Origin: Chrysochromulina tobinii | Taxonomy: Eukaryota; Haptophyta; Prymnesiales; Chrysochromulinaceae | Direction of reading: 5' to 3' | Assembly (NCBI GenBank): GCA_001275005.1 | Contig: JWZX01002930.1 | Span: 1 to 35,734 of the forward strand | DNA: 35,734 nt | In this document: piece after piece, positions 1-35,734 of the stretch | How positions within the stretch are numbered: the first letter of the stretch is position 1 | Layout: the number at the start of each line of letters is the position of its first letter | Program-made: the position numbers and the translations under genes | The notes under the pieces: model-generated | The model's input: only the letters and a program-made list of their open reading frames with translations | The model's database searches: none | Told to the model about the DNA's origin: nothing

Positions 1-30
1 TGCCCGCCTGTGTGAGCGTGGCCTGCGGTG

Positions 31-1149
31 TTACCCGCAAGCAGTGTAAGCTGATTGACAGACTAATCTGTCCTCGAACTTGGAACGGTCGCCATAGTAT
101 GTCACGAAGATCTCATCTTGACAGCTCTGTGTGAAACGGCTGTGAGCCGGAGCGCTGCTGCAGTTCAACACAACGCGCGCGCGCGCGCGCACACGCTCCG
201 GACCCCCAAGCACGAGAGCCACTATCACTATGGACGGAGGTGTGGCCGACACAGCCCGTGCTAACACAAAGAACTCGTGTGAACACAAGCCGTTAATCGG
301 CAAATCGTGGGGGAAGGGAGAGCGCCGGACTAGCATCTGCGCCAGTCCGATGCCCCCCTTCCCCCGAATGTATAGCAGAGGTACCAATAGGACCGCTGTT
401 CGCGGCAGCCACAGCTGCCGCACGCGCGAGCGCCGCGGCGGCGTAAGCCCCGCGAGCCGAATCCGCACTCGCCGCTCGTACCCTATTCGAGGGGGGGGGG
501 CTTGTAGTCTCCGAGCAAGCACCCCTCTTCGCATGTCGCGCGCAGCCGTGCGCATACGCAGCACGATCTCCTGCACCGCATGGCTAGCGCGTCGCAAAGC
601 CAAGTAGCTGGCCACGATCGCCGATCGGCGGGTCGCCCGCAGTCGATCGTCGAGGCTCAAGACGTTCGCGCGACACCTGCGCGCAGCAGCGCGAGCCCGA
701 GCGACCATGTCAGTGGCTCCCGGGCACGCATCGAGGCGTCGTTTAGCGAGGAGAAACTGGACGGTCGAGTCCGCCTCCTGCTCCTCCCGCCGCCGACGCT
801 TACGCTGGACCGTGAGCACCCGGCGTTCCGCAGGGGTGAGGCGCGGCGTCGCCGCCGCCCGCGCCGCCGCGGCCGCCTTCTGAGCCCGATGTGATCGAAC
901 CGCTGCACGTTGGCTGTCGAGAATGATACCGGAGACATGTTGGGCGGCGAAATACGCGAAGTCCGAGACCCGATGAGCGTGCGAGTCGAGGTCACGATAG
1001 CGGGCGTCCGCCGCGTTCGAGAGTCGAGCAGCATTGGCGGCTTCGATGGCGGCCGCGCGATGCACAGCGAGTGCCCGCGCCGCGTCTGCACGTGCACGCT
1101 CCGGCTTGCTCCCGCACCAACTCACAGTTGAAAAGGTCGTGCCTGTCAT
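31..1149 (-). CDS. Hypothetical Arg/Ala-rich basic protein
   Basis: I do not recognise this 372-residue frame. It begins at a true ATG and runs to a stop at 31-33. Residues about 15-215 look most like real coding sequence: long Ala/Arg-rich helical stretches with few Gly or Pro and a basic cluster (QRKRRRREEQE) near residue 115. The last 150 residues look poorer (Arg/Pro-rich, then mixed) and may be read-through or a different exon. There is no signal peptide; a short hydrophobic stretch (AVLLVPLLYI) lies near residue 250. Overlapping frames on the plus strand are also open because the DNA is GC-rich, so coding status is uncertain. It sits tail-to-edge at the left end of the window, with its 5' end facing the 3' end of the dioxygenase gene. 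Confidence 0.4.
   Translation of the reverse strand: MTGTTFSTVSWCGSKPERARADAARALAVHRAAAIEAANAARLSNAADARYRDLDSHAHRVSDFAYFAAQHVSGIILDSQRAAVRSHRAQKAAAAARAAATPRLTPAERRVLTVQRKRRRREEQEADSTVQFLLAKRRLDACPGATDMVARARAAARRCRANVLSLDDRLRATRRSAIVASYLALRRASHAVQEIVLRMRTAARDMRRGVLARRLQAPPPRIGYERRVRIRLAGLTPPRRSRVRQLWLPRTAVLLVPLLYIRGKGGIGLAQMLVRRSPFPHDLPINGLCSHEFFVLARAVSATPPSIVIVALVLGGPERVRARARVVLNCSSAPAHSRFTQSCQDEIFVTYYGDRSKFEDRLVCQSAYTACG
174..190. repeat. CG dinucleotide microsatellite
   Basis: An uninterrupted run of alternating C and G, about eight CG units, inside the 3' part of the hypothetical gene at 31-1149. It could form Z-DNA. It is translated as an Arg/Ala run (RARAR) on the minus strand. Confidence 0.8.
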
Positions 1150-1479
1150 CTTGAAGTGTGAACGTTAACACGACAGACGCGACAACCGATGGTACTGCCC
1201 GCTCAGAATACACACACCTTACACGACCCGCCCGTACGAGAGACACGATGCGTGTCGTTATTTAACGTAAGTTCAGGAAAAGGGCGCCGTCCCGGCTTAC
1301 AAGGCGCCGGGCCCCGGTACCCCGAACCAAAACCCATCACATACTACTATGATTCACGACGAACCGAATGCTCGATTCGCAATGCTCTTGCCAATTTCTG
1401 GCGCTGTGCTCACAGTCACTACCAGAAATAGGTCACCTTCCACGGTCTCTCTCTCTCTGACGACTGGAGCACAGGTCCG
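1150..1479. other. Intergenic, no gene seen
   Basis: About 330 bases between the 5' end of the hypothetical minus-strand gene and the 3' end of the MIT/dioxygenase gene. It is less GC-rich than its neighbours and holds short CT-rich stretches such as the CTCTCTCTCT near 1447. I see no convincing ORF, RNA gene or repeat. Confidence 0.5.
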
Positions 1480-3441
1480 TCACATGTCGTGCCGGCTGCG
1501 CTCGATTGCGAGCGCGAGCTGGGCCTCATCATAATTGGGGATCAGCGAGTCGTAATTCGTGACAGAGAGGTGATCCCCTTGATCGGTCCCGGATGGAGTC
1601 ATCATACGGCTAACTTCCAGGGCGAGGGCAAGCTCCGACTCGAAGTCATGCGCATCGCCAGCAGTGCCAGCCACCGTCGCCGCAGCTGCGACCGCCGCCG
1701 GCCGCGACCCCGAAGGCGCCTCTCGCGGCGGCGGCGGCGGCGGAGGAGGAGGAGCTGGTCGTAAGGACGGCGGCGGCGGCGGCGGCGGTGGTGGTGCTCG
1801 TGATGATGGTGGCGGCGGTGGTGCTCGCGATGATTGAGGTGGTGGTGGAGGAGGAGGTGACACCGAACCTCTAGCACTAGCGCGCTGCGCCTGCTCGCGC
1901 CGTGCGAGCACAAACGCCCAGTCGCACCAGGGATCGAGCATGGGCTCCGGCCGGTGCGTCTTCCATGGGGTTGGTCCAAAGGCCGCCGAGTGGATGCGGA
2001 AGTACAGGGCGTAGCGCACGTCCGCACTCGCATTGGGCGCGATCGTGTGGGCCGTCAGGTAGTTGAGGAGAAAGACATCCCCTTTTCGGCCGACGCAGTG
2101 ATGGGGTGGCCGAGGGAAGATTCGAGCGGTCTGCGGGCCGTTGGGCAGCCCGAGGGTGCCGAGCTCGTAGAGGCGCTGCAGGCCGTGCGTGCGAAAATGG
2201 GAGGCGAGCGCCGCATGCGAGCCCGGGAAGGCCATGAGCTCGCCACCATTCGGATTCGGCACGTCAGCAAGCAGGACGCCGCACAGGACGCTGAAGTTGT
2301 GAATGGTCCCGAAATGGCTCTGCTCGGGATTGTCACGCGTTGCTAGGCCGTCAATGTGCCAGTAGCTCGCGTGCAGTTGCGCAGGAGGAGGCTCAAACGT
2401 CCCTGCCTTGCAAAAGTCGCCAGGAAAGCGGAGAGCGACCTGAGCGCCGCCCGACCGAGGCCGGGGGCCGCCCAGCAGGTGCTCGAGGATCCAGGGCAAG
2501 AGACTCCGATTGAACACGTCGGTGACCTCGGGACTCAACTCGAGCCCGGACTTTGCTCCGCGGAGCCCATCCCTGCCCTTGAGAGAGCTACCAAGGTCCT
2601 TGTTGATGGCGCGCCTCGCCACGTCCACGAGCGCCTCTGGCACGACTCCTTCGAGATGCACGTAGCCGTCCGCCTCGAACCGATCGAGGACAGATACGTC
2701 GCAGAGCGCGCGCGCCATATCGGCCGCCTCTTTGCTCCCGAGGGACTCGCCGCCATACAGGCACGTGCCTGCCGTCCAAAAGTCTCCGCGCGACCGCGTC
2801 CCGGCGGACTGCTGCGCCTGCAGCCGACGCGCTGCTGTTGCCACCGCAGCCTCCGAAGGCATGCCGAAACGCTTGATCGCGCTATCGAACGTTGCATGAT
2901 GTTCACGTAGCAGCTGGATCTGGCCCATATCACCTCGACTGAACAGATCAAGCAGCCCTGGGTGTGACGTAAGGATGTGTGACCAGGCAGTGTCAGCGGC
3001 AGCGTTGCCTATGCGTCGGGCTGCTGCATTCGCCAATTCAGTCATGCGGCGGCCCCAGGACGCAGCTCCCCGCTCCGCAGGTACGTCATTGCTCCTCTCT
3101 TCCTTGCCTTTGCCGCCGCCGCTGCCAGCGGCGGCCGCCTTAGGCTCCTGCCCCTTTTTGAGTTGGTCCATGCGCGAGAGGTACTCGTTGCACTTATCGC
3201 GGATCGTCTTCTGCGTGACCGGATTCTTTTCAGACTTGAGCGCTGTAATCAGGTACTCGGTCGCCTTGCCATACTTCTCGATCGCGTCCTTGTAGTTGCC
3301 CGCGTTGTCAGCGTCGACCGCCTGCTTGGCGATCGCGATTCCCTTGTCGCGCATCTCATTCGCCATGGCAAGGTTGCACAGACCGCCGGCGCAGCCGACT
3401 ATCACATAGAGTTTCCAGTGCAGAGTTTGCGCGAAATCCAT
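1480..3441 (-). CDS. MIT domain / PhyH-type 2-oxoglutarate dioxygenase / double UIM fusion
   Basis: Numbered from an upstream in-frame ATG at 3576 (698 residues). Residues 71-142 match the MIT domain of VPS4-type proteins (core AIEKYGKATEYLITALKSE, then IRDKCNEYLSRMDQLKK), which bind ESCRT-III tails. Residues about 290-540 match phytanoyl-CoA dioxygenases: iron ligands H407 and D409 in WHIDG, distal H510 in YLTAH, and R521 for 2-oxoglutarate. Residues 573-617 are polyproline. Two ubiquitin-interacting motifs close the protein: 644-657 (A652-xxx-S656) and 683-696 (A690-xxx-S694). I chose the ATG at 3441 because its context is GCCATGG; the ATG at 3366 has equally good context and would begin exactly where MIT domains usually begin. 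The active site is complete, so an active enzyme is likely; its substrate is unknown. A link to ubiquitin and ESCRT sorting is inference from the flanking domains. Confidence 0.85.
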   Translation of the reverse strand: MDFAQTLHWKLYVIVGCAGGLCNLAMANEMRDKGIAIAKQAVDADNAGNYKDAIEKYGKATEYLITALKSEKNPVTQKTIRDKCNEYLSRMDQLKKGQEPKAAAAGSGGGKGKEERSNDVPAERGAASWGRRMTELANAAARRIGNAAADTAWSHILTSHPGLLDLFSRGDMGQIQLLREHHATFDSAIKRFGMPSEAAVATAARRLQAQQSAGTRSRGDFWTAGTCLYGGESLGSKEAADMARALCDVSVLDRFEADGYVHLEGVVPEALVDVARRAINKDLGSSLKGRDGLRGAKSGLELSPEVTDVFNRSLLPWILEHLLGGPRPRSGGAQVALRFPGDFCKAGTFEPPPAQLHASYWHIDGLATRDNPEQSHFGTIHNFSVLCGVLLADVPNPNGGELMAFPGSHAALASHFRTHGLQRLYELGTLGLPNGPQTARIFPRPPHHCVGRKGDVFLLNYLTAHTIAPNASADVRYALYFRIHSAAFGPTPWKTHRPEPMLDPWCDWAFVLARREQAQRASARGSVSPPPPPPPQSSRAPPPPPSSRAPPPPPPPPPSLRPAPPPPPPPPPREAPSGSRPAAVAAAATVAGTAGDAHDFESELALALEVSRMMTPSGTDQGDHLSVTNYDSLIPNYDEAQLALAIERSRHDM

Positions 3442-3570
3442 GGCTCCTCCGTGCAGTGGAGACACCCCCTCCCCTGAGCTCTCGCCACCCCCCGTCTGGA
3501 GTTCATGGAGACCTTCACAGCAGCCCCGCGGTAACGACGGAGCGAACGCGGGCCGACTTTGCGCTGCTTC

Positions 3571-4689
3571 ATGCAACCCTTATCGCCGACTCGCCGTCGG
3601 TCCGTGCAGGCCTTCTCCGGCCAGTACACGGAGACCACCTCATGGGTGGAGGAAGCCAAGCACGCGATGAACGAGGAGCTCGCCGTTGCAGAGGAGCTGT
3701 CGACGTGGATGCGAAGCCAGCGGACCAAGGAACCCGGCACAACCCGCACATACACATCGCCGTCCTTTAGCCAGCAGCCAGCGCACGCTGCCCCCCGACC
3801 AGGCCACCGAAAGGACCAAGGAACCGTGAGTTCTGCCGATGCCCAAGGAGAAAGTCAAGCTACTCAGCAAGGGTCGGCGCCGCTGCTTCCGCTCTTCATC
3901 CCCAAGCGGCTCGCATGGCTTGACCAGACGTTGAGCCCGGAGTCGCTGCGGCGGCTTGAATCTCAGTCCATGTTCCCACCGCGCCCGTCCCAGCTGCCGC
4001 ATCCGCCCCTGCCGACGGCTGTGCCGCATGTCTCCGCGGACGTGGCGGAGTCGATGAGCTTCGAGCAGCCGGAGCCACCAAAGCCGGCGGCTGGCCCAAT
4101 CGTCACAGTCTCCATGAAGCGCGACGCGACGGGCAAGGTCTCAGTTTCACTGAAGCGCGTCGTGCCCGCGGCCCCCGCTGCTCCGTTGGAACAGATTGAG
4201 AAGCACAATTGTGTCGAACTCTCACTCGCGCACGTTGCGCCCGTGGCCCCCGCTGCTCCGTTGGAAGAGGTCGAGAAGCACGGGTACGGACTCCCCCACC
4301 TCCCTCCCGAGACGAACTACGAGCAGCTGCAGAATCTCGCCCTGCAGCGACGGATCGCCAAGATGGAGGCCGAGCTCGCGCAGGCGCACCTGAGTCAGCA
4401 GGCGACCCTGCAGCAGCTCGCGCAAGGGGAGCATCACAAGCACCAGCTGCAGGCGCAGCTCGCGGAGCTGACGGAGCGTTTGGTCGTGGCGGAGGGCGAT
4501 CTGCTGCAGGGTCGCCTGCTGACTCAGGCGCGCCTGCGCGAGCTCGGCGAGGAGAAAAAGCCCGGTACCCCACTTCCGGACAAGGCGCGACAGCCGTTTA
4601 CGAAGCAGACTTCGCGGGCACAGGCAGTGTACGGCAAGCTGCTCGAAGATAAGGTCTTTTGCATGGTCTTTGCAGGGGTTAAATATTGA
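3571..4689 (+). CDS. Coiled-coil protein with internal repeats
   Basis: A 372-residue protein of unknown function, read from the first in-frame ATG at 3571. The N-terminal half is Pro/Ser-rich and low in order. Two consecutive 25-residue repeats follow (PAAPAAPLEQIEKH and PVAPAAPLEEVEKH cores, 4162-4311). A Gln/Leu/Ala-rich heptad region at about residues 250-325 (ALQRRIAKMEAELAQAH, then QLQAQLAELTERL) predicts a parallel coiled coil. A short basic tail follows (KQTSRAQAVYGKLLEDK). The coiled-coil coding DNA contains a 48-bp inverted repeat. It is divergently arranged with the MIT/dioxygenase gene, the proposed starts being about 130 bp apart. No catalytic motif or membrane segment is visible. 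Confidence 0.65.
   Translation: MQPLSPTRRRSVQAFSGQYTETTSWVEEAKHAMNEELAVAEELSTWMRSQRTKEPGTTRTYTSPSFSQQPAHAAPRPGHRKDQGTVSSADAQGESQATQQGSAPLLPLFIPKRLAWLDQTLSPESLRRLESQSMFPPRPSQLPHPPLPTAVPHVSADVAESMSFEQPEPPKPAAGPIVTVSMKRDATGKVSVSLKRVVPAAPAAPLEQIEKHNCVELSLAHVAPVAPAAPLEEVEKHGYGLPHLPPETNYEQLQNLALQRRIAKMEAELAQAHLSQQATLQQLAQGEHHKHQLQAQLAELTERLVVAEGDLLQGRLLTQARLRELGEEKKPGTPLPDKARQPFTKQTSRAQAVYGKLLEDKVFCMVFAGVKY
4162..4311 (+). repeat. Two tandem 75-bp coding repeats
   Basis: Copies at 4162-4236 and 4237-4311 share an almost identical first 45 bases, including GCCCCCGCTGCTCCGTTGGA. The second halves have diverged. The unit is 25 codons, so the frame is kept. It looks like an in-frame tandem duplication. 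Confidence 0.75.
4369..4548. repeat. 48-bp inverted repeat inside coding sequence
   Basis: Arms at 4369-4416 and 4501-4548 are reverse complements at 47 of 48 positions, separated by 84 bp. Both arms lie in the same frame of the coiled-coil gene: the left reads AELAQAHLSQQATLQQ, the right LLQGRLLTQARLRELG. The RNA could fold into a long hairpin. Confidence 0.9.
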
Positions 4690-5182
4690 AAGGCCCCGCT
4701 ACTCCTAATGTAAAGGGTAATCTGTACTCAAGTCTGTACTGCGCGCGCTTGGACGCTCAGTCGGAGTCGCTCACCAACTTCCGTGATCGGCGCAATTGAC
4801 GAGCCGCGCTCCCGTTCGGTTGCAAAAGCGTCGTCGTGAGCTTTCAGATTCACATTGGTGAACCCCCGCTCCGCCGACCCGTCCCAGAGGTGGACACGAT
4901 ACTTTTGGAGTCTTGTGGTCAGTTTCGTTTAAGTAGTCAAGTCAAGTCTATACATACAATTGTAAACAACAGACTACAGACAACCGTATCGCGTATGAAC
5001 GGAAGCCTATCGAATGTGCTCCGGAGGCCAGCAGTGGTGGATGGGAGTGGGCGGAGATGACGGAAGGGTTCCATGAGAGGTAACACGTCATAGGTGCTAA
5101 CTTGACTTGACTTGACTTGACTTGACTTGACTTGACTTGACTTGGACTTGAAACGAGTTAATCTCCGCGTCGCCCTGAGCAC
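4690..5182. other. Intergenic with opposed pentanucleotide repeats
   Basis: About 490 bases between the coiled-coil gene and the hydrolase. A TCAAG repeat of about 2.5 copies lies at 4935-4949 and its complement, an eight-copy CTTGA array, at 5101-5140. No ORF of substance is present. The array ends about 30 bp before the hydrolase ATG, so it probably lies in that gene's promoter or 5' UTR. Confidence 0.55.
5099..5151 (+). repeat. CTTGA pentanucleotide microsatellite
   Basis: Eight perfect CTTGA units at 5101-5140, then one imperfect unit (CTTGGACTTG). The shorter complementary TCAAG array 160 bp upstream could pair with it to form a hairpin. Confidence 0.95.
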
Positions 5183-6193
5183 ATGGTGTTCGTCCTCATG
5201 TGGCTCGCCGCAAGTGCCGGCGCCATACACAGCTACTTTGATCCGCTACAACGCTGGAAGCTGTCCGCTCCGCCGTCTGACTTGGCCGCCCAGCCGCTGC
5301 TCGTGTATATCCCTGGCCTTGATGGCACCAACGCATCGCCGTTTGCCCAATTTCCGAGGCTTGCCGAGCAGTTTCGAGTTCGAGTTCAAGAGGTGTGTGC
5401 CGAACCGTCGGCATGCGAAGCCAGCTTTGAGGCGCTCGTGGAGGATGTGGCTGCGTACTTGCGCGAGCACGGCAGCACGGAGCACGGGAATGTGGTCATG
5501 GGCGAGTCGATGGGCGGCGTCGTGGCCGCTGGCGTGGCCATGCAGCATCCTGAGTTGGTGTCCGGCCTCATCCTGGTCAATCCAGCCACGGCACTCAGCG
5601 TGATGCCCGACCTCCAATCGGATGTGCGCTGGATGCGCCACGGCCGCATTCCTGAGGCGCTCTTTCCTCTCGCACTCTTCCTCAAGGTCGGGTACAAGAC
5701 GTTCGATGCGAACTTGTTCTCGTCTGCGGTGCGCGACATCCTCGTCGACAAGCGCATGGAGAAGCTGCGCGCCGAAGACCCGGAGCTGGCGGCCTATTAT
5801 GAGCTTGCCCTTGAGAGCCTCGTGGCGAGCATTTCCGAGACGAAGCCATCAGCCTTCCTGCGAGGCCGCCTGGCGCAGCTCGAGCAAGGCTGCAGCATCG
5901 TCGAGAAGCAGCTGGCATCGCTCCAGACGCCGACGCTCGTCATTGCTGGCACCGCCGACGCGCTGCTGCTTTCGTCAAAGGAGGCGGCTCGACTGCTACG
6001 AACCATCCCTATATGCGATGTGCACCTCGTCGAGGGCGCTGGCCACGCCGGCACGCTCAATCAGCGCATCGACTTGCCCGGAGTTGTGGGCCGCTGGGTG
6101 AGGAAGCGAAACCTGCCCTTGACGTTGCCTGCTGAGCTTTCGCCCTTTGGGGTGGCGATGGGCCGCCCACGGGTACAACATGACGTGTCGTGA
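5183..6193 (+). CDS. Alpha/beta hydrolase, phytyl ester synthase-like
   Basis: A 336-residue alpha/beta hydrolase with a complete apparent triad: S109 in the nucleophile elbow GESMGG, D259 in GTADALL and H288 in EGAGHAG. The oxyanion-region motif is YIPGLDGTN (42-50). The stretches LILVNPATALS after the elbow and SSKEAARLL after the acid resemble the hydrolase half of plant phytyl ester synthases (PES1/PES2), which move phytol and fatty acyl groups in plastids. Plant PES proteins carry an extra acyltransferase domain; here the protein ends about 45 residues after the histidine, so only the hydrolase half is present. The N-terminus (MVFVLMWLAASAGAIHS) looks like a signal peptide, so secretory or complex-plastid targeting is possible. 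Lipid or acyl-ester hydrolysis is well supported; the substrate is not. Confidence 0.85.
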   Translation: MVFVLMWLAASAGAIHSYFDPLQRWKLSAPPSDLAAQPLLVYIPGLDGTNASPFAQFPRLAEQFRVRVQEVCAEPSACEASFEALVEDVAAYLREHGSTEHGNVVMGESMGGVVAAGVAMQHPELVSGLILVNPATALSVMPDLQSDVRWMRHGRIPEALFPLALFLKVGYKTFDANLFSSAVRDILVDKRMEKLRAEDPELAAYYELALESLVASISETKPSAFLRGRLAQLEQGCSIVEKQLASLQTPTLVIAGTADALLLSSKEAARLLRTIPICDVHLVEGAGHAGTLNQRIDLPGVVGRWVRKRNLPLTLPAELSPFGVAMGRPRVQHDVS

Positions 6194-6360
6194 CGAAAGA
6201 ACGCTCCGAAGAAAGATAGATAGAAAACATCCCCGCACAGGCGCCCTCTGTCCGGTTGACTCTGCGCGCGCTCAGACAACCGGCCCACAACTATACCTGG
6301 AGACCCTATGTCCCTCCTCGATCCTGAATACTAATTCACAGCCTAATTCACAGTCACGCA

Positions 6361-8880
6361 ATGGCGCTGCGTCGCTCCCTCCCGGCCCCTCTTCACGGCG
6401 TCCCGCACGTCGAGGCTTCACTTCGCGCTGCCGTTGATGCGGGCTCGCTCGACGACGCGCTGAACCTCTTTGAACATCTTCTTCGCCGGTACCGCCGCAC
6501 ACCGCACCAGACAGTGTGCACGCGCCTGCTCGAGCTGTGTGTTGCTCGCGGCTCACCAAGAGTCGCGCTGCATGTGCTCGAGCACATGGCCGAGGCGCGC
6601 GGCCTCGAGGTGGATGACTACTGCCGCCTCGTGCGCCTCTTCATCCTCCGCCGCGTCAGCGCCGACGAGCTCGCCCGCTTCGAGGAGACGGCGCTCGACC
6701 TGCTGACCTTCTCGGACGACGGGCTGCACAACTACTTTGCGCACGTGGCATCGCTGCTCAACCTCGAGCTGCACGAGGTCGTCTGCCGGCCAGGCGGTTG
6801 CGCGGATGCGGCCGCAGCCGCGGCCGCGCTCATAGCGAGCGGCGGTGCGAGCACGAGCACCGGCGGCGGCGGCGGCGGCGTCAGCAGTGGCAGCAGCAGC
6901 GGCGGCGCCGGTAGTGGGCTCGAGGCGGGCCTAATCGGGCACAGGCGCATGCTCGACGCCACGGTGCGCCTCTGCCGGCGTGCAGGCGCGCTGACGCCGC
7001 TGGTGGCGCTGCTGCTTCACGGCATGGGCGGGCGTGAGGGCGTGCAAAGCGATGCGGAGCTGCGCGAGCTGGCGGGCGCGTCGTCGAATCTGGGTATGGC
7101 CGAGGCCCTCGAGGGCGCGCGCGCACGGCTCGCTGAGCTTGAGGCGAGTGCGGCGCTCAATGCGAGCCAGCGCGCCGCGGCCGAGGCTGGCCTCACCCGC
7201 CGACTCACCCTCGTCCAAGGCCCTCCGGGCACCGGAAAGACGCAGCTCGCGTCGCGCCTGATCGCGCTCTGGGTGAACGAGCTCGGCGTGCGGCCGGTGC
7301 TCGCGTGTGCCGACTCCAACGTCGCCGTCGACCACCTGGGCCTCGCCCTTGTCGGGCTCGGGCTACGCGTGGCACGAGCCGGCCGGCCGGAGGCGGTGTG
7401 CGACGCGCTCCACCCTTACCTTGTCGAGCGGCTCGGCTCTGGGGCAGGGGCGGGCGGCGGCGCGGGCGTGGCGGGCGGCGTGGCGGCCGTGCTCGCCGCC
7501 GTGGACGTCGTGCTGTGCACGTGCGTGGGTGCGGGCGCCGAGGGCTCGGTCGGCCGTCTCCAATATGCGGCCGTTCTCATCGATGAGACGGCGCAGGCGA
7601 CGGAGCCCTCGTGCCTCGTGCCGATCAGCCTCGGCTGCCGCCACCTCGTCCTTGTGGGAGATCAGCAGCAGCTGCGCCCAACGGTCGTCTCCGACGTCGC
7701 CGCGTCGCGCGGGCTGCAGATCTCGTTATTCGAGCGGATGCTCCGGGCCGGCGTGCCCGCCTACCTGCTCGATACGCAGCATCGGATGCACCCGTCGCTC
7801 GCCTCCTTCCCCTCGGACGCCTTCTACCGCGGGCGCGTCGTCTCGGGCGCGGGCATGGCGGCCGCACGCCCGCAGCTCCGCGGCTTCGCATGGCCGCGCC
7901 CCAACGTCCATGTGGCATTTGTGCCCTCGAGCGCGCCCGAAGAGGGCGAGGGCGGCGGCGGCGAGGGGTACGGCACATCCAAGGTCAACCGCGGCGAGGC
8001 CGGCACGGTGCTCGGCCTCGTGCGAACCTTCCTCCAAGTTGGCGAGCTCAGCGCCGCCCAAATCGGGGTGGTCACACCGTACGCGGCGCAGGTCCGCTTG
8101 CTCCGCGGGTTGCTTCGCGGGCTGCCGGAAGGGAGGCTCGTCGAGTGCCTCTCGGTGGACGGCTTCCAGGGGCGCGAGAAGGAGCTTATTCTCTTCTCGG
8201 CCGTGCGCTCGGGTGGGCGGGCGCTCGGATTCGTCGCCGACGCGCGCCGTCTGAATGTGATGCTCACGCGTGCGCGGCGGGGCCTTGTCGTCGTGGGCGA
8301 CCCGCACACGCTCGTGCACTCCTCGCACTGGGCGGATTGGCTCGAGTGGGTCGAGCGTACGGGCGCCGCGTGCGCGCCCAACGGCTGGAGGTGCCCACCG
8401 CGGCCGCGCGTCCGTCCACGTGATGATGATGATCACGCGGAGGTGGAGCTCGATGAGCTTGGGCGTGCCGTGCACGCGCGCCCGGCCGAGGCGGACGAGG
8501 CCCCGCCAGCCGACCCGACGGTACGATCGCGCGCCGCCGCACGCCGCGAGGAGCGCAAGCGACGCCGCCTCGCCGCCGCCGCCGCCGAGGACGAGGCTGC
8601 TGTCCGTGCCGCCGATGGGATGACGGCCGCGGCGGCCGCAGCGCTCTCGGGCCCGCCACTGCTGCCCAACTGGTATCGCGCGACCGATGCGGAGGGGCGC
8701 TCCTACTATCACAACGCCGCAACGCTCGAGACATGCTGGCAGGCGCCACTCCGTGCCGCCCGCTCGGTCGCCGACGTGGCCGCGGCCGAGGCGCAGCGCG
8801 CGGACGCGGCCATGAGTCGTCTGCACGAGGCGTGGGTTCGCGATGGCGAGCTGACCCCGCCGCCGCAGTGCGAAGCGTAG
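6361..8880 (+). CDS. UPF1-like SF1 helicase with PPR-like N-terminus and C-terminal WW domain
   Basis: An 839-residue protein. Residues about 15-100 look like two or three PPR/TPR-type helical repeats (for example AAVDAGSLDDALNLFEHLL). A low-complexity Ala/Gly/Ser linker follows (about 148-187). The helicase core has all the expected SF1B motifs: Walker A QGPPGTGKT 286-294, DEXX box IDETAQ 407-412 (D408, E409), motif III GDQQQLRP 433-440, motif IV QHRMHP 473-478, motif V GFQGRE 601-606 and motif VI LNVMLTRARRG 631-641. An acidic then basic Ala-rich linker leads to a WW domain at about 767-797 (W771, YYH 782-784, W793, P796), which would bind proline-rich partners. The ATPase motifs are intact, so unwinding or translocation on RNA or DNA is expected. 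The basic N-terminus (MALRRSLPAPL) might target an organelle. This is not a standard UPF1, which has a CH zinc domain instead. Confidence 0.88.
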   Translation: MALRRSLPAPLHGVPHVEASLRAAVDAGSLDDALNLFEHLLRRYRRTPHQTVCTRLLELCVARGSPRVALHVLEHMAEARGLEVDDYCRLVRLFILRRVSADELARFEETALDLLTFSDDGLHNYFAHVASLLNLELHEVVCRPGGCADAAAAAAALIASGGASTSTGGGGGGVSSGSSSGGAGSGLEAGLIGHRRMLDATVRLCRRAGALTPLVALLLHGMGGREGVQSDAELRELAGASSNLGMAEALEGARARLAELEASAALNASQRAAAEAGLTRRLTLVQGPPGTGKTQLASRLIALWVNELGVRPVLACADSNVAVDHLGLALVGLGLRVARAGRPEAVCDALHPYLVERLGSGAGAGGGAGVAGGVAAVLAAVDVVLCTCVGAGAEGSVGRLQYAAVLIDETAQATEPSCLVPISLGCRHLVLVGDQQQLRPTVVSDVAASRGLQISLFERMLRAGVPAYLLDTQHRMHPSLASFPSDAFYRGRVVSGAGMAAARPQLRGFAWPRPNVHVAFVPSSAPEEGEGGGGEGYGTSKVNRGEAGTVLGLVRTFLQVGELSAAQIGVVTPYAAQVRLLRGLLRGLPEGRLVECLSVDGFQGREKELILFSAVRSGGRALGFVADARRLNVMLTRARRGLVVVGDPHTLVHSSHWADWLEWVERTGAACAPNGWRCPPRPRVRPRDDDDHAEVELDELGRAVHARPAEADEAPPADPTVRSRAAARREERKRRRLAAAAAEDEAAVRAADGMTAAAAAALSGPPLLPNWYRATDAEGRSYYHNAATLETCWQAPLRAARSVADVAAAEAQRADAAMSRLHEAWVRDGELTPPPQCEA

Positions 8881-9377
8881 GGCTATTAGCGCGCACGGGG
8901 TGCCCGCGCCTCTTTGTCGGTCTCGACCGACCTCGCCGGGCGAGGTGTAACGCGAAAACGCGAGTCCGGGCGAGGACATTTTTTGAGTTCTGCTTGTAAG
9001 GTCTGGTGTACGGCCATTACTAGCGACGACAGGAATCGAATCAGAGGTCTTCGGCCAGGACCCAGCTGCCAGGACCCATAAGCCCACCTCGTCAGACAGA
9101 CGCGCTCAAACTTGACAGGTGGTGGAGTGAGCGTGGGGGGACCGCGAAGGAACTGAACTGAACTGAAACTTGACAGGAATGATAAGACTCACACTGCCGG
9201 AGTCGGCGAGGGTGCAGTAGCACGGTTGTCGCGTTTTTCGTGTTGACGTTCACGCGCCAATGTCTACAACAAACGCCGGAACACGACAGGTCTAGGTGCG
9301 TTACGAAGTTTGCAACCGTTTTCGCAAAATATCGACGAAACTGCGGAATCTCGTCTAGAAGACGCAGCTCATCTCAG
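8881..9377. other. Intergenic, short repeats only
   Basis: About 500 bases between the helicase stop and the RING-CH start. It holds a short GAACT-type repeat near 9150-9166, two copies of AAACTTGACAGG (near 9107 and 9167) and two copies of CCAGGACCC near 9055-9077. A degenerate tRNA-like B-box on the minus strand near 9031 was considered and rejected. The frame of the next gene is open upstream to 9240 but has no ATG there. Confidence 0.5.
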
Positions 9378-12300
9378 ATGGCCGGCGTCCGGCGCGCGCG
9401 CGCCGCGCTACGCCACTCGCTGCGTCCATCGTTCTACGACGATCACGAGGACGTTCTCGCGCCATCGATCGGCCGCGCGTGCATGCACCTCTGTGCTGTC
9501 TGCGCAGTGCTGTCGCTGCCGGCGACGCTCAGCCTGCTGGTGCGCCTCGGACCGGCGATCGCGGCTCTGCGAGCTTCGTCGCTCCTGGACGACGCGGTGC
9601 GCCTCTTCCCCGACGGGGTCGAGATAGTCGTTAATGGCAGCACGCTCCACCTTAGGCCAAAGCCGAATGTCGGGCCGCTCGGAGGAGCGCCAACGGCACC
9701 GGAGGCAGAGTCCGGGACCAGGTACGTATGCTGGGAGGAGGATGCGAGCAGCTGGTGCGCGACCGCGCCGCAGCTCGAGCCGATACGCCTGACGCTACCC
9801 ATGCTACTCCACGACGTGAGCTTTTCCGACCTGCCCTCACCGCTGCACCTGCCGCCGGCGCGGCTGGCGGCGCTCGCGACGCAGGGCGTGGAGGCGCTCA
9901 CGTCGGAGGATGCCTTCTTCGAGGGCTTCCCGCCGCTGGTCGAGTTCGAGGTGGGCGAGCGCGTACAGGTGCAGCACGGGTACGCGGCCCTCATCTGGGC
10001 GGGTGGCTGGGTCGCCGGCACGATCGTCGCCACCCACCCAGCGCGCGACGTTCGCCGGTACGGGTACACTGTGGAGCTCGCTGATGGCACGCACGTGCGC
10101 AAGCGCTCAGACCACCTGCGCCGGCCGCCGAGCCTCGTGCTCGCGCACGACGACAGCTTCAGCGCGCCGCTGCCCGCGACGCAGAGCGAGCGCCCCTCGG
10201 CGGCGCTGCGCTCGGAGCTGCTCGCTCTGCGCACGGACATGGTACTCACGCCGCGCCAGATCCACGTGCTCCATGGATACTCATTTGCTTTTGGGCAGTA
10301 CTGGCAATACAAGTCATCCCGCGCGCGCACCTCCCGCCTGACCACGCTCCACTCGGTCTCGGTGACCACGGCCACCGCGTACCCACCCTTTGCGCTCGCC
10401 GCGGCCGCGCTGTGCGACGCCCCAGACGAGGGCGTCCTCGTGTGCTCGCGTGTGACGGCGGCCGCGCGGGTGGCGCCTTGGCGCAAGCTTTGGTGGGTAC
10501 CGCTCTGCAGCGGCCCCGCCGGGCTGCACGTGCTCCTCGTCTCGGTGGCCGCCCTCTCCCTCGGAGCGCTCAAGAGCATCATGCTCACAGTCCCTCCGAT
10601 CGGGCTCATCCACCTGCCTCTCGCGTACATGGGCGCCAACCTGTTGCGGCACGTGGACACCCCTCTCACGCCCGTGCGCACGATCGCGGTGCTCGGCGCG
10701 CTCTCGGCGACGCCCTTTCTGCTCCTCGACGAGGCGCTCGAGCTAGGGCTTGCCGCTCTCGAGGCGGTGCGCGCCGTCCGGGACGGCGGGCGGCCCTTGG
10801 AGGCGGACGAGGAGGCGGACGAGGGCGCCGACGTCAACGAGGACGCGAGCGAAGACGCGGAGCGGCCGGAGCGAGCTGCCGCGCGCGAGAAGGAAGAGGA
10901 GGAGGCCGACGGTGCGGACGACGAGGAGGACGAGGAGGCGGACGACGCCCTCGCCTCCGACGGCGGCGGCGACGATCGCGTCGTTGGTCAGCTGCGGGCC
11001 TTCCTCGCCGCCATCCGCCCCGCTGGTGCTCCAGCTTCGCGGGTAGCCGAGGAGGTAGCCGAGGGGGCGGCGGCGGCCGAGGGGGCGGTGGTTGAGGAGG
11101 TGCGCTACGCGACCATCTCTCTGCCGGTGCGGGGCGGGCAGAGCTTCGAGCATCGCGTCGATGGGCAGCGCCTCACCTTCACCGCACCGGCGGGCGCCCT
11201 CGCTGGGAGCGAAGCCGAGTTCGCCTTCATCGGTCAGCGGCTCGGTGGAGCCGACGGCGGGCTATCGATCCCCACTCGCTACGTCGACCTTCCCATGCCC
11301 GTGGGCGGCGGCACCTCATTCGCGTGGATCATCGACGGAGTCGAGCATGAATTCATAGCACCGATGGGCACGCGGCGCGGCGAGACGCATCGATTCACTT
11401 TCCCGCGGCTGGCGAGCGAGCTCGAGCTGGCTACGAGCAAAATGCTTGTGGCCGAGGCCCACGCCCTCGAGGCCGCGGCCAAGGCCGAGGCGGCGGCCAA
11501 GGCGCACGCGGCGGCACAAGCGCTTGCGGAGGCCGACGAGCAAGCGCTCGTGGAGGCCGACGACGCCGACGAGAGCCGACAGGCCGCGGCGGAGGCGGCG
11601 GCAGAGGCAGAGGCGATCGAGCTGATCGTGTTGAAGGAGAGCGCCGGCGTGCGCCTCGGCATCACCCTCTTCCGAAACGACCCGTACGCCGCTGCCGAGC
11701 CAGACGGCGCCGCCGAGGGTGGCGCCCGCGACGGCGACGCCTCGGCGGCGGCGGTGGTGAGTTCGGTGGAGGAGGATGGGTTGGCTGCACGCTCGGGCAC
11801 GTGGGAGCGTGGCATGCAGCTGCTCGCAGTGCAAGGGGTACCCGTCACCTCGGCCTTGCATGCGGTCCAGCTGCTACGTCTCGCCGAGGGGACCGTGCGC
11901 GTGCATGCACTGCCCAAGCGGCCTGACTTTGAGCGGCGGCGGTTCGCGTTTGAGCTGCTCGAGGCAAATCGCGAGGCAGACCAAGCGGAACAGGAGGCGG
12001 CAAAGGCGCGCTCGAGGCTCGAGACGGCGCGACGAGCACATGCGGCGGCCAAGGCGGCCGAAGCGGGCTTGCCAGCAGGCGTCACGTTACTCGATGCGTC
12101 AGAGGAGGAGGTGGCGGCGGCGACGCACATGGTCTTCGAGAGTGGCGTACGGAAGCGGCTGCGTCGCCTCTTGCGCGTGCTGAGCAAGGGGGACGCGGGT
12201 GCGACAGGGCCTCCTGGTAAGCGCTTGTCACGCCCGCGACGGCTCCTCGTGCAGCTGAGCGCACTCGATCAGCTGCTCGAGGACTGGCGTGCACTTGCCC

Positions 12301-13862
12301 AGGAGCATCCCTCGGTGCTCATGGCCGTGGAGGCGAAGGCGGCGAGCATGCGGGACGCTTTCGCTGACGCCGCCATGGCTGAGGCCATGGCCGAGGCCTC
12401 CGCCATGATTGCCGAGGCCGAGGCCGCCGCCGAGGCGAAGGCGCACACGAAGGGGCGCGCCCGCGTGACGCTCATCGCTGCCGCCGCGGCCGCAGCACAG
12501 GCCGAGCCATCTCCCGAGGCGGGGATGGCGGCGTCGACCTCCGACGCACCTGTACCGCCCGTATCCACGCCGTCGAGGCTGTGGACGGCCGTGTCCCCCG
12601 CGCTTGAGGCGGCCCTAGTGGCGGTGGCGCGCGAGGCGGAGAGCGCGGCGCGCTGGCTACAGGACGCGACGCGCTGGCGGCTCGGGCTGCATGTCGCCTT
12701 TGTGTGCTATCTCGCGGCGCGCCTCCGCGGGCGCGAGAGGGAAGGGGAGCGGCTCGCGCAGGCCGCCACCCGACGCCATGCCGTACGTGAGGCAGCTCGG
12801 CAGGAGCCGGCGCCACCCGCCGAGCCGGCGGCAGGCGCTCGAGGTGCCGATGGACACAGCGCGGCGGCTGGAGAGGCGTGCGACGTGTGCGAACCGACAG
12901 AGGAGGAGGAGCCCATCTGTCGCATTTGCTTCGGTGGTCGCGAGGCGGGTCTGCTCGTGTCGCCCTGCCTGTGCTCCGGTAGCATGCGCTTCGTGCACCT
13001 CGACTGCCTCACTCACTGGCGCCAGGTCTCCGTCAACCCTCTCTCGCATGTGCAGTGCGACTCATGCCATTACAGATACTCGTTCCGTCGCGCGCTCTAT
13101 GCGACGGTGCTGCGCTCCGCCCTCGTCCTCCACCTGCTCACCTTCGTCGTACTCGGCGCGCTCTTGCTGCTCGGCTCAGCGCTCGTACAGTATGTCGACC
13201 GCACGTGGTTCGGGGCGTCGCTGCCCGACATGCTCCCCCTCGGCCCCGAGAGCTTCGGAATGCTCGTCGGTCCCTCGTCCTCGCTACTCACCCCCGCGAG
13301 CTGGCTCGGTGTCGACGCGAGCTACGTCCTTGCCTCGCTCACGCTCGTCGGAGTCTCCGGCTTCCTCTCCCTCGGCATCCTCGGCCCTATGCTCTGGCCT
13401 GGCCGCGCCCAACACGAGTCCCTCCTCGTCCTCGTGGTGCTCGTCGGCCTGTTGCGTACCTTCTCTTTCATTTACCGAGCTGTCAAGAGCCGATCCGCCC
13501 ACCTCCTGCAACAAGCAGAGAAGCTCGTCATCGATGTAGGCGCTTCACCGCCCCCGCCGCCACACCCGCCGCCGCAACCCCAGCCGCCGCAACCCCAGCC
13601 GCCGCCGCAACCCCAGCCGCCGCCGCAACCGCAACCGGCGGAGCCGCTGCCGCCAGGCTGGCATCGTGCGACAGAGCCAGCTGCCCAGGCGGCAGCCGAG
13701 GCGGCGGTCGAAGAGGCGGTCGAGGCGGCGGTCGAGGCTGTCTCCGAGGCCGAGACCGATGCCACGGTTGAGACGGCTTGTGGACCGTCAGTGGGGCTGC
13801 GTTTGCGCTCGCGGCCTGCCCCCGACGAAGAGGCGTTGGAGGCGTGGCCTCTAGTGGACTGA
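9378..13862 (+). CDS. Large multi-domain membrane E3 ubiquitin ligase with RING-CH finger
   Basis: A 1494-residue protein from the first in-frame ATG. The diagnostic part is a C4HC3 RING-CH finger as in MARCH/Doa10 ligases: C1181, C1184, C1197, C1199, H1207, C1210, C1227, C1230. Three hydrophobic segments follow at about 1249-1273, 1314-1340 and 1348-1370. N-terminal to the finger, in order: a membrane segment (about 35-58), a Tudor/SH3-like stretch (about 189-251, GERVQVQHG to ELADGTHVRKRSDHL), two or three membrane segments (about 384-458), a strongly acidic linker (475-535), two copies of a beta-type repeat (577-615 and 635-677, cores LPVRGGQSF and LPMPVGGGTSF), an Ala-rich helix, a PDZ-like region (about 749-847), and a second Ala-rich helix. 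The C-terminus is Pro/Gln-rich and ends in LPPGWHRATEP, resembling the start of a WW domain. It probably ubiquitinates membrane-associated substrates; which membrane is unknown. Confidence 0.87.
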   Translation: MAGVRRARAALRHSLRPSFYDDHEDVLAPSIGRACMHLCAVCAVLSLPATLSLLVRLGPAIAALRASSLLDDAVRLFPDGVEIVVNGSTLHLRPKPNVGPLGGAPTAPEAESGTRYVCWEEDASSWCATAPQLEPIRLTLPMLLHDVSFSDLPSPLHLPPARLAALATQGVEALTSEDAFFEGFPPLVEFEVGERVQVQHGYAALIWAGGWVAGTIVATHPARDVRRYGYTVELADGTHVRKRSDHLRRPPSLVLAHDDSFSAPLPATQSERPSAALRSELLALRTDMVLTPRQIHVLHGYSFAFGQYWQYKSSRARTSRLTTLHSVSVTTATAYPPFALAAAALCDAPDEGVLVCSRVTAAARVAPWRKLWWVPLCSGPAGLHVLLVSVAALSLGALKSIMLTVPPIGLIHLPLAYMGANLLRHVDTPLTPVRTIAVLGALSATPFLLLDEALELGLAALEAVRAVRDGGRPLEADEEADEGADVNEDASEDAERPERAAAREKEEEEADGADDEEDEEADDALASDGGGDDRVVGQLRAFLAAIRPAGAPASRVAEEVAEGAAAAEGAVVEEVRYATISLPVRGGQSFEHRVDGQRLTFTAPAGALAGSEAEFAFIGQRLGGADGGLSIPTRYVDLPMPVGGGTSFAWIIDGVEHEFIAPMGTRRGETHRFTFPRLASELELATSKMLVAEAHALEAAAKAEAAAKAHAAAQALAEADEQALVEADDADESRQAAAEAAAEAEAIELIVLKESAGVRLGITLFRNDPYAAAEPDGAAEGGARDGDASAAAVVSSVEEDGLAARSGTWERGMQLLAVQGVPVTSALHAVQLLRLAEGTVRVHALPKRPDFERRRFAFELLEANREADQAEQEAAKARSRLETARRAHAAAKAAEAGLPAGVTLLDASEEEVAAATHMVFESGVRKRLRRLLRVLSKGDAGATGPPGKRLSRPRRLLVQLSALDQLLEDWRALAQEHPSVLMAVEAKAASMRDAFADAAMAEAMAEASAMIAEAEAAAEAKAHTKGRARVTLIAAAAAAAQAEPSPEAGMAASTSDAPVPPVSTPSRLWTAVSPALEAALVAVAREAESAARWLQDATRWRLGLHVAFVCYLAARLRGREREGERLAQAATRRHAVREAARQEPAPPAEPAAGARGADGHSAAAGEACDVCEPTEEEEPICRICFGGREAGLLVSPCLCSGSMRFVHLDCLTHWRQVSVNPLSHVQCDSCHYRYSFRRALYATVLRSALVLHLLTFVVLGALLLLGSALVQYVDRTWFGASLPDMLPLGPESFGMLVGPSSSLLTPASWLGVDASYVLASLTLVGVSGFLSLGILGPMLWPGRAQHESLLVLVVLVGLLRTFSFIYRAVKSRSAHLLQQAEKLVIDVGASPPPPPHPPPQPQPPQPQPPPQPQPPPQPQPAEPLPPGWHRATEPAAQAAAEAAVEEAVEAAVEAVSEAETDATVETACGPSVGLRLRSRPAPDEEALEAWPLVD

Positions 13863-14394
13863 TGCGTGCCCCGTACGCGAGGATGGCTTTACCTCGTCTA
13901 CGGTCTCGTCAACGGTAGTAAAAAGTCGCGTGGAATGCGACGCGCGGATGCGGGGGGCAAGTGCGACGGTGAGCGCGCGGTGAAGATGATCCGAATGTAG
14001 ACCTCGGACAGCGAGGATAACAGTATAGTAGCCCCTACGGTCCACGTCCAGGCGCGTGTAACGCGGGCACTTGGATTGCGGCGTATTGGTACATTTACGA
14101 TTTAGCGCTTACGCCAAGTGGAGAGGGCGCGGCGCGCCTGCATGCGCGCCTGACGGGCCGCACTCTAAGGGTCCCTTATTCGGTCACGATGCTCGATGGG
14201 TTAGGGGGCGGGACGACGGGACGCGGATTCCAATCAAAGTTAAGGTCTTAACGCGGTTATGAGAGGGAAGAGGGAGGCGAGAAACGATGACCCAGGTTCG
14301 GGTAACGGTAAGCCCAAACGCCGAGGACGTTTCATCAGGGATCAGGACGTGACGAATCGCCTCTCTCGAATTCTGCACAATCCTTCGCCTTTCG
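13863..14394. other. Intergenic, nothing recognised
   Basis: About 530 bases between the RING-CH stop and the next ATG. Base composition is more balanced than in the genes. There is a short palindromic element near 14130-14152 (GGCGCGCCTGCATGCGCGCC). No repeat array, RNA gene or good ORF is seen. Confidence 0.5.
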
Positions 14395-15108
14395 ATGGAG
14401 TCCTTTCAGCGTCCCTCGCCTCCGTCAATCAATCTCAACGATTCCGACGCGTCGGACGACGAGGCACCAATGGGCGGCATGCACTCGACATCGAGGGGCG
14501 TGCACAATCTCGCCATGACTGGTGACATGCCCATCGCCCAGTACTCGATGGACGAGCTCCTCGACCTCCTCGACAACGCCCTCGACAGCGATGCGACGGC
14601 TGCAGACGCGGCTCGCCTAGCCGTCCTAATCGCCCAGCGTACAGGCACACGGAGCATCAGGCCGTCCGCGCTCGCCGCCGTGACGGCGGCATGCCGCTAC
14701 CTCCGCAGACCGCACGCCCACGCATCGCCCGCGCACGCCGCCATCGCCTGCGGCTGCAAAGTTCGCACCTGCGAGCAATGGGTCGATAAGATCGAAGCAT
14801 GCTTGCTCGCCGAGGCAAGCTCGGCAGCGGCGTCGGCAGCCACGTCAGCACAAGGGAGCTCTAGCGGCCAGGCGACTGAGCCCCCCGCGGCATGCTCGCC
14901 CGAGGAAGTCGCCGCCGTCGACAGCCTGGTCTTGCTCAGTGACGGACACCACCAAACGGGCCCGCCTGGCGACGCCCCGCCGCCGACCCTCCCCCCGTCC
15001 CCGCCCACCTCAGAGATTGGCGGATTCGACAGGGATTCGAACCGGAATCCGGATCTGGACGTGATGCGGTCGACCGCGTGGCGTGGTGAGCATCGTCCGG
15101 TGCGCTAG
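14395..15108 (+). CDS. Hypothetical protein, acidic N-terminus
   Basis: A 237-residue frame from a genuine ATG, not recognised. The first 30 residues are acidic and Ser-rich (NLNDSDASDDEAP). Residues 50-145 look like a folded helical region (YSMDELLDLLDNALDSD, then ADAARLAVLIAQRTG, then ALAAVTAACRYLRR), with several cysteines (CGCKVRTCEQW). A Ser/Ala-rich then Pro-rich tail follows. The last 40 residues, beyond about 15000, look like read-through of noncoding DNA, so the true stop or a splice site may lie earlier. No membrane segment or enzyme motif. Confidence 0.5.
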   Translation: MESFQRPSPPSINLNDSDASDDEAPMGGMHSTSRGVHNLAMTGDMPIAQYSMDELLDLLDNALDSDATAADAARLAVLIAQRTGTRSIRPSALAAVTAACRYLRRPHAHASPAHAAIACGCKVRTCEQWVDKIEACLLAEASSAAASAATSAQGSSSGQATEPPAACSPEEVAAVDSLVLLSDGHHQTGPPGDAPPPTLPPSPPTSEIGGFDRDSNRNPDLDVMRSTAWRGEHRPVR

Positions 15109-15551
15109 CGGAGGGGTGACCGGTGTTGAATACCATACACTCTACGGGGTAGACCGTACCCGACTCACTACACGGATCCCTATTACCGTATTAGGAAAGG
15201 ACTCCCAGTATGGAAGGATCGTGTGTGGAATGTGCTGTCAGATGAGTGGCCCGGAGCGGTCCTCACGGCGGAGTGATTCTAGCAGCCTAGGCTAAATTCA
15301 AACCGGATACTCGATTCGTTAGAAAATCAGCGCAAGCAATCTAGAATCTTCCGTTCCGCTCACGCCTCACCCGGCGGTGCCCTAATTTCAAACTTAAGTT
15401 TCAAACAATTGGTTTCAAACTAACGTGAGGGGAAGAATGACAGAATGAGTTCATGCTAACGAACGTAGTACGACCCGAAGCCCAATGCACCGGCTGCCGT
15501 TCCGTACGTTAATCTGTACTTATCCAGGACCGCGTCGTCTCCACAGCCGCT
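15109..15551. other. Intergenic, AT-richer
   Basis: About 440 bases between the convergent ends of the hypothetical gene and the IFT54/NFKBIL1 fusion. The part at 15290-15430 is clearly AT-richer, with a TTTCAAAC-type motif repeated (near 15389, 15399 and 15412). This is where 3' UTRs of the two convergent genes would lie. No ORF or RNA gene recognised. Confidence 0.5.
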
Positions 15552-17006
15552 CTAGCGCGCGCCCTCCTCGGCAGCTTGGTAGAGCGCGTTGATCTCCTGA
15601 GAGACCTCGGTGACGCGCCGGAGGATGGCCTCGCGCTCCTCGGGATCGAGGCGGCTGCCAAAGACCTGTACAAACTTGTCTGGGTGCCAGCGCAGCGACT
15701 TGGCGCGGAACGCTTGCTTGCGCTCCGCCGCACTTGCTGTCGCCGGGTCGAGGCCGAGAGCGCCCGCCTGCAGGGTGGGCCACGGCACGTCCACCACGCT
15801 GATGGGCGAATCAGAGCCCGAGCCGACGAAGCGCTCCCAGGCGGCGTCGTCCGATGCCGCCGCGGCCGCAGACTGCGCCGCGCTCGTCGGCGGCGCGGAT
15901 CCCTTTCGGAGCCGCTCCTTCTCCGCGTTGGCCTCGGCGCGCCGCCGCTCGTGTGCCACCTCCGCCTCGCGCCTCGCCTCCTCGCGCTTCTTCTGATCGC
16001 TCTTGTAACGGCTCCACCGGCCGGCGAGCATCTCGTCGTACAATTCGTCGTTCTCGTCGTCGTCTTTGAGTCCTCGATCCGGATCGGGCTCCGGCTCGGG
16101 CCGCCGTGCAGGGCGGCGTGTACCCGCGGCCGGGGGCCCGTACCCGGGCACGCGGTAGACGCCCGCGCCGCCAAAGCCGCGCCCTCGGCTGGCACTGCCG
16201 CTGCTGCCGCTTCCGCTGCTACTGCCGGAGGCGGAGGAGCCCGTGCTCGTGCCGTTGCGAGCGCGCCCGCCGCTCGCGCGCCCGCCGTCGCTGCGTAACG
16301 AGCCCGTGCTCGAGGCCGAGGAGGGACGCTCGCCCATCGCTGTGTTCACGAGGCGCACCGGGCCCTCACGCGCGGCGCCGCTGCCACCTTTGGGCGCGCC
16401 GCGCACCTTGGCGCACATCTCGCAGTATGGGAGGCTCTCCTCGTGTACGTGCCCACAATGCACACATCGCCACGACGCGCTGCCCTCGCCAGCAAGAGTG
16501 GTCGCCGCAGCCCCACCCGCCGAAGTGCGCCGCGCAGACGCGCTTCCCGAGCTGGACGTAGCAGGTCGCGCGCACGAAGGGGCGCTGGGCGCCTCCGGAG
16601 CTAACCGCGCGGATGAAGGGGCGCTGGGCGCCTCTGCCGCCGCGCGGCCGGCCACGTTGGCAAGCGAGAGCAAAAAGTCGCTCATCGGACGCGCCGACGC
16701 GTTGGGCACTTGCAGCACGGCATCCACAATCGGCGATGGTTCGAGGGCGTCCCCAATGGAGACGCCCACCAACCCGATAATTTTGGCGCAATACAGCCGC
16801 TGCGCCTCCGCGGTCTGCTGGCCGCCTCGGCGCTCGTCCGCCGTGTACAGGCCGCGGCCGAAGCCGGTGTTGCTGCAGAGTTGACTCACGACCTCGTGAA
16901 ATCCGTTGAAGCTCGGCTCGGAGAGTAGCGAACGCACGTCGGCGGCTGGCACGCCGAAAGCCGAGAGGGCGTCGGTCACCTTGGCGAGGCGTCCCGCGAA
17001 CTGCAT
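15552..17006 (-). CDS. IFT54-like CH domain / RanBP2-type zinc finger / NFKBIL1-type J-like domain fusion
   Basis: A 484-residue protein from a true ATG. Residues 1-120 resemble the N-terminal CH-like domain of IFT54/TRAF3IP1, which binds tubulin in intraflagellar transport: the order LLSEPSF (27-33), FHEVVSQL, TGFGRGLYT (47-55) and a closing helix near 107-120 matches that family. Residues 179-198 form a RanBP2-like finger (W179, C181, C184, C195, C198), although the usual Asn is replaced. A long Ser/Gly/Arg low-complexity linker and a charged helix (320-370, KKREEARREAEVAHERRR) follow. Residues 405-480 match the C-terminal region of NFKBIL1: VDVPWP, LRWHPDKF (438-445, with HPD at 441-443), FGSRLDPEER and VTEVSQEINALYQ. 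Animal NFKBIL1 has ankyrin repeats instead. The HPD suggests a J-domain-like Hsp70 link. A ciliary or RNA-processing role is inference. Confidence 0.82.
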   Translation of the reverse strand: MQFAGRLAKVTDALSAFGVPAADVRSLLSEPSFNGFHEVVSQLCSNTGFGRGLYTADERRGGQQTAEAQRLYCAKIIGLVGVSIGDALEPSPIVDAVLQVPNASARPMSDFLLSLANVAGRAAAEAPSAPSSARLAPEAPSAPSCARPATSSSGSASARRTSAGGAAATTLAGEGSASWRCVHCGHVHEESLPYCEMCAKVRGAPKGGSGAAREGPVRLVNTAMGERPSSASSTGSLRSDGGRASGGRARNGTSTGSSASGSSSGSGSSGSASRGRGFGGAGVYRVPGYGPPAAGTRRPARRPEPEPDPDRGLKDDDENDELYDEMLAGRWSRYKSDQKKREEARREAEVAHERRRAEANAEKERLRKGSAPPTSAAQSAAAAASDDAAWERFVGSGSDSPISVVDVPWPTLQAGALGLDPATASAAERKQAFRAKSLRWHPDKFVQVFGSRLDPEEREAILRRVTEVSQEINALYQAAEEGAR

Positions 17007-17650
17007 CCGAGTCGCGAGTGTGAGAGAAGACCGTTGGGGGCAGGCGCAATTACATCCCTCATCACTACAATTAGAGGGTCAATCGACCGTGCCGACGCGG
17101 CACCAAGAAGGGGATCGGTCGCCACACACACCTGCGTCCAACAGCACACGGTTCACACGGTTCACACGGTTCACACGATCACACCCAGATGAACCCAGAA
17201 GGATGAACCATGAAGACCGGCACCGGTCCCGCGGTCCGACTCAGGCGGACGCACGCCGTCAAGCTCTTTCCCATGTTTACCGAAAATCGTTCACGTTCAC
17301 TGCGTTTTATTTGCCATCGCGGCAAGACGCCCGGGCCGTGGAGGGCGCACAGACACCTTCCACGTCCCAGCGGTCCCAGGGGTCACAGAGGAGATCTTCG
17401 CATATCGCATTGTCCCCAATCTCCCCATTGCGTTGTTGATTTACAGATCGTGATCGAGATGAGTTGTCGAGATCCACCGCGGTTGCGTGTAACGGTTCAG
17501 TTGTGTGGTCGCCCGGGAGTTTAATCCAATGGTTTAATCGAAATCGTCTAGAACGACGCTTACTTTTGTGTGGTTTCCCATGTGTCAGTTCTAAAACATC
17601 CCTGCACTCTCTGTCCTCCGTTGCACACACCCGCACGCGTCGCCATGCTC
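17007..17650. other. Intergenic with a 9-bp tandem repeat
   Basis: About 640 bases between the start of the IFT54/NFKBIL1 fusion and the bL21 stop. A 9-bp tandem repeat lies at 17145-17180. The rest carries no convincing gene; frames that are open here lack recognisable features. Confidence 0.5.
17145..17180 (+). repeat. CACACGGTT 9-bp tandem repeat
   Basis: Three perfect copies of CACACGGTT followed by a partial fourth. It lies about 140 bp upstream of the IFT54/NFKBIL1 start, so it may sit in that gene's promoter. Confidence 0.9.
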
Positions 17651-18229
17651 TCAGCCGGCCGCCTTCGCCGCCGCCGCGAGACCCTTCTCGAGGTTCTCGG
17701 GCAGCTCTATGCTGTTGATGCGCAGCATCGTGAGCCGCGCGCGGTAGCCGCGCCACCGGCGGTACCCCTTGCGCCTGCGCTTTTTGAAGATGATGACCTT
17801 GGGGCCGTAGCCCTGCTCCTCGACGGTCGCGTGCACCGCAGCGCCCTCGATGAGCGGCGAGCCGATGACAGTGCCGCTGCGCTCGCCTACGAGGAGCACG
17901 CGCCGCGCAGCCAGATCGGCGCCCACGGGCAGCGCGAGCTTCTCTACGACGATCAGGTCGTCCGGAGCCACCTTGTACTGCGCGCCGCCGAGGGCGATGA
18001 TTGCGAAGCGCGACGCGGCCTCCGGCGGCGCACGAACCGCTTCCACAGCTGTTGCCGCTGACACAGGAAAGGATTCGGCGAGCGGCGGCTCCGCGCCGCT
18101 GGTTCTGCTGCTGAGCAGGGCACGCGCGGCGACGAGTGCGGGCGGGCGGGGGAGCATCGCCGCTTTGCCGCCGACTCCCATGCACGGCAGGCGGCGCGAG
18201 CTCGTCAGAGCGGAGAAGAGGCGACGCAT
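17651..18229 (-). CDS. Organellar ribosomal protein bL21, probably mitochondrial
   Basis: A 192-residue protein from the first ATG in frame (upstream extension to 18265 has only TTG). The core matches bacterial-type L21: FAIIALGGAQYKVAPDD, then TVIGSPLIEGAAVHATV, then the basic KVIIFKKRRRKGYRRWRGYR, then LTMLRINSIEL. bL21 binds 23S-type rRNA in the large subunit. About 85 residues precede the core, starting MRRLFSALTSSRR: basic, Ser-rich and without acidic residues or a hydrophobic signal core, which fits a mitochondrial presequence better than a complex-plastid bipartite leader. Plastid location cannot be excluded. The gene is divergent from the LamG gene, starts being 207 bp apart. Confidence 0.9.
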   Translation of the reverse strand: MRRLFSALTSSRRLPCMGVGGKAAMLPRPPALVAARALLSSRTSGAEPPLAESFPVSAATAVEAVRAPPEAASRFAIIALGGAQYKVAPDDLIVVEKLALPVGADLAARRVLLVGERSGTVIGSPLIEGAAVHATVEEQGYGPKVIIFKKRRRKGYRRWRGYRARLTMLRINSIELPENLEKGLAAAAKAAG

Positions 18230-18436
18230 CCTCCCGAAGCTCTTCACAGAAAAACAAACGCGCAAGTGAACGCACTAATCACACTCGCCACATTCACATC
18301 TAAGCACGTCATCATATCATATCACAGGTTTGTCTCGTGCGGACTTCTGCTGCGGCTTGTACCTCTAACCTACAAAGGAGGCTATCGGTCATCGCCGCCG
18401 GTGCCCAACGGGCTCGGTCGTCCCCGCAGCGCCACC

Positions 18437-21313
18437 ATGATCCACGCCAGCAACAAGCGGGCGCTGGAGCTGTGTCACTTCGACGCGACGAAGCACGTTT
18501 TCCTCGAGGGCAGCGAGGGGGCGGTGCGCCACCTGCCTCTCGCACCGCCTGTGCAACGGCTCATCTGCAGCCAGCCACTGGCCTGGCGCGCCTGCTGCTG
18601 CTGCGCCTGCTGGCGTCGCTGTGCAACCGAGCGCGCCTCTCCCCTCCTCACCTCCTCGCCTCCACTCACCACCCGTCATGCTCTCGCCCATGCGCAGCTC
18701 TCGTTCGGTGAGTCGTCCTGCTTCTCGACCGAGATCCACTTCTACTGCGAGCCCAACTCGGAGCCGATCGAGCCGCCAGGGCACCAGCAGGGGCCCGCGC
18801 AGTGGCACGGCCATCAGGTGCTCCTCTCCAAGTTCAACGGCTGCGTGAGCGGCGAGTACCGCATTGGGCTCGACGCGCAGCGGCACGTCATCTTCCAGCG
18901 TGAGGTGTCGCCATGGATCGTGACGACGACGGACGTGATCCCGCTGCATGAGTGGCACTCGATCGTGTGCACGTACGACGGTCACTTCATGCGAATCTAC
19001 ATCGACTGCCGGCAGGCCGCGCACATCGCGTGCGGCCCGCAGAAGACGGACCTGACCTCGCCCACGCTCCTTGGCGCCGACCTATGCGGCTACGCCTCGG
19101 CGCACCACTTCGAGGGGTATATCTCGGAGGTGTCGCTGTGGCAGCGCTCGCTCGACGCGTCCGAGGTCAAGGCGCTCGCCAACTCGAACCCCCTCTCCTC
19201 CAAGACCCTGTCCAAGGATCTGATCGGCTACTGGTGCGTCTACCAGCGAGCCGACGCTCAGTCCAAGATCCGGAATGGGGTGCGCCTCGCGGGCGAGCAG
19301 CAGTTCCACGGCGTGTACCTGCGCGAGGGTACGCCGCTGCTCGACCGGTGGCGCGGCTGGCTCGCCTCGGGCGGCGAGGCCCTCCCACGCCCGGCCAAGC
19401 CCGTGCCGGGCAACCACATGGGCCCCCTCTTCGGTGGCAAGGAGGGCGTGTACATGCATGTGACCGGCTCAGCCTCGCGCCTCTCATTCGGCGGCACAGC
19501 GGTCTTCACGCTGGCGGTGCAGTTCTGCCCGCTGCCGACGGCCGCACGCGCGGCCGCGCCGCCGACGGGCGGCGCTGCCGGCTCCTCACGCGACGCGGCC
19601 GCCGCCGCCACTGCACGCCCGATGATCTTGCTCTCTAAGTTCCATGCGGGCCTGCGCGGCGAGTTTCGGCTCGGGCTCGATGCGCAGCTACGCCCCTTTT
19701 TCCATCGCGAGGTGGAGCCGTGGGACCTGGTCGCGCCGACGGCGGTCACCGCCAACGAGTGGCACGAGCTCCACGCCACGTTTGACGGCCACACGATGCG
19801 CCTCTACGTCGACCGACGCCTCGCCACCTCGGCAAAGAGTGGCGCGCAGTTTACAGACCAGGTGACGCCCGTGCTCATCGGCGCCGAGTTTGGGCGCACG
19901 TCGATTGAGAACCACTTCGACGGTTACATCTCGGAGGCGCGGATATGGAACCGCGCCCTCTCGGCCGACGAGGTCGTCCACGCCTTTGCGCACACGCAGC
20001 CGAAGAGCGGGGCCAACCTGCTCCAGCGCGGGCTGCTCGCGCATTGGCGGCCGCTCGACGCGTCGCTGGACGAGCCTGACGGCCGGCTGACCGTGTTCAA
20101 CCTGATCGCGGCGCGGGCCAACTCGGTGACCACGATGGACGCGCTGCTCAAGCGCAACCAGCAGACCCACCCGCTCGAGCTCACGCTGCGCGCGGGCGTG
20201 CGCGCCGTGCTCGTCGAGCTCGGCAGTGTCACGGCGCGCTCGGCGCAGTGGCGCCGCGGTATCCAGATGGTGGCGCGCAAGGACGAGTTCAAGCACTACT
20301 GCTACCTGGGCACGAGCGTCGCGCTCCAGAAGAGCTTGCTGCAGGCGCTCGACCTGCACGCTCACCAGCTCATCGCGCAGCGCCTCTCGGAGCTACAGGA
20401 CCCGAATGACCACGCGCTCAAGAAGCTGCATTCGGAGGCGAAGCAGAAGCTCGCCGACGTGCGCGGGCGCGGCGCGCAGCTCTACCGTGAGTGGTTCTTC
20501 CACAACCCGATCTCGCACCTTCGCGAGTGCGATGGCGACCGATGCGAGTTTTGGCGCTTCCGCTACCCAAAGCGGCGCGAGGTCGCCATGAACCTCGTGA
20601 CGCAGCAGGCCGTGCAGCGCTTCCCGCCACGCACAGGCCAGCCACTCATCATCTCCTCCTTCGGCTCGGGGCTCCTCTTCCAGGAGTTTACGCACGTGGC
20701 CAAGCTCGTGCAGGAGGGCTACCGGCTGCTGCGCCTCGTTCTCGTCGACACCGCCTACGTGCCCTGGAAGCAGAAGTACCTCGCGCGCGACGGCTGCTGC
20801 CGCATCTATTGCCAGCCCACCCAGGAGCTGCATCCTGACATGATCCGGCCGGCGCCCGCGTACTCGGCGCCGGGCACGACCAAGGAGACGCTCGACTCGA
20901 CTGCGTCGAACGCGGTCAACAACGCGATCTCCTTTGTGCTCTATAACGAGGCCATCTTCCAATTCGTCCAGTGGTTCGCCTCGGAGCCAACGGTCGACCT
21001 CCAGGTGCTCCTCTACGACTCGGTCGACGCGTACATCGCCGACTGCCAGCTGGCGCCCAACGAGGTGATGGCGCACGTGTGCACCGCCATCGACTACAAG
21101 GACAACGACAAGCTGCTCGAGGACCATGTCAATCACATGGCGAGCAACACGCTCCGGCAGGACGGCGTCTGCGTCAAACTCGTCACGCGCCCAGGCGAGG
21201 CGCTGCCTGGCGTCTATGTCGAGGACCGGCTGCGCAATGTGCTCCACTCCGTAGTTCTCGACAATGGCCATGAGAGCCACTTCCAGGGCCGCTGCCAGGA
21301 GTGCGAGGTCTGA
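18437..21313 (+). CDS. Double LamG-like protein with unrecognised C-terminal domain
   Basis: Translation starts at the ATG at 18437, in a perfect GCCACCATG context; the frame upstream has no ATG. Two concanavalin-like (LamG-type) domains are visible by internal homology, at about 18698-19200 and 19410-19985: LLSKFNGCVSGEYRIGLDAQ aligns with LLSKFHAGLRGEFRLGLDAQ, and EGYISEVSLWQRSLDASEV with DGYISEARIWNRALSADEV. The remaining 400 residues are not recognised. They contain PLIISSFGSGLLFQEF, a beta-strand plus Gly-rich turn typical of a Rossmann-like start, then RLLRLVLVDTAYVPW and many conserved-looking aromatic residues. The stretch at 18551-18697 is probably an intron. No clear signal peptide is present, so an intracellular sugar or protein ligand is possible; function unknown. 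Confidence 0.8.
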   Translation: MIHASNKRALELCHFDATKHVFLEGSEGAVRHLPLAPPVQRLICSQPLAWRACCCCACWRRCATERASPLLTSSPPLTTRHALAHAQLSFGESSCFSTEIHFYCEPNSEPIEPPGHQQGPAQWHGHQVLLSKFNGCVSGEYRIGLDAQRHVIFQREVSPWIVTTTDVIPLHEWHSIVCTYDGHFMRIYIDCRQAAHIACGPQKTDLTSPTLLGADLCGYASAHHFEGYISEVSLWQRSLDASEVKALANSNPLSSKTLSKDLIGYWCVYQRADAQSKIRNGVRLAGEQQFHGVYLREGTPLLDRWRGWLASGGEALPRPAKPVPGNHMGPLFGGKEGVYMHVTGSASRLSFGGTAVFTLAVQFCPLPTAARAAAPPTGGAAGSSRDAAAAATARPMILLSKFHAGLRGEFRLGLDAQLRPFFHREVEPWDLVAPTAVTANEWHELHATFDGHTMRLYVDRRLATSAKSGAQFTDQVTPVLIGAEFGRTSIENHFDGYISEARIWNRALSADEVVHAFAHTQPKSGANLLQRGLLAHWRPLDASLDEPDGRLTVFNLIAARANSVTTMDALLKRNQQTHPLELTLRAGVRAVLVELGSVTARSAQWRRGIQMVARKDEFKHYCYLGTSVALQKSLLQALDLHAHQLIAQRLSELQDPNDHALKKLHSEAKQKLADVRGRGAQLYREWFFHNPISHLRECDGDRCEFWRFRYPKRREVAMNLVTQQAVQRFPPRTGQPLIISSFGSGLLFQEFTHVAKLVQEGYRLLRLVLVDTAYVPWKQKYLARDGCCRIYCQPTQELHPDMIRPAPAYSAPGTTKETLDSTASNAVNNAISFVLYNEAIFQFVQWFASEPTVDLQVLLYDSVDAYIADCQLAPNEVMAHVCTAIDYKDNDKLLEDHVNHMASNTLRQDGVCVKLVTRPGEALPGVYVEDRLRNVLHSVVLDNGHESHFQGRCQECEV
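18551..18697 (+). other. Probable 147-bp in-frame GT-AG intron
   Basis: The translated stretch is Cys/Arg-rich and unlike its surroundings (ACCCCACWRRCATERAS). A donor GTGCAA at 18551 and an acceptor ATGCGCAG ending at 18697 are both in phase 0, and 147 is a multiple of three. Removing it makes EGAVRHLPLAPP run into LSFGE, which aligns with EGVYMHVTGSASRLSFGG of the second LamG copy at nearly equal length. A second in-phase donor exists at 18524. Confidence 0.65.
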
Positions 21314-21908
21314 ACGCGTGCGTGCGCACCCGGGACGGACCTCTGACCGCCGGCGGGCCACCCTATCTGTGGTGGCCACTCGGCGCCTGCTCGCACCCTC
21401 CTCATCGCTCGATGCTCCTCCGTTGACGTGAAGACAGAAGAGCCTCACGACACTAACTTAAATCTTCGACGAGGGCTGAGCTTGACGGCAGCTCTGCTGA
21501 ACAAAGTACAATCAACAATTCGGAACTCTGTCCCAGTTCGGACGCGGTGTGGGTGACGCGTCGGTGTACGCGTATCCCCCACACCGGTCACCGCCACACA
21601 GAGCTTAGTGCACCGCGCAGACGGCAGCGGACCTTATTCCGCCGTGGTGCCGCGTACAATGCTTTGTGTTTTCTGTATCATGGATACACGCGATACATCA
21701 TGTCCTCTAGCACTGCAACGCCACACATCTCTCCACATGCCGCGGGGCCGGACAGAGATCAGATTGAGAACACTCTGGGTCAGGGGCGGGACCGAGGTTA
21801 GTACGCGCGACTACGAGGCGCCGCCGGGGAGGGGGAATAACGCCACCGCCCGGCGACCCCGGCGCCCCTGGAACCGCCGCCCTGCGCATGAGTCGACCTG
21901 CGTCGCGT
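21314..21908. other. Intergenic between convergent genes
   Basis: About 595 bases between the stop of the LamG gene and the stop of the FCP gene, which converge. No repeat array, RNA gene or convincing ORF; it should hold both 3' UTRs. Confidence 0.5.
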
Positions 21909-22550
21909 CTACAGGGGGATAGGGAGCGAGTTCACAATCGCGCCCAGCTGCTCGTAGGTGCCCATGCCCGAGACCTGCTGCGCCATGAGCTCACCCAGCA
22001 CCGCAATCATCGCGAGCCGGCCGTTCTTGAGCTCCTTCAGCTGCTTGGACTTGAACTCGGCCGGATCCTCGGGCTTGAAGCCGAGGAAGGTCGGGATCTC
22101 GCCGGGCGCCTTGGTGTAGTCCTGCTTGGCGATGGTCACTTCGTGCAGGCCAACGAGCGCAATGATCTGGAACCAGCCGGCGGCAGGCACGGCACCGATA
22201 GCGGCGATGCCACCCGGGATGTCGTCGAAGTGGAGGTCAGCCGACGGAGAGAGCAGGGCATGCGTCGGCTTGACCAGGTCAGCCGGGCCCACGGTCATGC
22301 CAAGGAAGGCGACCATGCAAATGCGACCATGCTTGATCTCCACAACGCGGCGGCGGTAGAGGGCGGCCTCATCCTGGCCGAGGCCGAGCGGGTCAAAGAT
22401 CTTGCCCTCCGGCGTGCCACCGAAGATCGGATCGTTGATGCCGCCCACGAGGTCCTCGACCTTCATGCTGACGGACGCGCGCGAGGCGCGGACCGGCGCG
22501 ATCACAGGCGCGTTGAACGAAAGCGAGGCAGCGGAGAGAGCGAGCTGCAC
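21909..22550 (-). CDS. Fucoxanthin-chlorophyll a/c-binding (FCP/LHC) protein
   Basis: Thylakoid light-harvesting protein, about 213 residues. Helix 1 carries VVEIKHGRICMVAFLG (69-84) and helix 3 carries LKELKNGRLAMIAVLGE (171-187), the paired E-x-x-(H/N)-x-R chlorophyll-binding motifs of the LHC superfamily. The middle helix is at about 122-139, and the spacing and short lumenal loops fit chromist FCPs. The leader (LALSAASLSFNAP, then SVSMKVEDL) looks like a plastid leader with an F-x-AP-type cleavage site. The frame has no ATG before that leader: codon 22550 is GTG with a stop about 30 bp upstream, so the start codon must lie in an upstream exon. A candidate is ATG at 22655 spliced from 22631 (GT) to 22545 (AG). 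This is a direct marker of a photosynthetic chlorophyll-c alga. Confidence 0.93.
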   Translation of the reverse strand: MQLALSAASLSFNAPVIAPVRASRASVSMKVEDLVGGINDPIFGGTPEGKIFDPLGLGQDEAALYRRRVVEIKHGRICMVAFLGMTVGPADLVKPTHALLSPSADLHFDDIPGGIAAIGAVPAAGWFQIIALVGLHEVTIAKQDYTKAPGEIPTFLGFKPEDPAEFKSKQLKELKNGRLAMIAVLGELMAQQVSGMGTYEQLGAIVNSLPIPL

Positions 22551-22917
22551 GACAGGCGAATCGAGCGCGCGCGCAGATCGTCAGATCGTGCGATAGCACC
22601 GGCGGGCAGCGCAGCGCCTCAGGCGAAGAACCCCTGCCAGGCACCTGGCAAGCATGCGGCGCTGTTCGAGGAGGCCAGCTACCATTTCTTTGTGAATCGC
22701 GTATCGTGCGACGCCGAGATCGCACTTCATTTATACACCAAAACAGCAAAACTCAATTCTAGCACAGTTTACACTTTTCAGCAAAGGGTGCTCGCCATCA
22801 GTCAGTCGGTCAGTCAGTTATGTGCTTGCTTGCTTGCCGGCCTTCATCTGGTTGGGCGTCGAAGGCGGCCAACGACCCCTTCGTGGTCGAAACCCCGAGC
22901 CCCGTGTCTCAGCGTGG
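22551..22917. other. Spacer with candidate FCP first exon and short repeats
   Basis: About 370 bases between the FCP 5' end and the 3' end of the LRR gene, both on the minus strand. It holds the candidate FCP mini-exon (22632-22655, minus strand) and intron. Short GTCA and GCTT repeats lie at 22799-22836. No other gene seen. Confidence 0.45.
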
Positions 22918-24748
22918 CTAATGAGGCTCGCCGATCTCTTCGATACGGCTCTCTTCGAGGGGGGGAGGGTTCTCACCATTTTCAATCTCCTCGATCCGGC
23001 AGCCGTCGTCGTCGTCGTCGTCGTCATCCTCGTCGTCCTCGTCGTCCTCGCCGTCCTCGCCGTCCTCGTCCTCATCGCCCAACATGCCTTGCATCATCAT
23101 GGCTTGCATCATCTGCTCGAGGCCGGCACCTCCGGCGGGCAGTTCGCCTCGGGCCTGCATGGCTGCGAGCATCTGCATCAGCGCAGCGGGCCCTTCACCT
23201 GCGCCAAAGCCGTCCTCGACGTCATCGCCACCGTCGTCGTCATCGCCATCCTCGTCGTCCTCGCCGTATTCGTATTCGTCCTCGTCGCCCTCGTCCTCGT
23301 CCTCGTCATCATCGTCGTCCTCCTCATCATCATCTCTCGATCCCATGCCCGCAAACATGGCCTCCGTCGGCATCCCCTCGTGCCGCCGTCGACTCTGCAC
23401 GACCGAAGGGTGCTCAAGCAGCGCACGGCGGGCATGCCGGCCCAGGTTCGCGTTGGTTGTGTTCACCTCGAGCGGCGGTGGCGTGCCGTTCGCAGGCAGT
23501 CCCGACGAAAGTGTCGGGTGGGACGTACGAAAGGTGAGGCGGTTGAGGCCGTAGCACGCCTGCAGTCCGAGCCGGCGCAAGTTGGGCGCGTACAGCGTGA
23601 GCGTCTCGAGCGAGTCGGACCGATGCAAGTCGACCTCGACGAGCTCATTCGACGCAAAGTGCAGCTCGCCCACCCAGAGCTTGTACGAGTCAAATCTCTC
23701 GAGCGACGTCGCGTGCTCGAGCATCGTGTTGATGACCTCGTCGCAGTCTCCGAGGAAGTGGATCGAGACACTCTTGAGATTCGGCAGCTCGATTGTCAGG
23801 TCGCACTCGTCGGGCACGTTCTGCATGCGCAGGCTCTGCACTGAGGGGGTCAGCGCCGAGTTGAGCACGATCTTGGCGAAGGAGACGTCGACGAGCTGCA
23901 GCTCGCGCAGCTCGGGCAGGTGGCGCTCGAGGGTGATTGCGTTGAGGCTCTCGTCATAGAAGCCGCTCCCCGAGGTGATCGTGAGCGTCTGCACGTCGGC
24001 AGGCAGAGCGTCGATCTCCTGCTGCAGCGTCGCGCTCGCCACGAGCGCCACGGTGTGCGCATAGACGCGCCGACGGTCAGAGGCGGGCATGGGCGCAGTC
24101 GTATGCACGCCGGCGAAGCACCACTGAGAGCCTTCGAACCGAGGCTCAGCGGGCGCGAGCTTCCCGTCGGGCGTGCGCTCCCATGGCGTCACCCTCACGT
24201 ACTGCTGCTCGCACGCGTTGCAGCCAAACGACGAGCGCATGCCGTCGGGGCCGCTCATCATCCCGAGCTCGGTCCTCAGATGTGTGGGGTGCGGCACCCG
24301 GCACTTGCTGCCAGGCACGCACGGCTCCAGGCAGCGCGTGCACGTCATGAAGCCGCCCACGATCCCCGCCACGTCCGCCCCCAACCGCCCTGCCAGCACA
24401 GACACAGCATCCATGCCACCGACCTCCTCGATGCTGTCGGGCTTCACGGGCGATCTTCTCGCCCTCGCCGCCAGAGAGCTGGAGGCCGTATCGTCTGTTC
24501 GCGATCCTGAAGTCTATCACCGTGGCCTCGCACCCATTCAGCTCAGGTCGGCTCTTCAGATTCTTGATCTTGACCACGGTGCCGATCTCGAGGCCCATCG
24601 GGGCCCACTCTGACATCAGCTCAGCCTCGGTCTTGGCGCCGCTCGCGATCGCGTCGGTGGCGCGGTCGTAGTCTGCGTCGGTGCATCGCTCGAGTGCCAG
24701 CAGGTCGGCAAACAGCGTTTCCAACTTCGCGTCGCTCACGGCAGCCAT
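22918..24748 (-). CDS. LRR-type protein with acidic C-terminus, broken by a one-base frame break
   Basis: Two frames form one gene. The first, from ATG 24748, encodes about 100 residues: an acidic helical start, then an SH3-like stretch (VVKIKNLKSRPELNGCEATV, then RYGLQLSGGEGEKIA). The second resumes with VKPDSIEEVGG at 24447. Skipping one C of the CCC at 24450-24448 joins them into about 609 residues. The second part has a cysteine cluster (CTRCLEPCVPGSKC and FGCNACEQQY), then irregular leucine-rich repeats (LPELRELQLVDVSF, LPNLKSVSIHF, APNLRRLGLQACYGLNRLTF), then a Met-rich segment between two long Asp/Glu tracts. No membrane segment or enzyme motif. It probably mediates protein binding. 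The break may be an assembly error, a true frameshift or programmed slippage; it is unlikely to be a GT-AG intron because none fits closely. Confidence 0.72.
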
Positions 24749-24889
24749 TGCGAGCGCCGCGGCTCAGCTGCTCGTGAACACAGTGCACCGTGCTTGTGGC
24801 GAAGTTTGTCCGCTCTATGTGCATACGAGCATTTCTAAATAACTTCTCTGAGCACCACGCGTCCCTCGCGTCGACCCTTGTAGCGCTGC

Positions 24890-26119
24890 ATGGGAGCAGG
24901 GCACGCTGCCACCGCCGCCCAGCTGCCGGCGGCGCCGGCGCCGTCTGGATTCCTCGCGCACATGGCGAGCGGCGCCAGCCTCACCCCAGCGACGTACATC
25001 TGCGTGGCGTTGATCACCGCTGCGGCCGCTCTCCTGGCCCACCCGCCGAGCGCAAACAGGCTGCGTTCGTGGCTTGCCGCGCGCGTCCGGTGGGACTCGG
25101 TGGAGCGAGTCCAGCAGGTGCTTCGCTGCAAGGCCGCGGACATTTGGTTCTCCGCCTTTCCGTTCCTCGGCAACGAGATTCAGTACGTGCTGCTGCTCCC
25201 AGCGACAGCGTGGTTCCTCGATGATGCGGGCGCCACAGCTCGGCACCTCAGCCTCGGCGCTTTCATCGGGTGCTACCTCTCCAATGCCGCGAAGACGCAG
25301 ATGAGGCTGCCGCGCCCGCCGCTCAAGCTGCACGTGGGCAAAGGCTCTACGGTGAGCGAGAAGGCACGGCAGGAGCACGAGCGCATCGCAGAGCAGTATG
25401 GCTTCCCGTCCACCCATTCGGCGCACGCGCTGCTTCTGGGCACCATATTCGGCCGCGCCCTGCTGAGCCCCGGGCTGGGCCGACAAGCCTTCGTGCTGGT
25501 GCACACGGCGCATGTGGGCCTCTCGCGGCTGTACATGGGCGTGCACTCGCTCGCGGACGTGCTCGGCGGCTTGCTCGTGGGCGCTCTCCTCGCGTTCGGC
25601 GCCTTCGAGCCGCTTGGCCTCCTTTCGGACGCTGCAGTGTCGCTCGCAAGCACGGGCGGCACCGGCGGCGGGGCCGGCGTGGGCCCGCTCGCTCTCTATG
25701 CGAGCGCTCTGCTCGCTCTGCTCGCCGTGTTCCCCGATAAACGCGGCAGCACGTTCGAGGAGACTGTCTCATTTGCCGGTGTCCACCTGGGTCTCGTGTT
25801 TGCATGCGCCCTTGCCCGCGACGACGCGCCGCGTGCCGCCTTCGTGGCCTCGCTCCGTGCTCCCGGCGGCTCCATCCCGGCGGTGCTCGCGGCCACCGTC
25901 ATGACGCAGCTCGTCACCGGCCTTCTTGTGCTTGGCATGCTGCGCACCGGTCTGAGTGCGGCGGCCAAGAAGGCCGTCGCGCGCCTCGTGCCAGCCGGCC
26001 GGCTCAACTCTCTCGCGGGCATGGTGCGCGTGCTCCTCGTCAATCTGAGCGCGTCCGCTTGGGTGATGGGCATGCATCCCGCGCGGCTGCTCGAGGCTGC
26101 GGCGAGCCTGAAGCGCTGA
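24890..26119 (+). CDS. Sphingosine-1-phosphate phosphatase-like PAP2 enzyme
   Basis: A 409-residue multi-pass membrane protein with the three PAP2 lipid-phosphatase motifs: KTQMRLPRP (K-x6-RP, 135-143), PSTHS (173-177) and SRLYMGVHSLAD (SR-x5-H-x3-D: S212, R213, H219, D223). The PSTHS form and the spacing fit the SGPP/LCB3 family, which dephosphorylates sphingosine-1-phosphate or related long-chain base phosphates at the ER. Hydrophobic segments lie at about 35-50, 93-110, 120-132, 180-192, 198-210, 224-240 and several between 265 and 395. All catalytic residues are present. The gene is divergent from the LRR gene, starts being 141 bp apart. Substrate preference between sphingoid base phosphates and other lipid phosphates cannot be told from sequence alone. 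Confidence 0.9.
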   Translation: MGAGHAATAAQLPAAPAPSGFLAHMASGASLTPATYICVALITAAAALLAHPPSANRLRSWLAARVRWDSVERVQQVLRCKAADIWFSAFPFLGNEIQYVLLLPATAWFLDDAGATARHLSLGAFIGCYLSNAAKTQMRLPRPPLKLHVGKGSTVSEKARQEHERIAEQYGFPSTHSAHALLLGTIFGRALLSPGLGRQAFVLVHTAHVGLSRLYMGVHSLADVLGGLLVGALLAFGAFEPLGLLSDAAVSLASTGGTGGGAGVGPLALYASALLALLAVFPDKRGSTFEETVSFAGVHLGLVFACALARDDAPRAAFVASLRAPGGSIPAVLAATVMTQLVTGLLVLGMLRTGLSAAAKKAVARLVPAGRLNSLAGMVRVLLVNLSASAWVMGMHPARLLEAAASLKR

Positions 26120-26803
26120 GAGATGGGCAGGCTCGCGCTGGGTGGGGGGTGGATCGCGGTGTTCCGAGGACGGGACCGGTATTTCGCCCTGCGCCGCTGC
26201 GGCATGTGACGATGTGAGACCGTTCTCACGTCTGGATTCTCTGGAATGCGGCCGTTCCTTTTACACACAGATCTGTTACCCGGTTTATTTGCATTCATGG
26301 TGGGCTCGAGATCTGGTATCCTCCCACGCGGTCTCGGTCCGCGGTCCGCTGAAAACGCCCCAACGCGCACACAGCAACGCAACAATCAGCCACGCGTACC
26401 CTACAACGCGACACTCTTGCCAACACACAAGGACTGGGAGCGGAGGCGCAGCGCAGTGACGATCATCGGAGGGCTCCAAGCGACCACGCGGCCGTCGTCT
26501 AACGCGGCGGCGGACCAGATTCCACCGCTGAGGTCCGCTTTCGCGGTCGAACACAGAGCTCAGGGGCACACACCGGATGGCAGGAGGCTCAACTCCTGTC
26601 TCCTCGCATGTATGTGGCAAGCATACACACTCCCTCAGACACCACACGATCTAGCATGCGTTGTGCTGGCCGTCACGTGGTATCGGGCCCATCGGCCTCG
26701 ATGATAGGGCATCGGGAGCGGCGGCCCAATCAGAAGCCGCCACTCTTGGGTATCGTCCAGGCAGCATCCACGGCCTCTGACGAGAAGCCCCGACTCTCGA
26801 GCC
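26120..26803. other. Intergenic, nothing recognised
   Basis: About 680 bases between the convergent ends of the PAP2 gene and the single-pass membrane protein. Composition is more balanced than in the genes. Open frames are short and featureless. No tandem repeat or RNA gene seen. Confidence 0.5.
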
Positions 26804-27647
26804 CTAAGCATTGACAGCCTTGTCGTTGACGTCAACCTCCGAGAGCCGAGGCCGAGTCGCTTGCGCCGTCTCTGCCTCGGGAGATGAGTACTCGGACGAC
26901 TCGTCTATTGCCATGGATGAACCGCCGAGCGTCGCCTGCCTCCGCGCCCTCATGCGTGCACGCACCGCATTCCCGTCGGGCGGCGACAACGATGCAAACG
27001 GCGGCGAAATCGATGCAGGCGTCGCCGACAAAGCAGATGCCGCGGGCTCCTGCGTGGGGCTGAAGATTGAGAAGAAGCCTTCAACAAATCCAGGCAGAGG
27101 GGCGCGGTAGGTGCTGTCCCTGCCACCAGCCTCAAGCTCGTCAGCCGCCCGTCTACCGTGCGGAGAGGTCTTCTCAGCCACAAACATCCTGAATGTGGAG
27201 AGCCAGCCGCTCGCCTCCTCGTTGTTGGCAATCTGGGTTCACGGCTTTCTCGCGCTGCTCACGCTCAGCGAGCTCACGGAGACGCTCTGCATCCGCCTCT
27301 GCCGCAGCCGTGGCGGCGAGGGCAGCCTCCGCGGCCGCAGCCTCAGCGGCGGCGCTGATTTTGAGGCCGTCTTCGACGGCGAAGGTGGATGAATTGGTCA
27401 CAGCAGATGATGATGGCTTCTTGGGGAGAAAGACAGGTGCTTGGCCGTCTTTGCTGCCCTTGCCCTTGCCCTTGCCCTCGCCCTTGCCCTCGCCCTTGGG
27501 CCCGACTTTGAGGTAGCAGCAATACCCAGCGAAGACAAGGCAAAGCATGATCGACAAGGCAACGCCGATAGGCATCCCGATCAGCATCGGGATGTCTGGC
27601 GGGAGCGGCGGCAGCGGCGGCGATGAGGGAGGCGGCGGCGATGACAT
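26804..27647 (-). CDS. Single-pass membrane protein with Pro-rich ectodomain, one-base frame break
   Basis: Start is the first true ATG at 27647 (upstream codon 27677 is GTG). The N-terminus is a short polyproline stretch (MSSPPPPSSPPLPPLPPDIP), followed by a membrane segment at about 21-45 (IGVALSIMLCLVFAGYCCYLKV). A Lys/Gly/Glu low-complexity stalk (GEGKGEGKGKGKG) and an Ala/Glu helix (ADAERLRELAEREQREK) follow. The first frame ends at 27174; a second frame continues from 27235 as QIANNEEASGWLSTFRMFVAEK down to 26804. Skipping one C of CCC at 27237-27235 joins them into about 280 residues. The tail is Ser/Pro/Ala-rich and acidic (AIDESSEYSSPEAE). Such short Pro-rich ectodomain plus cytosolic tail proteins are of unknown function. 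The break could be an assembly error, true frameshift or slippage. Confidence 0.55.
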
Positions 27648-27986
27648 TTTGATGTGATTGGGGTGCAAGCTGGTCACGTTGTGTCACGTACCTCGATACG
27701 TGAGGGTGCTTCGTGGGCACGACGGCGGCGTCTCAGTGGATGCGCGTCCGGGTCGACTCGCAGAATTTGCTTTTTGGTGGCACAATCTGGACGCAAATCC
27801 CAAATCCGATTCCTCGCGGAAGTAAGAAACCGTTCTTTGTGAAAATTTCGAAACGGGCAGAAGACACCGGGGGAGTCGGGACACACATTCACACGTTTCA
27901 CCAGGGTTCACGCATCATACTAGGCCACGCCCGGTGACGCGACCCCGCGTGTTCTAGAACCAGGGCACAACAAAAGAACTCACCAT
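27648..27986. other. Divergent intergenic region
   Basis: About 340 bases between the start of the single-pass membrane protein (-) and the ABCG transporter (+), so it should hold both promoters. It is AT-richer at 27770-27850. No repeat or RNA gene recognised. Confidence 0.5.
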
Positions 27987-30491
27987 ATGGCCTCCATCCT
28001 GTGCGACGCGACCGAGTGCGTCGCCTACAGCATCCTCTGGGGCGCTCTCGGCGCCGGAGTGCTGCTCGCGTTTTTATTGTGGCTCTCCACGCGGCAGGCC
28101 GCTCCTCTGCTGCGGCGGGCGGTTGTTGCTGAGCCGTCGAGGACGGCTGTGCTTCAGGGCACCAGAAGCTTCGAGGCGCTGCGCTATCCATGTGCAGCGC
28201 GCTCTGCACCGCCATCTAAACAGGTGACGCTTCCCGAGCCGCTGCACGAGTTTAGCTGGGAGGGGCTGAGCTACAGCGCCGGCGCGCTCCAGGTGCTGCG
28301 GCCGTCGTCGGGCTGCATTCGGCCGGGGTTGTGGGCGATGATCGGCCCGAGTGGCGCAGGCAAGTCGACGCTGCTCGGTCTGCTGGCGGGGCGCAAGGAG
28401 CGTGGCACGAGCGCGGGCGCCGTCCGGCTCAATGGTCGGCGCGCGAGCGCGCGCGCGCGACGCGAGCGCATCGGGTATGTGACGCAGGACGACGTGCTGC
28501 CCGCAACCTCGACGGTGGCCGAGCACCTGCACTTCCATGCGGCGCTGCGGCTACCGTGGCTGGGCGGCGAGGCGCGCGTGCAGCTTGTGCGCCACACCAT
28601 GGAGGCGCTCCAGCTCTCCAAGTGCGCGGATCGCCTCATCGGCGACGGTAACGGCGGCTACGTGCGTGGGTTGTCTGGGGGCGAGCGGCGGCGGGTGTCG
28701 GTGGCGACGGAGCTGATGGCCCTGGCAGTGGGAGCCACGTCGATGCTGCTACTGGACGAGCCGCTCACGGGGCTCGACTCGGCGAATGCAGCCCTCCTCT
28801 CGAGCGCCCTCGTCGCCCTCTGCCCCACGAGCCACACCCAAACCGCCCCCCGGTCCAGCCATGCCCACGCCGCCCACGCCATCTGCGATTCGGAGAGTGA
28901 GTGCGCCGTGTCCGGCTCCGCTGCCATCAACGATCTCGACGGCCTGCGCGACGGCGCGGCCGCCCACTCCACGCCGCTGCTGCTGGCATCCCCTCCGACT
29001 CTATCCGCCGACGTGACCGCGCCCGGCCCCACGAGATGCGATCTCGGTCCCACGAGATGCCCCACCATCCTGATGACGGTGCACCAGCCCACGTACAGGT
29101 TCCTAGAGAGCCTGAGCGGTGTCGTCGTACTCGATAAGGGAGGCGTGCTCCTCTACTGCGGCCCGCGCTACGCCCCCGCAGCACCGCTCCACACTCTGAG
29201 TACCCACAGTCACGCTGGTCCGTCGGATCGCGACGCAGCCCTACCCTCCGATGCCGCCGCCGATGCCACCGCCGATGCATGGCTCGGCCGCAGCAGCGCA
29301 ACGGGCGCGGCTCCTGGCAGCTGCTGCCTGTGCGCGCACTTCGATGGCGATGGACTCGAGCTCGCCCGTTACTCGTCCCACCCTGCCGAGGCCATCCTCG
29401 AAGCGCTCGCGGACGGCAGCGCCCAAGTCCGAGAGCGCCTCGCGCGACTGGCGACCTCACAGCAAGTGGCGCCGAGCTGGGCCATGCGCGCTGGCGCTGA
29501 CATGGACGACGGGCGCGCGGGACGCTGGGGTTGTGCACGCGCGCGCGGCGTGAGCATATGCACGGAGCTTCGGTGGCTCTGCACGCGTCAGGCGCGCCAC
29601 TCGCTCCGCCACCCGCTGCTCCTCTGGCTCCAGCTCGGGGTGACTGCACTCATGGCCGTTGGCGCCGGGATGGTCTTCTACAGACTCGACTACACGCTCG
29701 GTCGCGGCGTGCTGCCGAGGCTCGCGCTCGCATTCTTCGTCGGGCTCTATTTCCTTCTCACCTCGCTCGCGCCGCTACCGCTCTGGCACTCGGAGCGTCT
29801 TCAGTTCTTCAATGAGCGGGCTGCGGGCTGCTACGGCGCTACGAGCTACGTGCTCGCGAGGACGATCTTCGAGGGTTTGCTGCAGCGGCTGCTTCCAGCA
29901 CTGCTGTGCGCGTCGATCGTGTACCCGATGGCTGGTCTCTCGGCAGCGGGGCCTTCCGGGCCCGCGCACGCTGCCCTCTTCGCGGTCGCCCTTTGCCTCC
30001 TCAACCTGGTCGCTGCTGCCGGAGTCGCTTGCCTCGGCATCGTCTGCCCTTCGTCCGCCCTCTCTACCCTTGTGGCGGTGGCAGGGCTGCTCGGCGCCAT
30101 CCTCTTCTCAGGATTCGTCCTCAACCTACCCACGCTCGCCAAACGTGCGGGCGCGCCGCCGAGCGCTCACCCGTCTCTCGACGGGCTGCTACCTGCCGCG
30201 CTCCCTCGGTACCTCTCGCCCCTCTACTACTGGCACGAGCTGCTGCTCTCGGACGAGTTGCTCCAGACGACGGTGCACGTGCATGCCGACACGCCGGGCA
30301 TCAAGAAGCCATACGACATCGGCGGCGAGGAGGTACTCATGCACCTCGGCTACGCTCTCAACTGCTCACGACTCTTCGGCGAGCCCACGATGCCGTGCGC
30401 GTACGATCTCTGGGCACCCGCGGCCGCCGTCGCCGGCCTCACCGCGCTCGCGGTGCTCCTGCTCGCAGGCTGCGTGCGCGACCCGCACTGA
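27987..30491 (+). CDS. ABCG-type half-transporter
   Basis: An 834-residue half-transporter in reverse order (ATPase then membrane domain), as in the ABCG/White family, preceded by an extra N-terminal hydrophobic segment (about 12-31). ATPase motifs: Walker A GPSGAGKST (120-128), Q-loop VTQDD (about 165-169), signature LSGGERRR (229-236), Walker B MLLLDEP (253-259), H-loop TVHQP (364-368). The membrane domain (about 545-830) has six likely segments and the family's YLSPLYYW stretch before the last extracellular loop. All nucleotide-binding residues are present, so it should export a lipid or other hydrophobic molecule as a dimer. Between the D-loop and H-loop sits a 79-residue insertion (28821-29057) that other family members lack. 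A second looser expansion (about 395-450) lies between the ATPase and membrane domains. Confidence 0.93.
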   Translation: MASILCDATECVAYSILWGALGAGVLLAFLLWLSTRQAAPLLRRAVVAEPSRTAVLQGTRSFEALRYPCAARSAPPSKQVTLPEPLHEFSWEGLSYSAGALQVLRPSSGCIRPGLWAMIGPSGAGKSTLLGLLAGRKERGTSAGAVRLNGRRASARARRERIGYVTQDDVLPATSTVAEHLHFHAALRLPWLGGEARVQLVRHTMEALQLSKCADRLIGDGNGGYVRGLSGGERRRVSVATELMALAVGATSMLLLDEPLTGLDSANAALLSSALVALCPTSHTQTAPRSSHAHAAHAICDSESECAVSGSAAINDLDGLRDGAAAHSTPLLLASPPTLSADVTAPGPTRCDLGPTRCPTILMTVHQPTYRFLESLSGVVVLDKGGVLLYCGPRYAPAAPLHTLSTHSHAGPSDRDAALPSDAAADATADAWLGRSSATGAAPGSCCLCAHFDGDGLELARYSSHPAEAILEALADGSAQVRERLARLATSQQVAPSWAMRAGADMDDGRAGRWGCARARGVSICTELRWLCTRQARHSLRHPLLLWLQLGVTALMAVGAGMVFYRLDYTLGRGVLPRLALAFFVGLYFLLTSLAPLPLWHSERLQFFNERAAGCYGATSYVLARTIFEGLLQRLLPALLCASIVYPMAGLSAAGPSGPAHAALFAVALCLLNLVAAAGVACLGIVCPSSALSTLVAVAGLLGAILFSGFVLNLPTLAKRAGAPPSAHPSLDGLLPAALPRYLSPLYYWHELLLSDELLQTTVHVHADTPGIKKPYDIGGEEVLMHLGYALNCSRLFGEPTMPCAYDLWAPAAAVAGLTALAVLLLAGCVRDPH
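28821..29065 (+). repeat. 79-codon insertion in the ABCG ATPase flanked by 8-bp direct repeats
   Basis: TGCCCCAC occurs at 28821-28828 and 29058-29065; the interval is 237 bp, exactly 79 codons. Removing it restores normal ABCG spacing between the Walker B aspartate and the H-loop histidine. The inserted reading is Ser/Ala/His-rich. CCCACGAG occurs at 28824, 29028 and 29049. Confidence 0.7.
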
Positions 30492-31162
30492 TGTGTTTGA
30501 ATCAACCAGTTGCGCGATGAGGGGCTGTGGCGGGTCGGGCGATGCCGATGGGGTTTTGGTGCGACACTTTCTGCTCACACCCTTGGGACCCAAGCCGGAG
30601 GTCATGATTTGCCCGGCGCCGTGTCGGCGCGTGGTAGGCTGACGCGTGTGTGTCGTATACGCGTGTGTGTGTCAGGCCGGTTTGTCATTGAGTGTGCAAA
30701 TCCAGATGTTAATCCCTCCCCTCCTCGACCCCCTTGCCCTTCGCCGTTGAGGGTAAAATCACGGCTCAGTTCGTGAAATTAGCACATGAAGGGAAGATTG
30801 TAACTTTGTTTGAAGATTCAGGGTATGAGGAATGGGTGCAAATCCAGATATTAATCCCTCCCCTACCCCCTTGGGTAAATCACTCAGTTTGAAATCAGGG
30901 TATGAGGAATGGGTGCAAATTGAAGATATTAATCCCTCCCCTACCCCCTTCTGGGTAAAATCACTCGGTGTGAAATCAGGGTATGAGGATTGTGTGCAAA
31001 TCCAGGAGATATCAATCCCTTTCCTACCCCTTGGGTAAAATTCGTTCCATGAAGGCGAATTCTGAAATCGATCGCAAGGCTCTGAACTTGCATGCATGTA
31101 GACTGCGCTATTTGCCTTGAGCCGCTTGAGTGTGCAGGGTTCTCGAGATTCGCCGTCGCCGC
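30492..31162. other. Intergenic with repeat array
   Basis: About 670 bases between the ABCG stop and the ankyrin start. Most of the second half is taken by the 77-81-bp repeat array described separately. The first 200 bases hold a GT-rich stretch near 30647-30672 and no gene. Confidence 0.55.
30692..31105 (+). repeat. Tandem array of 77-81-bp units, dispersed family copy A
   Basis: Units begin at about 30692, 30834, 30911 and 30992, each starting GTGCAAAT, then ATTAATCCCTCCCCTACCCC-like, then GGGTAAAATCACT and CAGGGTATGAGGA. Spacings are 142, 77 and 81 bp; the first unit is expanded. The last unit and its downstream flank (30985-31105) are closely related to 34663-34790. Confidence 0.85.
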
Positions 31163-31741
31163 ATGGGATGCTGCGTGTCGCGTCGGCCCATGAAGCAGCA
31201 GGAATCGACCAAGTTGATCACATCCAGTAGCGCCACCCTTCCGCCTGTAGAATCCCAGAGAGTGTGGCCAAGCAGCTCTGTGATTATGCCGCCGCAGGAG
31301 GACCTGGTGCCCAAGCAGCCGACGCGCTCGCGCGCCGCCAAGAGCGTACACGATCTCGCCTTTTTGAACGCGTGCCGCAAGGGCGAGCTGCTCGTTGCCA
31401 TGGAGCTGCTCGACAATACAGCGCTCGGTGTGCGCCTCGAGGTCGAGGACAAGGACGGCGCGCAGGGTATGCACTGGGCGTGCCTTGGCGGCCAGCTGGA
31501 GGTGATTGCTTGGCTGCACGAGCGCGGCGTGCCATTAGACGTTCAGACGACGCACGGGGCGCAGCCGATCCACTGGGCTTCCTACGGGGGCCAGATTGCA
31601 TGCGCACAGTGGCTCGTCGCGCGCGGCGTGGCGCTGGACGTGGAGGATTCGCACGGGCAGCAGCCGGTGCACTGGGCGACCCGCTCGAGCCAGTATGCCA
31701 CCGCAAGGTGGCTACAACAGCGCTATGTCTCGTACAAGTAG
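31163..31741 (+). CDS. Ankyrin-repeat protein with N-myristoylation/palmitoylation signal
   Basis: A 192-residue protein from ATG 31163; the frame upstream has no ATG. It begins MGCCVSRR: Gly2 is a myristoylation site and Cys3/Cys4 are typical palmitoylation sites, so it is probably anchored to the inner face of a membrane. Residues 60-192 hold one degenerate and three clear ankyrin repeats: GAQGMHWACLGGQLEVIAWL (99-118), GAQPIHWASYGGQIACAQWL (132-151) and GQQPVHWATRSSQYATARWL (165-184). All use an HWA core instead of the usual LHxAA. The 60-residue linker is Ser/Pro-rich. It is likely a membrane-tethered binding scaffold. The repeat array directly upstream may overlap its promoter. Confidence 0.8.
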   Translation: MGCCVSRRPMKQQESTKLITSSSATLPPVESQRVWPSSSVIMPPQEDLVPKQPTRSRAAKSVHDLAFLNACRKGELLVAMELLDNTALGVRLEVEDKDGAQGMHWACLGGQLEVIAWLHERGVPLDVQTTHGAQPIHWASYGGQIACAQWLVARGVALDVEDSHGQQPVHWATRSSQYATARWLQQRYVSYK

Positions 31742-32398
31742 CGTCGAGGGGGGAGCAATCGAGGGGAAGGCGCGATTATGAGAATAATTCCCTGTTATTT
31801 CTGAGTGTTCCTCCAACAAGTATACAAGTGTTACAAAAAAAAAATTCGTACAGCTGAACGACACCCAACGGTCATCAAAAGTCAGGGTTTATCTCGCGTC
31901 GATTAGCACAGGACTCCTGTACAGGAGCAGGGGAACCTTGGTTCGCACGCACGGTTCTCGTGTGTGTCGTGTTAACCGTTCACGCACGAATTCGCGCCGT
32001 CACGCAATAAAATGCTTGCACTACCGTACGCTTCACTGTCCTCGATGCTCGAATATGTGCATGAGTGTGGCAAAGGGGTGAGTGGGGTGGTTGGGGGAGC
32101 AGAGGTGGCGGCCGCGATGGAAGATTAAAAGCAGAGGTCTTGTTTCCTTCCTTTAGGGAATTGGCGGCCAACTCCCTACAATTTTATGCGGCATTTGTGG
32201 CGGTTTCGTTTGCGATGAAAGAGGACAGACCGTCCTGCGAAAGGGTTCCGCGCAGCTATGCGTGAATCGAGGTAATAAAGAAATTGAAACTCTCTGAAAC
32301 TCTCTGAAACTCTCTCTATTTCCCCAGTGTCGTTCACAGGGTAAGGTCCGCCTTTTGTAGAAAAGCTGCATAGAAAAGCGACGTCGTCGTCCAGTCCA
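31742..32398. other. Intergenic, AT-rich
   Basis: About 655 bases between the ankyrin and NOP2 genes. It contains an A10 run at 31835-31844, possibly near the ankyrin gene's 3' end, and a 10-bp tandem repeat at 32286-32315. No gene recognised. Confidence 0.5.
32286..32315 (+). repeat. GAAACTCTCT 10-bp tandem repeat
   Basis: Three perfect copies of GAAACTCTCT, about 85 bp upstream of the NOP2 start, so probably in its promoter or 5' UTR. Confidence 0.9.
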
Positions 32399-34339
32399 AT
32401 GTCTTCCGCATCTAGGAAGCCGAGCAAGCCGCTACGCGGCCAGGCCGCAGTCAGCAAGGCGCCGATCCAAGTCACCACGGGCAAGGCGCCGCCCAGCAAA
32501 GGACCGCTGAGCAAGGCGTCGATCAAAGCGCCAGCCTACTCAGACGACAACAAGTCGTGGCTGAAGCAGGTGACGAAGAAGCGCGACCTCTTTGATGAGG
32601 ATGAGGACGAGGAGGACGAGGACGAAGAAGACGACGAACTGGACGAAATTGACGATGATGATGATGCCGAGGAGGGCGAGGAGGACGACGATGATGAGGA
32701 TGATGACATGGGTGGTGAGGACGCGGACGACGGCGTCACGGGTGGGGACGACGATGATGAGGAGGAGGAGGACGACGACGACGATGGCGACGACGACGAC
32801 GATGGCGACGACGGCGACGAGCTCGAGTTTGAGCGCAAGGCGCGGCAGACAGTCTCGCGTCTCGCCAAGCAGTCGGCCGCAAACGAGGAGGAGCTGCAAA
32901 AGCAACTCGCGAGTGAGCAGATCGAGCTGCCGACGGCGGACGAGCTCGACGAGGAGGCGTCGCGGCCGCCCGACATCTCGCACGTGCGCGAGCGCGTCAA
33001 GATGGTGGCGGAGGTGCTCTCTGACTTTGCGGCCAAACGCGCGCCAGGCCGCTCGCGCACCGAGTACATGGATGTCTTCTCCGCGGACCTTTCGGTAGTG
33101 TACGGCTACTCCTCCGAGCTGATCGATCTTCTCCTGGGGCTCTTCTCACCGGCGGAGTGCCTCTCGTTCATCGAGGCGAGCGAGACGCCGCGCCCGGTGA
33201 CGGTGCGCACGAACACGCTCCGCACGCGCCGTCGCGAGCTCGCGCAGGCCCTGATCGCGCGCAACGTCAACCTCGATCCGATCGCAAAGTGGTCCAAGGA
33301 CGGTCTGCAGATCTATGACTCGGCCGTGCCCATCGGTGCGACGCCCGAGTACCTCGCGGGGCACTACATGGTGCAGAGCGCCTCGTCGTTCTTGCCCGTG
33401 CTCGCGCTCTCGCCGCAGCCCGGCCAGCGGGTGCTCGATATGGCTGCCTCGCCCGGCGGCAAGGCCAGCCATCTTGCGGCGATGATGGCCAACCGTGGCA
33501 CCCTCGTCGCCAACGATGCCTCCAAGGAGCGGCTTCGCTCGCTGCAGGCGAACCTGCAGCGCCTGGGCGTGCGCAACGCGATCGTGATGAACGCGGACGG
33601 GCGCGACTACCCGAAGCTCATGGGTGGCTTCGATCGAGTGTTGCTCGATGCGCCCTGCTCCGGGCTCGGCGTCATCTCCAAAGATCCGTCCGTCAAGGCT
33701 GAGAAGCGCTATTCAGACGTACAGCGCTGCCAGCAGCTGCAGCGCGAGCTGCTGCTCGCTGCGATCGATGCGACGCTGGCCAACCAGCCTGGTCACGAGG
33801 AGAGCGGCTTCATCGTCTACTCCACCTGCTCCATCTCCGTTGAGGAGAATGAGGCTGTGATCGACTACGTGCTCAATTCTCGCCCAGTCAAGGTCGTGGA
33901 CACGGGGCTGCCATTCGGGGTCGAGGGGCTCACGCGCCATCGCACGAAACGCTTCCACAGCAGCCTCAAGCTCGCGCGCCGCTTCTACCCGCACACGCAC
34001 AACATGGACGGCTTCTTCGTATGCAAGCTGCGCAAGTACGCGAATGCGCTCACGCCCGACGCGGCGGCGGACGTTACCGCCGGCGCGTCCAGCTCCGCCG
34101 CGGCCGCCGATGAGGAGGAAGGTCCATCAGCGAGCGCCGGCAAACAGGGCGCCGCCACCGCTAAGGGTGTCAAGGCCGGCGTCAAGCGCAAGGCGAGCGC
34201 GGTTGACCCGAGCAAGGCGCCTGGACCCGCCCCCAAGCCGGGTGCCGAGCGACCGGGCGGTGGAAAGCATGGCGACGGCGAGGCGCGGAAGCTGAAGCGC
34301 CTGAAGGCGATGCAGCGCCCGCGGCGCCCGCGGACCTAG
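32399..34339 (+). CDS. NOP2: NOP2/NSUN1-type 25S/28S rRNA cytosine-5 methyltransferase
   Basis: A 646-residue nucleolar methyltransferase that makes m5C in large-subunit rRNA and is needed for 60S assembly. Residues about 62-148 are an almost pure Asp/Glu tract, as in yeast and human NOP2. The RsmB/NOP2 core follows: TRRRELAQALIARNVNLDPI, then VPIGATPEYLAGHYM, a highly conserved NOP2 signature. The SAM-binding loop is DMAASPGGKAS (from 347). The two catalytic cysteines are C420 in DAPCSGLG and C477 in YSTCSIS. The core ends with the typical RRFYPHTHNMDGFFVCKL. The usual CC before PGGK in animals is AS here, within family variation. The tail (about 545-646) is Lys/Pro/Ala-rich and basic, suiting nuclear and nucleolar import. 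Start is the ATG at 32399. Confidence 0.96.
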   Translation: MSSASRKPSKPLRGQAAVSKAPIQVTTGKAPPSKGPLSKASIKAPAYSDDNKSWLKQVTKKRDLFDEDEDEEDEDEEDDELDEIDDDDDAEEGEEDDDDEDDDMGGEDADDGVTGGDDDDEEEEDDDDDGDDDDDGDDGDELEFERKARQTVSRLAKQSAANEEELQKQLASEQIELPTADELDEEASRPPDISHVRERVKMVAEVLSDFAAKRAPGRSRTEYMDVFSADLSVVYGYSSELIDLLLGLFSPAECLSFIEASETPRPVTVRTNTLRTRRRELAQALIARNVNLDPIAKWSKDGLQIYDSAVPIGATPEYLAGHYMVQSASSFLPVLALSPQPGQRVLDMAASPGGKASHLAAMMANRGTLVANDASKERLRSLQANLQRLGVRNAIVMNADGRDYPKLMGGFDRVLLDAPCSGLGVISKDPSVKAEKRYSDVQRCQQLQRELLLAAIDATLANQPGHEESGFIVYSTCSISVEENEAVIDYVLNSRPVKVVDTGLPFGVEGLTRHRTKRFHSSLKLARRFYPHTHNMDGFFVCKLRKYANALTPDAAADVTAGASSSAAAADEEEGPSASAGKQGAATAKGVKAGVKRKASAVDPSKAPGPAPKPGAERPGGGKHGDGEARKLKRLKAMQRPRRPRT

Positions 34340-35110
34340 GAAGAAGGGCGAGGCAGGGTGCTGTCGCACAGAGGCGAGCTCAGGATGAAGATAAGAAACA
34401 GTGGGAAGTAAGGCTCACGAGAAACCGAAAGAGAGCAACAGAGGAGTGTCGAAATGGGATGAGCATGATTGATGCCTTACATCGGTGTTCCCCCCATAAC
34501 GCCACGCTTCGCATGCTTGGGTCCGTGCCCTCGCCGTGCCCTCGCCACGTCGGTGCCGTTGCCGCTCCGCGGCGCGCATGTTACACTTACTTTCTTACGA
34601 CTATATTTACTCGTAAGACGTATTCATAAGTGTTCGCGCCTCTCAGAACTCAGATAGTGATAGAGGATTGTGTGCAAATCCAGGAGATATTCATCCCTTT
34701 CCTACCCTTATTCCTACCCCCTAGGAAAAATTCGTTCCATGAAGGCGAATTTTGTAATCGATCGAGGCGCTGAATTTGCATGCAAGTAAGATGCACTCTT
34801 TGGAAACATGGGTTTGGATCTTTGGAATCAGTCCGACAACTTTACAAGGAAGCAGGCGTTCCCACGAGCAGAGTTGTGAGTTCCCTTTCGTACTTTCTTC
34901 GATCTCCCCGATATTTCTAGAGTACTCTTAGGAAACCTTCTGTACTTGTCTGTATCTTGCAAGTACATGTAAGCATGCGCCTCCAAACATCTGCCCACTT
35001 TTCAAGTGTAACGGCAAATCTCATCTCGCGGCCGCAAGGATCGCCGCAAGGTCCATTTCATTCCAACTTTCCTCTCATCGGGTGAACATGGCCAGCGATT
35101 TCGGCTTGCG
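34340..35110. other. Intergenic with dispersed repeat copy B
   Basis: About 770 bases after NOP2. It holds the second copy of the dispersed repeat at 34663-34790; otherwise I see no gene. The stretch is AT-richer than the flanking genes. Confidence 0.55.
34663..34790 (+). repeat. Dispersed repeat, copy B
   Basis: GATTGTGTGCAAATCCAGGA, then CATCCCTTTCCTACCC, AAAATTCGTTCCATGAAGGC, AATCGATCG and TTGCATGCA match the last unit and flank of the array at 30985-31105, in the same orientation about 3.7 kb away. Copy B has a small insertion of ATTCCTACCCC-like sequence. Confidence 0.85.
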
Positions 35111-35608
35111 TTACCTTTCACGTACTGTTTTAATGCTGCTTGCGATCAAATGGACCAGTGCATCGCCACCGGTCTCGCCGCCGCCACCATCACCGCCGCC
35201 CTCGCCGCCTCCACCCTCAACTCCTCCTTCACCGCCACCGCCGTCGCCTCCGCCCTGCCCACCGCCTCCCTCACCACCGCCCTCGCCGCCTCCACCCTCT
35301 CCACCTCCCTCACCGCCTCCGCCATCGCCGAATCCCTCGCCGCCACCTCCGAGCCCTCCACCGTCGCCTCCCCCTCCCTCTCCACCTCCCTCGCCGCCGC
35401 CACCTTCGCCGCCGCCATCACCTCCTCTACCCTCACCGCCACCTTTACCGCCACCGCCGTCGCCTCCACCCCGCCCGCCGCCTCCCTCACCACCGCCCTC
35501 GCCGCCACCGCCCTCGCCGCCACCGCCGTCGCCACCTCCCTCGCCGCCCTCGCCGCCTCCACTCTCGCCACCAGTGTCACCCGGATGCTTGTGCGCAAAT
35601 ACATGCAT
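35111..35608 (-). CDS. Possible Gly/Glu-rich low-complexity protein
   Basis: A 165-residue frame from a true ATG at 35608 made almost wholly of GGGEGGG/GGGDGGG repeats, ending in a more normal 15 residues (ALVHLIASSIKTVRER). The plus strand also has long frames over the same DNA (from ATG 35150, Ala/Thr/Ser-rich). No frame has evidence beyond being open, which repeat DNA of this kind gives for free. Strand and coding status are unresolved. Confidence 0.25.
   Translation of the reverse strand: MHVFAHKHPGDTGGESGGGEGGEGGGDGGGGEGGGGEGGGEGGGGRGGGDGGGGKGGGEGRGGDGGGEGGGGEGGGEGGGGDGGGLGGGGEGFGDGGGGEGGGEGGGGEGGGEGGGGQGGGDGGGGEGGVEGGGGEGGGDGGGGETGGDALVHLIASSIKTVRER
35157..35575. repeat. Pyrimidine-rich triplet-periodic minisatellite
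   Basis: About 420 bases of C/T-rich DNA on the plus strand built from variants of GCCGCCTCCACC and TCCCTCACC with three-base periodicity. The minus strand is correspondingly G-rich with many GGGG/GGG runs and could form G-quadruplexes or triplex DNA. A similar motif starts again at the window edge (35715 on). Confidence 0.9.
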
Positions 35609-35734
35609 TTACGGCCGAGACAACATCTGCGACGACGGAGGCCCTGGCACCCTACCAGATACCAGATATTGCGCGTTAGGGACGGACTGCAATGACTGCG
35701 GCGAAAGATGCTTGCCACCGCCGTCGCCGCCTCG

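Follow-up and report, generated by a model that had tools for sequence, protein, structure and literature searches.

What an oxygenase might do with modules for ubiquitin and for ESCRT-III is the question raised by a locus on contig JWZX01002930.1 of Chrysochromulina tobinii, where one reading frame joins an MIT domain, a phytanoyl-CoA dioxygenase (PhyH) domain and two short C-terminal motifs resembling ubiquitin-interacting motifs (UIM). Whether this is one gene, where its parts came from and which function they suggest are considered below; the window denotes the whole stretch of 35,734 nucleotides that was analysed.

A single-frame fusion of MIT, PhyH and a UIM-like tail

ORF analysis of the window indicated that the gene occupies a single minus-strand frame extending from 1480 to 3579, stop to stop (Table 1). 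Of the two candidate starts, ATG 3366 is favoured over the upstream ATG 3441, which would add 25 residues (653-aa numbering): the residues that precede MANEM are not well conserved in the 97%-identical homologue P0001, and ATG 3366 has the GCCATGG context of the donor gene of the MIT domain described below. MANEM is likewise the beginning of two called proteins from the donor family, P0005 and P0006; the context of ATG 3441 is as good as that of ATG 3366.

P0001 (643 aa) is carried by a separate 23-kb contig, and its alignment with the window protein showed 622 of 644 columns to be identical, spanning MIT, both junctions, PhyH and the tail. Most of the differences fall before MANEM or within the proline tract, and the 59-aa tail has none. 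The union of MIT, PhyH and UIM-like tail in one frame is confirmed as a real fusion.

Table 1. Features of the fusion gene, with positions in the window.
Feature	Position	Strand	Remarks
Coding sequence	1480..3366	-	favoured start ATG 3366, MANEMRDKG..., 628 aa
Captured segment, 286 bp	3084..3369	-	97% identical to 5' coding end of MIT-AAA-SAM gene L003, contig C1537
MIT domain	3154..3348	-	Pfam PF04212, E 6.7e-21, 74.6 bits, cut-off 30
Helical middle segment	2806..3063	-	no named family; related stretch in P0012, partly in P0010
PhyH Fe(II)/2-oxoglutarate dioxygenase domain	2014..2679	-	Pfam PF05721, E 1.5e-5, 25.8 bits, cut-off 22
H-x-D iron ligands H362, D364 (653-aa numbering)	2350..2358	-	invariant in 23/23 aligned
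Distal iron ligand H465 (653-aa numbering)	2047..2049	-	invariant in 23/23 aligned
2-oxoglutarate-binding arginine R476 (653-aa numbering)	2014..2016	-	invariant in 23/23 aligned
Polyproline linker	1720..1857	-	length differs in P0001
UIM-like motif 1 DFESELALALEVSRMM	1600..1647	-	predicted helix 576-588 (628-aa model), low pLDDT; no Pfam match
UIM-like motif 2 NYDEAQLALAIERSRHDM	1483..1536	-	extreme C-terminus; predicted helix 614-627 (628-aa model), low pLDDT

Other frames of the window were inspected by eye. Head-to-head with the fusion gene lies a plus-strand frame at 3535-4689 (384 aa, stop to stop), coiled-coil-like, which overlaps the upstream end of the fusion gene's frame, and a shared promoter region is possible. 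A long plus-strand frame at 9240-13862 carries a RING-CH-like cysteine pattern near its C-terminus, and a minus-strand frame at 15552-17006 combines a zinc-finger pattern of RanBP type with an end that resembles a J domain.

The catalytic core, its tail and the PhyH clade

A complete set of iron and 2-oxoglutarate ligands had been listed in the preliminary description as H407, D409, H510 and R521. The residues are present and invariant, but the numbering was one too low, the positions in the 699-aa numbering used there being H408, D410, H511 and R522. PhyH is an expanded family in this genome, with 54 matches.

The polyproline tract was found as previously described; the two motifs in the tail, which had been called well-formed UIMs, gave a more divided result. 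The UIM consensus is an acidic stretch followed by hydrophobic-x-x-Ala-hydrophobic-x-x-Ser, and both motifs reach it. When the 59-aa tail was shuffled 200,000 times, a pair of motifs with a UIM core preceded by at least two acidic residues, a rule drawn up from this consensus after the motif had been seen, arose once; 18 PhyH frames taken from the genome as controls (6,658 residues) contained not even one core. A profile built from eight motifs of relatives, with the window excluded, gave the window motifs 14.1 and 7.9 bits, compared with 6.6 bits for the top-scoring shuffle among 20,000 and -0.8 for the best control. When all 10 motifs of the clade, picked for UIM resemblance and including two from the window, were made into a profile and compared with the PDB, ataxin-3 came first at 2.4e-6, followed by Vps27, USP25, ZFAND2B and HRS, with unrelated proteins among the weaker matches.

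Set against these results, Pfam UIM (PF02809) gave motif 2 only 12.3 bits where the cut-off is 21, and motif 1 nothing, with a 56-aa tail as query; searched with the whole protein, it matched neither motif at E<=1. As a 21-aa piece, motif 2 had no Pfam match at E<=10, and both window motifs were absent from the 37 places returned by a genome-wide UIM scan at E<=1. Among the clade's 10 motif pieces compared with Pfam at E<=10, four matched UIM and two UIM_2. We accept both motifs as UIM-like beyond chance and not as Pfam-certified UIMs.

Profile searches, two in number, supplied the relatives P0007-P0064. The phylogenetic tree of 48 PhyH cores showed that 42 of them, including the window protein and its paralogue L002, lie on one side of a branch with support of 99/99, while P0022-P0024 and the divergent P0026, P0028 and P0030 fell outside. 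UIM cores were found in six of the 42 rows, with two copies in the window protein, P0002, P0011 and P0020 and one each in P0012 and P0057, these single motifs being weak alone since each is reached by 0.7% of shuffles. A UIM-type motif stands at the very C-terminus of the window protein, P0011, P0057 and P0002, and also of P0020, there with Val for Ala. A CUE domain exceeded the Pfam cut-off in eight rows (the close paralogue L002, P0007, P0008, P0013, P0032, P0034, P0054 and P0056), which are not independent, L002 and P0007 being near-identical. Over the same cut-offs a UBA domain was found in P0015 (1/42) and a RanBP-type zinc finger in P0059 (1/42); some zinc fingers of this type bind ubiquitin and others do not. 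P0009 (1/42) has an end that is CUE-like by eye only. The remaining 25 of the 42 rows, some of them truncated proteins, showed no recognised ubiquitin-binding module.

All CUE rows fall within one subgroup (91/88), which also holds the zinc-finger row P0059 and the module-less P0053. No branch separates the chosen outgroup from the rest, which leaves the position of the root uncertain; if the bacterial-type rows are taken as outside, UIM-type rows lie near the base of the clade. Replacement of one reader by another within the clade would be the simplest history. The pairing of PhyH with ubiquitin-binding modules is the older association, MIT having probably joined later.

A further pattern, NYDxL / NNDHT(I/V)P, was noted in the tails of the window protein (1483-1860) and its relatives; written after the tails had been inspected, it occurs in 21 of 38 tails compared with 1.2 expected from shuffles, and a few of the 21 look like chance.

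The main rival to a ubiquitin-directed function is that the protein is a metabolic PhyH oxygenase acting on a small molecule, its ubiquitin-binding tail serving its own regulation, for example by coupled mono-ubiquitylation or turnover. The closest solved structures, GriE, H11, EctD and SnoK, are enzymes of free amino acids, ectoine and natural products, and relatives of the catalytic core, compared over the core, occur at 44 bacterial loci; both observations fit such an enzyme. Against it, the ubiquitin-binding modules found repeatedly in one clade are of different kinds, whereas the 18 other PhyH frames examined from the same genome (of 54 places) matched at E<=1 neither MIT nor any family that binds ubiquitin. 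We regard the metabolic reading as rather unlikely.

Origin of the MIT domain

The MIT domain that had been claimed is borne out by the Pfam match over the curated cut-off and by a predicted three-helix fold (pLDDT about 90). It had further been described as VPS4-like, which holds by profile, with PDB Vps4 matches to the MIT region down to 5.1e-13, but its nearest source, of MIT-AAA-SAM type, is not a VPS4-like gene. At E<=1 Pfam found no AAA ATPase domain in the window protein, which does not have the VPS4-type MIT-AAA architecture. The MIT of L058, taken by eye for a VPS4 gene of this genome, is much less similar to the window MIT than that of the donor.

The protein of donor L003 (1528-3288) has MIT, an AAA domain and two SAM matches; the AAA is presumably CbbX/SpoVK-like, going by the AAA lid family given for P0004. 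Homology between donor and window gene starts at the GCCATGG start-codon context and stops shortly past the charged linker of MIT; the stretches upstream look dissimilar, and the 234 bp upstream in the window (3367-3600) gave no second match in the genome. Six of 90 codons differ between the two genes, three synonymously and three nonsynonymously. Judged by these sequences, the window MIT is a young copy from the MIT-AAA-SAM gene.

Among the PhyH relatives returned, MIT occurs in the window gene, the homologue P0001 and two fragment contigs only; the called frames of P0010 and P0012, which carry relatives of the middle segment, are without it. Since the called frame of P0012 combines the middle segment with PhyH and lacks MIT, the domain was probably added onto an older middle-segment/PhyH protein, with the caveats that P0012 may have an upstream exon and that the next relative, P0011, is without its N-terminus.

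P0003 (430 aa, from a metagenome) has the MIT start of the donor gene and then the linker, followed by sequence that by eye is ESCRT-III-tail-like, and is possibly another chimera from the same MIT 5' end. The genome contains seven MIT and 11 Snf7 (ESCRT-III) matches. Two single open frames, L063 (G000:C1453:12763-14769, 761 aa) with four Snf7 matches and L070 (G000:C1741:15541-17031, 706 aa) with two, apparently represent tandemly fused ESCRT-III-like units.

Human VPS4A numbering was placed on an alignment with yeast Vps4, and at the positions we take to be equivalent the leucine of L64 is kept while V13 is replaced by Ala. PMC11218997 assigns L64 to the MIM1 groove and V13 to the MIM2 groove.

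The second rival, compatible with a ubiquitin-directed oxygenase, holds that the added MIT is neutral or will be short-lived, the recent duplication of a 5' coding end having supplied a start codon but no ESCRT function. The DNA identity to the donor, the boundary at the start-codon context and the restriction of MIT to so few of the returned relatives agree with this; on the other side, frame and MIT are kept in two diverged gene copies, and the MIM1-groove leucine is retained. Selection on MIT is unproven because the copy is so recent, and we consider this neutral origin a genuine possibility that falls somewhat short of probable. That the chimera is an artefact of assembly or gene calling is hardly credible: the copied segment is a repeat able to mislead an assembler, and P0018 and P0019 resemble chimeric contigs of such kind with bacterial-type ends, but both junctions are present in P0001 on its own contig and the two MIT copies of the genome differ at the codons counted above.

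Proposed function and comparison with known systems

Our preferred reading, to which we give an even chance, is a 2-oxoglutarate (2OG) oxygenase tethered to ubiquitin that has lately gained an address of ESCRT type. Its C-terminal UIM-like helices, carried on a flexible proline linker, would keep this PhyH-type Fe(II)/2-oxoglutarate oxygenase close to ubiquitylated proteins, other members of the clade apparently being held by CUE or UBA domains instead, and the substrate would be such a protein or something in its immediate vicinity. In the lineage of the window gene the 5' end of the MIT-AAA-SAM gene would have been copied in front of the oxygenase, and MIT would provide a second address through affinity for MIM-type peptides such as ESCRT-III tails.

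The sequences themselves show that one frame holds the domains and the active-site residues, that a segment was copied in and that ubiquitin modules recur in some relatives. In favour of the tethered oxygenase stand the domains and residues, the junctions in P0001, the MIT copy, the recurrence of modules together with their absence from 18 of 18 controls, the UIM motif tests and the genomic Snf7 matches. Against it stand the Pfam UIM cut-off, the 25 module-less rows and the non-independent CUE rows, as well as the small-molecule activity of the solved relatives, the recent date of the MIT copy and the change of V13 to Ala.

Recruitment of an oxygenase to ubiquitinated cargo or ESCRT sites had been proposed in the preliminary description, and its two halves fared differently. 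The tie to ubiquitin gains support because different ubiquitin-binding modules recur in the PhyH clade, though most rows show none, while the ESCRT or endosomal half is weaker because MIT is a recent copy, rare among the PhyH relatives returned. A broader proposal, which we hold to be unlikely and offer as speculation, is a eukaryotic oxygenase family that hydroxylates ubiquitin or ubiquitylated proteins and swaps UIM, CUE, UBA and zinc-finger readers, its window member newly sent to ESCRT-III sites by the captured MIT, giving oxygen- and 2OG-dependent control of ubiquitin-tagged cargo.

The earlier statement that no PhyH enzyme with both MIT and UIM is known agrees with our searches of open papers, which found no such architecture. 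In open full texts, a scope outside which most subscription papers lie, PhyH with UIM returned nothing, PhyH with an MIT domain returned one transcriptome paper only, and PhyH with CUE or a ubiquitin-binding domain returned nothing relevant. The MIT copy illustrates clearly, and at a young stage, how copying a 5' coding end can graft a targeting domain onto an enzyme, and the recurrence of readers hints that the clade may be a previously unrecognised group of ubiquitin-guided oxygenases.

Members of the PhyH family (human PHYH/PAHX and PHYHD1, bacterial GriE and EctD) share the fold, the iron triad and the 2OG arginine with the window protein, at 16-21% identity in structure-based alignments; to our knowledge these four consist of the catalytic domain alone, with neither MIT nor ubiquitin-binding motifs. 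The MIT domain is shared with VPS4 and other MIT-AAA ATPases; AAA is absent from the window protein. Unlike the window protein, none of the UIM proteins ataxin-3, Vps27, USP25, ZFAND2B, HRS and RPN10 is an oxygenase. 2OG oxygenases sense oxygen and metabolism, ubiquitin governs protein fate, and in the link between them that we know of the two functions reside in separate proteins; a clade whose oxygenases bear their own ubiquitin readers would provide candidates for a direct link. In the ALKBH3-ASCC complex the CUE domain of ASCC2 directs ALKBH3, also a 2OG dioxygenase, to K63-ubiquitin (PMC8800115). There the enzyme is of AlkB type and the CUE domain belongs to the separate subunit ASCC2, whereas in the window clade the module is fused to PhyH. 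ALKBH3-ASCC2 is the nearest known analogue of the proposed tethering principle.
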